The notes under the pieces: model-generated | What the model was told of the DNA's origin: nothing | Seen by the model: the letters and a program-made list of their open reading frames with translations, nothing else | Database searches by the model: none | Part shown: piece by piece, positions 1-64,000 of the stretch | Layout: each line of letters starts with the position of its first letter | How positions within the stretch are numbered: the first letter of the stretch is position 1 | DNA from: an uncultured delta proteobacterium | GTDB taxonomy: Bacteria > Desulfobacterota > Desulfobulbia > Desulfobulbales > Desulfocapsaceae | Assembly (NCBI GenBank): GCA_903875445.1 | Contig: CAIQWD010000072.1 | Coordinates: 1-64,000 of the forward strand | Direction of reading: 5' to 3' | Length of the DNA stretch: 64,000 bases | Position numbers and translations under genes: made by a program

Positions 1-38
1 ATAAACTCCCCTTTAAAATGTACGTATAAATGTAATAC

Positions 39-566
39 GTGCACGCGAAAAAGGCAAGAAAAAAGCACGGTTTTTCAACTAAACCATGCTTATGGGGTTG
101 TTTTTTTGGCTTAAAGTGTGTGCTTTATCCGATTTTCAGGAGAGTAACAATCAACTGGAATGATCTTATCGTAAGGCGAAAAGACATCGAACGATTTGAA
201 GCATGGGCAGCAGAAGAATCTGGCCAACCTGACGAAAAATCACCCCACGAGCATTCTTGCGTTACCATAGCTGCTATGGTTGACGCTTGGGACTCAATCA
301 TTATTAAAAAAGAGATGCCAGTAGATATACCGGATATACCAGGAAAAAAACTAAGCGGAATATCGGCGAAAGTATCCTTTAAACAAGCGGTTAGAGCGTA
401 CTTGCATCACAAGCACAAAATTCCAGTCTCCGAAGAGAAGATCAAAAAGGGTGAAAATATCCACAAATTTAGTCCAGAGACCATAAAACAAATGGGTGCA
501 CTTCTTAATGCCTGCATAACACCCGCTCAATGGAAAGCCCTCTTCGAAGAAAACAATTCAGGCTAA
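39..566 (+). CDS. Hypothetical element-type protein, N-terminus doubtful
   Basis: I do not recognise a function. The reading frame opens at a GTG, but its first 35 or so residues (many Lys and Cys) do not look like a natural N-terminus and lie over a hairpin plus T-run that resembles a terminator. From about residue 37 the protein becomes normal: a segment with INWNDLIVRR and an acidic ERFEAW, then a hydrophilic alpha-helical region. The INWND block resembles a type of hypothetical protein often found beside AlpA and primase genes in integrated elements, though I cannot search for it. No ATG with a ribosome site precedes the conserved-looking part, so the gene may have lost its 5' end. Confidence 0.45.
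   Translation: MHAKKARKKHGFSTKPCLWGCFFGLKCVLYPIFRRVTINWNDLIVRRKDIERFEAWAAEESGQPDEKSPHEHSCVTIAAMVDAWDSIIIKKEMPVDIPDIPGKKLSGISAKVSFKQAVRAYLHHKHKIPVSEEKIKKGENIHKFSPETIKQMGALLNACITPAQWKALFEENNSG
63..107 (+). terminator. Possible terminator of a gene to the left
   Basis: An 11-bp stem (63-73 with 81-91, one mismatch) and a 7-nt loop are followed nine bases later by a run of seven T (101-107). The gap before the T-run is longer than usual. The structure overlaps the doubtful N-terminal part of the frame starting at 39. Confidence 0.3.
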
Positions 567-971
567 ATCCTATAGGGATTACGGGAAGCGAGTTTTTGCC
601 GACCTTCCGCAAAATTTTTATATTGGTATATTTCAACAGGTTATATTCATCGCTGAATTTATTTTTCTTTGTCTGCACTTTTTTGTTCACGTACTCTCTC
701 CCCTCCGTTTTCCCTAACTTCCAGCGTCCAACAGTCGCCCATACAGGAAGCATCCCTCTTCCTTTCTGTATGTTTAACTATCCGTATTTTCATATCATTT
801 TAATGCGTCCCGGAAGCTCCGGCATGAAATCCTAACCCTTCCCGTAATCGACAAATCCTCCATAACTTTCTAGAATACAAGGCATATTGATCATGCGCAT
901 GGTCTCAACCATGAAAGCTACCAGGGAAAGAGGAAGGCCACCTCAATCCTGGATAGCAGGAGAGTTAAAAG
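567..971. other. Non-coding gap with a widely spaced inverted repeat
   Basis: There is no convincing gene in these 400 bases. A 12-bp sequence, GATTACGGGAAG at 577-588, recurs exactly inverted at 838-849 and so brackets the central 250 bases. A possible 40-residue frame (892-1014) runs into the next gene in another frame but has no supporting features. The ribosome site of the next gene (AGGAG) lies at 958-962. Confidence 0.4.
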
Positions 972-1223
972 ATGGAAAATTTACAGGAAGTTTTACGGAA
1001 GATTGTCAGTGAAGAAATCAGCAAAGCTTTATCCCTTGTTAAACCTGAGAGTGACTTGCTTAGCCGAAAGCAAGCCGCAGAATATTTGGGGATCAAATCA
1101 AACACACTTGCGGTATGGGCAGTTAAAGGCATCGGCCCTGCCCCAATTAAGATTGGCAGGCGTGTTATGTACAAACGTATAGGGCTAAATGAATATGCAA
1201 ATCTGAACACTATGCCACGATAA
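972..1223 (+). CDS. AlpA/excisionase-like helix-turn-helix protein
   Basis: An 83-residue DNA-binding protein. After a helical N-terminal stretch (about residues 1-30) comes a MerR-like winged helix-turn-helix of the AlpA/excisionase type: LLSRKQAAEYLGIKSNTL, then a wing with GPAPIKIGRRVMY, and a final helix (LNEYANL). In such families the first helix pair reads DNA and the wing carries the GR-x-x-x-Y signature. A good AGGAG site precedes the ATG by about nine bases. Only ten bases separate it from the primase-helicase gene, so the two are probably co-transcribed. By analogy it may act as recombination directionality factor or as regulator of the element; the sequence does not decide between them. 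Confidence 0.8.
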   Translation: MENLQEVLRKIVSEEISKALSLVKPESDLLSRKQAAEYLGIKSNTLAVWAVKGIGPAPIKIGRRVMYKRIGLNEYANLNTMPR

Positions 1224-1233
1224 GGAGGCGGCT

Positions 1234-4089
1234 ATGAAAGAAAAAATAATGCCGCTGATGGCGGACCAGGCACAAGCAGCGGCAATTGAACAAACTTCTA
1301 ATAATTCTAATGGGAACACTAAGCATTACCACGCAGAATGTCTAGTCTCTTTAACCCTTTACACAAAAGAGAATGGCAATCTAACCAAGACTATTTCGCT
1401 TGATGATTCAGGGCACGTCGTCAAGAACTCAAGTGAATGCTGGATGGCAAACGGAACTGCTGAAACAATCACAATGCCGTTTGCTGAACTTCCAGCCTTC
1501 TTTAACACCGTAAAACAGAATCAGGCAGTGGGATGGGGTACTCACTTTGGGCGTCTATCGAAAATCGTTTCACAAAAGCAAATGCAGGTCAATGCCCAGC
1601 CCGACTGCATAACTCGAAGCAAAAGTAACTTTAGTTACCCTGAGGGGAAAGCAGGAGTTCTTCTGCTTGATAATGACTCTGGTATGGACAACCTACAAAT
1701 CATTTCAGTAATCGAAAGCATCGTTCCAGGATTCGACAAGGCGGCAAAAATCATCAAGCCTTCTGTATCTGCAGAATTGATCAGGAAATCAACAGGGGAG
1801 GCATTACCAGGAAAGAACAACGCCCATATTTATGTTCTCGTCAAAAATGCCGCTGATATTCCTCGGTTTGGGAAAGTTCTGCATAAGAGGTTAATCTTTG
1901 CTGGCTATGGTCGTGTTGAATTCTCCAAAGATGGCAAAATACTAATACGGACCCTCGTTGACCAATTTGTTCATAGCCCAGAGCGGTTAGACTTTGCAGC
2001 ACCACCAATCCTCATTGGAGACCTTGAACAGCGGCTTCCGGAAATTCAATATCTGCCTGGTGATGCTTTGGACAGTAGCATGCTACTGGATCTAAATGAA
2101 GTCGAGTTGATTCAGTATGAAAAAATTGTAAGAGATCTCCGAAAAGGTGCTGAGAAGGAGGCTCACAAAATCCACGAAAAGTATATCTCGGAGGAGGGAA
2201 AAAAAATAGCCAAAACTCAAAATATTTCCATCGATTCCGCAAGACAAATTGTCAGGGATCGAACGAATAATATTTTGAGTGGTGATGATGTTCTTACCTT
2301 CGATGATGGTGTTTCCGCTACAGTTCGTGAAATCCTGAAAGATCTTTTAAAATTCAACTTTAAGACTATGCCTTATCCTGTTGGGCACGAATACGGGGGG
2401 GAGCGTAACAAGGCAATATTGTATGCGAACATAGATACTGGTACTCCAATAGTTCACAGCTTCAAACACGGTGGACAAATTTTTAGATTGCTTTACGATT
2501 TTCACGATTTGAAAGCAATGTTTGAACGTAAGGGCGCCAACCTGGAGAATTGGGCGGCCTTGATTGCAAATGGGCATGTGAGTGATGAACAATCAGAAGA
2601 ACTGATTAATATTGTTCATAAACAAAAGGAGATTGGCTTAAAAACCTTACGGAAAAGCCTCAAAGATGCGCTAACAACAAGAAACAAATCTGATCAATTA
2701 TTCACATCAGAATATCAAACATCTGAACACGCTTACTTGAATCTCCAATACGGCTGTGCATTAATAGGCGGCAAGGCCGTTGTGCTGGAAGAATCCTATG
2801 ATGAAGAAGTGAGCTCTTGGGTGCTTAAGCTTCATAATCCAAGAGAACTAGGAGTTTATCTCTCAAATGAACGAATCCCAAAAAAAGATGGCGAAGGAAC
2901 CGAGCCTATTTTCCCAGTTTGGTTGAACTCACCTGACCGAAACACCTATGAAAACATAGTATTTCGCCCTGATCCAAAAATCTATAGATCTGGGCCGAGA
3001 ATAATTCAACAACGAAGGACATACAACCTTTGGCAGGGCTTTTCAGTGGCACCTATCAAAGGCAACTGTGCTCTTGTCCTTGACCATATTAAGTGTATAT
3101 GGTGCAGTGACGACGAGGAGATGTTTAGCTATGTTCTTGATTGGTTGGCGAACATGTTTCAACATCCATATCGGCAGGGAAAAACTGCGATTGTGTTGCG
3201 ATCTGGGCAAGGTGCCGGTAAAAATATCATTGCTGAAGATGTTATTGGAACGTTATTTGGTACTCATGCACTGATCGCTACCCGAAAGGAGGATTTTCTT
3301 GGCAAGTTCAATAGCTTGCTCGGGCAATCTGTATTCGTCTATGCCAACGAAGCAGTTTGGGCAGGCGAGAAAGAAAAACAGGGTACACTTAAGGCATTGA
3401 TTACAGACAGGTATTTAACAGTTGAGAAAAAATATTTAGATAGCTTCAAATTTCGCAATTGTACTCACATCCTTTTCGCCTCAAACGATTCGTATGTTGC
3501 GCCTGCCGATATTGGGGACAGGCGTTTTGTGTACCCAAATGTTTCGAACCACCGTGAGGGTGATTCAGCATATTTTACTGAGCTTGGCAAACAGATCAAT
3601 GATGGAGGTTGCTCAGCATTTCTATATGAGATGTTAAACAGGGATCTCACGGGTGTTGATTTAACCAAACTCCCGAAAAAACAGGGTGCTCAGCGGACAA
3701 TAGATTTTCTGCAAACAATGCCTCCACACGTCGTTTTTTTATATGACTTGCTGTCAGACGAGTATTTTGAGGCGTATTTGAATGAAGTTGCTTTCATAGA
3801 TCAATTGGGAAAAACCACATCAAACCTCTGGGACGAAGGTGGATGGAGAGTTTCAAAAGAACTTTTCCACCAAATGTATTTGATTTTTTGTAAGAAAAAT
3901 CACAAATCATACCCTGAAGTCAAAGCAGTCTTGATCAAAAAAATCAGAGCAGATATACCCGGTATATTGTCGGACACAAAATCTTCAGACGGTGAAAATA
4001 GGGTTAATTGCCTTAAATTTCTTCCATTTTCTGAAGCTCGCGATCTTTTCGAGAAAAAGACTAAACTTGCTTTCGATAGTAGGGAATGA
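1234..4089 (+). CDS. Element primase-helicase (AEP-like plus SF3-like helicase)
   Basis: A 951-residue replication protein of an integrated element or satellite. A strong TAAGGAGG site sits just before the ATG. The N-terminal third resembles an archaeo-eukaryotic primase/polymerase module: LLLDND at about 143-148, then a block with AHIYVLV, and a VDQFVHSPERLDF segment frequent in such primases. The middle (about 320-600) has no motif I can name. The C-terminal third is a DUF5906/D5-type helicase: Walker A GQGAGKN at about 658, Walker B-like VFVYANEAVW, and a sensor region HILFASND followed by GDRRFVYP. The protein would start and unwind replication of the excised element. The repeat-rich stretch just downstream could be its origin. 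The primase assignment is by motif resemblance and less certain than the helicase. Confidence 0.8.
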   Translation: MKEKIMPLMADQAQAAAIEQTSNNSNGNTKHYHAECLVSLTLYTKENGNLTKTISLDDSGHVVKNSSECWMANGTAETITMPFAELPAFFNTVKQNQAVGWGTHFGRLSKIVSQKQMQVNAQPDCITRSKSNFSYPEGKAGVLLLDNDSGMDNLQIISVIESIVPGFDKAAKIIKPSVSAELIRKSTGEALPGKNNAHIYVLVKNAADIPRFGKVLHKRLIFAGYGRVEFSKDGKILIRTLVDQFVHSPERLDFAAPPILIGDLEQRLPEIQYLPGDALDSSMLLDLNEVELIQYEKIVRDLRKGAEKEAHKIHEKYISEEGKKIAKTQNISIDSARQIVRDRTNNILSGDDVLTFDDGVSATVREILKDLLKFNFKTMPYPVGHEYGGERNKAILYANIDTGTPIVHSFKHGGQIFRLLYDFHDLKAMFERKGANLENWAALIANGHVSDEQSEELINIVHKQKEIGLKTLRKSLKDALTTRNKSDQLFTSEYQTSEHAYLNLQYGCALIGGKAVVLEESYDEEVSSWVLKLHNPRELGVYLSNERIPKKDGEGTEPIFPVWLNSPDRNTYENIVFRPDPKIYRSGPRIIQQRRTYNLWQGFSVAPIKGNCALVLDHIKCIWCSDDEEMFSYVLDWLANMFQHPYRQGKTAIVLRSGQGAGKNIIAEDVIGTLFGTHALIATRKEDFLGKFNSLLGQSVFVYANEAVWAGEKEKQGTLKALITDRYLTVEKKYLDSFKFRNCTHILFASNDSYVAPADIGDRRFVYPNVSNHREGDSAYFTELGKQINDGGCSAFLYEMLNRDLTGVDLTKLPKKQGAQRTIDFLQTMPPHVVFLYDLLSDEYFEAYLNEVAFIDQLGKTTSNLWDEGGWRVSKELFHQMYLIFCKKNHKSYPEVKAVLIKKIRADIPGILSDTKSSDGENRVNCLKFLPFSEARDLFEKKTKLAFDSRE

Positions 4090-4101
4090 CACATGCCTGG
4101 G

Positions 4102-4127
4102 GTGAGGCCGGACATGTCCGGCCTCAC
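4102..4127. repeat. Perfect 26-bp palindrome
   Basis: Positions 4102-4127 form an uninterrupted palindrome centred on ACATGT, starting GTGAGGCCGG and ending CCGGCCTCAC. It begins 12 bases after the primase-helicase stop codon. It could be a terminator hairpin, although no T-run follows, or a dimer binding site. Its inner part CCGGACAT recurs at 4296-4303 and 4361-4368, and again near 9.5 kb. Confidence 0.85.
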
Positions 4128-4170
4128 AAACAATGCCCGAACAGCGCAAACCCTTATGAATGCTGGGCGC

Positions 4171-4380
4171 GTCCACCCTGTCCACCCTGTCCACCTCTTT
4201 TAATATTATTTTTTAAAAATTGAAAAATAATATAGAAGGAAAAAGTGAATCATAAAAACTTTTTTCAGTTTTTTAGGGTGGACATGCCGGCCACCCCGGA
4301 CATCATCCACAATATCACCAAGATAGCAGATTTAAGAGGGTGGACACCCAAGCATCTATGCCGGACATGCCGGACACCCT
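4171..4380. repeat. Iteron-like repeats around an AT-rich hairpin
   Basis: GTCCACCCT occurs three times in tandem (4171-4179, 4180-4188, and a variant at 4189-4197). Inverted copies AGGGTGGAC lie at 4275-4283 and 4337-4345. TGCCGGACA is repeated head to tail at 4359-4376. Between the two groups is an A+T-rich stem-loop (11-bp stem, 4203-4213 with 4223-4233). Direct and inverted short repeats next to an AT-rich segment and a primase-helicase gene are what a replication origin of a small element looks like; that role is inferred. No gene is convincing between 4090 and 4539. Confidence 0.6.
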
Positions 4381-4539
4381 CGGTTTTTTCCCTCCCCTCC
4401 AATTATTGTAGTCTTCAACAACTGATATTTTCTTTATTTCTTCAACAGTTATCCATTTATTCTATCTCGTAATTGTGGTAACCTTAAATAGTTAGGAGAA
4501 TAACATAACCCCGCCAACGAACTAAAAGGAATGTGAAAC

Positions 4540-4743
4540 ATGTGGACAGATGAACGCAGGCAGCGTCAAGCTGAGAACGTCCGGAAGACGAAAGCATGGA
4601 CTCGGTCAACAGGACCCCGCTCGGAACAAGGGAAGACTCGAAGCGCCATGAATTCAACAAAACATGGCTTGCGTGGCGGCATCTTCCGGCAAGCTGCCAA
4701 CCTCCTGGCCCAGGGCAACAAGCTACTGAAGGAACTTCAATGA
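4540..4743 (+). CDS. Small basic element-type protein
   Basis: A 67-residue, strongly basic protein. The segment TGPRSEQGKTRSAMNSTKHG matches the sense of a short motif (TGP-x-T/S-x-x-GK-x-x-S-x-x-N-x-x-KHG) common in small phage and element proteins of unknown role. An AAGGA site lies about ten bases before the ATG. Its stop overlaps the start of the next gene (ATGA), so translation of the pair is probably coupled. The basic composition suggests nucleic-acid contact, but this is inference. Confidence 0.6.
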   Translation: MWTDERRQRQAENVRKTKAWTRSTGPRSEQGKTRSAMNSTKHGLRGGIFRQAANLLAQGNKLLKELQ

Positions 4744-5009
4744 ACGATCTTCAATCCATGCCTGATTTGAGCGTGGCGACCAAACAGCTCGAAGAGCTTC
4801 AGAGCGCCATCGCCGCTGGCAACTATAGCGCCATACAAGAAATCCTTCTCCATCAAGCTCTCACCCTTCATAGGGTCGGCATGGGCTTCATTGAGCAATC
4901 GTCAAGCATGGGTCCTTTCTCAGTCAAACGGGCTTGCATTGACCTAGGCCTCCGCGCCTTGGGGCAATCTCAGAAGACAATGGTCGCAATGAAGATGATT
5001 GGGCGGTAG
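4740..5009 (+). CDS. Small hypothetical protein coupled to the preceding gene
   Basis: An 89-residue helical protein whose ATG overlaps the TGA of the upstream gene by the ATGA arrangement. The same frame stays open further upstream from 4596, but that part lies on top of the preceding gene and has no ribosome site. Residues 12-40 and 50-85 are amphipathic helices (LEELQSAIAAGNYSAIQEIL, then a stretch with SVKRACIDLGLRALGQSQ). I cannot name a family. Two-gene cassettes like this are frequent in phage-related blocks. Confidence 0.6.
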   Translation: MNDLQSMPDLSVATKQLEELQSAIAAGNYSAIQEILLHQALTLHRVGMGFIEQSSSMGPFSVKRACIDLGLRALGQSQKTMVAMKMIGR

Positions 5010-5053
5010 TCGGATTTCAAAAAAAAATAACATAACTCAAAAAAGGATCATCC

Positions 5054-5299
5054 ATGACCAAAGCAGATGTTTTTATCCAGATCATTTCCGAAGTAACAGG
5101 TGCGCCAAGACAAGAAGTATCTGATCTTCATTCCAACATCATGAAGGCACACCCTGATCAAAATTGGGATAAAATAATTCCAGACAATGAAATAGATGAA
5201 TTATTTAAGGGCTTGAGGGCCGAGGCACCTGGCATCCTCGCTTGGCTCATGAAGGGTGCAATGCAGGTTGACAGCCATGAAAGTGGCAGTTGCCATTAA
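5054..5299 (+). CDS. Small hypothetical protein, C-terminus duplicated downstream
   Basis: An 81-residue soluble protein preceded by AAGGATCATCC. The N-terminal half is helical (ADVFIQIISEVTGAPRQEVS). The C-terminal part contains ILAWLMKGA and ends in SGSCH. I do not recognise a family. The last 28 codons have a close but diverged copy at 6047-6130 (LAWLIEGA, ending SNTCH and the same TAAC after the stop), which shows that a second gene of the same kind once stood there. Confidence 0.55.
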   Translation: MTKADVFIQIISEVTGAPRQEVSDLHSNIMKAHPDQNWDKIIPDNEIDELFKGLRAEAPGILAWLMKGAMQVDSHESGSCH

Positions 5300-6321
5300 C
5301 AGGCAGATGGTGGACTTGCAGCAGCACGTAAGAGAAAGAAAGCCTGATCTAAAATAGCCGATGCTTTACACCAAAGGCAGGGTCATTCTTTAACTTCCGC
5401 TAACGTCAATGTTAATGCAGAAGTTCAAGAACTGACATAACATACTGAGCACTTCTATTGATCTCAGAATTACTACCCACACTCAAGTATAGAGGAAGTC
5501 CTTTGCTGGTGGTGCGATCTGCGCCATCCGTGACGCGCAAACAGCCGCGCACCACAGAAGTCTCCAATAGCCCTGCCCAGATACCTAGAGTGTTAATCCA
5601 CCCTCAGCTTAACTAGGTACAGAATTCGAGTACTCATACTGTACAGTGTTTACAGACAAAGTGTGCAAATGCAAGGGCATTTGCGGGGAAGTGTGTGTCG
5701 CTCCAGAACTTACGCTCCTAACCACTTACAGAAACAGCGCCCAGCCAGCCTAATTTGTTTTGTGTTGTTTGTCTGGCTGGGCTGGGCTAGTTTGTGGGCG
5801 ATACAGCCGCCCAAAAAAACAGTAATAGGCCCCGCCCACCCGTATTTTTCAGCAACGGCCCGATCAACAGCATCGGGCCTCTCCCCTGCCAATGTCGCAC
5901 AATGTTATTATGTTAAATTTTTTCACTATCGTTCAGAGCAAAATTCTAACATAACAAGCATTATGCAACATTGGCCTGAGCTTCGCGGCTATACACTGAA
6001 GTTATTTCGATCACCTGCCCTTAGTTTCCCGCTAAAGCGGAAGGGAAGGGCCAAGGCACCTTGCAACCTTGCATGGCTCATCGAGGGTGCTAGGTCCGCT
6101 GGTAATTTTGATAGCAACACCTGCCATTAACTTTCAAAGCTGCGAGGTGATAGCCTATTCGTCCGCTTCCAAATAAATCTTTCCTATCAAATATTTTCCT
6201 AGCATTAAAAGCAGTTGAATGATAGGGTGTTTAGCTGTAACTGACCGTTATTGCTACCACAACGTGGCATAGTATGGCTGTAATTTGTCAGATCAAGGAT
6301 AAACTTCAACAGGGGTTCACT
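5300..6321. other. Structured non-coding kilobase with hairpins
   Basis: I find no convincing complete gene here. Perfect inverted repeats occur at 5509-5516/5548-5555 (8 bp), 5665-5672/5677-5684 (8 bp, 4-nt loop), 5739-5748/5773-5782 (10 bp) and 5857-5864/5872-5879 (8 bp, 7-nt loop). None is followed by a T-run, so they do not look like simple terminators. A long frame from 5663 to 6130 has unusual composition and is probably not a gene except for the relic at its 3' end. The stretch could hold a structured RNA or leftovers of recombination. Confidence 0.4.
6047..6130 (+). pseudogene. 3' relic of a paralogue of the gene at 5054-5299
   Basis: The 27 codons before the TAA at 6128 read as a segment with AKAPCNLAWLIEGA and end SNTCH. 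They match the C-terminus of the small protein at 5054-5299 (EAPGILAWLMKGA, ending SGSCH) in both protein and DNA, including the bases after the stop. The preceding DNA does not resemble the rest of that gene. This is a truncated duplicate. Confidence 0.55.
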
Positions 6322-7143
6322 GTGCGCAATTTCCTATTCCTATTGCTTTTTCTTTCATTCTTAGGATGTGGTGGCATAAATTTCAACCAGCCTGAAAGAT
6401 GGGTAGAGAATAACACTCTGTATTCCACCAAACTACCTGGCATAGAAATTAAGGTAACCCCTGCCTTGCTCTATAAAAAAGGAGAAAAAACAGATGCTAT
6501 TGTTAAGAGTACAGATAGTAATAATAGGAATACCGGGGTAGACGTTGACTGGTATTATTTTGTCAGTACTGGAAACGAAAGGCTGAATATCAAGATACAA
6601 ACTTTAACGGCTTATCGGGGATGGTATGTAACGCCACCAGACTATGGCAAAGAAGATAAGTACTTTGTTTCGACTACTGAACATATTGGAGGAATTAGTT
6701 TTTTAACTGGAATTGGCAGAGAAAAATATAATGGCACACCAGTATTAATCAAATCATTTGGTGCTGTAGTTGGAGAAACGACAAGGTATGAACTGTTCTA
6801 CATAGAAAAGGTAAGTGCGGATTGGCTTGATAAATATTCAGCACTCTTTAGTACGGCAGACCGCGACGTTATCGCAGCATTCAATAAGCGAGCAAATGAA
6901 AGTTTTTCTGTTGCTCCTTATAGCGGAATTCTACCACCTACCAAAAGGGCAGAACAAAATGCGGATTTATCGACAAAGCCTCTTGAGGCGATAACACCAG
7001 CACCTAATACAAGCAAAGAACCGCCTGACAATATCAAAAAAGAGATCAAGCAGAAGTGTTCCGCTGACTTCCCCTCTGACTATGCACAGCAAGCAGAGTG
7101 CGTAAAACTACAAGAAGCCGGTTGGATAAAGATGAATCTTTAA
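6322..7143 (+). CDS. Putative lipoprotein with shared C-terminal Cys module
   Basis: A 273-residue exported protein of unknown function. I take the GTG at 6322, with AGGGG six bases upstream, because it places a signal peptide directly at the N-terminus: VRNFLFLLLFLSFLGC, with a lipobox-like FLGC. An in-frame ATG at 6274 would add 16 polar residues. The mature part has alternating strand-like segments (GVDVDWYYFV, LNIKIQTLTAYRGW). The last 45 residues (from KEPPDNIKKEI) form a module with two cysteines (KCSADFP and AECVK) that is repeated almost unchanged at the end of the next protein. The next gene starts 26 bases downstream, so the two are probably co-expressed. Confidence 0.6.
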   Translation: MRNFLFLLLFLSFLGCGGINFNQPERWVENNTLYSTKLPGIEIKVTPALLYKKGEKTDAIVKSTDSNNRNTGVDVDWYYFVSTGNERLNIKIQTLTAYRGWYVTPPDYGKEDKYFVSTTEHIGGISFLTGIGREKYNGTPVLIKSFGAVVGETTRYELFYIEKVSADWLDKYSALFSTADRDVIAAFNKRANESFSVAPYSGILPPTKRAEQNADLSTKPLEAITPAPNTSKEPPDNIKKEIKQKCSADFPSDYAQQAECVKLQEAGWIKMNL

Positions 7144-7169
7144 TTTGTCAAAAAAGGGAAGCGTTCAAG

Positions 7170-7796
7170 ATGAAAATATTTGGGTTAGGAATATTATTGA
7201 TTATGGCGACATTTCAGTTGATGGGATGCGCTCATGTTTTAAATAGAGAAGCTACCCTAGCTCAATGGCGCAAAGAAGCGGATGATACTCGTGCAAAATG
7301 CGCTGATTGCACGTTGCAATGGGACCTTGCACAACAATGGGTTCGTGAACGCTGCAAGACAGGAATAAAGGAAGTCACAGATTCGCTGATAGAGACAAAC
7401 CCTCCTGGTGACTATTCACGCGCATGCATAGTACGCAAGAGACCAACTGAGGATGGCCAATATACAATCGATCTCGAATTAAAGTGTCGATTTGCAGAAG
7501 GGTGTATGGAAAGTAATGTCTTAACAACAAGAAAGGCTTTTAATCAATATGTTAACAAAGGAAACGCTGAGCCCACAAACGACCCTCCTGTAGCTGCTAA
7601 CCCACAACAACCGTCAAAACCACCTGAACCATCCAAGGAAACTGTTAAACCTGCAAACAATCCCAGCAAAGAACCTCCAGACAATATCAAAAAAGAGATC
7701 CGGGCAAAATGTGCGTCTGACTTTCCTTCTGACTATGCCCAACAAGCGGAATGTGTGAAGAGGCAAGAGGCTGGATGGATGGAGCTGAATCATTGA
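7170..7796 (+). CDS. Putative lipoprotein, same C-terminal Cys module
   Basis: A 208-residue protein with a signal peptide and lipobox (start MKIFGLGILL, then QLMGC), an AGGGAAG site upstream and a mature N-terminal part rich in cysteines (ADDTRAKCADCTLQWD, VRERC). A Pro/Asn/Lys-rich linker (about 140-165) leads to a C-terminal module beginning KEPPDNIKKEIRAKCASDF and containing SDYAQQAECVK. This module is about 85% identical to the end of the preceding protein, while the rest of the two proteins is unrelated. Paired cysteines in an exported domain suggest a disulfide. The function is unknown. Confidence 0.6.
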   Translation: MKIFGLGILLIMATFQLMGCAHVLNREATLAQWRKEADDTRAKCADCTLQWDLAQQWVRERCKTGIKEVTDSLIETNPPGDYSRACIVRKRPTEDGQYTIDLELKCRFAEGCMESNVLTTRKAFNQYVNKGNAEPTNDPPVAANPQQPSKPPEPSKETVKPANNPSKEPPDNIKKEIRAKCASDFPSDYAQQAECVKRQEAGWMELNH

Positions 7797-7984
7797 TTAA
7801 CTGAGGGAAAAACTGTCTGTGGAATAAGGTCAACTATTTGGAATGTTGACATTTTCCAGGACAGAGGAGAAAAATAATTCAAAGATTTTTGAACTCTCAA
7901 TGACTTGGAAATCATGAACTTTTGATAAGACTCAATTGATAATTTAATTCCTTATCGATAAGTTTAAAAATATGGAGTATTAAC

Positions 7985-8449
7985 ATGGCGTTAATAGAGT
8001 GTCCTGAATGTGGCAAACAAATATCAAACAAATCAATTACATGTATTAATTGTGGTTATCCACTACAAACAGCACAACCATCTCAATTTGAAATTATCAA
8101 TCAAGATAATTCTAGTGTGAGGGGATTTATTGCATATTTTAAAGATAGGAATGAAAAAAATAAAGGTTATTACTACATATTTGGCAACAATGAAGAAAAC
8201 GCTATTTCTATTTTTTTGAAGAAAAATCCGGAGTTATCAGTTGCAGATAAACATGAAATAAGAGAATTATTCGAATCCGGCAAATTTAGCTGTCCATCCT
8301 GTAAGGCAAGATTCACCAATTGTGAAAAAAAAATAGGCTGTGTTGGAATGATTATGATTTTCATCAGTCTGGGAATAGGATTAATAATGATACCCTTCCT
8401 TCCATATCATTGCTATTGTCAAGTGTGTGGTCATAAGTGGAAAGCATAA
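7985..8449 (+). CDS. Zinc-ribbon membrane protein, unknown function
   Basis: A 154-residue protein. The N-terminus is a zinc ribbon (CPECGKQ, then CINCGYPL, a CxxC-x11-CxxC pattern). The middle is hydrophilic and Lys/Asn-rich. A second CxxC (FSCPSCKARF) precedes one hydrophobic helix (GMIMIFISLGIGLIMIPFL), and the C-terminus has a further CxxC (CQVCGHKWKA) that may pair with the second one. The coding DNA is very A+T-rich, like its neighbours. Such zinc-ribbon plus single-helix proteins are widespread and functionally vague. About 190 bases on the left and 260 on the right are non-coding. Confidence 0.6.
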   Translation: MALIECPECGKQISNKSITCINCGYPLQTAQPSQFEIINQDNSSVRGFIAYFKDRNEKNKGYYYIFGNNEENAISIFLKKNPELSVADKHEIRELFESGKFSCPSCKARFTNCEKKIGCVGMIMIFISLGIGLIMIPFLPYHCYCQVCGHKWKA

Positions 8450-8709
8450 CAGCTGTCTTCTTCAAGGAATTACCCTCGATTTCTACAGCTTATCAGCGCC
8501 TTATCTATTGCAATATCTTTTAAAGATTGATATCAAATAATTTAATCAATTCCCCTCCATAGGAAAGGAACGGCCTTTTCTCTTCTTTGCATTTTTTTCT
8601 TAAAGAAAGAGAGCCAGGGGTTATTAAAAATTGCGAGATATTCACAATTGGACGAAATGGCAAATAATACTATTATTAGAATCAATACTATTATTTTTTT
8701 GAGGGAATC

Positions 8710-9489
8710 ATGAAGCTATTAGTAGCGAGTCTTACATTTTTACTATTAACCCTAGATGGTAACGTGTTCGCTTTGACAAACGAAAATCAGGTTTCGTCAG
8801 ACAAAAAATCAGATAAAGATAATACTAGGGTCAGTCGTCCGGTTTTCAACTCTGAACTTGATGCAGTTCTAACGCTGTCACCACTGAGCAATATCCGCAA
8901 AGATACCTATGAAAGCACAACAGATTTTAAAGCTCGATTATGTGGAAAAACGCATGAATTGCTTGAAATAAAACCAGGTGCTACTTTCGAGGTTCCATTA
9001 TTTGAAACGCATGGAACATATAACGCAGACAAAAAAGAAATCAGCTTTACCTCCTATAATACACGTCCATTCTACAACCAGGCTATATATAATAAGTATA
9101 TCGGACTCCAAGTAGCATCTAAAACTGAGCAAGGGGCATCTTACGTAGGGACAAATGCATTTGGCGTCAAAAAGGACATAACGAAAGAAAGCCAATTCCA
9201 TGTTGAGCTTCTGTTGCCTATAAAAGCACCAACAAAAAGCAATGGTTTATTTGTAAAAATTCCTTTTTCACCACTTGATGCAAAAAAGATTATTGATGAT
9301 CTACGACTAGTAGTTAGCACAAGCCTATCTAATTCATGTGCTGTTACTAGTTGGTATCATAGCAGCCCGACCATCGATTCTCCCTACGATATTGACCGGA
9401 CATCTTTTGGAATCGTTGGGGCATCAGACGCTAGGTGGAAGATTATAAACAAGCGTTCTGGAGAGGTATTGAAAAGTGGTAATTTTTAA
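8710..9489 (+). CDS. Hypothetical exported protein
   Basis: A 259-residue protein with a typical signal peptide (MKLLVASLTFLLLTLDGNVFA), cleavage expected near residue 21, and GAGGG ahead of the ATG. The mature protein begins with a polar Ser/Lys-rich stretch and continues as a probably beta-rich domain (ATFEVPLFETHG, EISFTSYNTRPF). It has two cysteines far apart (about residues 78 and 214). I recognise no family. It stands alone, with about 160 bases before the next gene. Confidence 0.55.
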   Translation: MKLLVASLTFLLLTLDGNVFALTNENQVSSDKKSDKDNTRVSRPVFNSELDAVLTLSPLSNIRKDTYESTTDFKARLCGKTHELLEIKPGATFEVPLFETHGTYNADKKEISFTSYNTRPFYNQAIYNKYIGLQVASKTEQGASYVGTNAFGVKKDITKESQFHVELLLPIKAPTKSNGLFVKIPFSPLDAKKIIDDLRLVVSTSLSNSCAVTSWYHSSPTIDSPYDIDRTSFGIVGASDARWKIINKRSGEVLKSGNF

Positions 9490-9534
9490 AAATACCTAAC
9501 TAGTTTATTTGATTATAAAAAAGGTCATTAATTT

Positions 9535-9606
9535 CCGGACATAAGTTACATTATTCTCTCAACCTTCATAAGCTTCAGCAACCTACAACAGCGGTGTGAT
9601 GTCCGG
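9535..9606. repeat. Inverted CCGGACAT pair upstream of the MORN-like gene
   Basis: CCGGACAT at 9535-9542 is mirrored by ATGTCCGG at 9599-9606, 41 bases before the start codon at 9647. The same octamer forms the core of the palindrome at 4102-4127 and occurs at 4296-4303 and 4361-4368. This makes it a recurring signal of the block rather than a single hairpin. A regulator-binding role is a guess. Confidence 0.5.
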
Positions 9607-9646
9607 CAACCAAGGTACTTCTTAATATCTTGTAGAAGGATCAAAC

Positions 9647-10786
9647 ATGAAATGTTTGTTCATTTTTGGTAGTATTTTTATATTGTTCTTCACTAGTCTT
9701 TCTGGGTGTTCTGATAACAAAGTTCGCAAAAAAGCGGACCCAGGTCTTAAAGAAGATGATATTATTCTTAAAGAAAATGTTTATTTTGACAAAAAGAGGA
9801 ATTTGCCATTAAATGGCGAAGTAAAGATATACGATAATTATAAGGTTTTGATTTCTGAGTCTTCATATAAGAATGGGAAAAAAGACGGTGTTCAGAAGGA
9901 ATATTATGAATCTGGAAAATTGAAAATGGAAAACCCATTCAATGACGGAAAAGAAAATGGTGTAAAAAAAGAATATTATGGAATTGGTGAGTTAAAGAAT
10001 GAAACTCCATTCGTTGATGGAAAAAAGAATGGAGTTCAGATTAAATACACTGGATCAGGGGAAATTGATACTGAAACTCCTTTCAACGATGGGAAAGAAA
10101 ATGGTGTAAAAAAACATTATGATGAATCTGGGAGAATTGATACTGAAACTCCATTTGTTGATGGAAAAGAACATGGTGTAAAAAAAGAATATTATGAATC
10201 TGGAAAATTGAAAACGGAAACCCCATTTAACGATGGGAATGAAAATGGTATCGAGAAAAGTTATTATACATCAGGAAAATTGAAAATGGAAATCCCATTC
10301 AACGATGGGAAAGTGAATGGCCTAAAAAAACAAGATTATGAATCTGGAAAAATAAAAACGGAAATCCCATTCAAGGTTGGGAAAGAGAATGGTGTAAAAA
10401 AAGAATATTATGAGTCTGGAAAAATAAAAACGGAAATCCCATTCAAGGACGGGAAAGAGAATGGCCTAAAGAAACAATATGATGAATCTGGAAAAATAGT
10501 TCAAGAAACAACTTATAAAGATGTCGAAAAGTCGAAAATAGATAATAGTTCAACGGAAATTGCGGCAAAGGCTGAAAATGTTGTTTATCAAAGCACTCAC
10601 GCAAGCCAGAGATCTTGTTTTGTTGAAATGGAGGGGGTTTTACAAGATATGTCAAGAGATAGTAAAGTGATGAGAACTCTTGATGAACCAAACCATAAGG
10701 CTGCTATAATTGTTTATTTGGGTAAACCTGCAACTGTTACTTGTAAAGACGGAAAATTGACAATTACTGTGTATCCAACAAAATAA
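9647..10786 (+). CDS. Lipoprotein with nine MORN-like repeats (YwqK-type)
   Basis: A 379-residue lipoprotein: signal peptide ending TSLSGC, then a short linker, then nine repeats of 24 residues (about residues 75-290) of the form DGKENGVKKEYYESGKLKTE, then a globular tail (about 300-379) with two cysteines (RSCFVEME and VTCKDG). The repeat is the MORN-variant found in proteins called YwqK-family antitoxin components, where tyrosine-glycine hairpins stack into a beta-sheet. The name says little about real function. No toxin-like partner is seen next to it. The tail is not part of the repeat family and could be the working domain. Surface exposure or periplasmic location is expected from the lipobox. 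Confidence 0.7.
   Translation: MKCLFIFGSIFILFFTSLSGCSDNKVRKKADPGLKEDDIILKENVYFDKKRNLPLNGEVKIYDNYKVLISESSYKNGKKDGVQKEYYESGKLKMENPFNDGKENGVKKEYYGIGELKNETPFVDGKKNGVQIKYTGSGEIDTETPFNDGKENGVKKHYDESGRIDTETPFVDGKEHGVKKEYYESGKLKTETPFNDGNENGIEKSYYTSGKLKMEIPFNDGKVNGLKKQDYESGKIKTEIPFKVGKENGVKKEYYESGKIKTEIPFKDGKENGLKKQYDESGKIVQETTYKDVEKSKIDNSSTEIAAKAENVVYQSTHASQRSCFVEMEGVLQDMSRDSKVMRTLDEPNHKAAIIVYLGKPATVTCKDGKLTITVYPTK
9866..10516 (+). repeat. Nine tandem 72-bp coding repeats
   Basis: Nine in-frame copies of a 72-bp unit encode the MORN-like array of the lipoprotein. Some copies are nearly identical at DNA level (for example those around 10345-10390 and 10417-10460), which points to recent expansion or gene conversion and to likely length variation between strains. 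Confidence 0.8.
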
Positions 10787-11093
10787 AATTGTACCGGTGC
10801 TGTTTCCTTAGGCCATGTTTATTTTTTACACGGCTTATTTCTGTTTCAGATATCAAAATCAACATACCCCAATCCACGACATTCGGGAAAAGACCTACAC
10901 CCACATGCTTTGTCATAAATTTTCAAAAAATATTCCCCGTATCGAGGACCGACCTAATACGCGCACAATCCATGCCGCTTTGTCCAGAGGTGTACGTCTT
11001 ATCCTGATGGTTGCCGGGTAAAGTAACTTTAGTTGGTGAGAGGCTGACGTTGATGGAAATGGATGCATTACATCTGACCGGCATCTGACGGAA
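10787..11093. other. Non-coding stretch between accessory block and tRNA
   Basis: About 300 bases with no supported gene. Two overlapping frames (from 10789 and 10815) lack ribosome sites and protein-like composition. Any attachment-site remnant would be expected around here or within the tRNA end, but I see no copy of the tRNA 3' end elsewhere in the window. Confidence 0.4.
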
Positions 11094-11130
11094 CAAAAAC
11101 AGCCACCTAGACAAAACGTCTAAGTGGCTG
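11094..11130 (-). terminator. Terminator of the tRNA-Arg gene
   Basis: Read on the minus strand, a 13-bp stem (11118-11130 with 11100-11112, one G-T pair) with a 5-nt loop is followed directly by five T. It begins eight bases after the tRNA 3' end, a textbook intrinsic terminator. Confidence 0.85.
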
Positions 11131-11137
11131 ATATAAT

Positions 11138-11214
11138 TGGTACGCCCGGTAGGATTCGAACCTACGACCTACGGCTTAGAAGGCCGTTGCTCTATCCAGC
11201 TGAGCTACGAGCGC
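11138..11214 (-). tRNA. tRNA-Arg (anticodon UCU)
   Basis: A complete 77-nt cloverleaf on the minus strand: acceptor GCGCTCG pairing with CGGGCGT, D-arm GCTC...GAGC, anticodon stem ACGGC/GCCGT with loop CTTCTAA (anticodon UCU at 11180-11178), T-arm GTAGG-TTCGAAT-CCTAC, and an encoded ACCA end. It reads AGA codons. Its 3' end faces the accessory block at 1-11 kb, the usual orientation when an element has integrated into a tRNA gene. Confidence 0.95.
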
Positions 11215-11294
11215 ATATTTGCTAGGAATGGGGAGTGGTGATTTACGGACGACATAATACTCACAGGCGCTTAAAAAGCAACTTCATTCTTACG

Positions 11295-13625
11295 TTACTC
11301 GATATCGCGCACCCTTTTCCAGACCGGGCCGTTCACCGTATCGATGATGACGATCCCTTTTCTCGCCAACTCCGCGCGGGCTTCATCGGCAGCCTGCCAA
11401 TCTTTCTTGACCCTCGCCTGTTCCCGACGCTGGATCAAGGCATTCACATCCGGGGCAAGCGGGCAGCCCTGCAGTCGAAAGACATTCAAAACCTCGTTCA
11501 TCTTGCCGAGGGTTTCGAGAATATAGTTCTTTTGGTCATGATCAAGATTATTGACCTGGAGGATGGGATAGACCTTGCGCATAAAATTATAGATCGCTCC
11601 CATCCCCTTGGAGACGTTCAGATCGTCATCCATCGCCGCAAAAAACTGCTCCTCCATCGCCGTGACAAAGGCGGTCACCTCCGGGTGCGGGCGACCGGAG
11701 GGCAGGCAGTTCAGCTTGCAGGTGAATTCATCGAGACGCCTGAGGGCGGTACGGACATTGTCCAGGCGCTTGAAGGAAAAATTGAGCGGTTTGCGATAAT
11801 GCACCGAGAGCAGCATAAAACGGATCTCCCGTCCGGTATAGCCGCGGGCCAGGAGTTCCTTGAGAGTGACGTTGTTGCCGGCATCGACGGACATGTTCTT
11901 GCCGTCGACCAACACCAGTTCCGAGTGCAGCCAGTAATTGGCCAGCGGTTTGCCGGTGAGGGCCTCGGCAATGGCGATCTCGTTCTCGTGATGGGGAAAG
12001 ATGAGATGCCTGCTGGAGGTGTGGATATCCATGGTCGGCCCGAGATTTCGGGTGGCCATGGCCGAACATTCCACATGCCAACCGGGCCGAACATTACCCC
12101 ACTGGCTTTCAAAGAAAATCCCCTTTTTCAACTCGCCCAGGGTCGATCGTTTGAGCAGGGTAAAATCGCGAGGGTTGTCCTTTTCATAGTCGTCGAGATC
12201 GACGGTTTTACCAAGCTGCATCTTGCTTAGATCAATGCCGGAAAGTCGACCGTATTTTTTGAATTTCGAGATATCAAAGTAAATAGATCCGTGTTTTTCA
12301 TAGGCATAGCCCTTGCGCAGCAGTTCCTCGGCGACCTCAATCATTGACCCAACATTCTCCGAGGCCTTGGGGTACCCCTTGGCGCGTTTTACGCCAAGCA
12401 CATCCATATCCTCCATGAAACCGGCGATGAACTCTTCGGTATAAAGTGCGAGCGGCTTACCGGCCTTTTCCGCCCCGGCGATGGTGTTGTCATCGAGATC
12501 GGTAAAGTTCATATAGGCATCCACCTGCAAGCCCTTGGCGACAAGGGCGCGGGTGATCAAATCGGAGACGATAAAACGGCGGCAGAGGGCAAGACCTGCA
12601 ACTTCAAAGGCGGTCGGACCACAGGAATAAAAGGTGGCCTGCCCCTCTTTCTGGGGCAGAAACACCTCTTTTTTCTTGCTCATGGTATTGAAAAACCACA
12701 ACTGTTTTTTCTTCTCCTCGGTCTTTTTCGGAGGAGTAAAAAGCGGCGTGCTGAGATAGCGCTCGCCGCCGTCCGGAAGAATGACCACTACAAGGCCACT
12801 GGTAAGCTCCCTGGCATATTCGATGGCCGCCGCCATGGCACCGCCACTGCTCATGCCGACCAACAGTCCTTCCTTGCTTGCCAGCATCCTCGCCGTACTG
12901 AAGGCGTTGTTGTCGTCGACCTGAACAATCTTATCGGGTACCGATTTATCGAAAATCCCGGGCTTATACGATTCCTTCATGTTTTTCAGGCCCTGGATCT
13001 TGTGATCGAGATGCGGCTCGACCGCGATAACCTTGACATGCGGCTGAAATTCATGGAACCAGGCACAGAGTCCCATGATCGTCCCCGAAGTGCCGAGGGT
13101 CGCCACCACATGGGTGACCCTGCCGTCCGTCTGCTGCCAGATCTCCGGGGCGGTGTTGCGGTAATGGGCGCGCCAATTAGCCTCGTTATTATATTGATCG
13201 GTAAGAAAATAACGGTCGGGAAACTCGCGAATCATGAGGTAGGATTTTTCGATTGCCCCGTCCGTCGCCCGGGACGCCGGGGTAAGGAGGATCTCGGCCC
13301 CGTAGGCCTGCATGATCTTGCGGCGTTCGATGCTGGCCGACTCCGGCATAACCAGCAGACAGCGATAGCCTTTGGCTGCGCAGACCATGGCCAGACCGAT
13401 CCCGGTATTGCCGCTGGTTGCCTCAAGAACGATTTTATCCTTGGTCAGCGCGCCGCTGGCCTCGCCCCCTTCGATCATGGAAAGGGCAATGCGTTCCTTC
13501 ACCGAGCCACCCGGATTGCACGATTCCAACTTGCCGAAAATCGTTACCGTCTCACTTTTGAAGAGTCGGTTAATCCTGATGAGGGGGGTGTTGCCTATAG
13601 CACTTAAAACATTTTCATGTAACAT
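11295..13625 (-). CDS. cysK: Cysteine synthase fused to a CysRS-like domain lacking catalytic motifs
   Basis: A 776-residue fusion. Residues 1-300 are an O-acetylserine sulfhydrylase-type cysteine synthase: the PLP lysine in NPGGSVKER is K43, and SGNTG, GTSGT and MSSGGA bind substrate and phosphate. It makes cysteine from O-acetylserine and sulfide. After a Lys-rich linker, residues 325-776 follow the whole class I cysteinyl-tRNA synthetase fold: SCGPT, NFTDLDDNTI, GWHVECSAM, FPHHENE, DDDLNVSKG. The zinc ligands are kept (C335, C520, H545, E549). The HIGH motif is replaced by GLAL (344-347) and KMSKS by NMSVD (577-581). The second half therefore probably does not charge tRNA by the usual mechanism; it may bind cysteine or another ligand. 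A separate true cysS should exist elsewhere. It lies 60 bases after the dciA-like gene on the same strand. Confidence 0.85.
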   Translation of the reverse strand: MLHENVLSAIGNTPLIRINRLFKSETVTIFGKLESCNPGGSVKERIALSMIEGGEASGALTKDKIVLEATSGNTGIGLAMVCAAKGYRCLLVMPESASIERRKIMQAYGAEILLTPASRATDGAIEKSYLMIREFPDRYFLTDQYNNEANWRAHYRNTAPEIWQQTDGRVTHVVATLGTSGTIMGLCAWFHEFQPHVKVIAVEPHLDHKIQGLKNMKESYKPGIFDKSVPDKIVQVDDNNAFSTARMLASKEGLLVGMSSGGAMAAAIEYARELTSGLVVVILPDGGERYLSTPLFTPPKKTEEKKKQLWFFNTMSKKKEVFLPQKEGQATFYSCGPTAFEVAGLALCRRFIVSDLITRALVAKGLQVDAYMNFTDLDDNTIAGAEKAGKPLALYTEEFIAGFMEDMDVLGVKRAKGYPKASENVGSMIEVAEELLRKGYAYEKHGSIYFDISKFKKYGRLSGIDLSKMQLGKTVDLDDYEKDNPRDFTLLKRSTLGELKKGIFFESQWGNVRPGWHVECSAMATRNLGPTMDIHTSSRHLIFPHHENEIAIAEALTGKPLANYWLHSELVLVDGKNMSVDAGNNVTLKELLARGYTGREIRFMLLSVHYRKPLNFSFKRLDNVRTALRRLDEFTCKLNCLPSGRPHPEVTAFVTAMEEQFFAAMDDDLNVSKGMGAIYNFMRKVYPILQVNNLDHDQKNYILETLGKMNEVLNVFRLQGCPLAPDVNALIQRREQARVKKDWQAADEARAELARKGIVIIDTVNGPVWKRVRDIE

Positions 13626-13685
13626 TCTTCAGCCCGATAAACCTCTATGGAAAAACTCCGCCCGCGCCGCAATCAACCGGAGATT

Positions 13686-14174
13686 TTATTTGGTTGTTCT
13701 TTTACATGCCTCGGCAAGATACCAGAACTGCATGAGAGCTTCCCGACATTTTTCATCGGAAATGCATTCCACCTGCCGTTGAAAGGCGGCAACTTTTTCC
13801 GCGTTGGGCCGGACAAAGCTCACCATCGGCCCTGGTTTCTCATATTTTTTAAAGACATCGCCCTTCGGCAGGACCATTTTTACATCTTTAATGCTGGTCA
13901 GTTTCAAGCAGCGATTCAGGTTGTCCACGAGTTCCATTTTGGCAAACTGGAACTGCTGCAGCCAGGATGAATTTTCGACCTCAAGCCACAACACTCCCCG
14001 CTCGATTTTTTGCGGCTGGGCATGTTCCCGAAAGTCTTCGCCGACAATTTCCCGCCATTTGACAAAGATGGAATGCTGATCGAGCTGCTTTTCCCAACCC
14101 ATGTTCCGCGAAAGCCAGGGGAGAACAGCGGAAATTGTGTTTTGCTGATCACTTTTCTTTTTTGCTTTAGCCAT
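13686..14174 (-). CDS. DciA-like (DUF721) protein
   Basis: A 162-residue basic protein of the DUF721/DciA type. DciA assists loading of the replicative helicase DnaB in bacteria without DnaC; whether this divergent copy does so is not shown. The core is recognisable as ISAVLPWLSRNMGWEKQLDQ, then FVKWREIVGEDFREHAQP and VLWLEVENSSWLQQFQF. A C-terminal extension (about 95-162) is less conserved. I start at the ATG at 14174 (MAKAKKKSD). The frame is open further upstream to 14306, but that part runs across the glnA terminator. It is followed on the same strand by the cysteine synthase fusion. Confidence 0.7.
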   Translation of the reverse strand: MAKAKKKSDQQNTISAVLPWLSRNMGWEKQLDQHSIFVKWREIVGEDFREHAQPQKIERGVLWLEVENSSWLQQFQFAKMELVDNLNRCLKLTSIKDVKMVLPKGDVFKKYEKPGPMVSFVRPNAEKVAAFQRQVECISDEKCREALMQFWYLAEACKRTTK

Positions 14175-14262
14175 TTTCAGAGTTGCCTGTTGCGGAGATT
14201 GTTCCTCTTTCTTTACTGACAAAAAAGGCAATTGGCAAGCTCTGCCGAAAAACCCGGAAACG

Positions 14263-14296
14263 AAAAAACCCGCATCCCTCGAACGAGGAATGCGGG
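14263..14296 (-). terminator. Terminator of glnA
   Basis: On the minus strand a 12-bp GC-rich stem (14285-14296 with 14269-14280, one mismatch) and a 4-nt loop are followed by six T (14268-14263). It lies 27 bases after the glnA stop codon. Confidence 0.9.
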
Positions 14297-14322
14297 CCGA
14301 TTGCAAGAAAGCAATACGTCGC

Positions 14323-15651
14323 TTAATAAACGCTCAGATACTCATCGAGTTCCCATTCGGTTACCGCCGTGCGGAATCGATCCCACTCTTTTTCCTTGGC
14401 CTCGACATACTTCTGAAAGATATGTTCGCCGAGGGTCGGAATAGCGATGGCATTGGTTTTCAGTTCTTCGACGGCCTCGATGAGACTTGCCGGCATGACG
14501 GCAATCCCCTCTTCCTTCATTTCCGCGGCGGTCATTTTGAAGATGTCGCGCTTTACCTCGGGTGGAGGAGTAAGGTTGTTTTTCACCCCGTCAAGCCCGG
14601 AATTGAGCATCATGGCGAAAGCGAGATACGGATTGCAGGTCGGGTCCGGGCAACGCACCTCGGTCCTCGTCGACAGGCCGCGGGCCGCCGGGATACGGAT
14701 AAGGGCGGAACGGTTGGAAGCAGACCAGGCACAATAAACCGGCGCCTCATAACCGGGGACCAAGCGCTTGTAGGAGTTTACCAGCGGATTGGTGACCGCC
14801 GAAAACGCCCGGGCGTTTTTCAAAACACCGGCGATGTAGGAATAAGCGATTTTCGACAATTTCAATGGGTCTTTTTCGTCGAAGAAGGCATTGGTGCCAT
14901 CGGCGTTAAAGAGCGACTGATTAGTGTGCATGCCGGAACCGTTTATACCGAAAATCGGCTTCGGCATAAAGGTTGCGTACAAATTGTATTTGGAAGCAAT
15001 CGACTTGACAACCCATTTAAAGGTCACGGTGTTGTCGGCTGCGGTCAGGGCATCGGCATATTTGAAGTTGATCTCATGCTGGCCCTCGGCCACCTCGTGA
15101 TGCGAGGCTTCGATCTCAAAACCCATCTTCTCAAGGGTCTCGATGATTTCCCGACGACAGTCATTGCCCTTATCCTCCGGATCAAGAGAGAAATAGCCGG
15201 CGACATCGCTCGTTACGGTAGTAGGCAAACCATCCTCGTCTTTTTCAAAGAGGAAAAACTCGGCCTCGGTGCCGACGTTCATGGTGTATCCGAGCTTCTT
15301 GGCCTCGGCCAAAACCCGCTTGAGATTGACCCGTGGACAGCCGGCAAACGGAGTACCATCCGACTTGTAGACATCGCAGATAATACGCGCCGCGGCAATA
15401 CCGGTCTTATTGCGCCATGGCAAAATAGTGAAGGTGTTATAGTCGGGTTTCAGGTACATATCCGATTCATTGATGCGCACAAAGCCATCGATGGAAGACC
15501 CGTCAAACATCATCTCGCCATCCAGCGCTTTTTCTATCTGGCTTTTGGGAATCGCAACATTCTTCATAAATCCGAAGATATCGACAAATTGGAGGCGAAA
15601 AAATTGAATATTCTCGTCCTCGATAATTTGCATTATTTCTTCTCTGGTCAT
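14323..15651 (-). CDS. glnA: Glutamine synthetase, type I, alpha subclass
   Basis: A 442-residue ATP-dependent ammonia-assimilating enzyme (glutamate + NH3 to glutamine), expected to form a dodecamer in the cytoplasm. Landmarks: [10 protein letters not shown] near 48-57, the metal/glutamate segment [21 protein letters not shown], and [15 protein letters not shown]. The length and the C-terminal part ([18 protein letters not shown]) are those of the alpha type found in Bacillus, Thermotoga and many anaerobes. The tyrosine loop that GlnE adenylylates in beta-type enzymes is absent (the region reads [14 protein letters not shown]). Control is therefore likely by transcription, feedback or GlnB rather than adenylylation. 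GGAG precedes the ATG. It stands in a cluster with glnN, glnD, glnB and amtB, with a glnE relic directly upstream. Confidence 0.95.
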
Positions 15652-15815
15652 TGTAACAGTCTCCTTTTCTCTTCTATTATTTTATTCTTGCGAAGTACCG
15701 CTGCAAGTGGACAAACAATAGAGCCGCTTGCATTATCCGGGGTGACCCATCTTATACTACGGGCCGCTACTTGTCTTTCGAAAATATGCCGACGGCAAAT
15801 AATGGCCGGAGGTCA

Positions 15816-16166
15816 TCAGACGGCCCGTCCGAAGACCTCCATCCACAGTTCTTCGATGATTTTTCGCACATCGGCGATCTCGCCTTCCGGGAGCACGGCC
15901 TGCTCGCCGTTCAAGCGCAGCCGGTGCTGCATGCGCCGCAGGGTACGATAGCCGTCGGCGGCAGCATGGGCGTTGCCGAGGACAAGGTATTGGATGATGA
16001 ACTCAAAGTCGATCAAGCCGCCCACATCGTCCTTGACATTGAACCAGCCGTCCCGGTGCGAGCGGCTGTCGAGCAATCTGCGGCGTATCGCCATGACCTC
16101 TTCGCCAAGTTTCTGGCGGTCCCGCGGTCTGCGGAGGATTATTGCCATACCCAACCACTGCAAATT
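15816..16166 (-). pseudogene. glnE: Relic of glnE (glutamine synthetase adenylyltransferase)
   Basis: An open frame on the minus strand (open from 16316) reads, over its last 116 codons, as the extreme C-terminus of GlnE: EEVMAIRRRLLDSRSHRDGW, then VKDDVGGLIDFEFIIQYLVL and a final helical part with RTLRRMQHRLRLNGEQ. Full GlnE has about 950 residues with two nucleotidyltransferase domains, so both catalytic domains are missing. About 40 residues also seem deleted between LGNAHA and ADGYRTL. The part of the frame before 16166 is read through the glnN terminator and is not GlnE-like. Loss of glnE fits the alpha-type GlnA next door. A functional mini-protein cannot be excluded but is unlikely. 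Confidence 0.7.
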
Positions 16167-16210
16167 TCGGAGACGTGCGATGGGGCTGAAAACTTTGTCT
16201 ATCAGCCAGA

Positions 16211-16245
16211 AAACAAAAAGGCCGCCCCTCTTGCAAGGGGCGGCC
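16211..16245 (-). terminator. Terminator of glnN
   Basis: On the minus strand a 10-bp GC stem (16236-16245 with 16220-16229) and short loop lead into TTTTTGTTT (16219-16211). It starts about 30 bases after the glnN stop codon. Confidence 0.9.
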
Positions 16246-16273
16246 TTGGTTACGTCTGAGACGTCTTTCAGGC

Positions 16274-18454
16274 TTAACGGATGAACAACATTTCCTGATA
16301 GGAAGGCAGTGGCCAAAGGTCGTCAGCCACGACTTTTTCCAGGGCATCGGCGTAGCCGCGCACCGCCAGCATGGCGGGCAGCACCTTCTCGCACATGTAC
16401 TTGGCGTGGGTCAGGGTGTCGCCGCCTTCGTGGGCGATCAGCTTCTCCAGCTTGTCCACCTCGGTCTGCATGGCGCGCAGATTGGCGGTGACATCTTCAA
16501 GGGTGGCCATCTTGAAGTCGTGGCCGATGGCCTTGAGGTTGGCGCAGGTCTCGGCAAGTTGACCCTGATAACGCATAGCGGCCGGGAAAATGACAGTGCG
16601 GGCCATGCGGATCACTAGGTTGGCTTCGGTGAGCACAGTCTTGACGTACTGCTCCAGGTAGATCTCCTGGCGGCTCTTCAGTTCGGCCTCGGAAAGCACA
16701 CCGTACTTGGTGAAGAGAGCCACTACATCCTTGCTGGTAAGCACGGGCAGGGCCTCGGGAGAGGTCTTCAGGTTGGGCAGCCCGCGCTTCTTGGCCTCTT
16801 TATGCCAGGCCTCGGAGTAGCCGTCACCATTGAAGACGATGGCGTCGTGCTCCTTCATGATCTTCTGGAGCAGCTTCTGTACGCCTTCGTTGAACTGGGT
16901 CTTGTTCACACGGCCAAGCTTTTCCAATTCGGTGGCAATGTAGTCCAGGGACTCGGCCATTATCGTGTTCAGGGCCACCTGGGCGCCGGCGATGGAGTGG
17001 GAGGAACCCACGGCGCGGAACTCAAAGCGGTTGCCGGTGAAGGCAAATGGGCTGGTGCGATTGCGGTCGCCCGGGTCCATGGGCAGTGGCGGCAAGGTAT
17101 CGACGCCGATGTTCATAACGCCCTTCTGTTTCGAACCCTTGACCTCGCCCTTCTTGATCTGCTCAAACACGTCGGTCAACTGCTCGCCCAGGTAGGCGCT
17201 CATGATGGCCGGCGGGGCCTCGTTGGCGCCCAGGCGGTGGTCGTTGGAGGCGGAGGCCACTGTGGCGCGCAGCAGGGCAGAGTATTTATGCAGGGCGCGG
17301 ATGGCGGCAGAGCAGAATACCAGGAACTGGGCATTGGAATGGGGATTGTCGCCCGGATCAAACAGGCTGCCCAACTCCGCGTTGCCGATAGAATAATTCA
17401 GATGTTTGCCGGAACCGTTTATGCCGGCGAAAGGCTTCTCGTGCAGCAGGCATATCATGCCGTAGCGTTTGGCCACGGAGCGCAGAATTGTCATGACCAT
17501 CTGGTTATGGTCGGTGGCCAGGTTGCCCTGCTCGTAGATGGGGGCGAGTTCGAACTGGGCGGGGGCCACTTCGTTGTGGCGGGTCTTAACCGGTACGCCC
17601 AGCTTGAAGAGCTCACGCTCGACTTCCATCATGAAGGAGAGCACGCGGCGGTTGATTACGCCAAAGTACTGGTCCTCGAACTCCTGGCCCTTGGCGGAAG
17701 GAGCGCCGAACAGGGAGCGCCCGGCAATGAGCATGTCGGGACGGGAGAACACGAAGTTGCGGTCGACCAGGAAGTATTCCTGCTCGGGGCCGGCGAAGGA
17801 GCCGACGGGCAGCTTGGTGTTGACGCCGAAGAGACTGAGCACGCGCTTGGCCTGCTTGTTCAGGGCCTGCTGGGAGCGCAGCAGCGGGGTCTTCTTGTCG
17901 AGAGCCTCACCGGTCCAGGAGACGAAGGCGGTGGGGATGCAGAGGAAGGTACCGTTTGGATTCTCAAGGATGTAGGCCGGGCTGGTGACGTCCCAAGCGG
18001 TATAGCCGCGGGCTTCGAAGGTAGCGCGCAGTCCGCCGGAGGGGAAGCTGGAGGCATCAGGCTCGCCCTGGATGAGCATCTTGCCGGAGAACTCGGCCAT
18101 GGCGCCGCCGTCGCCGTCGGGAACCAGGAAGGCGTCGTGCTTTTCAGCGGTGAGGCCGGTCAGGGGGTAGAAGACATGGGTGAAATGGGTAGCACCCTTC
18201 TCGATGGCCCAGTCCTTCATGGCGTTGGCGACCACGTCGGCAAGGGAGGCGTCAAGTTTCTCGGCGAAGGCGATGGTGTTCTTCAACGACTTATAGACAT
18301 GCTTGGGCAGACGTTCTTTCATGACCTTGTCACTGAAAACGTTGGATCCAAATATGTCGGTAGGCTTGGTTTCACTGAAATTCAAGGGGGAATGGGACGG
18401 TTTATAGTTGATGATTGCCGAAATGGCATTCAAACGGGCCTTGATTCCACTCAT
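16274..18454 (-). CDS. glnN: Glutamine synthetase, type III
   Basis: A 726-residue type III glutamine synthetase, the large form known from Bacteroides, cyanobacteria and some anaerobes. The N-terminal domain is followed by family signatures: [41 protein letters not shown], the glutamate/ATP segment [33 protein letters not shown], and the C-terminal [11 protein letters not shown]. It makes glutamine from glutamate and ammonia and, in other organisms, is induced by nitrogen starvation. GGAGAG precedes the ATG. The gene has its own terminator. Its codons are noticeably richer in G and C at third positions than those of the neighbours, which may mean a separate origin. An inverted TACAA motif lies about 70 bases upstream of the start codon. 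Confidence 0.95.
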
Positions 18455-18524
18455 AGTGCACTCTCCATAATTGATTAAGGATAACGGTTATAGCAGGTAC
18501 ATAATTGCTAAATCAAATAATGAC

Positions 18525-18536
18525 TACAAAATTGTA
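18525..18536. promoter_or_regulatory. Operator-like motif upstream of glnN
   Basis: TACAAAATTGTA (18525-18536), about 70 bases before the glnN start codon, is the exact reverse complement of TACAATTTTGTA at 23237-23248 upstream of amtB. A partial copy lies at 23315-23325. A common nitrogen regulator is possible; none is named by the sequence. Confidence 0.4.
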
Positions 18537-18702
18537 AAACATACGACGTTTCTTTTCAACCCCGAAATTGCGAAAAGCACAGCCCGCATGTCTAAAAAGA
18601 ATAACATTTCTGACATTTTCTGCAACAGGCAAATCAAATTTCATTACATGTTTGTCATTTTTTCAGCGGAATACAAAGCTGGCAAGCGGCTTGATTTCCC
18701 AA

Positions 18703-21279
18703 TTATTTGCCCGCCCGGCTGATCGAATGCAGGATCCCCTGGGTGACCTCCAGCCGAAAGTCCTCATCGATCAGTTTTTGGCCCTGGGAATCGAGCACAT
18801 AAAAAACATCTATCAACTGCTCGACCTCGGTGGCGATGTAGGCCTTATGGATATTCAAACCGAAATCGGCCATGGACTGGGTAATGTGATAGAGTTGCCC
18901 GGGCAGGTCTGCCGCATATACCTCGATGACGGAGTAGTTCTCCGAACTTTTGTTATCGATGATCACCTTGGAAGCAATCTCGCCAACCGCTTTTGCCCGC
19001 CGATTATAGCTGTGCGACAGTTTTCGGTACAGCCGGTGGCTGAGCCCCATCCGGTGTTCGATGGCCAGATCGAGCTGCTCATTCAGCAAGCCCCAATCTT
19101 TTTCCGCAAAACTGAGGCCATCGGTCGAACGGACCTCGATAACATCGACGACAGTGCCATCGGCCCAGGTAAAAATCTGCGCCCTGACGACGGTGAGGCT
19201 GTTCAGCGTCATCACTCCGCAGATTTTAGCGAGGAGACCGGGCCGGTCGACGGTCATAATAAGCAACTGCCAGGCATCTTCCGCCTCTTCGGCGACAATG
19301 AGCGCTCTCTGGCGCAGAAGCTGATAGTTATCGCGCTGGGTCAACACATGTTTGACAACACTCTCCGGCGAGAAGGAAAGAATATAGTCGGCTCCCAAGG
19401 TATCGATGTCAACCCGAAGGTCGGAGGCCTCTTTCAGCAGTACTCGCACCTGCTCGCGCAGCCATTCAACACCCTGTTCCTCATGGGCCGTCACATCATG
19501 CACGCCGTGCCGCCCGACGTCAAGATACGGATACACCTTCAGATACAGTTCTTCAAGCAGGACCCCCTTCCAATCGCTCCAGGCCGATGGACCGGTTGCC
19601 TTCGAATCGGCAACAGAGAGCAGATACAGCATGCTGAGCCGGTTGAGAGTGCCTATGGTTTCGGCACATCTTTTTATGAAAACGCCGTCGTTGAGATCGC
19701 GCCGCAGGGCATTCTCCGGCATAAAGAGATGATAACGAACAAGAAAGACCAGGGCCGCGCACTCCTTTTCGGAAAGCAGAAACCGTTCCCCGATCCGCGC
19801 CACCAGGCCTGCGCCTTCAAGGGAATGATCCCGCCCGGAACCCTTGCCGATATCGTGCAGCAGTGCGGCAAAATACAAGACCCGCATGCTCCGGACATTC
19901 TGGGCGACCACTGTCCAGGTCGCAACCAGCTTCTGCACTTCCACCACCGCCTGCAGGGAGTGCCGATCAACCGTATAAATATGATACAAATCGTGCTGCG
20001 CAAGGGTTGAAATCTTTGCGAATTCCGGAATACAGGCGATGAGCACCCCGGTTTCGAGCATCGTCTCAAGAACCAGAGAGATATCCTTTGCTTCCATGAG
20101 AAGAGCGAGGAAGGTCTTCGCCAACCGTGGTGAAGAGCGCACCTTCTCGGTGATAAGTTCGACCGATCCGGCAATCATCTTCCGGGTCCTGTGGTGCAGT
20201 GGCAAGCCGGTCCGGGCCATGGCGAGAAACACTCGGATGAGGGTCTGCGGCTTGGCTTCCAGCTGCGCTCGCGAAGCGGTTAAATGAACCCGCCCCATTT
20301 TCACCTCGATCCCCGCCTCTATAACCTTATCGGCAACCATCCCGCCTCTGCCGGCCAGGCCGAGCACCTCGTCGACATGGTCGAAAAACAGATCGGTTAT
20401 GACACTTATTTTTTGCAGGGCGACATACACATCACGCATGAAATGTTCGACACCGAGAATGCTCTTCTGCGTCTTATAGCCAAAGGCCGCGGCCACATCG
20501 CCCTGTTGTTCGAAATAAAGTTGGTCGTTTTTACGTTTGCTGAAAAAATGCATAAATGTCCGCAATCTGACCAGCATGTCCCGGGCAACGAGAAAATCCT
20601 TTTTCTCGTCCTCGATAAGCAGCCCGGCTTCTTCAATGCCTGCCAAGCCGTGCAAGCCGAACACCATCCTGGCTGTCCACATCATCGCCTGAATATCGCG
20701 CATGCCGCCCCGCCCCTCTTTGATATGGGGTTCAAGCAGATAACTATGGCTGCCGAAGCGTTCTCGCCGACTCTGACGATGGCGCTTCATCTTCTCGACG
20801 AAATCCTCCCGCTGCCCCTCGACAAAGCGCCGGTGATAGGCGGTGAGAAGTTCGTCGTAGAGTTCGGTCGAGCCATGGATCAGGCGGGCGTCGAGCAGTG
20901 CCACCAGGAAAAAATAATCCTTTTCCGCCTGGGCAAGCGACTCCTCAACGGTTCGCACCCCATGGCCGATCTCAAGACCTGTATCCCAGAGCGGGTAGAG
21001 AACCGCGTCGGTTATGCGCTCGATCCGGTTTCTCATTTCCGGGCGAAAAAGAATCATCAGATCGATGTCGGAAAAGGGGAACAGTTCCCGCCGGCCATAG
21101 CCGCCCAGGGCGACAAGAGCGACATCCTCCAGGCAAACCTCGACATCCGACTGCCGACAACAGTCGATGATGTACTCATCGACCGCCCGACTATGGCTGC
21201 GCAGCTCTTCGTCACCGCTTCTCGCCTTGGCCCAGATCTCCTCAAGGGCTTTTCGCTGTGCGCGAAAGGCGCTGATCAT
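18703..21279 (-). CDS. glnD: [Protein-PII] uridylyltransferase / uridylyl-removing enzyme
   Basis: An 858-residue cytoplasmic glutamine sensor that attaches or removes UMP on PII protein. Domains in order: nucleotidyltransferase with GGYGRRELFPFSDIDLMI at about 59-76 (the G-G and D-x-D catalytic motifs), the GlnD helical region, an HD hydrolase domain with LLHDIGKGSGRDHSLEG (uridylyl removal), and two C-terminal ACT domains (RPGLLAKICGVM and LPGQLYHITQSMADFGLNIH) that bind glutamine. The length is in the usual range. It starts three bases after the glnB stop, so both are made from one transcript. With no intact glnE nearby, the modified PII must act on other targets such as AmtB or transcription. 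Confidence 0.95.
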   Translation of the reverse strand: MISAFRAQRKALEEIWAKARSGDEELRSHSRAVDEYIIDCCRQSDVEVCLEDVALVALGGYGRRELFPFSDIDLMILFRPEMRNRIERITDAVLYPLWDTGLEIGHGVRTVEESLAQAEKDYFFLVALLDARLIHGSTELYDELLTAYHRRFVEGQREDFVEKMKRHRQSRRERFGSHSYLLEPHIKEGRGGMRDIQAMMWTARMVFGLHGLAGIEEAGLLIEDEKKDFLVARDMLVRLRTFMHFFSKRKNDQLYFEQQGDVAAAFGYKTQKSILGVEHFMRDVYVALQKISVITDLFFDHVDEVLGLAGRGGMVADKVIEAGIEVKMGRVHLTASRAQLEAKPQTLIRVFLAMARTGLPLHHRTRKMIAGSVELITEKVRSSPRLAKTFLALLMEAKDISLVLETMLETGVLIACIPEFAKISTLAQHDLYHIYTVDRHSLQAVVEVQKLVATWTVVAQNVRSMRVLYFAALLHDIGKGSGRDHSLEGAGLVARIGERFLLSEKECAALVFLVRYHLFMPENALRRDLNDGVFIKRCAETIGTLNRLSMLYLLSVADSKATGPSAWSDWKGVLLEELYLKVYPYLDVGRHGVHDVTAHEEQGVEWLREQVRVLLKEASDLRVDIDTLGADYILSFSPESVVKHVLTQRDNYQLLRQRALIVAEEAEDAWQLLIMTVDRPGLLAKICGVMTLNSLTVVRAQIFTWADGTVVDVIEVRSTDGLSFAEKDWGLLNEQLDLAIEHRMGLSHRLYRKLSHSYNRRAKAVGEIASKVIIDNKSSENYSVIEVYAADLPGQLYHITQSMADFGLNIHKAYIATEVEQLIDVFYVLDSQGQKLIDEDFRLEVTQGILHSISRAGK

Positions 21280-21282
21280 CGC

Positions 21283-21645
<363 letters not shown>

Positions 21646-21766
21646 TTATACCTTCCGGCACACCTTCCATTGCCTGATCACTCGATATGTCTGCAGGACA
21701 TTACCTTATATCAAGTTCAGGTTACCGGCAAGCGCCACTTCGGAATCGATATGAAAATAACGGCTC

Positions 21767-22987
21767 CTAATTATTGTATGCAGTCTCCGAATGCTCCGCC
21801 GAATCCAAGCCTTCGACCTCCGCCTCGTCGGCGAGACGCATTCCCAGAAGGCTATGGATCAGCTTAAAAAGAATCCAGCTGACCACGAAAGCGTAACCCG
21901 CCACGACAATAACCCCGATCAACTGAATAGCCAATTGCGCCGCATTACCGAAGAACAGGCCGTTCACTCCACCGGGATTGACGGAAGTCGAGGCAAAGAG
22001 CCCGAGACATAGGGTGCCGACGATGCCGCCGACGCCATGAATTCCGACCACATCCAGGGAGTCGTCAAGACCGAATTTCGACTTGGCATTGACTGCCAGA
22101 AAGCATACCACACCAGCCAGGCAGCCGATGATTATAGCCGAATTGGGTCCGACAAAACCGGCAGCCGGAGTGATGGTTGCAAGACCGGCAATAGCACCGG
22201 AGGCGGCACCGAGGGTCGTCACTTTTTTCTGAGTAAGCCATTCCATCACCACCCACATCAACATTCCCGCCATTCCTCCGAGGTGGGTTGCGACAAATGC
22301 GGTGGCAGCAATTTCATCGGCGGCCAAAGCCGAACCACCGTTGAAACCAAACCAGCCAAACCACAAGAGACCGGTACCGAGCATGGTCATCGGCAGGTTA
22401 TGCGGCATGAAACTGGTCCTGCCGTATCCCTTGCGTGGGCCAAGAACCAAAATCCCGGCCAATGCGGCGGCCCCGCAGGTCGCATGGACCACCAGGCCGC
22501 CGGCAAAATCGAGCACCCCGAGATTCCCCAGCCAGCCTCCTTTTCCCCATACCCAGTGGCACACGGGATTATAGACGAAAATCGCCCAACAGAGGGAAAA
22601 TACAAGAAAAGGCACAAAGCGAACACGTTCGGCAAAGGCCCCGGTGATGAGCGCCGGTGTTATGATCGCAAACATACACTGATAAATCATAAAGACCATT
22701 TGTGGAATGGTCTTGGCATAATCCGGGCTTGGGGCGTTGGTCACACCGGCCAAGGCAAACCACGATAAATCGCCGACAACCCCGCCCATATCCGGCCCAA
22801 AGGACATGGAATAGCCAAGATACACCCACTCAATAGAAATGAGGGAGATGAGAATCAGGCTCTGCAAGATCGTACCAAGCACATTCTTTTTTCTGACCAT
22901 GCCACCATAAAAAAGTGCCAACCCCGGGGTCATCAACAGCACCAACCCGGCTGCAGCCAGGACAAATGCGGTATCCGCCTTATTCAT
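21767..22987 (-). CDS. amtB: Ammonium channel/transporter
   Basis: A 406-residue inner-membrane protein with about 11 membrane helices and no separate signal peptide. Family landmarks: TPGLALFYGGMVRKKN near the N-terminus, the pore histidines in the VVHATCG region and in GIHGVGGIVGT, LWFGWFGFNGGSAL, and a short polar C-terminal tail (after SLLGMRLADE) that in other Amt proteins contacts PII. It carries ammonium/ammonia into the cell when nitrogen is scarce. GAGGAG precedes the ATG. glnB follows after 145 bases on the same strand. A sigma-54-like sequence and two palindromic motifs lie within 265 bases upstream. Confidence 0.95.
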   Translation of the reverse strand: MNKADTAFVLAAAGLVLLMTPGLALFYGGMVRKKNVLGTILQSLILISLISIEWVYLGYSMSFGPDMGGVVGDLSWFALAGVTNAPSPDYAKTIPQMVFMIYQCMFAIITPALITGAFAERVRFVPFLVFSLCWAIFVYNPVCHWVWGKGGWLGNLGVLDFAGGLVVHATCGAAALAGILVLGPRKGYGRTSFMPHNLPMTMLGTGLLWFGWFGFNGGSALAADEIAATAFVATHLGGMAGMLMWVVMEWLTQKKVTTLGAASGAIAGLATITPAAGFVGPNSAIIIGCLAGVVCFLAVNAKSKFGLDDSLDVVGIHGVGGIVGTLCLGLFASTSVNPGGVNGLFFGNAAQLAIQLIGVIVVAGYAFVVSWILFKLIHSLLGMRLADEAEVEGLDSAEHSETAYNN

Positions 22988-23111
22988 CTTCTTCTCCTCA
23001 ATGCAAGTTGTTGTTGTTGACGGGCCAACCCAGTGGAAGACTGTAGGGAAGTGCCCATAACAACATTATTGTAATAACCGACTGCCGATTCCCTCTCCAC
23101 CAGTCGGCCTA

Positions 23112-23129
23112 TTACAACCCTCATGCCAA
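23112..23129 (-). promoter_or_regulatory. Possible sigma-54 promoter of amtB
   Basis: On the minus strand TTGGCATGAGGGTTGTAA has the GG element and, exactly ten bases later, GT in place of the usual GC. It lies about 125 bases before the amtB start codon. A PspF-type activator shows that sigma-54 is in use in this genome. The -12 mismatch keeps this tentative. Confidence 0.4.
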
Positions 23130-23136
23130 CAGCAAA

Positions 23137-23150
23137 TGTTATGCATAACA
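23137..23150. promoter_or_regulatory. Palindrome upstream of amtB promoter
   Basis: TGTTATGCATAACA is a perfect 14-bp palindrome seven bases upstream of the sigma-54-like sequence. It does not match the NtrC consensus. It may be an operator. Confidence 0.35.
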
Positions 23151-23236
23151 GCTTGATTAAAGATTATTTTTATTCTGGATGCGGATAATTGAATAAATAT
23201 TTTCACTACATTTTCGTAATATTGGCCATATTTACT

Positions 23237-23248
23237 TACAATTTTGTA
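23237..23248. promoter_or_regulatory. Operator-like motif upstream of amtB
   Basis: TACAATTTTGTA, the mirror of the motif before glnN, lies about 250 bases upstream of amtB in an A+T-rich divergent region (about 23.0-23.4 kb) that otherwise holds no gene. A truncated copy, TACAATTTTGC, follows at 23315-23325. Confidence 0.4.
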
Positions 23249-23400
23249 GGATTGCTGAACAGCCTGATGCAGCACCTCGCAGCGAAGGCAATTTTTTCAA
23301 GGCGTGCCGAGGTTTACAATTTTGCGGGAAAGGGGTATGCTTGAAATCATAGGAAGTCATAACTGCCACCGGCTACCAACACCTGCTCACCACACTCCCA

Positions 23401-24510
<1,110 letters not shown>

Positions 24511-24534
24511 GGGAGTAAGGTTTCAGGACAGCTT

Positions 24535-24912
24535 ATGAAACGACGAGAACATAGAAAATTTATCCGCTACGATGCCTTGCATCTTCTTGACTATCTTGTC
24601 CTTGACGAGGACGGCAAGGCAGGAATTTACTCGATGGGCCGAACCATCGACGTCAGTATCGACGGGATCAAACTGGAAACAATCTATCCCCTGAAGGCCA
24701 ATACCCGCCTGCTGCTCACTATCGGTTTAGAAGATGATCTCATCAATCTTGAAGGCCGGACAACCCACGCTGCACCCTGTGATGGCCGCTTTATCTCCGG
24801 CGTCACTTTCCTGAAAATCACTAAAAACGGCAGACGGGTCTTCGCCAAATACGTCGAGGCCTTTCGCAAACGGAAAATGGAGCTTGGACAACAGCCGCCT
24901 GAAGTCGCTTGA
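24535..24912 (+). CDS. PilZ-domain protein
   Basis: A 125-residue single-domain protein. It has the two cyclic-di-GMP contacts of PilZ domains: an Arg-rich start (MKRREHRKFIRYDA) and DVSIDGIKLE about 35 residues later, followed by the beta-barrel strands RLLLTIGLED and FISGVTFLKI. It probably binds cyclic di-GMP and passes the signal to an unknown partner. It is transcribed with mtnA by spacing and ends 39 bases before the convergent manC gene. A second, related small PilZ protein is encoded at 29704-30081. Both lie near exopolysaccharide genes, a process often under cyclic-di-GMP control. Confidence 0.75.
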   Translation: MKRREHRKFIRYDALHLLDYLVLDEDGKAGIYSMGRTIDVSIDGIKLETIYPLKANTRLLLTIGLEDDLINLEGRTTHAAPCDGRFISGVTFLKITKNGRRVFAKYVEAFRKRKMELGQQPPEVA

Positions 24913-24950
24913 GGCGAACAAGCCGACGGCTTCAGAACCGTTACCTCTTT

Positions 24951-26366
24951 TCAAACCGAATCATCCTGCCGCCCATAGACATCCTCGAACCGCACGATGT
25001 CATCCTCTCCCAGATAACTGCCGATTTGCACCTCGATCAACTCAAGCGGGATAACTCCCGGGTTCTCCAACCGGTGCCTGGTTCCCGCTGGAATATATGT
25101 TGACTGATTTTCATAGAGCAAAATTTCTTCATCGCCATTCGTCACCCTGGCCGTCCCGGCGACGATAACCCAATGTTCATGCCGGTGGTGATGCATCTGC
25201 AAAGAGAGTTTCGCCCGGGGATTGACCGTGATCCGCTTGATTTGAAAGCGCGGCAGTTCTTCCAGCACCGTATAACTGCCCCACGGTCGATACACAGTGG
25301 TGTGCATGCTGAATTCTTTGCGCGCGGAAGCCTTGAGTCGGGCAACCACCTTTTTCACATCCTGGGATCTCGACAAGGGCGCGACAAGGATCGCATCGGC
25401 GGTCTCAACAATCAGGGTATCCTCCATGCCCACCGCCGCCACCAGGATGTTTTCGGATTTCACCAGACAGTTCCGGGTATCCTCAAGGAGAACATCGCCC
25501 TGGGTCACATTACCATTTTCATCCTTGGCGAGAACGTCCCACAAGGCCTTCCAAGAACCGATATCGCTCCATCCGAGGTCTGCTGCCACCACTGCTCCGT
25601 TGGTGGTCTTCTCCATCAATACATAGTCGATGGAGTCGCTCGGACAGGCGGCCATGGCCTCGGCATCGAGACGAAAGAACCGTCCGTCGGCGACACCTTT
25701 GCGCACCGCTTCCTGCATACAGGCCAGTATCTCCGGGGCAAATTCCTCCATCTCCCGTAAAAAGGTCCGGATCGAAAAGGCGAACATGCCGCTGTTCCAA
25801 AGATAGTTGCCGGCCGCGACATATTGCCCGGCAACCGTCTTATCCGGTTTTTCCTTGAAGGAGGTGATCCGCGTTCCCTCGCCCTGTTCGATATAGCCGT
25901 ATCCGGTTTCCGGCCCGGTGGGCTCGATTCCGAAGGTCACCACCGCCCCGGCCTCGGCAAGGACAGCCGCTTGGCGAACGGCCTCGCCAAACTTCTCCGG
26001 CTGGAGGACGACATGGTCGGCGGGCAGAACCAGAAGGATGATATCCTCACCCAGATTGCGGCTGAATTCGGCAGCGGCGCAGATAGCCGGCGCGGTATTG
26101 CGCCCCATCGGCTCAAGGAGGATGGTTGAGTCGGAAAAACTCCCCAGTTCTTCGAGCTGGGTCAAGGTGATGAACCTGTGCACCTCCCCAACCACCACCA
26201 GAGGCGGCAACACCCCGGGCAGACCCGCAACCCGCACAAGGGTAGTCTGCAGCAGCGAGGTATGATTGGTCAATCGCAGCAGTTGTTTGGGATACAGTTC
26301 CCGGGATAAGGGCCAGAGCCTTGAGCCGGTACCGCCCGCCAAAATAATCGGTAGTATTTTTGCCAC
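24951..26366 (-). CDS. manC: Mannose-1-phosphate guanylyltransferase / mannose-6-phosphate isomerase
   Basis: A 471-residue bifunctional enzyme of GDP-mannose synthesis. The N-terminal nucleotidyltransferase begins PIILAGGTGSRLWPLSRELYPKQ and has the phosphomannose-binding KEKPDKTVAGQYV. The C-terminal cupin isomerase domain has the metal-site region HHHRHEHWVIVAGTARV and YENQSTYIPAGTRHRLENPG. The start is a GTG behind AAAGGAG. manB lies just upstream (36 bases) on the same strand, so the pair makes GDP-mannose from fructose-6-phosphate via mannose-6-phosphate and mannose-1-phosphate, feeding the glycan locus further right. Confidence 0.95.
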   Translation of the reverse strand: MAKILPIILAGGTGSRLWPLSRELYPKQLLRLTNHTSLLQTTLVRVAGLPGVLPPLVVVGEVHRFITLTQLEELGSFSDSTILLEPMGRNTAPAICAAAEFSRNLGEDIILLVLPADHVVLQPEKFGEAVRQAAVLAEAGAVVTFGIEPTGPETGYGYIEQGEGTRITSFKEKPDKTVAGQYVAAGNYLWNSGMFAFSIRTFLREMEEFAPEILACMQEAVRKGVADGRFFRLDAEAMAACPSDSIDYVLMEKTTNGAVVAADLGWSDIGSWKALWDVLAKDENGNVTQGDVLLEDTRNCLVKSENILVAAVGMEDTLIVETADAILVAPLSRSQDVKKVVARLKASARKEFSMHTTVYRPWGSYTVLEELPRFQIKRITVNPRAKLSLQMHHHRHEHWVIVAGTARVTNGDEEILLYENQSTYIPAGTRHRLENPGVIPLELIEVQIGSYLGEDDIVRFEDVYGRQDDSV

Positions 26367-26402
26367 GTTGTCTCCTTTCTCTTTAATGCACGAAGCAGGT
26401 TG

Positions 26403-27761
26403 TTAACGAATAAGGGCGAGCAGCTCTTCGGTTTTCTCCCGCATCAGCTGCGCATCTCCCCGGCTTTCAACGTTCAGGCGAAGAAGCGGTTCGGTATTCG
26501 ATTTGCGGATATTGAAACGGTACTTCTCATAGGCAACGGACAGGCCGTCGGTATAGTCCTTTTGCCCGTCTCGGAATTTTTCTTCGATCCGGGCAATGAC
26601 CGCATCCGGATCGCCGACCCGGCTGTTGATTTCCCCGGAAACCGGATAGGCGGCCATCCGGTCCGCCACCAGCTCCGACAGTTTCGTCCCCTCGCGGCTC
26701 AGCAAGGAGGCCACCAACAGCCAGGGAATCATCCCCGAATCACAGTAGCCGAAGTCGCGGAAGTAGTGATGGGCGGACATCTCTCCGCCATAGGCCGCAT
26801 CTTCCAAGCGCATCCGTTCCTTGATAAAGGCATGGCCGGTTCTCGTCATGATCGGGATACCTCCGGCTGCCTGCACCTGTTCGAGGGTGTTCCAGGTTAA
26901 GCGCGGATCAAAGAGAATTTTCGCACCCGGCTCCTTTTTCAGGATCTCCCAGGCAAGCAGTCCGACAAGATAGTAGCCCTCGATAAAATTGCCCTTTTCA
27001 TCCCAGAAAAAACAGCGATCAAAATCCCCATCCCAGGCAACTCCCATATCCGCGCCGTTTTCCAGGACGGCGCGGGCCGTCTCAGCCCGGTTTTCGGGAA
27101 GCAGCGGATTCGGCACCCCGTGCGGAAAACTGCCGTCGGGCTCATGGTGCACCTTGATAAACCGCAGAGGCAGATGTTTTTCCAGGCGATCGATAATCGC
27201 CCCGGCACAGCCATTACCGCTGTTGACGACAACCTTCAAGGGCTGCAGTTTTTCCACCGCCACATAGCCAAGCAGATGGCGAACATACTCCTCCTTGTTA
27301 TTTAGAGAAACGAGTTTTCCGGGTATTGCCGCAGGGCCGGGGAGCCGGTCGCTAAGTATCAGGTCAGCCATTTCCCGCAGGCCGTACTCACCGGTCACCG
27401 GACGCGCCCCCTTGACCACGAACTTCATGCCGTTATAATCGGCCGGGTTATGGCTTGCAGTCACCACCACACCGCCGTCGATGCCGGTCGACTCCATGCT
27501 GAAAGCGGCGTGATATATCTCCTCGGTGCCGCAGAGCCCAAGGTCAAGGACGTCAACCCCCATCTCCATGAGACCGGCGGTGAGGGCCTGAACGAGCGCT
27601 TCACTGCTGTGGCGGATGTCTCTTCCGACGACTACTTTTTTCAGGGCGTAGACGGCGGCAAAGGCGCGACCGATTTTTACCGCCAGCTGCGGATTCAGTT
27701 CCTCCGGGACTTTTCCTCTGATATCGTAAGCCTTAAACGCGGGAAGGATGGCTGCGACCAT
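26403..27761 (-). CDS. manB: Phosphomannomutase/phosphoglucomutase
   Basis: A 452-residue alpha-D-phosphohexomutase that interconverts mannose-6-phosphate and mannose-1-phosphate. Signatures in order: [14 protein letters not shown], the phosphoserine loop [16 protein letters not shown], the metal loop [18 protein letters not shown], the sugar loop [20 protein letters not shown], and the phosphate-binding [16 protein letters not shown] choose the ATG at 27761 with AAAGGAAAA upstream; the frame is open to 27860, but that part is not family-like. It forms an operon with manC and is divergent from rfbA. Confidence 0.93.
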
Positions 27762-27905
27762 TTTTTGTTTTCCTTTTTCATAGGGCTTAGTTATATTCAA
27801 CAGCTCTTCGGCGGCAGATTGTATAGGAAATTCCACCTGACAGCAAGAACCAACAAACACCCTACGGCAAATTCCCAGCCGTTCAACACCTTAGAAAAAT
27901 ATCCT

Positions 27906-28795
<890 letters not shown>

Positions 28796-28799
<4 letters not shown>

Positions 28800-29674
28800 A
28801 AATCGTCATCATCGGCGCCGGTGGCCAGCTTGGCTCGGACTGCTGCAACCTGCTTTCTGCCGATAATAACACCATAGGCTGCGACCTGCCCCGTATCGAT
28901 ATCGGCAACAAGGCGAGTGTCGATGCCTATCTTAACGAAACCCGACCGGAGGTCATCGTCAACTGCGCCGCCTACACGGCGGTCGACGCCTGTGAAACCG
29001 AACTGGCACTTTCCTGGAAAATCAATGCGGAAGGACCGAAATATCTGGCACAGGCCGCCGACCGGCTGGGCAGCCGTCTCATCCATATTTCAACCGACTA
29101 CGTCTTCGACGGCAAGAAACCGGCGCCCCAGGCCTATTTGGAAAGCGATGCCCCGAATCCGCTGTCCCAATACGGCCGGAGCAAACTGGCAGGCGAGCAG
29201 GCGGTAGCCGTTGGCTGTGCCAACCATGTGATTCTCCGTACCGCCTGGCTGTATTCGGCCTATGGCAAGAATTTTCTGAAAACCATGTTGAAGCTGGCTG
29301 TTTCCAATCCGGACCGGCAGTTGAAGGTGGTGGATGACCAGCATGGCTCCCTCACCTGGTCCCGCACCCTGACCCGGCAGATCGAGAGGCTCCTGCACTC
29401 CGACCTAACCGGGATAATGCACGCCACCTCGGAAGGACACTCCACCTGGTATGAGGCCGCCCGCTATTTTCTCGACGCCATGGGTGTTGCCTATCAGATG
29501 CGGCCGTGCAGCACCGCCGAGTATCCGACCCCGGCGCACAGACCGGCCAATTCGATACTTGAGAACAAGGTGTTGAAAGATGCCGGCCTGGCAAGCTTTG
29601 TTAGTTGGCAGGAAGATATTGACAAATTTGTTGCCGACAACCGGCAACAACTCCTGGCCGAAACCGGCAGCTGA
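28796..29674 (+). CDS. rfbD: dTDP-4-dehydrorhamnose reductase
   Basis: A 292-residue short-chain dehydrogenase that completes dTDP-L-rhamnose synthesis. It has the NAD(P)-binding glycine motif [23 protein letters not shown], the catalytic Ser-Thr-Tyr/Lys set in [10 protein letters not shown] and [14 protein letters not shown], and [16 protein letters not shown]. It overlaps rfbA by four bases. After its stop, a 9-bp inverted repeat (29683-29691 with 29709-29717) reaching into the convergent PilZ gene may terminate both transcripts. Confidence 0.93.
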
Positions 29675-29703
29675 GGAAACGAACGAGGAGCCGGGCCGTT
29701 GCC

Positions 29704-30081
29704 TCAACGCTCCTCGTGATAGCTGAAATCCCTGATAAGGGTGAGAACGAGATCCTTGTTCGACTGTTCAAGATCGTGCATCTGAAAGCCGGCCAGGAAA
29801 AAGTCGGGATTGGCATCACTTTTACACCAGCGGCTGGTCGCATCGAAGATGATCTCGTTGCGCTCCTTCATCTGCGTGGGCAGGCGCATGCGCAGACGAT
29901 AGTTTTCATTTACCGGAATCGCATTGTCGGCGATCAGCATCATGCCCTTTTCGGAAATATCGACCAAATGGCCGAGGATTTTACTGCTCATACCGTCATA
30001 GACCCGCAGGTAAAAGACCAGATACCGGCGGTCTACCTCGCGCAATTCCTGTCTTCTCCCTTTCTCATTCATGCTGTCCAT
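29704..30081 (-). CDS. PilZ-domain protein
   Basis: A 125-residue protein with a PilZ-like arrangement: a basic start (RRQELREVDRRYLVFYLRV) and, about 20 residues later, HLVDISEKGMMLI, the D-x-S-x-x-G turn. Strands RLRMRLP and FFLAGFQMHDL follow. The Arg motif is less regular than in the PilZ protein at 24535, so cyclic-di-GMP binding is plausible but less sure. It ends ten bases downstream of the UPF0280 gene on the same strand. Confidence 0.65.
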   Translation of the reverse strand: MDSMNEKGRRQELREVDRRYLVFYLRVYDGMSSKILGHLVDISEKGMMLIADNAIPVNENYRLRMRLPTQMKERNEIIFDATSRWCKSDANPDFFLAGFQMHDLEQSNKDLVLTLIRDFSYHEER

Positions 30082-30091
30082 GTCTGCCCCC

Positions 30092-30868
30092 TCAGTTTAA
30101 CTTGACCAGTTCGACATTACCCACCGCACCGATTCTTTCCCCGCAAATAACCACAACCCCCTGCACCCCTTCAATTGTCTGCGCCACCTGGAGCGCTCGT
30201 TTGATGCCTTCATCGCCTGTGGTCGAGGTGCCGACCTCATTGCCCAGGCGTGTTGCCGCCGCATCGGCGAGAGCGGTGGAGCGGGCAAGGACTGCGACGG
30301 CATCGGCCCGGCCAAAACTTAAGGAATGGCCCACCGTGCCGGAGGAGGTGCAAACTCCGAGGGGCATCATCGACGCCGGCAGTTTGATACCCACCTGCAA
30401 GCTGAGCGGCGACTGACCGGCAAAGATCGCCACAGTACAGCCCTTAGTTCGATCGAGATAGATATCTCCACCATTTTCCACCATTACCTCGCGGCACCCT
30501 CTTTGCATCAGCGCCTTGCCGACATATTCGGCGATCGCTCCGGCTACCGCTGCCATTGGTCCGACATCTGCAATGCTCCCAGCGGCAAGCATCTCCTTGA
30601 CAATCGGCGGCGCCAAAATATCCGGAGAAAGCGGCGACAGGGCAGGGAGGAATTCGGGTCGCTTTTCGATATATTTTTCTATCTGCAGGCGGTATTGCAA
30701 GGCCAGTTCAAAGGCCCAGGCCGTTACTTCTAGATCGGCCTGAATATGGAGATCCGTGTCCTTGATCTTGACAAAGGAAGAAACCAGACCGTGTTCGACA
30801 AGCGTCCGATAGGTCCGTTTGACATACGATTCCGGTTTTTTCGCTTTAATCCGCTTCATCTTCGCCAA
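30092..30868 (-). CDS. UPF0280 family protein (ApbE-like fold)
   Basis: A 258-residue protein of the UPF0280 family, distantly related to ApbE flavin transferases and common in methanogens and sulfate reducers. Typical segments: IADVGPMAAVAGAIAEYVG, EVMVENGGDIYLD, GVCTSSGTVGHSLSFGRADA and STALADAAATRLGN. These correspond to the nucleotide/metal region of the ApbE fold, but the biochemical role is unknown. The neighbours (PilZ protein, CvpA) give no strong hint. The ATG at 30868 and one three codons later are both possible. Confidence 0.8.
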   Translation of the reverse strand: MAKMKRIKAKKPESYVKRTYRTLVEHGLVSSFVKIKDTDLHIQADLEVTAWAFELALQYRLQIEKYIEKRPEFLPALSPLSPDILAPPIVKEMLAAGSIADVGPMAAVAGAIAEYVGKALMQRGCREVMVENGGDIYLDRTKGCTVAIFAGQSPLSLQVGIKLPASMMPLGVCTSSGTVGHSLSFGRADAVAVLARSTALADAAATRLGNEVGTSTTGDEGIKRALQVAQTIEGVQGVVVICGERIGAVGNVELVKLN

Positions 30869-30979
30869 CCCGCAAGGTAATGATTTGCAAACGGTTTATT
30901 GATTATAGCGCAAACAGGACCGATAATACAAGGTGAGCTGCAAACAGCCGTTAGTCGCGGGCGGGAAAAGAACAAGGCC

Positions 30980-31573
30980 TTACGGTTTATCCGCCGGTGT
31001 TTTTTTCTGGGGCCCGCCGGGGGCAAGATATTCCTTGACCTTGTCGATGGCAATGGCCGGTTTTTGCTGCATGAGGGTCTTCCGCAAGTCTTCATTACGA
31101 ATCAGCTCCCTGGTAAGATCGGCTGCCCCGTTGAGGCTCTCACAGGTAACGCAGGTTCGCAGCATCTGGTTTTCAGGGGCGAGAACGGTACCGAGAATCA
31201 CATGCAGGAGAACAACAATAATAACTGCTTTGGCACACCCCACAAAGGCCCCAAGCAGATGATCAAACCAGGAGGCAATAGTCAATTTCAGGACGAAGCT
31301 GAGGGCCTTGCCGAGAAGCATCACCAGTACATAGGTGGCAAGGAAGAGGACGACATAGCTAGTGTAAAAGATAACATTCGGATTGGTTGATATGTCTCGT
31401 AAAAGCGGCCGGATTCTGTCATGATATTGGCTGGCGGCAATAAAGGCGAGATACAGGGCAAGGAGCCCGGTCACCTGCTTGAGGAGGCCCAGCCACAAGC
31501 CACGCCCGATTAAAAGAATGAAGAGGCCGATGACCACCAGATCATACAATGTCGCGCCGGAAACACCTTTCAT
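30980..31573 (-). CDS. cvpA: CvpA family inner-membrane protein
   Basis: A 197-residue protein with four predicted membrane helices in the first 130 residues and a polar C-terminal tail rich in Lys and Pro. The start YDLVVIGLFILLIGRGLWLG, with GLLKQVTGLLALYLAFIAA, and the later SWFDHLLGAFVGCAKAVIIV are the characteristic CvpA repeats. The family is named for colicin V export and is linked to envelope stress tolerance; the mechanism is not known. It is followed after 111 bases by the UPF0280 gene on the same strand. Confidence 0.8.
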   Translation of the reverse strand: MKGVSGATLYDLVVIGLFILLIGRGLWLGLLKQVTGLLALYLAFIAASQYHDRIRPLLRDISTNPNVIFYTSYVVLFLATYVLVMLLGKALSFVLKLTIASWFDHLLGAFVGCAKAVIIVVLLHVILGTVLAPENQMLRTCVTCESLNGAADLTRELIRNEDLRKTLMQQKPAIAIDKVKEYLAPGGPQKKTPADKP

Positions 31574-31690
31574 AACCCCCCGATCCGCTTATGCTTCAAT
31601 CCTTATTTTCTGCCGATTACCACGCCTCAAAGTTAGCAGGAACTGTTGAAACTGCAAGCTTTTTCTGAAGCTGCGCAAAAGAGCTAGAGA

Positions 31691-32488
31691 ATGGAAACCC
31701 TGGCAAGAGACCTTTTTCCCGCAGATCTTCAGCGGGCAGCAATCACCTTTTACGGAAAACCGGCCCCGGCGGCCATTCTCCTGAAACAACCGCCGGCAGA
31801 TGCAATCCCGGATTGTCTTCCGACCTATTTTGGTCCGCTGCCTGCCATCCTGCATCAAAAGGAAATCATTACATTAAACGGCTACCGTCTGCCTAAACGG
31901 CGGGCTGAATTCCTGAGCGGCAGGATCGCTGCAAAAATGGCCCTGAAGCGTTTCTTGGCATCCGGAGGGCAAGACCTTCTTGCACCGCTCAACACAGTCG
32001 AGATTACCAATGAGCCAAACGGGCGACCGATTGTCTGCCTCGATGCCCGAAAAGATTGGCCAGGCCCCGAGATCTCCATCACCCACGGCGGCGAATACGC
32101 CGCTGCCCTGGCAGCGCAATCCCCCTGCGGTATCGATATCCAGCAGCAAAGAGACAACCTGCTGCGTGTCAGGGAAAAATATTGTTCGTGCGAAGAACTG
32201 CAGGTACTGGGTAAACTTCTCCCGGAGATGGCCTCCCTGTCCCGCCTGGTCCTTTTATGGGCGGCCAAGGAAGCAGCCAAGAAGGCCCTCAGCTACCGGC
32301 AGATGCTTGGTTTTCTTGAACTTGAACTGATGCCGCCAGCACAGCGCCTTGATCGCTGCCACTCTCTTACCCTGGCCGTCAGGGTTAAAAACAATGCCCA
32401 GATGCCGGATGCAGTGACCGTCCTGGCAACACTCTTTGCAGATTACGGTCTGGCCATCTGCATCTTAAAGAAGGAACACCATGCCTGA
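31691..32488 (+). CDS. 4'-phosphopantetheinyl transferase superfamily protein
   Basis: A 265-residue Sfp-like enzyme that would transfer phosphopantetheine from CoA to acyl or peptidyl carrier proteins. Signatures: KRRAEFLSGRIAAKMAL, ISITHGGEYAAALAA, the magnesium ligands in CGIDIQ and the WAAKEAAKKAL helix. The carrier protein it serves is not in the window. Its last eight bases overlap mutM, so the two are co-expressed. Confidence 0.8.
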   Translation: METLARDLFPADLQRAAITFYGKPAPAAILLKQPPADAIPDCLPTYFGPLPAILHQKEIITLNGYRLPKRRAEFLSGRIAAKMALKRFLASGGQDLLAPLNTVEITNEPNGRPIVCLDARKDWPGPEISITHGGEYAAALAAQSPCGIDIQQQRDNLLRVREKYCSCEELQVLGKLLPEMASLSRLVLLWAAKEAAKKALSYRQMLGFLELELMPPAQRLDRCHSLTLAVRVKNNAQMPDAVTVLATLFADYGLAICILKKEHHA

Positions 32489-33311
32489 ACTACCGGAAGT
32501 TGAAGTTATCTGCCGAGGTCTTCGCCCCCATCTGCTTGACCGCACGGTCACGGCAATCCACCATAGCGGCAAACAGCTCCGCCGCCCCGTCCCGATCGAT
32601 TCTTTCTGCCGGGAGATGGTCGGTCGCCGTATAACCGCCGTGACTCGTCGGGCAAAATATCTGCAGATCTCCATGGACAGCGGAGCGATGCTCATTCTCC
32701 ATCTCGGCATGACCGGCAACCTCGGGTTTTTCTCACCCCGAAGCGAACCGGCAAAACATGATCACGTCCGCTGGACCCTCGATAACGACACCGAACTGCG
32801 CTACAACGACAGCCGCAGATTCGGCTCCCTGCAAATCCTCGCAAGCGGGGAAACCAACGACCTTGAAGAAACCGTCTTCAAGACCACCGGACCGGAACCC
32901 TTCCATGATGCCTTTTCCCCCGAATACCTGCACCGACTGGCCAAGGGAAAGGAGCTGGCGGTCAAGGTCTTTATCATGAACACCCGGGTGGTGGCGGGTG
33001 TCGGCAATATCTACGCCAGCGAGAGCCTGTTCCGTGCCGGTATACTCCCCACGAAAAAAGTGCAAACCATCAGCAAAAAAGACTGGGGCCGGCTGATCAC
33101 CGCCATCCGTGAGATTCTCCAGCAGGCCATCGACTGCGGCGGCTCAACCATCAGTAATTTCATCAACGCCCGACAGGAGAAAGGCTATTTCCAGGTAAAC
33201 TTCAAGGTATACGGTCGGCGGGGCGAGCCTTGCCCCAACTGTCAGGAAAAGATAGAGAAAATCAGGTTGGGCGGCAGGGCGAGTTACTTCTGCCCCATGT
33301 GTCAGAAATGA
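32481..33311 (+). CDS. mutM: Formamidopyrimidine-DNA glycosylase
   Basis: A 276-residue repair enzyme that removes oxidised purines and cuts the strand. The N-terminal PELPEVEVICRGL gives the catalytic proline and glutamate directly after Met1. RAKYLQISMDSG carries the conserved lysine, HLGMTGNLGFF and NDSRRFGSL follow, and the helix-two-turn-helix region has NIYASESLFRAGI. The C-terminal zinc finger (CPNC with CPMC) is complete. The gene ends one base before the stop of the convergent moeA-like gene. Confidence 0.95.
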   Translation: MPELPEVEVICRGLRPHLLDRTVTAIHHSGKQLRRPVPIDSFCREMVGRRITAVTRRAKYLQISMDSGAMLILHLGMTGNLGFFSPRSEPAKHDHVRWTLDNDTELRYNDSRRFGSLQILASGETNDLEETVFKTTGPEPFHDAFSPEYLHRLAKGKELAVKVFIMNTRVVAGVGNIYASESLFRAGILPTKKVQTISKKDWGRLITAIREILQQAIDCGGSTISNFINARQEKGYFQVNFKVYGRRGEPCPNCQEKIEKIRLGGRASYFCPMCQK

Positions 33312-34553
33312 TCAGAAGGAAGAGACAAGGCCGTCGGCAGTCGTCGCCGAGAGGTGTACCTCCACCACTTCACCCTTGAGAAACTCCTTTCGTCCGGGCG
33401 CAAAGAGGATAAAACACGATACCGGGTCGAGACGCTCGGCAAGGCGTACCATGCAACTTCCCTGCTCCATCACCAGCACACCGCCCTTAACCTGCAGGAG
33501 ATCGCTCTTTCTGATCCGGTAATCGTCGAGCAGCCTGGCCTGCAGGGCTCTCGGCCAACAGTGCTGCGCCCCCTGCATCATCAGCAGAAAAGGTCCGACA
33601 AGTTCATTGACCAGGGTGCGAACGGCATTGGGAGGACCGGGAAGGGCAATAAAAACGGTGCCGCCAAGAGTGCCGAGCAAAATCGACCGCCCCGGATGCA
33701 TCGGCAGGGATTCCAGAATAACCCTGCCTCCCAGGCCGCAAAATGCCTTTTTTACCAGGTCGTATTTGCCCGGCCCCATGCCGCCGGTGCTGACCACAAG
33801 ATCACAATGCCCGTCGGTCAACGTGCCGAAAATATTGGAAATAGCTTGGTGATTATCGAATATGATGCCTTGTTCCGCCATCACACCGCCGTAATGGGGG
33901 ATGAAATGCTGTAAGAGCAGGTTGTTGAGCGACAGCTTCTGCCCGGCCGCCACCTCCGATCCCACGGTCACCAGTTCGCTTCCCGTACAAAAACAGGCGA
34001 CTCGCGGCCGGGCGACGACCTGCATCTGATACACACCCACCGCTGCCAGGAGCGTCAGGTGATCAATCAAAAGCCTGGTCCCCTTGGTAACAACTGTTGT
34101 GCCACAAACCACTTCGCTGCCGACCGGATTTATAAAAGACCTCCTTTCGGCCATGGCCGCCGCGGCAACGCAGACACTCCCGGCAACTTTACGACACTCC
34201 TCCTGCGGCACAACGCGTTCACCGCCTTCGGGAATTAAGCCACCGGTGAAAATTCGGCAAGCCGAGCCGGGTTGCAGGATACCGACATTTGGCGATCCTG
34301 CGGCTATCTCGCCGACAACAGGAAAACACTGCTCTGCATCATCCTTTGTGGCATTTGCCGGCATTTGCGTGCAGGGCATCGGGGCCAGAACATAGCCGTC
34401 GCGCAAGGCTTCAGAGTGGGGAGGACAGTCCGAAGATGCCAAGATATCCTCAGCGGTAATCCGCCAAGCAGCCTCTGTCAACGGCACCGTTTCTCCAGGT
34501 AACGCTTTGATATCAAGAGGAATATTCACTCCATTTATGGCAAAACCGGACAT
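33312..34553 (-). CDS. moeA: Molybdopterin molybdenumtransferase-like protein
   Basis: A 413-residue protein of the MoeA family, which inserts molybdenum or tungsten into molybdopterin. The central MoaB/MogA-like domain is clear: PRVACFCTGSELV, LVVSTGGMGPGKYDLV and FIALPGPPNAVRTLVNELV. The N-terminal region GEIAAGSP and ACRIFTGGLIPEGGERVVPQE is also typical. The segment around SEALRDGYVL deviates from the usual S-x-MDGYA, so this could be a specialised paralogue. Molybdo- or tungsto-enzymes are common in sulfate reducers, but none lies nearby. Confidence 0.85.
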   Translation of the reverse strand: MSGFAINGVNIPLDIKALPGETVPLTEAAWRITAEDILASSDCPPHSEALRDGYVLAPMPCTQMPANATKDDAEQCFPVVGEIAAGSPNVGILQPGSACRIFTGGLIPEGGERVVPQEECRKVAGSVCVAAAAMAERRSFINPVGSEVVCGTTVVTKGTRLLIDHLTLLAAVGVYQMQVVARPRVACFCTGSELVTVGSEVAAGQKLSLNNLLLQHFIPHYGGVMAEQGIIFDNHQAISNIFGTLTDGHCDLVVSTGGMGPGKYDLVKKAFCGLGGRVILESLPMHPGRSILLGTLGGTVFIALPGPPNAVRTLVNELVGPFLLMMQGAQHCWPRALQARLLDDYRIRKSDLLQVKGGVLVMEQGSCMVRLAERLDPVSCFILFAPGRKEFLKGEVVEVHLSATTADGLVSSF

Positions 34554-34787
34554 TTCTCAGCCTATTTTGTTTTACTCGCCAAAGAGGTTCGACCCTTGCG
34601 AGAAAAGATTTCTTAAAACCCAGAAAACAATGAATACAGAGCTTTGCGGTGCGCGTCAAGCCCAACACGCACCAAAGAAAAGCTCTAGCCATGCTGCAGA
34701 CCGTCATGGTAAGACTATCTTGACGGCAATGATCGGCAGCACTCTATGCAGACTCCCCAAAAACCAGCCAATCTATCTAATAATGAT

Positions 34788-35693
34788 ATGAAATATCCGA
34801 CAGTTAACACAAAACTTATCGTCCTTCTCGGCAACCCCCTGGGACATTCCGTTTCACCCGCCATGCACAACCGGGTATTTGCCAAATTAGGCCTTGATTA
34901 CTGCTATCTGCCGGTACAGGTGCAACCGGAAGATCTCAAGACAGTCTTTGCCGGCCTGACGAAAATGAATGTGGCCGGTTTTAATGTCACCATTCCCCAC
35001 AAGCTGCGGATCATCGAACACCTTGACAGCCTCGATCCCCTGGCGGCAACCATAGGTGCGGTCAACACCATCTGTGTTAAAGACGGTAAGACAAGGGGCT
35101 ACAATACCGATGGGGAAGGTTTTATCCAGGCCCTCGAAGAGGAAGGTAAGATCTCCGTGCGCGATAAGCGGGTCTACCTGCTCGGCTGCGGCGGCGCCGC
35201 CCGCGCCATTGCCATGACCCTTGCCTTCCGTGGCGCGGAAAAGATCTTCATCGGCAATCGCACCCTCGCCAAGGCAGAAGCACTTGCCGCGGAAATAAAC
35301 AAAAAGATCCGCAACTGTGCGGGAGCCGTAGATGGGCTGGCAGCACGTCAGGCAGAAACCATCAAATCCTCCGATATTCTTGTCAATTGCACCAGCCTCG
35401 GCATGCACCCGCGAAATGAAGAGTTGCCGATCGGCGAGGAATCGCTCTTTGAGCACCTGGTTGTCGCCGATATCGTTTACAACCCACACACAACCCGGCT
35501 TCTGGCAATTGCTGAGGCCAAGGGCTGCAGAATTGTCCATGGCCTCGGCATGCTTATCTATCAGGGCGCGGCCGGATTCAAATTGTGGACCGGTATCGAT
35601 CCCCTTATCGCGGAAATGACCGAGGCCGCCTATGCCAAGATTGCCGATGCCCCGGGCATTATCGCCCTGTCCGATGATTGTGCCGGGAGATAG
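34788..35693 (+). CDS. aroE: Shikimate dehydrogenase
   Basis: A 301-residue NADP-dependent enzyme of the aromatic amino-acid pathway (3-dehydroshikimate to shikimate). Substrate-binding GNPLGHSVSPAMHN, catalytic lysine in NVTIPHKLR, NTDGEGF, the nucleotide loop LLGCGGAARAI, and GLGMLIYQGAAGF all fit. I prefer the ATG at 34788, which places the SPAMHN motif at the usual distance; an in-frame ATG at 34746 adds 14 residues. Neither has a good ribosome site. Its 3' end overlaps the end of the convergent sensor-kinase frame by 64 bases. Confidence 0.92.
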   Translation: MKYPTVNTKLIVLLGNPLGHSVSPAMHNRVFAKLGLDYCYLPVQVQPEDLKTVFAGLTKMNVAGFNVTIPHKLRIIEHLDSLDPLAATIGAVNTICVKDGKTRGYNTDGEGFIQALEEEGKISVRDKRVYLLGCGGAARAIAMTLAFRGAEKIFIGNRTLAKAEALAAEINKKIRNCAGAVDGLAARQAETIKSSDILVNCTSLGMHPRNEELPIGEESLFEHLVVADIVYNPHTTRLLAIAEAKGCRIVHGLGMLIYQGAAGFKLWTGIDPLIAEMTEAAYAKIADAPGIIALSDDCAGR

Positions 35694-36496
35694 AGGATGA
35701 AGGTCGTTCCTCCGCCGGGGGTCGATTCGACGGTAATTTTGCCTTCATGCTTATTGATGATGGAATGCACGATGGCAAGGGCAAGGCCTGCCCCCTTATT
35801 GCTGCTCCTTTCCTTGGTGGAAAAATAGGGATCAAAGATCTTGTCAAGATGCTGTACCGCAATCCCCTGCCCTTCATCCGTCAAGGAAATTTTCACATAT
35901 TTGCCGGGATACAACCCGACCACCTGGTCTTCAACCAGTTCCTTGTTGACCATACGTATGCTGATCGAGCCGCCGGCCGACATCGACTGTTCGGCGTTTT
36001 GCACCAGGGAGACAATCACCTGGCTGATCTGTTCCTTGTCCATGGAGACTACCCAGAGATCCTCGGAAATCTCGAAACTGCACTGTATCTTGTTGCTGCC
36101 GGCGAGGACCAAGCCGGCAGCCTCCCTGACCAGCGCAGGCAACGACTCGGTGGCCTTGACCGGTTCCGCGTCACTTGCGAAATTGAGGAGTTTTAAGGTT
36201 AATTCCTTCGCCCGGAGTGAAGCCTTCCGGGCTGCGCGAAGATACTCGCCAATCGGACTTGATTCCTCGATCAACCTCTCGGCAAGAGAAAGATTACCTA
36301 TGACTGCAAAAAGTATGTTATTGAAATCGTGAGCAATACCTCCAGCGAGGACATTGATTGACTCCTGCTTTTTGGTCTTCAGCAACTCGTTTTCCATTCT
36401 GATCCGAGTGGTTATATCCTCAACGCTCCAGACAACGCCCTGAAGCCCGCCTTCATCCGGCACAACCCGACCACGCAATTGGCAGATGATTTCCAC
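35630..36496 (-). CDS. Sensor histidine kinase, C-terminal part (kinase core)
   Basis: This frame (from a GTG at 36496) encodes the end of a PAS/PAC region (GVVWSVEDITTRIRMENELL), a HisKA-type dimerisation helix with the phospho-acceptor in LAGGIAHDFNNILFAVIGN, and an HATPase domain: N box SLVQNAEQSM, G1 SLTDEGQGI, F box FDPYFSTKE, G2 GAGLALAIVHSI. It is the direct continuation of the product at 36412-37548 in the other frame; the two overlap by 85 bases. Joined at the A8 tract they make a normal 639-residue kinase. No response regulator is adjacent. Confidence 0.75.
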   Translation of the reverse strand: MEIICQLRGRVVPDEGGLQGVVWSVEDITTRIRMENELLKTKKQESINVLAGGIAHDFNNILFAVIGNLSLAERLIEESSPIGEYLRAARKASLRAKELTLKLLNFASDAEPVKATESLPALVREAAGLVLAGSNKIQCSFEISEDLWVVSMDKEQISQVIVSLVQNAEQSMSAGGSISIRMVNKELVEDQVVGLYPGKYVKISLTDEGQGIAVQHLDKIFDPYFSTKERSSNKGAGLALAIVHSIINKHEGKITVESTPGGGTTFILYLPAQSSDRAIMPGASAILA

Positions 36497-37548
36497 TCCG
36501 TCCTGGCGCTGCAGAGACGCCTGGCGCTCGCAAAAGCCTTTTTTTTCAGCCGCGGAAGGACTTTCGCGGTCAAATTTTTATAGGCTTCACCAGTCGCGTA
36601 GAAAAGCCTGGCGGTGTTGCCGACAAGATCCTCTGCACAATATCCGGTAATTTTCTCCATCTCTTGATTTGCCCTTTTTATCACCCCTTTGTTGTCTACG
36701 AAGATAATGCCCACCGGTGAATTATCCAGCAAGGCCTGCAGCTCGGCACCGGCTATCGACAGATGGCGGCTGGTTTCTTCGGCGGCAAGCTTCGCCTGGG
36801 AGAGGTCGGCAGTACGCTCCCGCACCTTCTGCTCCAGCTGCTCGAAACTCTCCAGCAGACGCCTGGTCATAATCCGCAGGGTTGAGGCGAGACTGCCGAT
36901 CTCGTCGTCCGCATCGATGGTAATCGGGGTCTCAAGATGTCCGTCGGCTATCCGTTTTGCCGATTTTTCCAGCAAGGCCAGCGGTCTAAAAATATAATGC
37001 CGGAGAATGAGCATGGAGGTGGAAAAAATGGCGATAATGAGCAGCAGCAACAGCCCGACGACGCTGGCTGTGGTCGATAAGAGTTCCCTATATATGGCAT
37101 CCTTGGACATGACTATATGCAAGCGGCCTACCTGGTTGCCATCGCGAAGAATTGCCGCACTCCTCACCAGATAAGCCGATGTATCGCCGAATTGATCGAG
37201 ACTTTTGCCTTCCATTTCCGGCACGGTTTGACTGGCCACCACCTGATCATCGACCAAAACTCTGGCAAATACCACCGCGTCATTGGTGAGGATCGCCCGC
37301 AGAATATCGTTTATCGACCGATGATCAAGTTTCCACACCGCTTCCGGCAAGGAGGTCTCGGCGAGCCTCAACGCCTGACCAAGTTGTTTTTCTAATTCAG
37401 CCTCCTTTCCGGCGTAATTATACCACCCGACTACCGCGGAAAAGAGGATGAGAATGGCAGTGACCACGCTGACCAGCGTGAGACCGAAGCGGCGGCTGAG
37501 GCTCTTGCCGAGGTGGGGTGTCTCCGTGCTTTCGCGCTGCATCGTCAT
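36412..37548 (-). CDS. Sensor histidine kinase, N-terminal part (sensor, HAMP, PAS)
   Basis: A 378-residue frame: membrane helix at about 24-45, a periplasmic sensor domain to about 160, a second helix at about 163-188, HAMP (about 190-245, with FRPLALLEKSAKRIADGHLE), a coiled coil and a PAS domain from about 280 (ALLDNSPVGIIFVDNKGVI). After an A8 tract (36548-36541) the last 40 or so residues (from ASARRLCSA) are unlike any PAS end, while the next frame continues the PAS domain properly. Either the gene is frameshifted or the ribosome slips. It begins six bases after the gene for a periplasmic binding protein, a likely ligand-sensing partner. Confidence 0.75.
   Translation of the reverse strand: MTMQRESTETPHLGKSLSRRFGLTLVSVVTAILILFSAVVGWYNYAGKEAELEKQLGQALRLAETSLPEAVWKLDHRSINDILRAILTNDAVVFARVLVDDQVVASQTVPEMEGKSLDQFGDTSAYLVRSAAILRDGNQVGRLHIVMSKDAIYRELLSTTASVVGLLLLLIIAIFSTSMLILRHYIFRPLALLEKSAKRIADGHLETPITIDADDEIGSLASTLRIMTRRLLESFEQLEQKVRERTADLSQAKLAAEETSRHLSIAGAELQALLDNSPVGIIFVDNKGVIKRANQEMEKITGYCAEDLVGNTARLFYATGEAYKNLTAKVLPRLKKKAFASARRLCSARTEWKSSANCVVGLCRMKAGFRALSGALRI
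36541..36548 (-). other. A8 slippery tract joining two kinase frames
   Basis: On the minus strand the codons read CTG AAA AAA AAG GCT, which contains the classic heptamer A AAA AAG. A slip of one base backwards moves translation exactly into the kinase frame. An RNA-polymerase slip or a one-base deletion in the DNA (or in the assembly) would look the same. Confidence 0.5.
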
Positions 37549-37554
37549 CGCTCT

Positions 37555-38340
37555 CTACCGCCATTTCCTTTCTATTTCCGTAAATACCTCGGCGTCATCG
37601 ATCCTTTTCCTGCCCGCATCGAAAATATCAAGGATCAACACACTCTTGTGATCATTTTTCCGGCACATGAGGTACTCATCTATAGTGTCGAAATGGCCGA
37701 CAATTTTAAAGTCATCGCTGCGCTTCATTTTTTTCAGCTCATGGTCATAGGGCTGCTGATACCCGGCCACCCCGACCAATCGGCCCTTGCCGACCAAATC
37801 AAACCCTTGGGCGATCGTGTCGGTCGGCTCCTTGATTATCAAATTCATCGCCTCCCATTTCTTACCATAGGACCAGCCCCTGACAAAACCGATGGTCTGG
37901 TGGTCGAGCGACTCCAAGCCCTGCCAGCTTATCCGGGAATCTTCTCGCATGTAAATGACCAACTGCACCTGATCGACATAGGCCTTGGAAAAAGCGAAAT
38001 CCTTTTCCCGTTCGACCGTATGGTTGGCGGGGAATATGCCTTCCACCTTGCGTTCTGCGAGATAGTGCATTCCCCGCTCCCACGGCACAACATACAAGCG
38101 GATGGTATACCCCATGGCATGAAAGCTCTCCCTGACAACATCCCAGCTATAGCCTTGGAGTTGGCTGGAATCGGAACCCGGCGGGATATTTTCAACCTCT
38201 TTAAAGGTTGCTTTTTCCTTGGGAAAACAGAACGGGGCAAAGTCGGTCAAGGTGGCGAGAGTGACGATTTTTTCACTGCCATGGCACACCCCGGCCAGCA
38301 GAACTACTAAGACAAAGGTTGATAGAATTTTTCCTGACAT
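37555..38340 (-). CDS. Periplasmic solute-binding protein (family 3 type)
   Basis: A 261-residue exported protein with a signal peptide (start MSGKILSTFVLVVLLAGVCHG). The mature part follows the family 3 two-lobe fold: ATLTDFAPFCF, GYSWDVVRESFHAMGY, VPWERGMHYLAERKVEGIFP, TVEREKDFAFSKAYV and LDHQTIGFVRGWSYGK. There are no ABC transporter genes next to it. Instead its stop lies six bases before the sensor-kinase gene, so it probably delivers a ligand signal to that kinase. The ligand is unknown; related proteins bind amino acids or polyamines. Confidence 0.8.
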   Translation of the reverse strand: MSGKILSTFVLVVLLAGVCHGSEKIVTLATLTDFAPFCFPKEKATFKEVENIPPGSDSSQLQGYSWDVVRESFHAMGYTIRLYVVPWERGMHYLAERKVEGIFPANHTVEREKDFAFSKAYVDQVQLVIYMREDSRISWQGLESLDHQTIGFVRGWSYGKKWEAMNLIIKEPTDTIAQGFDLVGKGRLVGVAGYQQPYDHELKKMKRSDDFKIVGHFDTIDEYLMCRKNDHKSVLILDIFDAGRKRIDDAEVFTEIERKWR

Positions 38341-38496
38341 TTTATCCTCCAGATTGAGTCACAGTATCTAGCCGCACTCTTGTCAAACCGATCGACAATT
38401 CTTTAACATAAAGCTGCTGGAATTCCAAAATTCTATCATGAAAACCACCGAATGACAAATTATCTGCAGGACTCCGATCCCCAGAAAATCGGCACT

Positions 38497-39552
38497 TCAC
38501 TCCCCATCTCCGAGGACAACCGCCGTCCCGTATTTCTTCATTTTTCCCCGCAGTTGATCATACGTCAGTCCCAGGCGGGACGCAGCCCGCCGCTGATTAT
38601 AGCGACAATCGGCCAGGGCCTGACGCAACAGGGATATCTCCAGATCGACGACCATTTGCTCGAGGGAGTTCGTCCCCTGGGAAGCTATGGTCGATTCTTC
38701 AATTTCATTATCCCCTTCATCTCCCAAGGCCTGGGACAGCGAGTCATACGGCGAGACGAAAGGATCAAAGGTCACCTCTTCTATGATTCCCGTATCGGCA
38801 CGGTACACTGCCCGCTCCACGACATTTTTCAACTCGCGAATATTGCCTTTCCAGCTGTAGTCCTCGAGTCGCCGGACAGCGGCAGGAGTGAAAACCGGAA
38901 TGCCGCTCCGACCCAGTTCATAGGACATCCTCGTCGCAAAATGATTGGCGAGCAGCATAATATCTTCCCCCCGATAACGCAGCGGCGGCAGAAAAAGCAC
39001 CTCAAACGACAGGCGATCGAGAAGATCCTTCTTAAAATCCCGCCGTTCGGCGAGCGCCGAGAGATCGACATTGGTTGCCCCGACTATTCGCACATCGACC
39101 TCAACCGGCAGGGAACTGCCGACTCGCTCGAAAGAACCGTATTCCACAACTCTCAGGATTTTTTCCTGCGCCTCCATAGGGATCGAGCCTATCTCGTCAA
39201 GAAACAGGGTGCCGCCGTCAGCCGCCTCAAATCGCCCGGTGTTGCGCTTCTCGGCGCCGGTAAAGGCGCCTCTTTCATGGCCAAAGAGGGCCGCCTCGAT
39301 GAGTGCCGGCGAAAGCGTCGCACAGTTCAAGGTGACAAAGGGCCCCTGCCAGCGTTTGGAGAGAAAATGCAGCCGGTTGGCCGCCAGTTCCTTGCCGGTG
39401 CCTCGCTCGCCGATAAGGAGCACCGGCCTATTCACCGGGGCTACCCGGGAGAGTCGCTCCTGAAAATCAAGAAATGCTTCGGATTGCCCAAGTGCCTCAT
39501 TTCGTGAGGCGGTAAAGACCTTATCGCTGTCGATCTTTATATCAATTTTCAA
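38497..39552 (-). CDS. pspF: Sigma-54 activator of the phage-shock genes
   Basis: A 351-residue enhancer-binding protein without a receiver domain, as in PspF. The AAA+ core has Walker [10 protein letters not shown], the sigma-54 contact loop GAFTGA, Walker [11 protein letters not shown] and the arginine region [21 protein letters not shown]. The C-terminal Fis-type helix-turn-helix is [23 protein letters not shown]. The start is probably the TTG at 39552 with no clear ribosome site; no ATG lies before the conserved part. It is divergent from pspA, whose sigma-54 promoter lies in the 177-base gap between them. Confidence 0.92.
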
Positions 39553-39671
39553 GTATTTTTTCGCCTATCATTAGTATTTTAAACCTATATGTGGCTATAT
39601 TAACCAGAATTGCTTCAGGTGTCAACAGACCAAGGCCTTGATTTTTCATCGTTTTGAATATTTAACTCATC

Positions 39672-39688
39672 CGGCACAGTTCCTGCTT
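39672..39688 (+). promoter_or_regulatory. Sigma-54 promoter of pspABC
   Basis: CGGCACAGTTCCTGCTT has GG at 39673-39674 and GC at 39685-39686, exactly ten bases apart, with GGCAC and TGCTT matching the -24/-12 consensus. It lies 42 bases before the pspA ATG, next to the gene for the matching activator. Confidence 0.85.
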
Positions 39689-39729
39689 TTGAGTAGACAA
39701 ACATCAACAATCTATCATGGAGGAACATC

Positions 39730-40407
39730 ATGGGCGTATTTACCCGCTTTAGAGACATAGTCAGTGCCAACATCAACTCGATGCTCGACAAGGCAGAAGA
39801 TCCCGAGAAAATGATCAAGCTGATGATCCACGAAATGGAGGATACCTTAATCGAACTTAAGACCTCCTGCGCAGGGGTTATCGCCGGCCGCAAAAAGGTC
39901 GAGAGAAAATCGGAGGAAATCAACGCCAAGGCCGACCTCTGGAATGAGCGCGCCGCCCTGGCGGTCGCCAAAGGCCGGGATAATCTGGCGAGAGAGGCCC
40001 TGGTCGAAAAGCGCCGGTTTTCCCGCATCGCCGAATCCCTTGACAACGAACTCGGCGAATACCGCAATCTTATCGACAAATACCAGGAAGATATTATCGA
40101 GCTGGAGAACAAACTGAACAGCGCTAAGGAAAAGAAGCGGGGTCTCGTTCAGCGACACAAGAGCGCGACCGGCAGCAAACGCGCCCAGGAAGAGATCCGG
40201 CGCAGCACCAGCAGCGACACCATGGCCCGTTTCGACAAGCTGGAAAGCCGGATAGAGCAGATGGAGGCCGAGGCCGAGCTGGTCAATGCCCATAGAAAAA
40301 CGACAATCGATGAAGAGTTCGACAACCTCGCCACCGATGTCGAGATCGAGAATGAGCTTGCCAAGATCAAGGCCGCTCAATACAGTAAGAAAGACGAAGC
40401 CCTTTGA
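39730..40407 (+). CDS. pspA: Phage-shock protein A
   Basis: A 225-residue, almost fully coiled-coil peripheral membrane protein (PspA/IM30, ESCRT-III-like). It begins GVFTRFRDIVSANINSMLDKAEDPEKMIKLMIHEMED, broken by the known Pro of the amphipathic start region, and ends KIKAAQYSKKDEAL. It stabilises damaged inner membrane and, in E. coli, holds PspF inactive in unstressed cells. TGGAGGAACATC gives a good ribosome site. It is followed by pspB and pspC. Confidence 0.95.
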   Translation: MGVFTRFRDIVSANINSMLDKAEDPEKMIKLMIHEMEDTLIELKTSCAGVIAGRKKVERKSEEINAKADLWNERAALAVAKGRDNLAREALVEKRRFSRIAESLDNELGEYRNLIDKYQEDIIELENKLNSAKEKKRGLVQRHKSATGSKRAQEEIRRSTSSDTMARFDKLESRIEQMEAEAELVNAHRKTTIDEEFDNLATDVEIENELAKIKAAQYSKKDEAL

Positions 40408-40448
40408 ACATTAAGACAACACAGCACCACTGATCGGAGAAAGTCAAC

Positions 40449-40688
40449 ATGCTCAGTATCTTAGTCGTCTCCATAGTCTTCGGCTCCCTTATTGCCCTGG
40501 CTGCCCTCATCTGCGGCACTGTGCTGATTATCATAAAGACGCGGAAAGGCAGCCGGGGTGCAGGCGACAGCGAGGAAACCCGGATTATCCAGGAACTCTA
40601 CCAGAGCCTGGAACGGATGGAAGAGCGGATCGAATCCCTTGAAACGATCCTGGCGGAAAGTCAGGAAAAGGACGGACAACCAAAATGA
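40449..40688 (+). CDS. pspB: Phage-shock protein B-like
   Basis: A 79-residue protein with one N-terminal membrane helix (about 3-27), a basic turn (IIIKTRKGSRG) and a C-terminal coiled coil (IIQELYQSLERMEERIESLE). Size, layout and place between pspA and pspC identify it as the PspB counterpart, which with PspC senses membrane stress. Its last four bases overlap the start of pspC. Confidence 0.8.
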   Translation: MLSILVVSIVFGSLIALAALICGTVLIIIKTRKGSRGAGDSEETRIIQELYQSLERMEERIESLETILAESQEKDGQPK

Positions 40689-41065
40689 CACGCTACTACA
40701 ACAAACTGGGTGGAATATATCGGGCACGCGACGGGGTTTTCTTCGGGGTATGCAAGGGCGTTGCCGAATACTTTGATTTCTCGGTGTTCTGGGTCCGCAT
40801 GGCGATGGTTATTGTCTTTATCTGCAGCGGCTTCTGGCCGGCCACCGGGATTTATCTGGTTGCCGCCTTCTTCATGCGACCGGAACCTATCAAGCCTATT
40901 GCCAACGATGACGAACAGGAATTTTACGACAGCTATGTGCACTCGCCAAGGAGCGCCGCCCAGCGCTTGAAAAAGAAATTTCAGGACCTCGACCGGAGGA
41001 TCCGCCGCATGGAAGACAAGGTAACCGGTCGGGAATATGAATGGGAGAAACGCTTTAACTCGTAG
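40685..41065 (+). CDS. pspC: Phage-shock protein C
   Basis: A 126-residue inner-membrane protein. The PspC domain is clear: GGIYRARDGVFFGVCKGVAEYFDF, then a membrane helix (about 39-60) and AAFFMRPEP. The C-terminal half is a charged coiled coil (SAAQRLKKKFQDLDRRIRRMEDKV) like that of PspB. It is coupled to pspB by an ATGA overlap, and a strong terminator follows. Confidence 0.9.
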   Translation: MTRYYNKLGGIYRARDGVFFGVCKGVAEYFDFSVFWVRMAMVIVFICSGFWPATGIYLVAAFFMRPEPIKPIANDDEQEFYDSYVHSPRSAAQRLKKKFQDLDRRIRRMEDKVTGREYEWEKRFNS

Positions 41066-41087
41066 GTCTTCTCCGCTGCTCATGAAA

Positions 41088-41124
41088 GAAAAAGGCGTCT
41101 GCCGAAAGGCAGACGCCTTTTTTT
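41088..41124 (+). terminator. Terminator after pspABC
   Basis: A 13-bp stem (41091-41103 with 41108-41120) with a GAAA loop is followed by a T-run (41118-41124). Because A residues precede it, it may also work for the convergent sugar transferase gene. Confidence 0.9.
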
Positions 41125-41167
41125 GTTTTGGAAAAAACCGTCACACAAACAACTTGACTGGATTCTT

Positions 41168-42550
41168 TTACCGGGCACCTTTTTGTCCGAGAACGGTTTT
41201 AATCGTGTTGAAGACAATGACAAAATCGAGGACAATGTTGAAATTTTTCAGATAGTAGAGATCGTACTCAAGCTTTTTTAGTGTATCCTCGGCGGAAGCG
41301 CCGTAAGGATAACAGATTTGCGCCCAGCCGGTAATTCCCGGTTTGACGACATGGCGTATACCGTAATAAGGAATAACCTTTGCCAACTCATTGACAAAAA
41401 CCGGCCTTTCCGGGCGCGGGCCGACGAGACTCATCTCGCCCTTGATCACATTCCACAGTTGCGGCAATTCATCAATCCGCAATTTCCGGATGACGGCACC
41501 GAAGCGGGTAACCCTGTCGTCATCAACGGAAGCCCATACTGCGCCACCTTTTTCGGCATCCTGGCGCATGGACCGGAATTTTATCAAGCGAAAAGTGCTG
41601 CCGTACTGGCCCACCCTCTCCTGTCTATAAATAATTGGTCCGGGTGATTCGAGCTTAATAATGATGGCCGAGAGCAGCATAAGTGGCAGGGACAGGACCA
41701 AGAGCATACTGGAAAGGCAAATATCGGCAACCCGTTTGAACGAACGCTTCAGCCGAGAAAGTCCAAATCCTTCCGAAAAAATAATCCAGCTCGGGTCGAC
41801 GCGTTCAACAAGAATTTTACCGGCAATCCGCTCATAAAAACTCACGCCCTGTTCAACAATTATCCCCCGCATCTTGCACTGCAAAAGCGTTTGCACAGGC
41901 GTTGCCCCCCGTCGGTCATCCGGGGCGACGATGATCCGATCCACATTTTCCATGGAAAGAGTATCGCCCATTTCCTCTAGTTGGGAAAAAACTGGTATGT
42001 TATTAGGATGGTATTCGGGCACTTCCTTCCCAATAAAAGCCAATATTTTGTACACGGAATCCCGTCTGCCTTCAACCTCCATGGCAATAGCGTTGGCCAG
42101 CTTACCGGTGCCGATGACGATTACCGCCTGGACAAACATTCTTTTGCGCAGGATGAAATAATAGAAACCACGCCAAAGAAAAATGGTCAGGCAGATAACC
42201 AAATAGCCGGTCCAAAATACCCGCGTGGAGATCAACAGATCGGGAACGAGATAGTAAAGAATTGCCAGAACAATGCAGCCGACACCGAAGGCCTGGGTAA
42301 TGCGGGTAACCGTCTCAGGCATTGAAATACCTGAATTCAGATCATATAAATCAAAGAAATAGAGGCAAAGAAGGAAGACAATAGTGACGACCATTGCCTG
42401 CCTGCCGCAATCAAAAGCATCGATCCAGAAAATGACATTGCCCTTGTAGAGCCAATTGACCGCCATTATCGATAGGAAAATGAGGCCACCCTCGCCAAAG
42501 AAGAAGCTCAGGTTTCTGGCAGAGTAATATCTGTTAAAGAGGATTGGCAT
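41168..42550 (-). CDS. Undecaprenyl-phosphate sugar phosphotransferase (exosortase-locus type)
   Basis: A 460-residue membrane enzyme that attaches the first sugar phosphate to undecaprenyl phosphate. Four N-terminal helices (about 10-130) lead to a CoA-binding-like domain (VIVIGTGKLANAIAMEVEG). A further helix (DICLSSMLLVLSLPLMLLSA) precedes the catalytic domain: SPGPIIYRQERVG, FRLIKFRSMR, LRIDELPQLWNVIKGEMS, LVGPRPERP and KPGITGWAQ. The architecture matches the sugar transferases found with PEP-CTERM/exosortase loci. It lies at the left border of the glycan locus and is divergent from the ligase/polymerase gene. Confidence 0.9.
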   Translation of the reverse strand: MPILFNRYYSARNLSFFFGEGGLIFLSIMAVNWLYKGNVIFWIDAFDCGRQAMVVTIVFLLCLYFFDLYDLNSGISMPETVTRITQAFGVGCIVLAILYYLVPDLLISTRVFWTGYLVICLTIFLWRGFYYFILRKRMFVQAVIVIGTGKLANAIAMEVEGRRDSVYKILAFIGKEVPEYHPNNIPVFSQLEEMGDTLSMENVDRIIVAPDDRRGATPVQTLLQCKMRGIIVEQGVSFYERIAGKILVERVDPSWIIFSEGFGLSRLKRSFKRVADICLSSMLLVLSLPLMLLSAIIIKLESPGPIIYRQERVGQYGSTFRLIKFRSMRQDAEKGGAVWASVDDDRVTRFGAVIRKLRIDELPQLWNVIKGEMSLVGPRPERPVFVNELAKVIPYYGIRHVVKPGITGWAQICYPYGASAEDTLKKLEYDLYYLKNFNIVLDFVIVFNTIKTVLGQKGAR

Positions 42551-42806
42551 GTAATAACTCGACTGAAATGGTTATGATTTTAGACATGCTGGGAATAGGA
42601 TGCATTTACTTATAATTACAATGCAATATGTGGATGTGTCAAGAACTGCACAGGAAAAACACCTTGGAACAACAGTATTATTCCAACAAAAGCCAATTAT
42701 CAAAAATACAATATGCAATTATCCATAGCATCTATGTCGCCAGGGATTCCGACAGACCCCTAGAAACGATTTTGAAATCTTTGTTTCTATAGAGTATTAT
42801 GTTGAC

Positions 42807-44066
42807 ATGAAAAGCAATCCTGAACAAACAACTAGCAAAAACAACACGCTTTTTTCCATCTCCGTTTATCTTACCATAGTCGCTTACATCGCACGAATCG
42901 CCGAAATATTTCCGGTTCTCGGAACGTTCCGCGTCAATTTGCTGCTTTTTGTTACAACACTTTTTCTCTTTGTTGTAACTGGGGCGATAAAAAACATTAA
43001 GATCACAGGCAATACAGAGCTGTTACTCATGACAGGCTTTTTGTTCGCAGGATTATTAAGCGTGCCTTTTTCCGTCTGGCCAAGCAACGCTTGGCAAACT
43101 TGCATAGACAGCCTGATGATTAATCTGGCAATATTCCTTTTTTGCCAGGCTGTTATCAAATCAGAAAAACAATTATTCGGCACTATCAGTACGATAATAT
43201 GCAGTTGTGCAATTTTGCTTTATGGATTGACCTACCGACCTGTTATTGCAGAAGAATACCGTATATCAACAACCATTTCATACGACTCAAATGATATAGC
43301 ACTTCTCTTTGTCTTTGCCTTTCCGGTTGCATCAGCCTTTTTTGTCGCGTCAAAACTTAAGGGTAAGCTCCTTGCTTGCATTATTATGATTGGCCTCGCA
43401 CAGGGTATAGTTACAACTGGTTCTCGTGGAGGGATGATTGCCTTTGGTATTGCTAGTTTTTTAATCTTTTTTTCTTCTGGCATTGGCTTAAAGCTCTTCT
43501 ATAAACTCGTTGTCATCGTCATGATAGCAATGTTTATTCTTTCGCCAAAAGGAGACGGTTTACGAGAACGCTTCGCTACCCTGATGAGTGGCCAGGACTA
43601 CAATATCGTCAACACCAATTCTGCAGCTGGAGGGCGTCTAGCCATATGGAAATCAGGCCTGGTTTTGCTTCTAAACAACCCGGTAGTTGGAGTTGGAGCA
43701 GGTAATTCAACTACCGCAATGGGCCAGAAACATGGCGACAGAAGCTGGAAGACCATGCACAACTCCTATCTACAAATAGCCGTTGAGACTGGTCTCATAG
43801 GATTAGCCATTTATCTAGCAATACTCGCCATAATATTGAAAAACTGTAAAAACACTATTGCCACACTCAAACGATCCACAAATCAACGGGAGAAGGTCCT
43901 TTTACCATTCGCCTGTTCGATGCGGATAGGCTTTATAGCGTATATGATAGCCGGCTTCTTCCTTTCCCAGGCATTTTCCCCAATAGTGCCATTGTCACTG
44001 GCTTTTTCCAATCGGCTCCAATTTCTTGCAACCAGACTGACTCAACAAACCCCGGAAAATCAATAA
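42807..44066 (+). CDS. O-antigen ligase/polymerase family membrane protein
   Basis: A 419-residue inner-membrane protein with about 11-12 hydrophobic helices. The Wzy_C-type periplasmic loop lies between helices around residues 255-320 (RLAIWKSGLVLLLNNPVVGV, then GAGNS and MHNSYLQIAVETGLIGLAIY). Such proteins polymerise or transfer lipid-linked glycans; the sequence does not tell which. It opens a plus-strand run with two glycosyltransferases and a radical SAM gene. The DNA becomes clearly more A+T-rich from here. Confidence 0.8.
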   Translation: MKSNPEQTTSKNNTLFSISVYLTIVAYIARIAEIFPVLGTFRVNLLLFVTTLFLFVVTGAIKNIKITGNTELLLMTGFLFAGLLSVPFSVWPSNAWQTCIDSLMINLAIFLFCQAVIKSEKQLFGTISTIICSCAILLYGLTYRPVIAEEYRISTTISYDSNDIALLFVFAFPVASAFFVASKLKGKLLACIIMIGLAQGIVTTGSRGGMIAFGIASFLIFFSSGIGLKLFYKLVVIVMIAMFILSPKGDGLRERFATLMSGQDYNIVNTNSAAGGRLAIWKSGLVLLLNNPVVGVGAGNSTTAMGQKHGDRSWKTMHNSYLQIAVETGLIGLAIYLAILAIILKNCKNTIATLKRSTNQREKVLLPFACSMRIGFIAYMIAGFFLSQAFSPIVPLSLAFSNRLQFLATRLTQQTPENQ

Positions 44067-44081
44067 GGGTACTTACTGCGT

Positions 44082-45251
44082 GTGAATAATCTTCCTAATC
44101 CAATAGCATTGATGATGTTCTCCGGCGATTTTGGTGGGATGGAGAGAGTCGTATTGTCTCTCGCCCAATCGTTACAGGAAAACAACATTCCTGTCATTGT
44201 ATACATTATCATTGAATCCAGAGCGGGGATTGAAAGACTCACGCGACTGCATAGCTTCCTGGATACATTACCATCTGCAATCAAAACTCGAGTCTTTGAA
44301 ACAGAAAAACGTTATGATAAGGTATTAAGAAGAGAGATTGCGCAAGCATTGCTTAAAGATCAAGTATGCCTAGTCCATTGTCACTGCCACAAATCTGCTT
44401 TCTATCTCGCAAGAATCAAAAAAAATAAGGAACTTGTCAATATTCCCATCGTTTTTACGCTCCATGGCATTTTCCTCAATAGGAAAAAAATCAGCTCGCT
44501 CGCTGTTCTGGTTGGCTATTTCTACGCAATGGCAAATGCAGATGTCATTATTCTCTGCGCCTGGCATCTTGGCTCCCACCTGCAATGGCTGCCATGGTTG
44601 AACCATAAAAGCCAAATTATTCAAAACGCCCTGCCGAACCAACCTTTTCCCATATCTAGGATAACGGCTCGAGAAAAACTTGCCCAGCAGTTTCACCTTG
44701 ACAAAGATGCATTGTGGGTCGCCAATATCGGTCGCCTTGCACCCGAGAAAAACTTCGAGCTTTTTCTCGCAATTAGCGCAAAGGTCAAAAGTACCTTTGC
44801 GGCAAAAGTGCAATACCTCATTATCGGCGATGGACCTTCAAAACATTCACTCCAGAAACTTGCCAGGATGATTAATGTTGGTTCGGATGTACTATTCACT
44901 GGTTTCGTTGATGATATCGAGACAGTCAATGCAGCTATCGATGTTTTCATGATGACATCAAATACTGAAGGAACATCCATGTCCTTGCTTGAAGCGATGA
45001 GAGCTGGACTTCCCATCGTCGTTACTGATGTAGGGGGGAATAAGGACATTGTCCAATCGGGCGAGAACGGTATTCTTTTCCCGGCCGCAAATATACTTGA
45101 AGGAAGCGAGGTATTGATAAAACTGTTAGGAAATGCGGAACTCCGAAACAAACTTGGAAAAAATGCTCATACCACTTGGGAAAATCACTTTTCCCCAACA
45201 CATTGGGTGGCTAAACATCAGGCTATTTACAACTCACTTCTAAACCTATGA
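44082..45251 (+). CDS. Glycosyltransferase, family 4 type
   Basis: A 389-residue GT-B glycosyltransferase. The N-terminal acceptor domain starts PIALMMFSGDFGGMERVVLSL. The C-terminal donor domain has VANIGRLAPEKNFELFL, LIIGDGPSKHSL, VLFTGFVDDIETVNAAIDVF, the E-x7-E motif region TEGTSMSLLEAMRAGLPIV and VTDVGGNKDIV. The GTG at 44082 comes 13 bases after the preceding stop. The substrate is unknown. Its end overlaps the radical SAM gene by four bases. Confidence 0.88.
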   Translation: MNNLPNPIALMMFSGDFGGMERVVLSLAQSLQENNIPVIVYIIIESRAGIERLTRLHSFLDTLPSAIKTRVFETEKRYDKVLRREIAQALLKDQVCLVHCHCHKSAFYLARIKKNKELVNIPIVFTLHGIFLNRKKISSLAVLVGYFYAMANADVIILCAWHLGSHLQWLPWLNHKSQIIQNALPNQPFPISRITAREKLAQQFHLDKDALWVANIGRLAPEKNFELFLAISAKVKSTFAAKVQYLIIGDGPSKHSLQKLARMINVGSDVLFTGFVDDIETVNAAIDVFMMTSNTEGTSMSLLEAMRAGLPIVVTDVGGNKDIVQSGENGILFPAANILEGSEVLIKLLGNAELRNKLGKNAHTTWENHFSPTHWVAKHQAIYNSLLNL

Positions 45252-46243
45252 AACGAGTCAACCAGCTGCGCGCCAGAGTCTATGATATTATTAATTCTCG
45301 CCTGAATCGGTTTGCGAAAGGACCTCTTCGCGATTTCGCAAAACCAGGTTTTTTATGCTTCAAGCTCACTGAACGTTGTAATTCCAGGTGTGTCCATTGT
45401 GGCATCTGGCACAATACCGATAGCGGTAGAGAGCTTTCTAAAGACGACTGGATATGCATTATCAATAACCTTCGCGATTGGACTGGTCCCGCCAACCTGG
45501 TGATTACCGGAGGAGAAGCTTTGTTACGGCCTGATGCTTTAGATTTAGTGCGTCACGCCTGCAATGTTGGCATGGTTGTGGAACTTTTGTCTAACGGAAT
45601 AGCTTGTGACCACAGAGTCTGCGAACAAATTGTGTTGAGTGGCGTTGACCGGATCACCTTCTCACTCGATGGCATTACGCCACAGACCCATGCCTCAATC
45701 CGCGGCATTCCGGATAATTTTGTGTGCACCTTAGAGGCTATTGAAAATATTGACAAACATCGCAAAAAGTACCGCAGTGAAATAAAAATTCTCTTAAAAA
45801 CTGTCTTAATGAGGGAAAATATACATGAGGTTATCGCCATCGGTGACTGGATTACATCGCAGGGCAAGGCTGAATGGCGTATTCAACCTATTGAACAAAA
45901 TTACGGCGAAAGAGATAATCCTTTATGGTACAAAACCAGTGATCTCTGGATTACTGATCTCAAGGCAGTGACACACCTGGTTTCTGAACTCAAACAAAGA
46001 AAAAAAGATGGTTGTCCCTTGCAAAATGATTTTCAAAGCCTCGATTATATTGCATCGTATTTTGCGAATCCCGATACATACATGCGAGCTATACAAAGTC
46101 ATAATCTGCCAGGCCTTGACTGGACACCTCCTGCCAATTTTGAAGTATCCGCCGCTGGCGACGTGCGTTTTAGTTTCATGCTTCAACCAGCCGGAAATCT
46201 AAAAGATAGCTCGCCAAAAGACATTTGGAATAGACGCCACTAG
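45248..46243 (+). CDS. Radical SAM protein in the glycan locus
   Basis: A 331-residue protein with the [4Fe-4S] motif CNSRCVHC (FKLTERCNSRCVHCGIW) and the SAM-binding TGGEALLR. Later strands read VELLSNGIACD and RITFSLDGITPQTH. The body resembles SPASM-type radical SAM enzymes and ends in the usual GN...IWN context (PAGNLKDSSPKDIWNRRH), but the cysteines expected for extra clusters there are missing and the chain stops early. It is coupled to the upstream glycosyltransferase (ATGA) and followed after 17 bases by another. It may modify a sugar or a peptide; the substrate cannot be read from sequence. Confidence 0.8.
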   Translation: MKRVNQLRARVYDIINSRLNRFAKGPLRDFAKPGFLCFKLTERCNSRCVHCGIWHNTDSGRELSKDDWICIINNLRDWTGPANLVITGGEALLRPDALDLVRHACNVGMVVELLSNGIACDHRVCEQIVLSGVDRITFSLDGITPQTHASIRGIPDNFVCTLEAIENIDKHRKKYRSEIKILLKTVLMRENIHEVIAIGDWITSQGKAEWRIQPIEQNYGERDNPLWYKTSDLWITDLKAVTHLVSELKQRKKDGCPLQNDFQSLDYIASYFANPDTYMRAIQSHNLPGLDWTPPANFEVSAAGDVRFSFMLQPAGNLKDSSPKDIWNRRH

Positions 46244-46260
46244 AACATTGAGGTGCAACC

Positions 46261-47421
46261 ATGACCACTGTCTTATCGCTGATCGCTTTGACTCCAAACA
46301 AATTGGGGTCCTACGAAGAATTCGAGGTGCTTTTAGCCCGACGAATGCGCCTTTTGGGATGGCGTAGTGTTAAAATTTTCAATGATTCCCCCAAAGGCGA
46401 TCTGCTAAACGCTATTCTCGATACTGGGTGCGAACTGAATACTCTCCCCCAACATTTTTCAAAAATTTCAAGTATGCTGCATGCAGCAGCTCTCTTTCGC
46501 AACTTCAAACCCGACTTACTTCACGTCAGTTTCCATCCAATGACAACACCTCTTTCGATCCTTGCCCGAACTTGCGGCGTAAAAAAAATAATCTTTACCG
46601 ATCATTTTTCCGGGATGCCCCCTCTCAACTCGGCACCCAAGGAGTTGTTCCGCTCAATACGCAATAAGTTTTCGATGTTCCCCATCAATAAGTTTATTGC
46701 CGTTTCTCGTTTTGTAGCCCATCGTCTGGAAACTCGCTCGGGCGTGTCGCCACACAAAATCCGAGTCATTTATAATGGTATCAATACGCAACGGTTTCAC
46801 AATAAGACAGACCGAGCTCTTATTCGCGAGTCCCTGGGTGTTCCGTTTGGGGATTTTCTGTTTATTGCCGTCGCACATCTCATAAAAAGCAAAGGGATTC
46901 ATCATTTTCTCGATGCTGGAAAAATCTTATTGGCAAAAGGTCTGAACGTCAGTTTTGTTATTGTGGGCACCGGGCCAGAGCTTGATAAACTTCAGGACCA
47001 GGCCAGTGCTCTGAATATGACCCCAAAGGTGCACTTTGTCGGTCTACGTAACGATGTGAATTTGCTCATGGGCTCCGCGGACGCACTGGTATGTCCTTCC
47101 CTTTGGGATGAGGCATTTGGGCTTGTTAATGCAGAAGCTATGCTCTGTGGAATACCTGTCATTGCATCCCGAGTGGGCGGGATTCCTGAACTTATCACAG
47201 ATCGAAAGACCGGCATTCTAGTTGCACCAGGCAATACCTCTGAATTGGCTAACGCCATGTTACAAATTGTTGCCAACCAAGAACAGGCAAGAATTATGGG
47301 GTCAGTGGCGCAGGAAGAAGCCCTTCGGCGTTTCAGTTTGGAAAGGATGGTTGAAGATACCATTACCATCTACCAAGAGGTACTCAATCGTCGAGAGTTG
47401 ATCCATTTGACTGGCACCTGA
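46261..47421 (+). CDS. Glycosyltransferase, family 4 type
   Basis: A 386-residue GT-B enzyme. The acceptor half begins VLSLIALTPNKLGSYEEFEVLL and has DLLHVSFHPMTTPLSILART. The donor half has FIAVAHLIKSKGIHHFLDA, VIVGTGPELDKL, VHFVGLRNDVNLLMGSADAL and the E-x7-E region PSLWDEAFGLVNAEAMLCGI. It follows the radical SAM gene in the same operon. The sugar is unknown. Confidence 0.88.
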   Translation: MTTVLSLIALTPNKLGSYEEFEVLLARRMRLLGWRSVKIFNDSPKGDLLNAILDTGCELNTLPQHFSKISSMLHAAALFRNFKPDLLHVSFHPMTTPLSILARTCGVKKIIFTDHFSGMPPLNSAPKELFRSIRNKFSMFPINKFIAVSRFVAHRLETRSGVSPHKIRVIYNGINTQRFHNKTDRALIRESLGVPFGDFLFIAVAHLIKSKGIHHFLDAGKILLAKGLNVSFVIVGTGPELDKLQDQASALNMTPKVHFVGLRNDVNLLMGSADALVCPSLWDEAFGLVNAEAMLCGIPVIASRVGGIPELITDRKTGILVAPGNTSELANAMLQIVANQEQARIMGSVAQEEALRRFSLERMVEDTITIYQEVLNRRELIHLTGT

Positions 47422-47499
47422 AATCGAGTCTTCGACACATTAAAAATATCAAGCACAAGCAAGTAAATTCCCAACAGATAAAGGCCTTAAGTTATTCCA

Positions 47500-48600
47500 A
47501 TGCATATCGCAATTGTAATAGACAGCCTGCGTATCGGTGGCGCAGAAATCCTGGCGATCCGCCTGGGAAAAGGATTTATGGCTTCGGGCCATAGCGTTTC
47601 TATTATTGCCCTTGGGGGGGATGGCCCCCTTGCTGCACTGCTCAATCAAGCGGGTATCTCACATTTGACACTGAATTTTCCGACTGGTGTCCGTTTTGTT
47701 GCAATGTGGCGATTATTTATGTTTTTACGAACCCAACATTACGATTTGATTATCAGTAATCATTTCCGACAACTTGTGCATACTTGGATGCCAGCCACTT
47801 TGGTGGATATCCCGCATTACCACATCGAACATGACAACAACCTTTACAAAACGAAAAAAAAATACCTTTTACTGCTTAGGATTTTTTTAACCAGGGTAAT
47901 ACGACTGATAGTCATCTCTCCAACCTTAGAAACCTGGTTTCGCGTCCAGCTACCCAAACAAAGTGAATTGATTTCTCTTATTTCCAATGGGATTGATATT
48001 GATGTTTTTTCCCCGTCACTTGAAAGAAAACGGGACTTCCGAAAAGATAATTCTCTTGATAAAGATTGTATTATCTTTGCCACATGTGCGCGATTAGAGC
48101 CTATTAAAAATATTAGCTTGATGCTTCGCATCTTTCACCACCACCATACCCTGAATCCGAATTCCCGCTTATTACTGCTGGGCGATGGTAGCTGCCGTGA
48201 ACAACTTGAACTTGAGGCGCAACAACTTGGAATAACAAGGTATGTGTTTTTCGAAGGCCTTCAACCTGAGGTCGCCCCATGGCTACAGGCCATTGATGTT
48301 TATTTAGTAACGTCTGAAGATGAAGGCCTACCACTCTCCGTTCTGGAGGCAATGGCATGCGGAGTTCCTGTGGTGGTGCGTTCGGTCGGAGATCTACCCA
48401 GATTGATAAATGAATCTCTTGGAAGGTTAGTTGAAGGTCAGGACATGAAAGAATGGCAAAAAGCTATAGATCAAATTGCTGTAACTCAAGAGATTTATTC
48501 TGCTCTTTCCTACAATGCTCGGAAACTGGTGGCCGATGAATATTCATTAACCAACTGCGTGGCTCAATACCTTCAACTTTTCCAGAATACTGCTAAATAA
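47500..48600 (+). CDS. Glycosyltransferase, family 4 type
   Basis: A 366-residue GT-B glycosyltransferase. It begins HIAIVIDSLRIGGAEILAIRLG and has YHIEHDNNLYKT in the acceptor half. The donor half has FATCARLEPIKNISLMLRIF, LLLGDGSCREQLELEA, YVFFEGLQPEVAPWLQAIDV and SEDEGLPLSVLEAMACGVPV. It is the last gene of the plus-strand run (42.8-48.6 kb) and faces the convergent flippase gene 52 bases away, with no strong hairpin between them. Confidence 0.88.
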   Translation: MHIAIVIDSLRIGGAEILAIRLGKGFMASGHSVSIIALGGDGPLAALLNQAGISHLTLNFPTGVRFVAMWRLFMFLRTQHYDLIISNHFRQLVHTWMPATLVDIPHYHIEHDNNLYKTKKKYLLLLRIFLTRVIRLIVISPTLETWFRVQLPKQSELISLISNGIDIDVFSPSLERKRDFRKDNSLDKDCIIFATCARLEPIKNISLMLRIFHHHHTLNPNSRLLLLGDGSCREQLELEAQQLGITRYVFFEGLQPEVAPWLQAIDVYLVTSEDEGLPLSVLEAMACGVPVVVRSVGDLPRLINESLGRLVEGQDMKEWQKAIDQIAVTQEIYSALSYNARKLVADEYSLTNCVAQYLQLFQNTAK

Positions 48601-48652
48601 TTCTCAATTACGGTAGTTTATCTATCGGAATTAACCTAGAATTCAACTCACA

Positions 48653-50071
48653 TCAGCTTCGCTTGCCATAAAAAGATAAACATTTAAATCGCTCAGGCAG
48701 AAGAAACAACACACTATAGACAACGAAAAACAATCCTCCACAAATGCAAAACCACATTCGTGAATCGGTAAACAAACAACGTAAGACTATACTTGCCAGC
48801 GACAATATCAGTGCACACAACGCCAATGGAACAAGCTGACGGAAAGGAATTTGTTCTGCCAAAGACCAACCAAAAAACCGATAATTGAAGCGTAATCCAG
48901 CGCCCCGCAAGTAGATTCCTGAGGCCAATACACCGCTCATCGCACCATAAATGCCGAATGGCTTTGTCAGCAATGCGACCAAAGCAACCGCAACCAATGT
49001 TTTTACAAAAAACGTACGAAGTGCCCAGCCTCCGGCCCCACTAGCCTTAGGCCCGCCATCGTAGGGAATCATCATTAGCAAATAAGTACAAGCATAGAGC
49101 CTCAGCACAGCAGCCGAGCCGAGATAGTGATCGGTGAAAAGAATCAGAACAATCGGTTCGGCGAACGTAAGTAAGCCCAAAAAAGCCGGTATCACTAAAC
49201 GAGCAATTTCAACGACCGCCTGGCGAAATGCTTCTGCGCCAGCAGCGGCATCACCCCGAACGATGGTGCCAGCCAGTTTCATTGCTAACACCTGATTTAC
49301 CGACTGCTCCAGGGCAAAAATCGGGGGCAATGCTAGACAACCCATTGCAAACACGGCAAAATCAGATGATGACAGCAATCTTGACAAAAGAATTTGATCG
49401 AGTGACCCAGATAACGCAGCGAAGAAACCGGCCGCAGAGACAGGCGCCGCGTAGCGAAAAACAGTAGTCAACGTCATACGTGAAAACATTGGCCGTAACC
49501 CACCGTAAATTCCTAACACCTGTGCTAAACACGAGCGAAGTATTGAGGTGGCAGCAAAAGCGAGAAACACATACTCAATAGCCCGAGTATACCAGGCGAC
49601 TGTAAGAATAATACCTGCACGAAGTAGCTCGTTGCCACATCGGAAAATCGCAACTTGCCCAACTTTCTGCTCAGCAATCCAAAGTTCTTCACAAAAGCTG
49701 CTACCCAACGTCAGTGCACCGGAAACAATGAAGCAATAGGCATTTAATTGTGTGCCACCCAGCATGTACGTTAGACCAGTATTGGCAAGTAATCCGAGCA
49801 CGAACAACACCACGCTAATTATCGACAACACGGTCCATGCTTGAGCCACTAGCGATGGGCCACGACCGGGCTGTCCATTCCAGAAATAGACACCGTGCAC
49901 GAAACCAGCGCTCAGGCTCAACATCGGCAATAAGGAGAGATACAGAAAAAATGTCTTGTAAAGGCCAACAGTTGCTATTGGAAAAATACGCACTAGTACG
50001 AGAGGTAAGGCAAGCTGAATGAACGAGGTGATAGTCCCAACAATCGTAAGTGGCCAGTGGGAATGTTTCAT
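48653..50071 (-). CDS. Polysaccharide flippase (Wzx/MATE-like)
   Basis: A 472-residue membrane protein with about 12 predicted helices, of the polysaccharide-synthesis exporter type that flips undecaprenyl-linked repeat units to the periplasmic side. Visible landmarks are the N-terminal LALPLVLVRIFPIATVGLYKTFF, the mid region YAAPVSAAGFFAALSGSLDQILLSRLLSSSD and FAEPIVLILFTDHYLGSAAVLRLYA, all common in this family. It probably works with the ligase/polymerase at 42.8 kb and the initiating transferase at 41.2 kb. Confidence 0.82.
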   Translation of the reverse strand: MKHSHWPLTIVGTITSFIQLALPLVLVRIFPIATVGLYKTFFLYLSLLPMLSLSAGFVHGVYFWNGQPGRGPSLVAQAWTVLSIISVVLFVLGLLANTGLTYMLGGTQLNAYCFIVSGALTLGSSFCEELWIAEQKVGQVAIFRCGNELLRAGIILTVAWYTRAIEYVFLAFAATSILRSCLAQVLGIYGGLRPMFSRMTLTTVFRYAAPVSAAGFFAALSGSLDQILLSRLLSSSDFAVFAMGCLALPPIFALEQSVNQVLAMKLAGTIVRGDAAAGAEAFRQAVVEIARLVIPAFLGLLTFAEPIVLILFTDHYLGSAAVLRLYACTYLLMMIPYDGGPKASGAGGWALRTFFVKTLVAVALVALLTKPFGIYGAMSGVLASGIYLRGAGLRFNYRFFGWSLAEQIPFRQLVPLALCALILSLASIVLRCLFTDSRMWFCICGGLFFVVYSVLFLLPERFKCLSFYGKRS

Positions 50072-50208
50072 ACCGCGTAATCATTCACAATGGTTAAGAG
50101 AGAAATTATTTTTCTTTTAGACAAGGTATTCAAATGTTCCTTGCGAATAATTTGTCTTCAAGAGGCTAATCGGGATGATGCATAGCATATGCAGTCCCCA
50201 TAGGAGAC

Positions 50209-51372
50209 CTATTTTGCTACAACTCTGGTGTAAAGTAATCGATGGTTCTCGGCAAATCTTTCACCCGAAAAATGTTCAACGATTCGTGCTCGCGCAGCGC
50301 GTCCTATGCATTTGGCTAGTTCAGGATCACCCAACAGTCGAATGACCGCCTGAGCCATTGCCGACGCGTCATTAGACGGTACCAACAACCCACTCTCGCC
50401 GTCGACAATCATCTCGGCTGGCCCACCCTCGTTCATGGCGATATAAGGTCGACCACAGGCCATGCCTTCCAATACAGCTGTACCAAACGGTTCAGGTATA
50501 ATCGAAGCATGTACCAACACTTCACTCGCGCACATGAGCGAAGCAACATCCGAGCGAAAACCCGCAAAGGTGATGCGGTCGGATATTCCGAGGGACCGTG
50601 CTTGCTCTCTCAATTCTGTTTCGAAGCCCATAGGCCCATCAGACACACTGCCTACTATCAAGCCATGCGAATCTGGAAACTCAGCCAACCAAATCTTTGC
50701 CCCTTCAAGGAACACTTTATGGCCTTTCCAATCGACAAGTCGCCCGAAAATGGAGACGACTTTTTTCCCTTCCAAGATCCCAAATTCCTTATAAAGATTT
50801 ACTGGTGGAACATTATCAAACAGGTCAATATCGACCCCATCTCCGATCAAAACAATCTTGCTTGACGGGACGCCGAACGCCAACAAATCCTTTTCAATAA
50901 TTGCGGAAAGTGCTATGTGAACACGCACTCTCTGCTCCCAAAAGAGCACATAGCGCGATGGAAATTCGTAACCACGATGCGAGCATACACATGGAATGCC
51001 TAAGATCCACGCAGCGATCACTCCATAAACTTGTTCATTGAGGAGATTGTTGAGATGGATTACGTCTACATTTTCACGCCATGCGAGATGGGCCAATCGT
51101 ATCGCAGCCGGAAGGTCGACTGTGAGCAAATTGGTAATAATCCCCAGCCCGCGCGACCAAGATGGCCAAAGTTCCAAATCTTGGCGTCGCCTGCGTGGCA
51201 GTTTAAACCATTGCACCCCACATGGCACACGGGCAGCAAGAATGTCCTCGGGTTGTTCGGAGACGAGGTACGGTTTAACTCGTACATCCATCTGTAAGAA
51301 ACGACAGAGCGTGAGCGCCACTTCAAACGCCCCCCCAAACTTATCGGTACTGTCAACAATGAATACTCTCAT
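50209..51372 (-). CDS. Glycosyltransferase, family 4 type
   Basis: A 387-residue GT-B glycosyltransferase. I start at MRVFIVDSTDKFGGAFEVAL (51372); an in-frame ATG five codons earlier is also open. The acceptor half has VDVIHLNNLLNEQVYGVIAA and VCSHRGYEFPSRY. The donor half has VVSIFGRLVDWKGHKVFLEG, ITFAGFRSDVASLMCASEVL and EPFGTAVLEGMACGRPYIAM. The substrate is unknown. Upstream is a broken acyltransferase-like frame. Confidence 0.88.
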   Translation of the reverse strand: MRVFIVDSTDKFGGAFEVALTLCRFLQMDVRVKPYLVSEQPEDILAARVPCGVQWFKLPRRRRQDLELWPSWSRGLGIITNLLTVDLPAAIRLAHLAWRENVDVIHLNNLLNEQVYGVIAAWILGIPCVCSHRGYEFPSRYVLFWEQRVRVHIALSAIIEKDLLAFGVPSSKIVLIGDGVDIDLFDNVPPVNLYKEFGILEGKKVVSIFGRLVDWKGHKVFLEGAKIWLAEFPDSHGLIVGSVSDGPMGFETELREQARSLGISDRITFAGFRSDVASLMCASEVLVHASIIPEPFGTAVLEGMACGRPYIAMNEGGPAEMIVDGESGLLVPSNDASAMAQAVIRLLGDPELAKCIGRAARARIVEHFSGERFAENHRLLYTRVVAK

Positions 51373-51447
51373 CCAAGAAAACTCCACTCTGCCTTATCAT
51401 TGCTGAGTCTCGGGAACGCAACAAATCTACAATAGGGATTCGGATAG

Positions 51448-51648
51448 TCAAGCCCTGAGTTCATATATGTCATAGAAAGAATTCTGATATTTCTGAGAAG
51501 TAAAGAACCCTGAAGAAAACGTAAATACGAATAGCCCAAAAGTTGTAGGTATCCAAACCAGGCCATTAAAGAAATGGCCAATTACAACCACAATAATTGC
51601 TTGAATTTTCGCAATGCTAAAATTACAGCTAACATCTTCAAAATCCAT
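51448..51648 (-). pseudogene. N-terminal relic of an acyltransferase-3-like membrane protein
   Basis: A 66-residue frame reads SIAKIQAIIVVVIGHFFNGL, then PTTFGLFVFTFSSGFFTSQKY. This is the layout of the first two helices of acyltransferase-3 (OafA-like) proteins: a first helix with the catalytic His region, then G-x-x-x-F followed by SGF. Full proteins have 350 or more residues, so the rest is lost. A shifted second frame in the same 300 bases (from 51581) also reads as hydrophobic, but nothing complete is present. It suggests that a sugar O-acyltransferase was once part of the locus. Confidence 0.4.
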
Positions 51649-51693
51649 ATATTCCCAATTCCAAACCCTTTATTCGAATCGATCCATTGATAA

Positions 51694-52845
51694 TCAACAT
51701 TGACTAATAACCCTTTGCAATTGGATCACTCGATTCGTCCAACTATCATCAGCAACACCCGCACGGATTTTCAAACGTTGTTCTCGGCTGTCACATTGAA
51801 AACACGATTCCAGCCATTCTTCAATCTCTTGCGGGGTATCTGAAATAAATACCCCTGGACAGTTCTTCATAGCATATACTTCAGGCAAGGAAGTGCAATG
51901 GCTTGCCAGTCCGGCCGCAAGATATTCTCTTATTTTCAAGGGATTGACCGACTCGGTGAGCGCTGAAACCTGAAAAGGTATCCAAGCACAAGCCCAATCT
52001 TTGATTACAAAAGGAAGATCCTTGAAAGGCACGGGGGGAAGCCATCGTACATTCTCTATCTTCTTAGAGCGTTCTGGCAAATATCGTATAGGCCCCCTGA
52101 ACTCCAATATCCAATCCCGCATATTTGTGGCAATCATCTCAATTAAAGAAAAATCCAACCATTCAGCAACAAGCCCAAAAAAGCCAAGAATTTTTTTCCG
52201 AGAAGGTTCATAACTTGCCAGTGCGAAGTGTGCGGTGTCTACTCCTTGAGGCAAGTAATGTGATTTTTTCTCCCAAACCGCTTGCTGGGGTATCAATTTC
52301 CTGGCTGTCGCAATGATGAGAGCCGCCTGATCAAACATCAATGGTTCAACCTCGAGAATCAGATCTCTATCGACTCCCGGCAATTCGGCATATCGATCAA
52401 GACGCAGATAGGCAAGTTTTCGATAAGGGATTCCTTGTATATAATGGGCCACAACTGGATTTGCGCTTAAAATGTTGGGAGCAACCATTCCCAAGAGTTT
52501 CATCGCCCGTAAAATTTGGATATGCAGTATCCACTTATTGAAAAAACGGCACAAACTATTCTGATGAAAAGGGACAACCATCGGTGCAATATGTAAAAAT
52601 TGACAGGCTGTTATTTCACAATCGGTTTTTGGATCTTTCTGCTGCAGTTCCCTTGTCGCCACTTTTGTTGCTAACGAACATGCCTTTACCTTCAACCGCG
52701 TCAAATCCTTTCGGTTGAGCCCAGGAGTTCTCATGCCAATAGAATCGACCCAGATTACTCTATCAACTTCAAAAAAATGCCTCACTAGATGCTGCGTGGT
52801 TGATGCATGCCCTCCCCAATCATCACCGAAAACTATGAAATCCAT
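51694..52845 (-). CDS. Glycosyltransferase-like protein
   Basis: A 383-residue GT-B-like protein. It starts MDFIVFGDDWGGHASTTQHLV and has NILSANPVVAHYIQGI and LAYLRLDRYAELPG, as in TuaH-type transferases. The donor half has KILGFFGLVAEWLDFSLIEM, IRYLPERSKKIENVRWLPPV, and IREYLAAGLASHCTSLPEVY in place of the usual E-x7-E context. Proteins beginning in this way often accompany exosortase-type glycan loci. Acceptor and donor are unknown. The large exported protein gene lies 47 bases beyond the end of non-coding sequence upstream. Confidence 0.78.
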   Translation of the reverse strand: MDFIVFGDDWGGHASTTQHLVRHFFEVDRVIWVDSIGMRTPGLNRKDLTRLKVKACSLATKVATRELQQKDPKTDCEITACQFLHIAPMVVPFHQNSLCRFFNKWILHIQILRAMKLLGMVAPNILSANPVVAHYIQGIPYRKLAYLRLDRYAELPGVDRDLILEVEPLMFDQAALIIATARKLIPQQAVWEKKSHYLPQGVDTAHFALASYEPSRKKILGFFGLVAEWLDFSLIEMIATNMRDWILEFRGPIRYLPERSKKIENVRWLPPVPFKDLPFVIKDWACAWIPFQVSALTESVNPLKIREYLAAGLASHCTSLPEVYAMKNCPGVFISDTPQEIEEWLESCFQCDSREQRLKIRAGVADDSWTNRVIQLQRVISQC

Positions 52846-52892
52846 GCCCCACCTGACGTCAACTGAACCACGTTATACTCCATTTCAACTAC

Positions 52893-55800
52893 TTACCGTA
52901 ACCTCAACATCAGTCGATACTCCTCCAATCCCAAGGCTGCCAATTCAAAATTGAGTGCAAAATCAAAATCACCATCCTTTCGAGGAAAGATCATCATTGC
53001 GTCTCTTTCACGACCATCGAGATCGTAGTAGGGGTAATTCTGGGAAAGGACGAGATGCCAGCCGAGAAAATGATCACAGCCTTGTTTTCGTGCTGCTATG
53101 AGCTGCTGACCAAATGTAGCACGATTATCGTCAACCAGGCCAGAAGAAGAATTGTACCGTCCCCATCTCCTGCTGTCTTTTTTGAGCATTTGTACATAGT
53201 TATCATCAATACTGGACAGGGAGATATCTGTCAGTTTCAAATTCAGTTCATATCCCGCCTCTCCACGTTTTATCGGATGCGTATATCCGCCGAGCCGTAA
53301 AAATGGATAATATTGCTCAAGGATTTGCACCCTCTTCAAATCCCGCTCAACGGTCTGTGAATATCCGGCGGCTTCGTCGCTGATGTCGAAGACCACCGGA
53401 AGCCATTGTTTTTTCTCCATATGCAGCTTAAGTGCCTGGGAAGTTTTCTGACGGTATATTTCCTGGGGCACATCATCAATCGGTCCATAGTTGTCTAAAG
53501 GAATCGGGAATAGACCTCCGTATGTGAAAACCTTTTTTGAAAAACCAAGCTTTTTTGCCTCAGTCATCAGATCATCTATCTCTTTTGCGTCTAATGTCCA
53601 CACATCATTTCCTTTTATGAATTTACTTTCCGGCAATGATGACCAAGTCGTAAACCCCCTATCGTGAAGGGCTTGAAGGACTTTCCGACGATTTTTCTTT
53701 TTTATCTCATGAACACCTGGTTTGTCATAATAGTCAAACGACACGGGATCGAGCCCGAAAAAACCGACCGCAATATCTGCTTCGGGTAACGCAAAATCCT
53801 CTACCTGCAAGGTTACGGGGTAAAGAACCTTCTCCTTACCCAATGCAATACTCAACTCACCGGAGTATGTTCCCGGTTGGACATGCTGATCGATTGGAAT
53901 CTGGTACCAGATAAGTAAGCTGTAGTCCTTATCCAAAGTCATACCATCTTTTGGGATCACCCTCAAAAATCTGGGAGCCAATTCATAGGTCTCATGATTC
54001 ATCGAATGGCTCTGATATTGGGCAACACCGTACCTCACCCATTCTGGTCGAACATTTAGCTCAAATCCATTCTCCGTTTTCAGGGAACTGCTCTCTATCT
54101 TCAGAACTTCTGTATCCCGGAGATTTCTCACAAGCAACGCCTGCACTGGCCGTTGCAACCGTCCTCCCTTGAGTGTAATCGTTTGTCCAGTGCTTTTTAA
54201 GAGCTGATTATAACGAAGCTGAATGCCAGTATCGATCAAAGCAGTATAGAAACCGTGTTTACGATCAGTGTCAGAAATAATCCCTTGCTCACGAGGCGGC
54301 TTGCTTTCCAATTTCCGGCAAAGAGTTGCAAACTCATCTTTTTGTACCTGCTCAAGCTGCTGCATGAACAGATCACCTTCTTTTTTCTGCTCTACTGGAT
54401 AAATAATCAAAGAATTTAAAAAAATAGCCGAATCATCCCCATCACAGTTGATTGATATCCTGCCATCGGCAACCTCTACTTCAGTCACTATCTCTTTGAA
54501 TATTTTTTTTAAATAGAGATCGTAGGCGTTGTCACCGGGTTTTGGTTCGACCTCGGAGAACCGTAGGAAATCATCAAGATATTCTTTCGCCGAACTCCGT
54601 CTTTCCTGAAGAACAGTCTGCCCCTGGATCTTTATGGTTCGCCTTGTCCAGAAGTGTTCATACCACTCACCAAGAGCATAGGGGACCAGTCGCACAACAT
54701 ATTTGCCATTCGGAACATCGACCCGAAAACTGCCTTTGTTGATAAAGATTCCATCACGATACAAAGAATCGGCATAGATAGAGTCATGGGCTCGCCAGAT
54801 TTCCGCATCGACAAAACCAAATCCGACATCTTTGTTATAGAGGTGCTTGGTTTCAATACCAATAAAACCTTTTTGTGTGCGGAAATCTTCTTTGACAAAA
54901 TCAAATAGCAACATCTCCGGTGTTGGTGTGGCAATGTGCGGAATCTTGGTTAACCGAATGTTATCGATATAAAACTCCTCCTGATAGTTGCGTTTATCCT
55001 CCGGAGCCACTGCAAACCAGACCTTTTTGATATTGGCAAGATCGAGATAGCGCTTATTGCGAACGGACCCTCGTTCTCCGACGTAACGGTTAACCTCAAA
55101 TTTCAGATAATTCCATCCCGGCGCAAGCGTTGTGTTATGATTTAACTGATCCCAATACCCACCTCCTTCCTTATCATTAATACATACGGCGAAGCTAACT
55201 TGCTCTGGCAAGGGGTTATAGACATCCATGGCCAGATAGTCATACCCTGACCAGTTCTGCATTTCTTTATCCGAGATGTTGAGATTGTTATATTCGGCAA
55301 ATCTGATTACCGCCGATTGTTTTCCGGACGTCGCCATCTTTTCACTGAACGTACGAAGGTAATGGCGTTTATTTTCGATGCTTCTATCTTTTTCTTCAAA
55401 GTCGAGCAGCATTCTTACAGGTGCAACTTCTCCTGTATGCCTTTGACGATCTTCTTTTTTCTCCAGTTTTTCTCCACAGATAGTACAGTAGCTTTCTTTA
55501 CCATCCATCCACCTGTAGCAATTATGGCAGCGAACACCCTGGCCAATGGGATTGGGTTTCGGAAAATCCTTTGTTGATTTTTCAATGTGGAAGGTATTCA
55601 CCGGCCCTGTATATGGTTCAATACTTATGTCATCGAGCCAAAGCGCCCCCTGCGCCTTTAGACGGAACCAGATATCAGCACTTTGCTCCTTAACATCCAT
55701 TGTATAAGTAACTTTACTCCACTCAAAGGTACCTTGCAAATTGGTGGTAGGTGAAACAATATCTTCTGCTGTCTTATAAAAAAGCCAAATCGAATAATCC

Positions 55801-56138
55801 CATTGCCCTGCCTGTACGTCGAGAGCCCGCAACCATGCAGTTACCTGATATCGACCGGGCTTGAGGGTAAAATTTTTGTGCATCGTCACTTCCTGACCCT
55901 TTCCGCAGATCAGCGCTACGGCGCCTCTTCCAGAATATCCAAGTCCTGGAATATATTTTCCCGAACCCTCACCCCAAATGCCCCATCCCTCCAAGTCTTT
56001 TTCAAAAGAAAATGTTTCTGCCTCGGAGGTAGATTGGCTAACTAAAAAACAAAGAAACAACATGACAAGGAAGGTCATTTTCGTATTGCAGAGCAACCTT
56101 AGCAGAGATTCTCTCCTCACCAGCCTTACCTCCAGCAT
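52893..56138 (-). CDS. Large exported protein: zinc ribbon, CBM-like and DUF4091-like domains
   Basis: An exported protein of about 1,080 residues. I choose the ATG at 56138 because it gives a positively charged n-region (VRLVRRESLLRLL) before the hydrophobic core FLVMLFLCFLVS; the overlap with the upstream gene is 13 bases. Domains: a CBM-like beta-sandwich (about 40-180, FSFEKDLEGWGIWGEGSG to LWLDDISIEPY), a zinc ribbon at about 205-225 (CHNCYRWM with CTICGEKL), a second carbohydrate-binding-like sandwich (about 240-400), a middle beta region (about 420-590), and a C-terminal TIM-barrel-like part (from about 780, ADIAVGFFGLDPVSFDYYD) like DUF4091/glycoside-hydrolase-like proteins, ending FELAALGLEEYRLMLRL. 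It may bind or trim the glycan. Catalytic residues cannot be assigned. Confidence 0.65.
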   Translation of the reverse strand: MLEVRLVRRESLLRLLCNTKMTFLVMLFLCFLVSQSTSEAETFSFEKDLEGWGIWGEGSGKYIPGLGYSGRGAVALICGKGQEVTMHKNFTLKPGRYQVTAWLRALDVQAGQWDYSIWLFYKTAEDIVSPTTNLQGTFEWSKVTYTMDVKEQSADIWFRLKAQGALWLDDISIEPYTGPVNTFHIEKSTKDFPKPNPIGQGVRCHNCYRWMDGKESYCTICGEKLEKKEDRQRHTGEVAPVRMLLDFEEKDRSIENKRHYLRTFSEKMATSGKQSAVIRFAEYNNLNISDKEMQNWSGYDYLAMDVYNPLPEQVSFAVCINDKEGGGYWDQLNHNTTLAPGWNYLKFEVNRYVGERGSVRNKRYLDLANIKKVWFAVAPEDKRNYQEEFYIDNIRLTKIPHIATPTPEMLLFDFVKEDFRTQKGFIGIETKHLYNKDVGFGFVDAEIWRAHDSIYADSLYRDGIFINKGSFRVDVPNGKYVVRLVPYALGEWYEHFWTRRTIKIQGQTVLQERRSSAKEYLDDFLRFSEVEPKPGDNAYDLYLKKIFKEIVTEVEVADGRISINCDGDDSAIFLNSLIIYPVEQKKEGDLFMQQLEQVQKDEFATLCRKLESKPPREQGIISDTDRKHGFYTALIDTGIQLRYNQLLKSTGQTITLKGGRLQRPVQALLVRNLRDTEVLKIESSSLKTENGFELNVRPEWVRYGVAQYQSHSMNHETYELAPRFLRVIPKDGMTLDKDYSLLIWYQIPIDQHVQPGTYSGELSIALGKEKVLYPVTLQVEDFALPEADIAVGFFGLDPVSFDYYDKPGVHEIKKKNRRKVLQALHDRGFTTWSSLPESKFIKGNDVWTLDAKEIDDLMTEAKKLGFSKKVFTYGGLFPIPLDNYGPIDDVPQEIYRQKTSQALKLHMEKKQWLPVVFDISDEAAGYSQTVERDLKRVQILEQYYPFLRLGGYTHPIKRGEAGYELNLKLTDISLSSIDDNYVQMLKKDSRRWGRYNSSSGLVDDNRATFGQQLIAARKQGCDHFLGWHLVLSQNYPYYDLDGRERDAMMIFPRKDGDFDFALNFELAALGLEEYRLMLRLR

Positions 56139-57295
56139 TTTTCCAGATCTCCACGAAACCAACGCCACCAACCGATGACTGCCGCCAGATTGAGAACAAA
56201 GAAAAAATAGCTCAATCCAATCACTTTCTGTTTCCGCAAACTCGGGAATATTGCCGCTACCAAAACGAGGAAATAGAAAAGCACCTGTACGCCAGCCATC
56301 AACGAATAAAATCCATCTTGGGAAACCTCACTGGTAAAAAAAACAACTGGAAGCAAGAAAGGAACAAGCAGTCTGGCCACCTTATGAGAATAAAATTTCC
56401 ACCAGAGACCGAATGACAGCGGATTTCGCAACTCTTTGATAAGTGAAAAAAGCTGCCAGTTGCCCGCCAGAGTGCGCACTTTCCTCTTCCATTCGGTAGT
56501 TACCCCATCCGAGACAATGTCATACGCTTTGGCTTTGCCATCAAAGACAACACGCCCGCCCCGCAAATAGCATTGCAGAGGACAGTAGACATCATCTAAA
56601 AGTGTCCCTTGGGGTATCGCGGTATACAAATTCCTGCGAATTCCATACACGGCCCCTGTGGCACCCACTACAGAGCCTGTGGTACTCTCAAGTCTCCTTA
56701 TCATTTTTTCGTATCGCCAATATGCGCCCATCTCCACTTCAATCTTACTTGCATGGCTTTCGATAAAATGCAATTCACCACTGACACAGCCGACAGTATT
56801 ATCAGAAAAATTTACTGCTAGTTCCCGGATAGTGTCGGAAGCAAAGGTCTGCCGGCAATCGGTAAAGATGATTATTTCTCCGGATGCACTATTCACTCCC
56901 GCATTCAGGGCCATTGCCTTGCCCATTGACTCAGGCTGAACGAGCAGTCGAACTGCTGGTGTTGGAACACAATTCTGCCCTTGAAATTGCCTGACTTTCG
57001 CCTCAGTTTCATCTTTCGAACCATCGGAAATTACAATTATTTCAAGCTTCTCCAAGGGGTAATCCTGAGTACACAAATTTGTCAGCCGCTGGATTACCCG
57101 GTCGGCTTCATCTTTTACAGCAATAACAACCGAAATCGTTGGAGGCTCTAGCGAACGAATTTTTCGAATATTTTGTGGCCGCAAAAGAGCAATAAAATAC
57201 AATAGCAGCGGGTAGCCAAGGTAGGTATAAACGATAAATGATAGGGAGAACCAGAAAAGTATTTCCGGCTTCATCTGCATCCCCTCATTTTGCAA
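56126..57295 (-). CDS. Membrane glycosyltransferase, family 2
   Basis: A 389-residue processive-type GT2: an N-terminal membrane helix (about 10-34), the GT-A domain with PTISVVIAVKDEADRVIQRL, IIVISDGSKDETE, the D-x-D-like FTDCRQTF, LLDDVYCPL, and the acceptor-site EWKRKVRTLAGNWQLF. Two or three C-terminal helices follow. Such enzymes extend polysaccharides at the membrane. The start overlaps the end of the exosortase gene by 11 bases, so the genes are translationally linked. Confidence 0.9.
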   Translation of the reverse strand: MQNEGMQMKPEILFWFSLSFIVYTYLGYPLLLYFIALLRPQNIRKIRSLEPPTISVVIAVKDEADRVIQRLTNLCTQDYPLEKLEIIVISDGSKDETEAKVRQFQGQNCVPTPAVRLLVQPESMGKAMALNAGVNSASGEIIIFTDCRQTFASDTIRELAVNFSDNTVGCVSGELHFIESHASKIEVEMGAYWRYEKMIRRLESTTGSVVGATGAVYGIRRNLYTAIPQGTLLDDVYCPLQCYLRGGRVVFDGKAKAYDIVSDGVTTEWKRKVRTLAGNWQLFSLIKELRNPLSFGLWWKFYSHKVARLLVPFLLPVVFFTSEVSQDGFYSLMAGVQVLFYFLVLVAAIFPSLRKQKVIGLSYFFFVLNLAAVIGWWRWFRGDLEKCWR

Positions 57296-58118
57296 GAAGG
57301 CGATTTACAGCAATAAGAAGCATAAGTCCAAGGACAAAAATCAAAATCCCTGAAAAATCGTGAAGAAACCCGTGAGCCACCTCAGAACCATAGTTCTGAG
57401 CGAGTATTGCCGTAGCTGTAAGACGAATAATGTTGGCAAAAATTGCGATAGGTGCGGCAGCAAGAAAAAGCACCCATTTCTTCAACATCGACAAGTCCGA
57501 GAAAAAAGCCAATGCACCTCCAAGAGCAAACAGAGTGACCAGTGAACGTAGGCCTGAACAGGCTGCCACTACCTCAAGAGTTGTCTCTGCCAGATGCAGC
57601 ACATTGCCCTCCCGATACACCGGAATGCCGATTAAATAAATCACCTGTTCGGTCAGATACGAGCCGAAAAGCTGCATGGGAAAGGCGATCTTATTCCAGA
57701 TAATTGCCGGCAGGGGGATCATGAACAAGAGGTATAAAATGGGCACGGCAAGCTTCTTCAGCTGGTTGAACCCATAAAGGAAATGCACAATTCCGAGTAA
57801 AACAACGACCAGGGACAGCCTTTGCAGGAAAAATTCGGATCCGATTTTGCCAGCAACGAGTATCAAAAGCCCGGCAAGAATCGTCAGCAACCCGCCGTTT
57901 CCGGGGGTAACCAGCATGAGCCGGAGTTCCTTGCGCAAAGTGTACAGCATATAAGCGGTAATCGCCGGGATGAAATAGCCATGCGAATAGTCATCGTTGG
58001 TATTCCAGGCGGCCACCAGGGTCTTGAGAAACGGCAGATATAAAACAAGCAAAGCGGCCAAGACCACGCCTATTAGAACCGGTGCAAGGGTGCTCTCGTA
58101 ATTGGTTCTGGCACTCAT
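57285..58118 (-). CDS. Exosortase
   Basis: A 277-residue inner-membrane protease/transpeptidase with about eight helices. It processes C-terminal sorting tags of the PEP-CTERM type and works in glycan-linked surface anchoring. The catalytic set is visible: Cys187 in VVAACSGLRSL, Arg232 in FANIIRLTA and His253 in FLHDFSG. The N-terminal DDYSHGYFIP is also typical. I cannot assign the exact exosortase subtype. It overlaps epsI on the left side of its start (four bases) and the GT2 at its end. No substrate protein with a recognisable sorting tag is encoded in the window. Confidence 0.93.
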   Translation of the reverse strand: MSARTNYESTLAPVLIGVVLAALLVLYLPFLKTLVAAWNTNDDYSHGYFIPAITAYMLYTLRKELRLMLVTPGNGGLLTILAGLLILVAGKIGSEFFLQRLSLVVVLLGIVHFLYGFNQLKKLAVPILYLLFMIPLPAIIWNKIAFPMQLFGSYLTEQVIYLIGIPVYREGNVLHLAETTLEVVAACSGLRSLVTLFALGGALAFFSDLSMLKKWVLFLAAAPIAIFANIIRLTATAILAQNYGSEVAHGFLHDFSGILIFVLGLMLLIAVNRLLAK

Positions 58119-58771
58119 AGCCGCGCTCCGGGCAGATGTCCTTCAAGAAGAGGCATTACCTGTTGGGCGAATTCCTTGGCGCGAGCTTCGGCGGCGGCAA
58201 TGTCCCCCTCCCCGGCAACCGTCATAATTCGCACGAAGGTGCCGTCGCGTCTGCCGGTAAGCATCGCATCAAGAACTAGATAAATTTTCTCCCAATACTC
58301 GGAGGCGATAATCCGCCCCCTGTTCTGGTACCAGTACAGTACCACTTGGTATTCCGAGCCGTTGCGAATGAGCATTTGCGAAACGGTGGCCTCTTTTTTC
58401 CCCTCTATCCCGGACTGCAACACCACCTTTTTCACCCCGTCAATGCCCCAGCCGCCACCGGGAAGACAATTCTTCGGCGAATGGTAGCTGCCACTGACCC
58501 CAACCGACTTATAATAGCCGACATAGAGGTTTATTCGTGATGCAGAACCATCAAGGTAATTATATTGGAGATAGTCGTCCACTCCGAGAAGTTCGAGGAC
58601 ATCGGCGGAAGACTGAAAGGAGTTAGCAAGATAATAACTCCCTATTTGGTGGGGAAAGAGGCCTAACGCCTTTTTAATCGGTACCGGCGTCACCTCCGAC
58701 GTCATCTGCAGGAGATACCAGGTAATCGCAAATAAGGCCAAGACAATGAGTACTCTTCCTTTGCTTATCAT
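58115..58771 (-). CDS. epsI: EpsI family exosortase-associated protein
   Basis: A 218-residue protein with an N-terminal membrane anchor (about 5-23) and an extracytoplasmic EpsI domain. The family motif SYHSPKNCLPGGGW (about 95-108) and VLYWYQNRGR are clear. EpsI is found next to or fused with exosortases; its role in maturation or glycan handling is not settled. It overlaps the exosortase gene by four bases. Confidence 0.9.
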   Translation of the reverse strand: MISKGRVLIVLALFAITWYLLQMTSEVTPVPIKKALGLFPHQIGSYYLANSFQSSADVLELLGVDDYLQYNYLDGSASRINLYVGYYKSVGVSGSYHSPKNCLPGGGWGIDGVKKVVLQSGIEGKKEATVSQMLIRNGSEYQVVLYWYQNRGRIIASEYWEKIYLVLDAMLTGRRDGTFVRIMTVAGEGDIAAAEARAKEFAQQVMPLLEGHLPGARL

Positions 58772-58790
58772 TTGTATTCTTAGGATTTTT

Positions 58791-60284
58791 CTACCAGGAA
58801 AACAGATTTTTTTCCATTAACAGAGACAAGACCACACGATGCTCATCGTAACTGTCATTTGCCTTTTCCGAATCCTGCAGCGAATAGTCATAGGAAAGAT
58901 TTAAGGTGTACCAGCGCCAAAAGTGATAACCGGCACTGGTTCCGATGGCAAAGCGTTGTCGATTAATAATAGTGGTTTCCGTAAGGGGCTGGTTATCGGT
59001 GGTGGTCCCGACAGTAAAGGCTGCATTCCTCTGACTGATAATTTCCTCCTGATCCTCATAACGATAACTGGTAAACATCCTGAGGGTCAAATCCTTCAGG
59101 ATTTCATATTGATAATCGATCCGCGCCTGCGAAAATTTCAGTAGTCCGTTGTCATTCGTGCCGGTGAAGTTCTGCCAATCATATCCGTGGGTTGCCGTTA
59201 CCTCGAAAGTGCTGTGTTCCAAGGTGTACTTGAGACCGGCATTGGCATTATAGCCCCAATTCCCGGTCTTTCCCTCGGTTACCTGATAAGATGGGCCACC
59301 GCCTAAAGTAATCTGAAAATCTTTGGAAACTTCCCATCGCCAACCGGCAGTCACATCATGCAGAAAAGAACTGTCTCGATTGACTTGATCATAATCGATG
59401 CCCAAATAACTGTAGGTTAAACTGAGGGGATGATGGTCAATGAGACTTGACTCAAGCATCGTTGAGGCCCTGTATTCACTCAGATCCTGGTCGATATTCT
59501 CGCCGGTTGTCGCCTTTTCCGCCGCGACGGTATCATACAAACCCCTCACATATTTTGCGGTAGCCGTCAGTTTCCAGATGGAATCAAAACGATGGACGAC
59601 AGATAAGGAAGCCTCATGACGATCATAATTCTGGAAACCGGAACCGGCTTTAACATCAATATTATCCAAGAGGTCGTAGGTATAACCTAAAGTGAAAAGG
59701 CTATCCTCCCAATACCTATACTCGGAAACAAAACCCAAATCGTTCGTCCTATATTTCCGACGACCGGTATTATCGGAAAGCTGCACCGAACTGTTGGCTT
59801 TGGTTGCACTCTGGTCGAGGGCCGCATCGGTCAAAAGATATTTTTCCGAAAGCTTGAGTTGCCAGTTGCGGGTAAGAAATCGATTAAACTTCGCCGACAG
59901 ATCATGATCGACATCATGATCGTAGGTTTCATAATCATAATGAAAACTCGGCGAGTAGTGAAACGACACTTCATCCCGGGCGGTAACACTGGAGATGTCT
60001 ATGAGAGGTGCAACGCGAAAACGATCATATTCATCATTCTGCAGGGCGGTAAGATCCTCGGTTGTCGTCACCACTCCCGTGCCGCTTGCCGCATTAAGGT
60101 TCTTATTTTTATCGTACTGGCGATCATATCGTTCATAACCGACGCTCACGCCACCATCCACTTTGTAATCCCTCGCGGCAACAGTTGGTGCCCACCCAAG
60201 AAGAGCAACGGCAAGAAAGGACGGCAGAACCGCACCGGCACATCCGGTACATCTCTTCTTTGATAGGGCCTTCCGCATGCTCAT
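58791..60284 (-). CDS. Outer-membrane beta-barrel protein of the exosortase locus
   Basis: A 497-residue protein with a signal peptide (about 1-38, ending PTVAARD) and a long series of amphipathic strands ending in aromatic residues (YRYWEDSLFTLGYTYD, LKYTLEHSTFEVTATHGYDW), closing with a short strand ending in LFSW. This is the pattern of large outer-membrane barrels found in PEP-CTERM and exosortase loci, which may form the glycan exit channel. The stop codon is 19 bases before epsI, and the start follows the export protein gene after three bases. Confidence 0.8.
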   Translation of the reverse strand: MSMRKALSKKRCTGCAGAVLPSFLAVALLGWAPTVAARDYKVDGGVSVGYERYDRQYDKNKNLNAASGTGVVTTTEDLTALQNDEYDRFRVAPLIDISSVTARDEVSFHYSPSFHYDYETYDHDVDHDLSAKFNRFLTRNWQLKLSEKYLLTDAALDQSATKANSSVQLSDNTGRRKYRTNDLGFVSEYRYWEDSLFTLGYTYDLLDNIDVKAGSGFQNYDRHEASLSVVHRFDSIWKLTATAKYVRGLYDTVAAEKATTGENIDQDLSEYRASTMLESSLIDHHPLSLTYSYLGIDYDQVNRDSSFLHDVTAGWRWEVSKDFQITLGGGPSYQVTEGKTGNWGYNANAGLKYTLEHSTFEVTATHGYDWQNFTGTNDNGLLKFSQARIDYQYEILKDLTLRMFTSYRYEDQEEIISQRNAAFTVGTTTDNQPLTETTIINRQRFAIGTSAGYHFWRWYTLNLSYDYSLQDSEKANDSYDEHRVVLSLLMEKNLFSW

Positions 60285-60287
60285 CCG

Positions 60288-61028
60288 TTAATTGACGATA
60301 ACGATATCACCGGCCTCGATGAATACGTTTTTCTCCAGATCGGTACCATCGAGAAAATCTCCGTAATCAAATAACAACGTGTTTCCTTTGAAGAGTTTTT
60401 TGTCTTTTTTCGGTTCCTTGCGCACCAGCGTTATTTTTGACTTCGACCACTCGGTAAAACCGCCACAACGGGCAACGGTCTGCACGATATTGATGGGATA
60501 ATCCAGATAATACACGCCGGGTTTAGCGACCTTGCCCATGACGGTGTACCGCTGGCTGTTGCTTTGCACCAGTACCACGGTAATATTGGGATTATCAAAC
60601 ACGGAGGCATACAGCACCTTCAGGTAATCGGCCAACTGTGTCAAGGTGAAGCCGACGGCTTCCACATCGCCGATATGCTTGAGAGAAATGCGCCCATCAA
60701 TCCGTACCTGCACCCCTGTTCCACTCGCTCTCAGGCTGTCTTCCGTTTGCGGCCCCCTGCTGCTTGAAGCGGTGGTGGAGGAGGAAGGAAGAATGGCCGA
60801 CATATCACCTTCACCGTAAACCTGAACGCTTAAGAGATCTCCATGGCCGATTACATACTGCTCCTCAGAGGGTACAGCTGCCATCGATTTTCCCAGGACC
60901 TTTTCACGGGCAGAGTCCCGCAATTCGCTGGTAATCGGGACATCGGCAGTCGATTGAGCCGCCCAAACGTTCTCTCCGAATAATAAAACGAATAATGCTA
61001 ACAGATAAAAGTTGCGCAATTTTGCCAT
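60288..61028 (-). CDS. Polysaccharide export protein (Wza-like, SLBB)
   Basis: A 246-residue exported protein with a signal peptide (AKLRNFYLLALFVLLFGENVWA). The Poly_export domain is seen in YVIGHGDLLSVQVYGEGDMS and VRIDGRISLKHIGDVEAVGFTLTQLADYL. An SLBB-type domain follows: YTVMGKVAKPGVYYLDYPINIVQ. An unusual Ser/Thr-rich insertion (about 83-100) interrupts the first domain. No lipobox is present, unlike E. coli Wza. It is the first gene of the minus-strand run down to the GT2, divergent from prsT. Confidence 0.88.
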   Translation of the reverse strand: MAKLRNFYLLALFVLLFGENVWAAQSTADVPITSELRDSAREKVLGKSMAAVPSEEQYVIGHGDLLSVQVYGEGDMSAILPSSSTTASSSRGPQTEDSLRASGTGVQVRIDGRISLKHIGDVEAVGFTLTQLADYLKVLYASVFDNPNITVVLVQSNSQRYTVMGKVAKPGVYYLDYPINIVQTVARCGGFTEWSKSKITLVRKEPKKDKKLFKGNTLLFDYGDFLDGTDLEKNVFIEAGDIVIVN

Positions 61029-61333
61029 AATACCCCCGCTGAATCCGGAATTAACTCATTTTTTACCCTTGCAATTTTTTTGAAGTTAAGCATATCTTTT
61101 CTTATTTGTCACTCATTTGCCCGGAAATTAAGATTTTTTTCTCCGTTTTCAACCTGGGATCAATGAGCCTGACCCCCTTGAGAAAAGACAAATTTCCATA
61201 GGAAAACTTGGCAATTTTATATAGACTGTTCACATCGACCTTAACAATCAAACACCCGATTTCCGTCCTTCAGCGAAGGAAGGTATTTTCTTGAAAACGT
61301 TCTCATTCCATCCATTTCACCAGGGTCTTTCCC
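61029..61333. other. Divergent intergenic region, export protein / PrsT
   Basis: About 300 bases, A+T-rich, expected to hold promoters in both directions. A short hairpin (CCTTC-AGC-GAAGG, around 61268-61281) precedes prsT by some 50 bases. I see no sigma-54 sequence with correct spacing and no gene. Confidence 0.4.
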
Positions 61334-63610
61334 ATGACTTTAAAGCATCTCTCCACCCTTGTATTTCTTGTTATCTTTTTCTGTACTCTCCCGGCTTGTT
61401 CAGATACCAACGAAAAAAAGGCAAAGCATTACCAACGAGCGCTCGAATATATTAAAAATTCCGATGACAAAGCCGCAATCCTTGAGCTGAAAAATGCCAT
61501 CCAGCTCGATGCCAAGTTCGCCGACGCCAGATACCAATTGGGATTGCTTTATCTGAAAGCCGGTGATCCCAAGGCAGCTTTCGGGGAATTACAACGCACC
61601 GCAAGCCTCGACCCCAATAATCTCGATGCCGGGGTTAAGGTGGCCGAATTCCATCTCCTTTCACGTAACAAAGAGGAGAGTAGAAAATATGCGGAACAGG
61701 TACTCGCTGTAAATCCGAATTACCAGGACGGACTGGCCCTTCTCGCCAATCTGGAATTAATCGACGGTAATTTTCCGAAGGCAGAGGAAACAATCGACAA
61801 GGCTCTCCAGCAAGCCCCGGAAAATGATGTGTTCTATAACATCAAGGGCAGAATACTGGCTGCCCAAAATAAATGGGAGGAAAGTGAGAAACAGTTTCAA
61901 AAGGCTATTGAACTGAAACCGGACTATTTCCCCAATTACCGCACTCTCCTTATGTTCTATGAACAACGAAAAGATGAACGGGCCTTGCAGACCCTGTTGA
62001 CGACAATGCTGCAGAAATTTCCGGAGAATCCGCAATTGCAGCTTATGTTGGCCGGCTTGTATCAAAAAAAAGGTGAATTGGAGAAGGCGGAACACGCTCT
62101 CTTGCAGGCCATTGCAATGCAGAAAGACTCTTCATCCTTTCGGTTGACATTGGCTGATTTTTATAAAAACCATCAAATGTACAATAAAGCTGAAGAGTCA
62201 CTCAAAGCAGCAGTCACCGATTTCCCCAAAGACCTGCAACTCCAGGTAGCCCTCGCCGAACTGCAGTTCGATCTGCAAAAATTACCCGAGGCCCGTGCCA
62301 TTATGGAATCTATTTTGGCATCCAATCCGGCTCATGGCGGGGCTAACTTGATTAAGGCCCGGTTTCTTATCAGAGAAGGCAAAAACGATGAGGCGATCCA
62401 GATTATCACCCCGCTTACCAGCGATTATCCCAAATGGGCCGATCCCTTTTATTATTCAGCGCTGGCTCACCTGCGGATCGGAAAAATAGAACTGGCGCAA
62501 AAATCGATTGAACTGGCCATGCAGAACAATCCGGCAAATGATCGCTACCATGCTCTTGCGGCCCAGATCCATCTGCTACGCGGGAGCGGCAGCGATGCCG
62601 AAAAAGAGGCCGGTATGGCTCTCAGTATCAACCCCCGCAATTTCATTGCCTTAAAGATCCTTGTCCAGTCCATGGTTCAGGAAAAAGCCTATGAAAAAGC
62701 GGTGAAGATAATCGAGTCCCTCGACAAAAAGTTGCTTGCCGAAGACCCCGAACTTCTCGGTACTGCAGGAATGGCTTATCTGGGGTTGAATAACACTGAA
62801 AAAGCCAAACAAACCTTCACGACTCTATTGACCCTAGCTCCTGACAACTCAAAGGCCTTGAGTCTTCTCACTGCCCTGACGGCCGGCAAGGACCTCGACA
62901 AGGCCATTGCCTTCGTTAAAAACCATATTGCCGCCCACCCCGATGGTGGCCATTATCTTCTCCTGGGTGATCTTTATGTTAATAAAAAACAATTCGATGA
63001 AGCGCTGCAGGCATACGAAAAGGCCCAAGAATTACGACCGGAAGATCCGCAAGGCTATATTCTTCGTGCCAATCTTTTAAATATCATGGGGAAAACCGAT
63101 GCAACCATCGCCCAGTATAACGAACTTCTCAAAACCCAGCCGAACTCCATTGCCGGTCTCATGGGTTTGGCAACTGCCTATGAAAGCATCAACCGTTTTG
63201 CCGAGGCCAAGGCAAAATACCAACGAGTCCTGGAACTCCAGCCGAACCTTCCGGCAGCTTCCAATAATCTTGCCTGGCTGATCGCTTCAGAGGAAAACGG
63301 CGATCTTGGCGAAGCCCTTCGCCTGGCTATGCAGGCCAAACAGGCGCTACCCGACCAAGCGAATATAACCGACACCCTTGGCTGGGTGCACTATAAACGG
63401 AACTCTTATCCCTTGGCCATATCCCAATTCAAACAAGCGCTCGAGCATCGCCCGGAGGATCCAACTATCCGCTACCATCTCGCCCTCGCCCAATTCGCTA
63501 ACGGCGAGAAAGAAGAGGCTATTGCTTTGTTGGAAAAGGTGCTTGGCGACGAAGGCAGGTTTAAGGAAAGGACGGAGGCCACAACGACGCTCCAGAGTTG
63601 GAAAAAGTAA
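61334..63610 (+). CDS. prsT: PrsT-like TPR lipoprotein of the exosortase system
   Basis: A 758-residue lipoprotein: signal peptide with lipobox LPAC (Cys22), then tetratricopeptide repeats over nearly the whole length (for example KAAILELKNAIQLDAKFADA, FPKAEETIDKALQQAPEND, FDEALQAYEKAQELRPEDP, YPLAISQFKQALEHRPEDP). Length, lipid anchor and place beside exosortase, EpsI and export genes match the PEP-CTERM-associated TPR protein PrsT. It probably scaffolds the trans-envelope export machine in the periplasm. A hairpin follows 60 bases after the stop. Confidence 0.88.
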   Translation: MTLKHLSTLVFLVIFFCTLPACSDTNEKKAKHYQRALEYIKNSDDKAAILELKNAIQLDAKFADARYQLGLLYLKAGDPKAAFGELQRTASLDPNNLDAGVKVAEFHLLSRNKEESRKYAEQVLAVNPNYQDGLALLANLELIDGNFPKAEETIDKALQQAPENDVFYNIKGRILAAQNKWEESEKQFQKAIELKPDYFPNYRTLLMFYEQRKDERALQTLLTTMLQKFPENPQLQLMLAGLYQKKGELEKAEHALLQAIAMQKDSSSFRLTLADFYKNHQMYNKAEESLKAAVTDFPKDLQLQVALAELQFDLQKLPEARAIMESILASNPAHGGANLIKARFLIREGKNDEAIQIITPLTSDYPKWADPFYYSALAHLRIGKIELAQKSIELAMQNNPANDRYHALAAQIHLLRGSGSDAEKEAGMALSINPRNFIALKILVQSMVQEKAYEKAVKIIESLDKKLLAEDPELLGTAGMAYLGLNNTEKAKQTFTTLLTLAPDNSKALSLLTALTAGKDLDKAIAFVKNHIAAHPDGGHYLLLGDLYVNKKQFDEALQAYEKAQELRPEDPQGYILRANLLNIMGKTDATIAQYNELLKTQPNSIAGLMGLATAYESINRFAEAKAKYQRVLELQPNLPAASNNLAWLIASEENGDLGEALRLAMQAKQALPDQANITDTLGWVHYKRNSYPLAISQFKQALEHRPEDPTIRYHLALAQFANGEKEEAIALLEKVLGDEGRFKERTEATTTLQSWKK

Positions 63611-63670
63611 CGGATGGGAATGGTCGCTGAGGTGCCAGCGACCGAGCGCCACCCCTCTGCTAACGCAATT

Positions 63671-63708
63671 TACGAACTGCCCCGTTTTAATTGGCGGGGC
63701 AGTTCGTA
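63671..63708. terminator. Hairpin between prsT and mnmE
   Basis: A perfect 14-bp stem (63671-63684 with 63695-63708) with a 10-nt loop sits between two convergent genes. It lacks a T-run on either side, so it may act as a shared barrier or RNA-stability element rather than a classic intrinsic terminator. Confidence 0.6.
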
Positions 63709-63711
63709 CAC

Positions 63712-64000
63712 CTACTTACCCAAACAAAACTCGGCGAAGATGACATCAAGTATGTCTTCGGTAGTGGTTTCCCCAACTATTTCCGCCAGACGATCGAGAC
63801 ACTCCTGGAGATCGACGGCGATAAGGTCATTGGTAAGCCCGGAATTCAGGGATTCGAAAACCCGTTCGCACGCCTGGTGCGCTGCCAACAGGGCCTGCTT
63901 ATGTCGCACATTGGGGGCGCAGCCGCCTTCTTCCCACTGATCGCTCCCCGAGGTGACAGCTCTAAACAAAGCCTGTTTCAGCTCGTCAATGCCCAGTTGA
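63712..64000 (-). CDS. mnmE: tRNA modification GTPase MnmE, C-terminal part
   Basis: Only the last 95 or so codons lie in the window; the frame stays open to the right edge. It reads IDELKQALFRAV, then NVRHKQALLAAHQACERV, LIAVDLQECLDRLAEIVGET and the terminal EDILDVIFAEFCLGK. The last segment, with its Cys in F-C-x-G-K, is the invariant end of MnmE, which with MnmG modifies the wobble uridine of several tRNAs. The GTPase domain is outside the window. Confidence 0.92.
   Translation of the reverse strand, partial: QLGIDELKQALFRAVTSGSDQWEEGGCAPNVRHKQALLAAHQACERVFESLNSGLTNDLIAVDLQECLDRLAEIVGETTTEDILDVIFAEFCLGK

What the first reader, a model, noticed from the sequence alone, without database searches (positions are those of the whole stretch)
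11295..13625. Cysteine synthase fused to a CysRS fold that has lost both aminoacylation signatures
The C-terminal half aligns along its whole length with cysteinyl-tRNA synthetase and keeps all four zinc ligands (C335, C520, H545, E549), but HIGH reads GLAL (344-347) and KMSKS reads NMSVD (577-581). In CysRS the zinc recognises the cysteine thiol. The domain may therefore still bind cysteine while being unable to activate it in the normal way. Fused to the enzyme that makes cysteine, it could sense product, hold cysteine for transfer, or carry out a new reaction (persulfide or another adduct). This is the best candidate here for an unexplored activity.
Basis: partly seen in the sequence, partly recalled or inferred. 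Interest (0 to 1): 0.8.

Follow-up and report, generated by a model that had tools for sequence, protein, structure and literature searches.

The report
Cysteine synthase fused to pseudo-CysRS
A cysteine-making enzyme carries a broken copy of the enzyme that loads cysteine onto its tRNA; the copy can probably no longer load anything but keeps the residues that read the tRNA, so it may be a built-in tRNA sensor, and in many related bacteria it is the only cysteine synthase found.

Summary
Observation confirmed: one 776-aa ORF, a CysM-like cysteine synthase (7-296) plus a full-length CysRS-like domain (311-771) with GLAL for HIGH, NMSVD for KMSKS and four zinc ligands. The genome has a separate canonical cysS and a cysK-cysE pair. 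The fusion is an old family with one apparent origin: 156 of 395 genomes sampled from the phylum. Of 113 distinct full-length fusions none has the full CysRS signatures (76 of 82 unfused CysRS do). HIGH and zinc ligands were lost repeatedly (17 of 113 keep two ligands or fewer), so zinc-based cysteine sensing cannot be the shared function. The PLP lysine is kept in 113/113, and the residues that read G34 of tRNA-Cys in E. coli CysRS are kept in 110-113/113 (W432 aromatic in 113/113), zinc-poor members included. In 67 of 71 fusion genomes without cysE it is the only CysK/CysM-like protein found, which points to O-phosphoserine as substrate. Best reading: a cysteine synthase with a tRNA-Cys-binding, probably regulatory pseudo-synthetase, working like HisZ or GCN2. 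tRNA binding, regulation and OPS use are inferred, not shown. I found nothing in print.

The parts
11295..13625 (-). cysteine synthase / CysRS-like fusion, 776 aa
12738..13607 (-). CysM-like PLP domain (residues 7-296); PLP Schiff-base lysine K43 (role recalled) kept in 113/113 fusions
   Evidence: model matches cysteine synthase structures, e.g. 2v03 Z 37.9, rmsd 2.0, 289 aligned
11754..12656 (-). CysRS-like catalytic domain (residues 324-624)
   Evidence: PF01406, E 7.8e-84
12585..12596 (-). HIGH position reads GLAL (344-347)
11883..11897 (-). KMSKS position reads NMSVD (577-581)
12621..12623 (-). zinc ligand C335; the others are C520 (12066-12068), H545 (11991-11993), E549 (11979-11981)
12576..12578 (-). 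fusion-specific invariant Arg350 (113/113), next in sequence to the HIGH position
12120..12131 (-). fusion-specific insertion LKxG (499-502): L 112, K 112, G 113 of 113; a gap in 82/82 unfused CysRS
11478..11648 (-). DALR_2 domain (660-716)
11340..11459 (-). CysS_C anticodon-binding domain (723-762) with R734, R738, W743, D747, D762

Best explanation
The protein is a PLP cysteine synthase, probably an O-phosphoserine (OPS) sulfhydrylase, with a C-terminal pseudo-CysRS. At or soon after the fusion the CysRS half lost normal amino-acid activation but kept its fold and its tRNA-Cys anticodon-reading residues. I propose that it binds tRNA-Cys and uses it to tune cysteine synthesis to the cell's supply of charged tRNA-Cys, for example switching on when uncharged tRNA accumulates. 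Shown by sequence: the domains, loss of the CysRS signatures, retention of the PLP site and of the anticodon residues, one apparent origin, purifying selection, and presence as the only CysK/M-like protein found in many genomes. Inferred: loss of activation, OPS use, tRNA-Cys binding and the regulatory effect.
For: Full signature set (HxG[HN], GxD, KMxK, four zinc ligands): 0/113 fusions, 76/82 unfused CysRS. Residues that contact G34 in E. coli CysRS (R423, R427, W432, D436; PMC12684709 passages; mapped with the alignment): R734 113/113, R738 110 Arg + 3 Lys, W743 aromatic 113/113, D747 113/113; D762 (D451, a tRNA contact only by recall) 113/113; likewise kept in 17/17 zinc-poor fusions, W743 as Trp 12 or Phe 5. 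All four anticodon-domain positions that are invariant in unfused CysRS survive in 17/17 zinc-poor fusions, against a mean of 0.54 over 56 catalytic-domain positions. K43 and many other synthase positions 113/113. dN/dS 0.050 (synthase), 0.049 (CysRS catalytic part), 0.070 (DALR + anticodon part). Fusions form one side of a branch, SH-aLRT 100; at least 7 changes at the HIGH His and 9 in the zinc set. The model matches the CysRS-tRNA-Cys complex 1u0b over 308-772 (Z 50.1, rmsd 3.9, 446 aligned). No cysE (E <= 1e-25) in 76/156 fusion genomes; of 71 such genomes tested, 67 have no other CysK/M-like protein at E <= 1e-55, against 2 of 74 fusion genomes with cysE. MshC, a CysRS paralogue that works without tRNA, aligns to the model only to residue 717, and CysRS* is described as lacking the anticodon domain (PMC9437257 passages).
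Against: No binding, activity or regulation was measured. The 113 were chosen as full-length (match reaching beyond residue 700), so a fusion without the anticodon domain could not enter the count. Of nine incomplete matches re-read, eight run off a contig end, but in the closed genome G022, where the fusion is the only CysK/M-like protein found, the reading frame changes near residue 595 and the part with the anticodon domain lies in another frame: a sequencing error or a real break. The anticodon-domain residues might be kept for fold stability. 16/113 fusions keep a nearly canonical site (HxG, GxD, KMSR/K, four zinc ligands), so some could still activate cysteine slowly. OPS use rests on missing cysE; an unrelated serine acetyltransferase would not have been seen, the window's own genome has cysE, and 52 of 239 genomes without the fusion lack cysE too. 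The K214 loop does not separate OPS from OAS users. No tRNA-Cys gene lies beside the fusion in the 55 loci scanned, and neighbours are not conserved.
Confidence: 0.45

Rival explanations
1. The pseudo-CysRS binds tRNA-Cys or canonical CysRS to place cysteine synthesis at the point of use (channelling), without regulating the synthase.
For: The same anticodon-residue conservation; two or more CysRS-type hits in 146 of 156 fusion genomes; the fusion as the only CysK/M-like protein found in 67/71 genomes without cysE.
Against: No evidence of contact with CysRS; free cysteine also feeds thiols and Fe-S clusters; kinetics unknown.
Confidence: 0.2
2. The CysRS-like half is a structural or small-molecule sensor domain (cysteine, OPS or another anion at the old active site) with no tRNA role.
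For: New invariants R350 and R493 (113/113) and K500 (112/113); G336, R349, D355, D376, H545, N548 kept in 17/17 zinc-poor members. Cysteine binding remains possible where the zinc ligands persist (77/113). Where these residues lie in space was not determined.
Against: Does not explain why the G34-reading residues stay fixed in 110-113 of 113 while the zinc and ATP signatures decay.
Confidence: 0.2
3. The CysRS-like half is still an enzyme: a slow or specialised cysteine-activating ligase, or a persulfide synthase.
For: 16/113 members keep HxG, GxD, KMSR/K and all zinc ligands; CysRS is reported to make cysteine persulfide with PLP on KIIK/KMSK lysines (PMC10655014 passages).
Against: 0/113 have the full signature; K580 is Lys in 4/113; all four PLP lysines in 0/113; W491, G512 and Q552 are changed in 113/113.
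Confidence: 0.1
4. tRNA-dependent cysteine synthesis: the synthase converts phosphoseryl-tRNA-Cys held by the CysRS-like half.
For: A synthase that probably uses OPS, joined to a tRNA-Cys reader, resembles the SepRS/SepCysS logic (PMC8762117 passages).
Against: No SepRS (TIGR00470, E <= 1e-10) in 68 of 68 fusion genomes searched; a second CysRS-type gene is present in nearly all fusion genomes.
Confidence: 0.05

Closest known systems
Bacterial CysRS (E. coli CysS; 1li5, 1u0b)
   Same: whole fold to the C-terminus, anticodon-reading residues, four zinc ligands in the window's protein
   Different: HIGH, GxD and KMSKS lost; W491, W505, G512, Q552 replaced; LKxG insertion; fused to a cysteine synthase; a separate canonical CysRS present
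CysM / O-phosphoserine sulfhydrylase (e.g. M. tuberculosis CysM, 3dki) and CysK
   Same: PLP lysine and PLP-site residues; L[RK]NM loop as in Mtb CysM
   Different: C-terminal pseudo-CysRS; substrate not measured
HisZ (HisRS paralogue, regulatory subunit of HisG)
   Same: synthetase-like protein without adenylation attached to the enzyme that makes the amino acid (PMC9437257 passages)
   Different: different synthetase class (recalled) and amino acid; here fused in one chain, and the tRNA-reading domain is kept
GCN2 HisRS-like domain (recalled, no call)
   Same: proposed use of a pseudo-synthetase to sense tRNA
   Different: eukaryotic kinase; HisRS-like
MshC
   Same: CysRS paralogue outside translation
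   Different: still activates cysteine with ATP; match to the model ends before the anticodon domain; score here 187.8 against cut-off 485.1
CysRS* of Desulfobacterales
   Same: second CysRS-type gene in related bacteria (PMC9437257 passages)
   Different: lacks the anticodon domain and charges SelC*; no fusion mentioned in those passages

Membership tests
Cysteinyl-tRNA synthetase | HIGH and KMSKS signatures | tested here: not met
   GLAL, NMSVD; full signature in 0/113 fusions
Cysteinyl-tRNA synthetase | four zinc ligands | tested here: met
   C335, C520, H545, E549 in this protein; 77/113 of the family
Cysteinyl-tRNA synthetase | anticodon-binding domain with G34 contacts | tested here: met
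   R734, R738, W743, D747
Cysteinyl-tRNA synthetase | forms Cys-tRNA-Cys | not testable with these tools
   needs an assay
Cysteine synthase (CysK/CysM) | PLP lysine and PALP fold | tested here: met
   K43 113/113; cysKM 359.2 bits over cut-off 344.15; Z 37.9 to 2v03
O-phosphoserine sulfhydrylase | works without CysE | tested here: inconclusive
   67/71 fusion genomes without cysE have no other CysK/M-like protein at E <= 1e-55, but the window's own genome has cysE beside a free cysK
O-phosphoserine sulfhydrylase | phosphate-binding residue as Arg220 of Mtb CysM (role and number recalled) | tested here: inconclusive
   K214 in the LKNM loop where Mtb CysM has LRNM; an enzyme deposited as O-acetylserine sulfhydrylase B also has Arg there (2jc3 alignment)
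Cysteine persulfide synthase (CARS type) | KIIK and KMSK lysines | tested here: not met
   NTIA, NMSV; all four in 0/113
MshC | family score; no anticodon domain | tested here: not met
   187.8 against 485.1 bits; anticodon domain present
SepRS/SepCysS pathway | SepRS present | tested here: not met
   0/68 genomes, the window's own included
HisZ-like regulatory pseudo-synthetase | regulates the biosynthetic enzyme | not testable with these tools
   needs kinetics
CysRS* | no anticodon domain, coupled to selC* | tested here: not met
   anticodon domain present; the one tRNA found in the window is tRNA-Arg

The most novel reading that the evidence does not exclude
A phylum-wide cysteine synthase, often the only one found in the genome, is gated by its own tRNA: a pseudo-synthetase fused to the enzyme reads the anticodon of tRNA-Cys and adjusts O-phosphoserine-dependent cysteine synthesis to tRNA charging. 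It would be a bacterial, single-chain counterpart of HisZ and GCN2 logic.
Probability: 0.35. Interest if true: 0.85.

Novelty: new variant of a known kind. Interest (0 to 1): 0.7.

Why it matters
If right, cysteine supply in many Desulfobacterota-type bacteria is set inside one polypeptide by tRNA-Cys, a direct link between amino-acid synthesis and translation in an old anaerobic lineage. It also gives a natural experiment: one domain in which the catalytic and zinc sites decayed repeatedly while the anticodon-reading residues did not. It warns annotators too: the window's protein passes NCBIfam's cysS equivalog cut-off and could be named a tRNA ligase.

Tried and rejected
Persulfide synthase by the CARS lysines: rejected. 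SepRS-type pathway: rejected for the 68 genomes searched. MshC-like ligase and CysRS*: rejected. Operon context as a clue: 45 loci with flanks gave no shared neighbour; the commonest neighbour cluster was in 7 of 45; no tRNA-Cys beside the gene in 55 loci. Residues alone do not settle OPS specificity; C. jejuni CysM, read in passages, uses OAS and not OPS, so CysM-likeness is no proof. Viral contigs: 13 loci whose matches fall in the CysRS half, and one PALP relative.

Dropped rows and limits: the fusion set of 156 was typed by hand with E <= 1e-130 and includes incomplete genes (e.g. G169, G215, G398); weaker hits (1e-92 to about 1e-101) were taken as plain CysRS. The 113 proteins had to match from before residue 60 to beyond residue 700, so truncated genes are not among them; further incomplete matches were not re-read beyond the nine. 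The 82 unfused CysRS are mostly the best hits to this protein, so biased towards it. The tree used 78 of 113 fusions (under 80% identity) and 26 of 48 selected CysRS, quick method; HIGH and KMSKS columns were left out, zinc columns were not. One search used 71 of 76 fusion genomes without cysE (G169 and four of low completeness left out); one search used 74 of 80 with cysE (six of low completeness left out). The two or more CysRS-type hits per genome were not each checked to be canonical. dN/dS: synonymous sites near saturation, 17-26 of 66 pairs usable per domain. The structure has pTM 0.61, so the arrangement of the two halves is not reliable.

Full report
WHAT IS THERE. The ORF at 11295-13625 (-) encodes 776 aa without interruption. 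Residues 7-296 are a CysM/CysK-type PLP enzyme, residues 311-771 a whole CysRS including DALR and anticodon-binding domains. The ATP-ribose motif GxD (recalled) is lost too (SRH). An AlphaFold2 model (mean pLDDT 86.7, pTM 0.61) matches CysRS structures (8qhp Z 51.2, rmsd 1.4, 400 aligned; the CysRS-tRNA-Cys complex 1u0b Z 50.1, rmsd 3.9, 446 aligned over 308-772) and cysteine synthases (2v03 Z 37.9, rmsd 2.0, 289 aligned). A shared fold shows no function.

OTHER GENES IN THE GENOME. A cysS with HIGH and KMSKS intact lies on another contig (C101). A free cysK (C90:18945-19850) lies next to cysE (C90:19925-20416; below the family's cut-off, 161.2 against 210.65 bits). So the fusion is neither the only CysRS nor the only cysteine synthase here.

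HOW WIDESPREAD. Fifteen of 18 genomes (the window's own included), 86 of 96 genomes of the order (matches better than 1e-100, some incomplete) and 174 of 192 of the class at E <= 1e-92 (one of these, G522 at 1.8e-93, is at the level of plain CysRS) have it. In 395 genomes of the phylum I count 156 with the fusion, a few of them incomplete. The seven fusions among the named loci are from records titled Desulfopila, Desulfocapsa, Desulfobacteraceae, Desulfobacter, Desulfobacula and Deltaproteobacteria (two). Two or more CysRS-type hits (PF01406, E <= 1e-30) are seen in 146 of the 156. Ten show one: in G144, G311, G372, G391 and G481 the fusion's own domain is too diverged for that cut-off and one search shows a separate CysRS (in G144 a piece with a stop); G169 has pieces of both; in G110, G181, G315 and G446, all in 220-570 contigs, no other CysRS was seen.

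DECAY OF CATALYSIS, NOT OF tRNA READING. I compared 113 distinct full-length fusions with 82 unfused CysRS. First His of HIGH: 39/113. Lys at the second KMSKS lysine: 4/113 (Arg in 29). All four zinc ligands: 77/113; two or fewer: 17/113. Full signature: 0/113 against 76/82. Sixteen of 113 keep a near-canonical site. Changed in 113/113: W491, G512, Q552; W505 is kept in 3%. New invariants: R350 and R493 (113/113) and an LKxG insertion (112-113/113). The tree puts all fusions on one side of a branch (SH-aLRT 100) with at least 7 changes at the HIGH His and 9 in the zinc set: most simply one fusion event, then repeated loss. A paper read in passages (PMC12684709, citing Hauenstein 2004) names R423, R427, W432 and D436 of E. 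coli CysRS as contacts of G34 of tRNA-Cys. Through the alignment these are R734, R738, W743 and D747: 113/113, 110 Arg + 3 Lys, aromatic in 113/113, 113/113; in the zinc-poor 17 they read R 17/17, R 17/17, W 12 + F 5, D 17/17. Of 61 positions at least 97% invariant in unfused CysRS, 28 survive in 17/17 zinc-poor fusions, among them all four in the anticodon domain; the mean over 56 catalytic-domain positions is 0.54 (Mann-Whitney p 0.02, with four positions on one side and related sequences, so weak as a test). dN/dS in 12 same-genus fusions is 0.050, 0.049 and 0.070 for synthase, catalytic part and DALR-anticodon part.

AGAINST THIS READING. The 113 were chosen as full-length, so a fusion without the anticodon domain could not be counted. 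I therefore re-read nine incomplete matches: eight run off a contig end; in the closed genome G022 the frame changes near residue 595, and the rest (594-772, 49% identity) lies in another frame. Whether that is a sequencing error or a real break is open. Conserved anticodon-domain residues could also serve folding.

THE SYNTHASE HALF AND ITS SUBSTRATE. Lys43 and many other synthase positions are invariant (113/113). Serine acetyltransferase (TIGR01172): 75 of 395 genomes pass the family's cut-off, 4 of 156 fusion genomes and 71 of 239 others; a weaker match only in 76 of 156 and 116 of 239; none at E <= 1e-25 in 76 of 156 and 52 of 239 (related genomes are not independent). Of 71 fusion genomes without cysE, 67 have no second CysK/M-like protein at E <= 1e-55 (exceptions G229, G231, G328, G411), including the single-contig genomes G022, G132, G142, G168, G202, G203, G302, G312 and G424. 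Of 74 fusion genomes with cysE, 72 have one (exceptions G033, G243). So cysE and free cysK travel together, and the fusion stands without them. The simplest inference is that it uses O-phosphoserine, as Mtb CysM does (PMC12910592 passages). The K214-N215 positions (113/113, a gap in 9 of 10 free synthases) lie in a loop where Mtb CysM has LRNM, but an O-acetylserine sulfhydrylase B has Arg there too, so residues alone do not decide it.

MECHANISM. Shown: an intact-looking synthase, a CysRS fold without its catalytic signatures, and conserved anticodon-reading residues. Inferred: binding of tRNA-Cys, and its use to regulate or place cysteine synthesis. Precedent: HisZ, a HisRS paralogue without adenylation that regulates HisG (PMC9437257 passages). 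Two CysRS relatives that do not read the GCA anticodon lack this domain: MshC (model match ends at 717) and CysRS*. The new conserved basic residues suggest an anionic ligand, perhaps the tRNA end, phosphate or OPS; unknown, and their place in space was not determined.

LITERATURE. Searches list no paper on such a fusion; papers were seen as search listings or passages only. Most subscription papers are not in the library, so 'not in print' is not claimed.

Noticed in passing
G011:C27:16808-17224 (beside the fusion of L013): Next to an intact fusion lies a degraded second piece of its C-terminal part (71% identity to residues 678-756, with stops): a partial duplication.
   Followed up: no
G017:C204 and G017:C76: One genome (91% complete, 260 contigs) carries two full fusions, both about 66% identical to the window's.
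   Followed up: no
L234 (G022:C1:2736300-2739800): Closed genome in which the fusion's frame changes near residue 595, and the anticodon part lies in another frame.
   Followed up: partly
f54 clade: L196-L200: CysRS-like half so diverged that PF01406 misses it at 1e-30; H545 is the only zinc ligand left, yet the anticodon residues are intact.
   Followed up: partly
G328 (four); G124, G161, G235, G363, G368, G371, G390, G462 (three): Three or more CysRS-type hits per genome; some may be the CysRS* described in Desulfobacterales, or fragments.
   Followed up: no
window 11138-11214 (-): tRNA-Arg(TCT) directly downstream of the fusion, also in 4 of 7 other same-genus loci scanned and in L015 and L016.
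   Followed up: partly
window 13686-21279 (-): Upstream on the same strand: DciA-like gene, glutamine synthetase, type III glutamine synthetase and a GlnD-like gene.
   Followed up: partly
window 9647-10786 (+): MORN_2 repeat protein.
   Followed up: no
window 11295-13625, NCBIfam TIGR00435: The protein passes this cysS equivalog cut-off (369.7 over 340), so automatic naming as cysteine--tRNA ligase is possible and probably wrong.
   Followed up: yes
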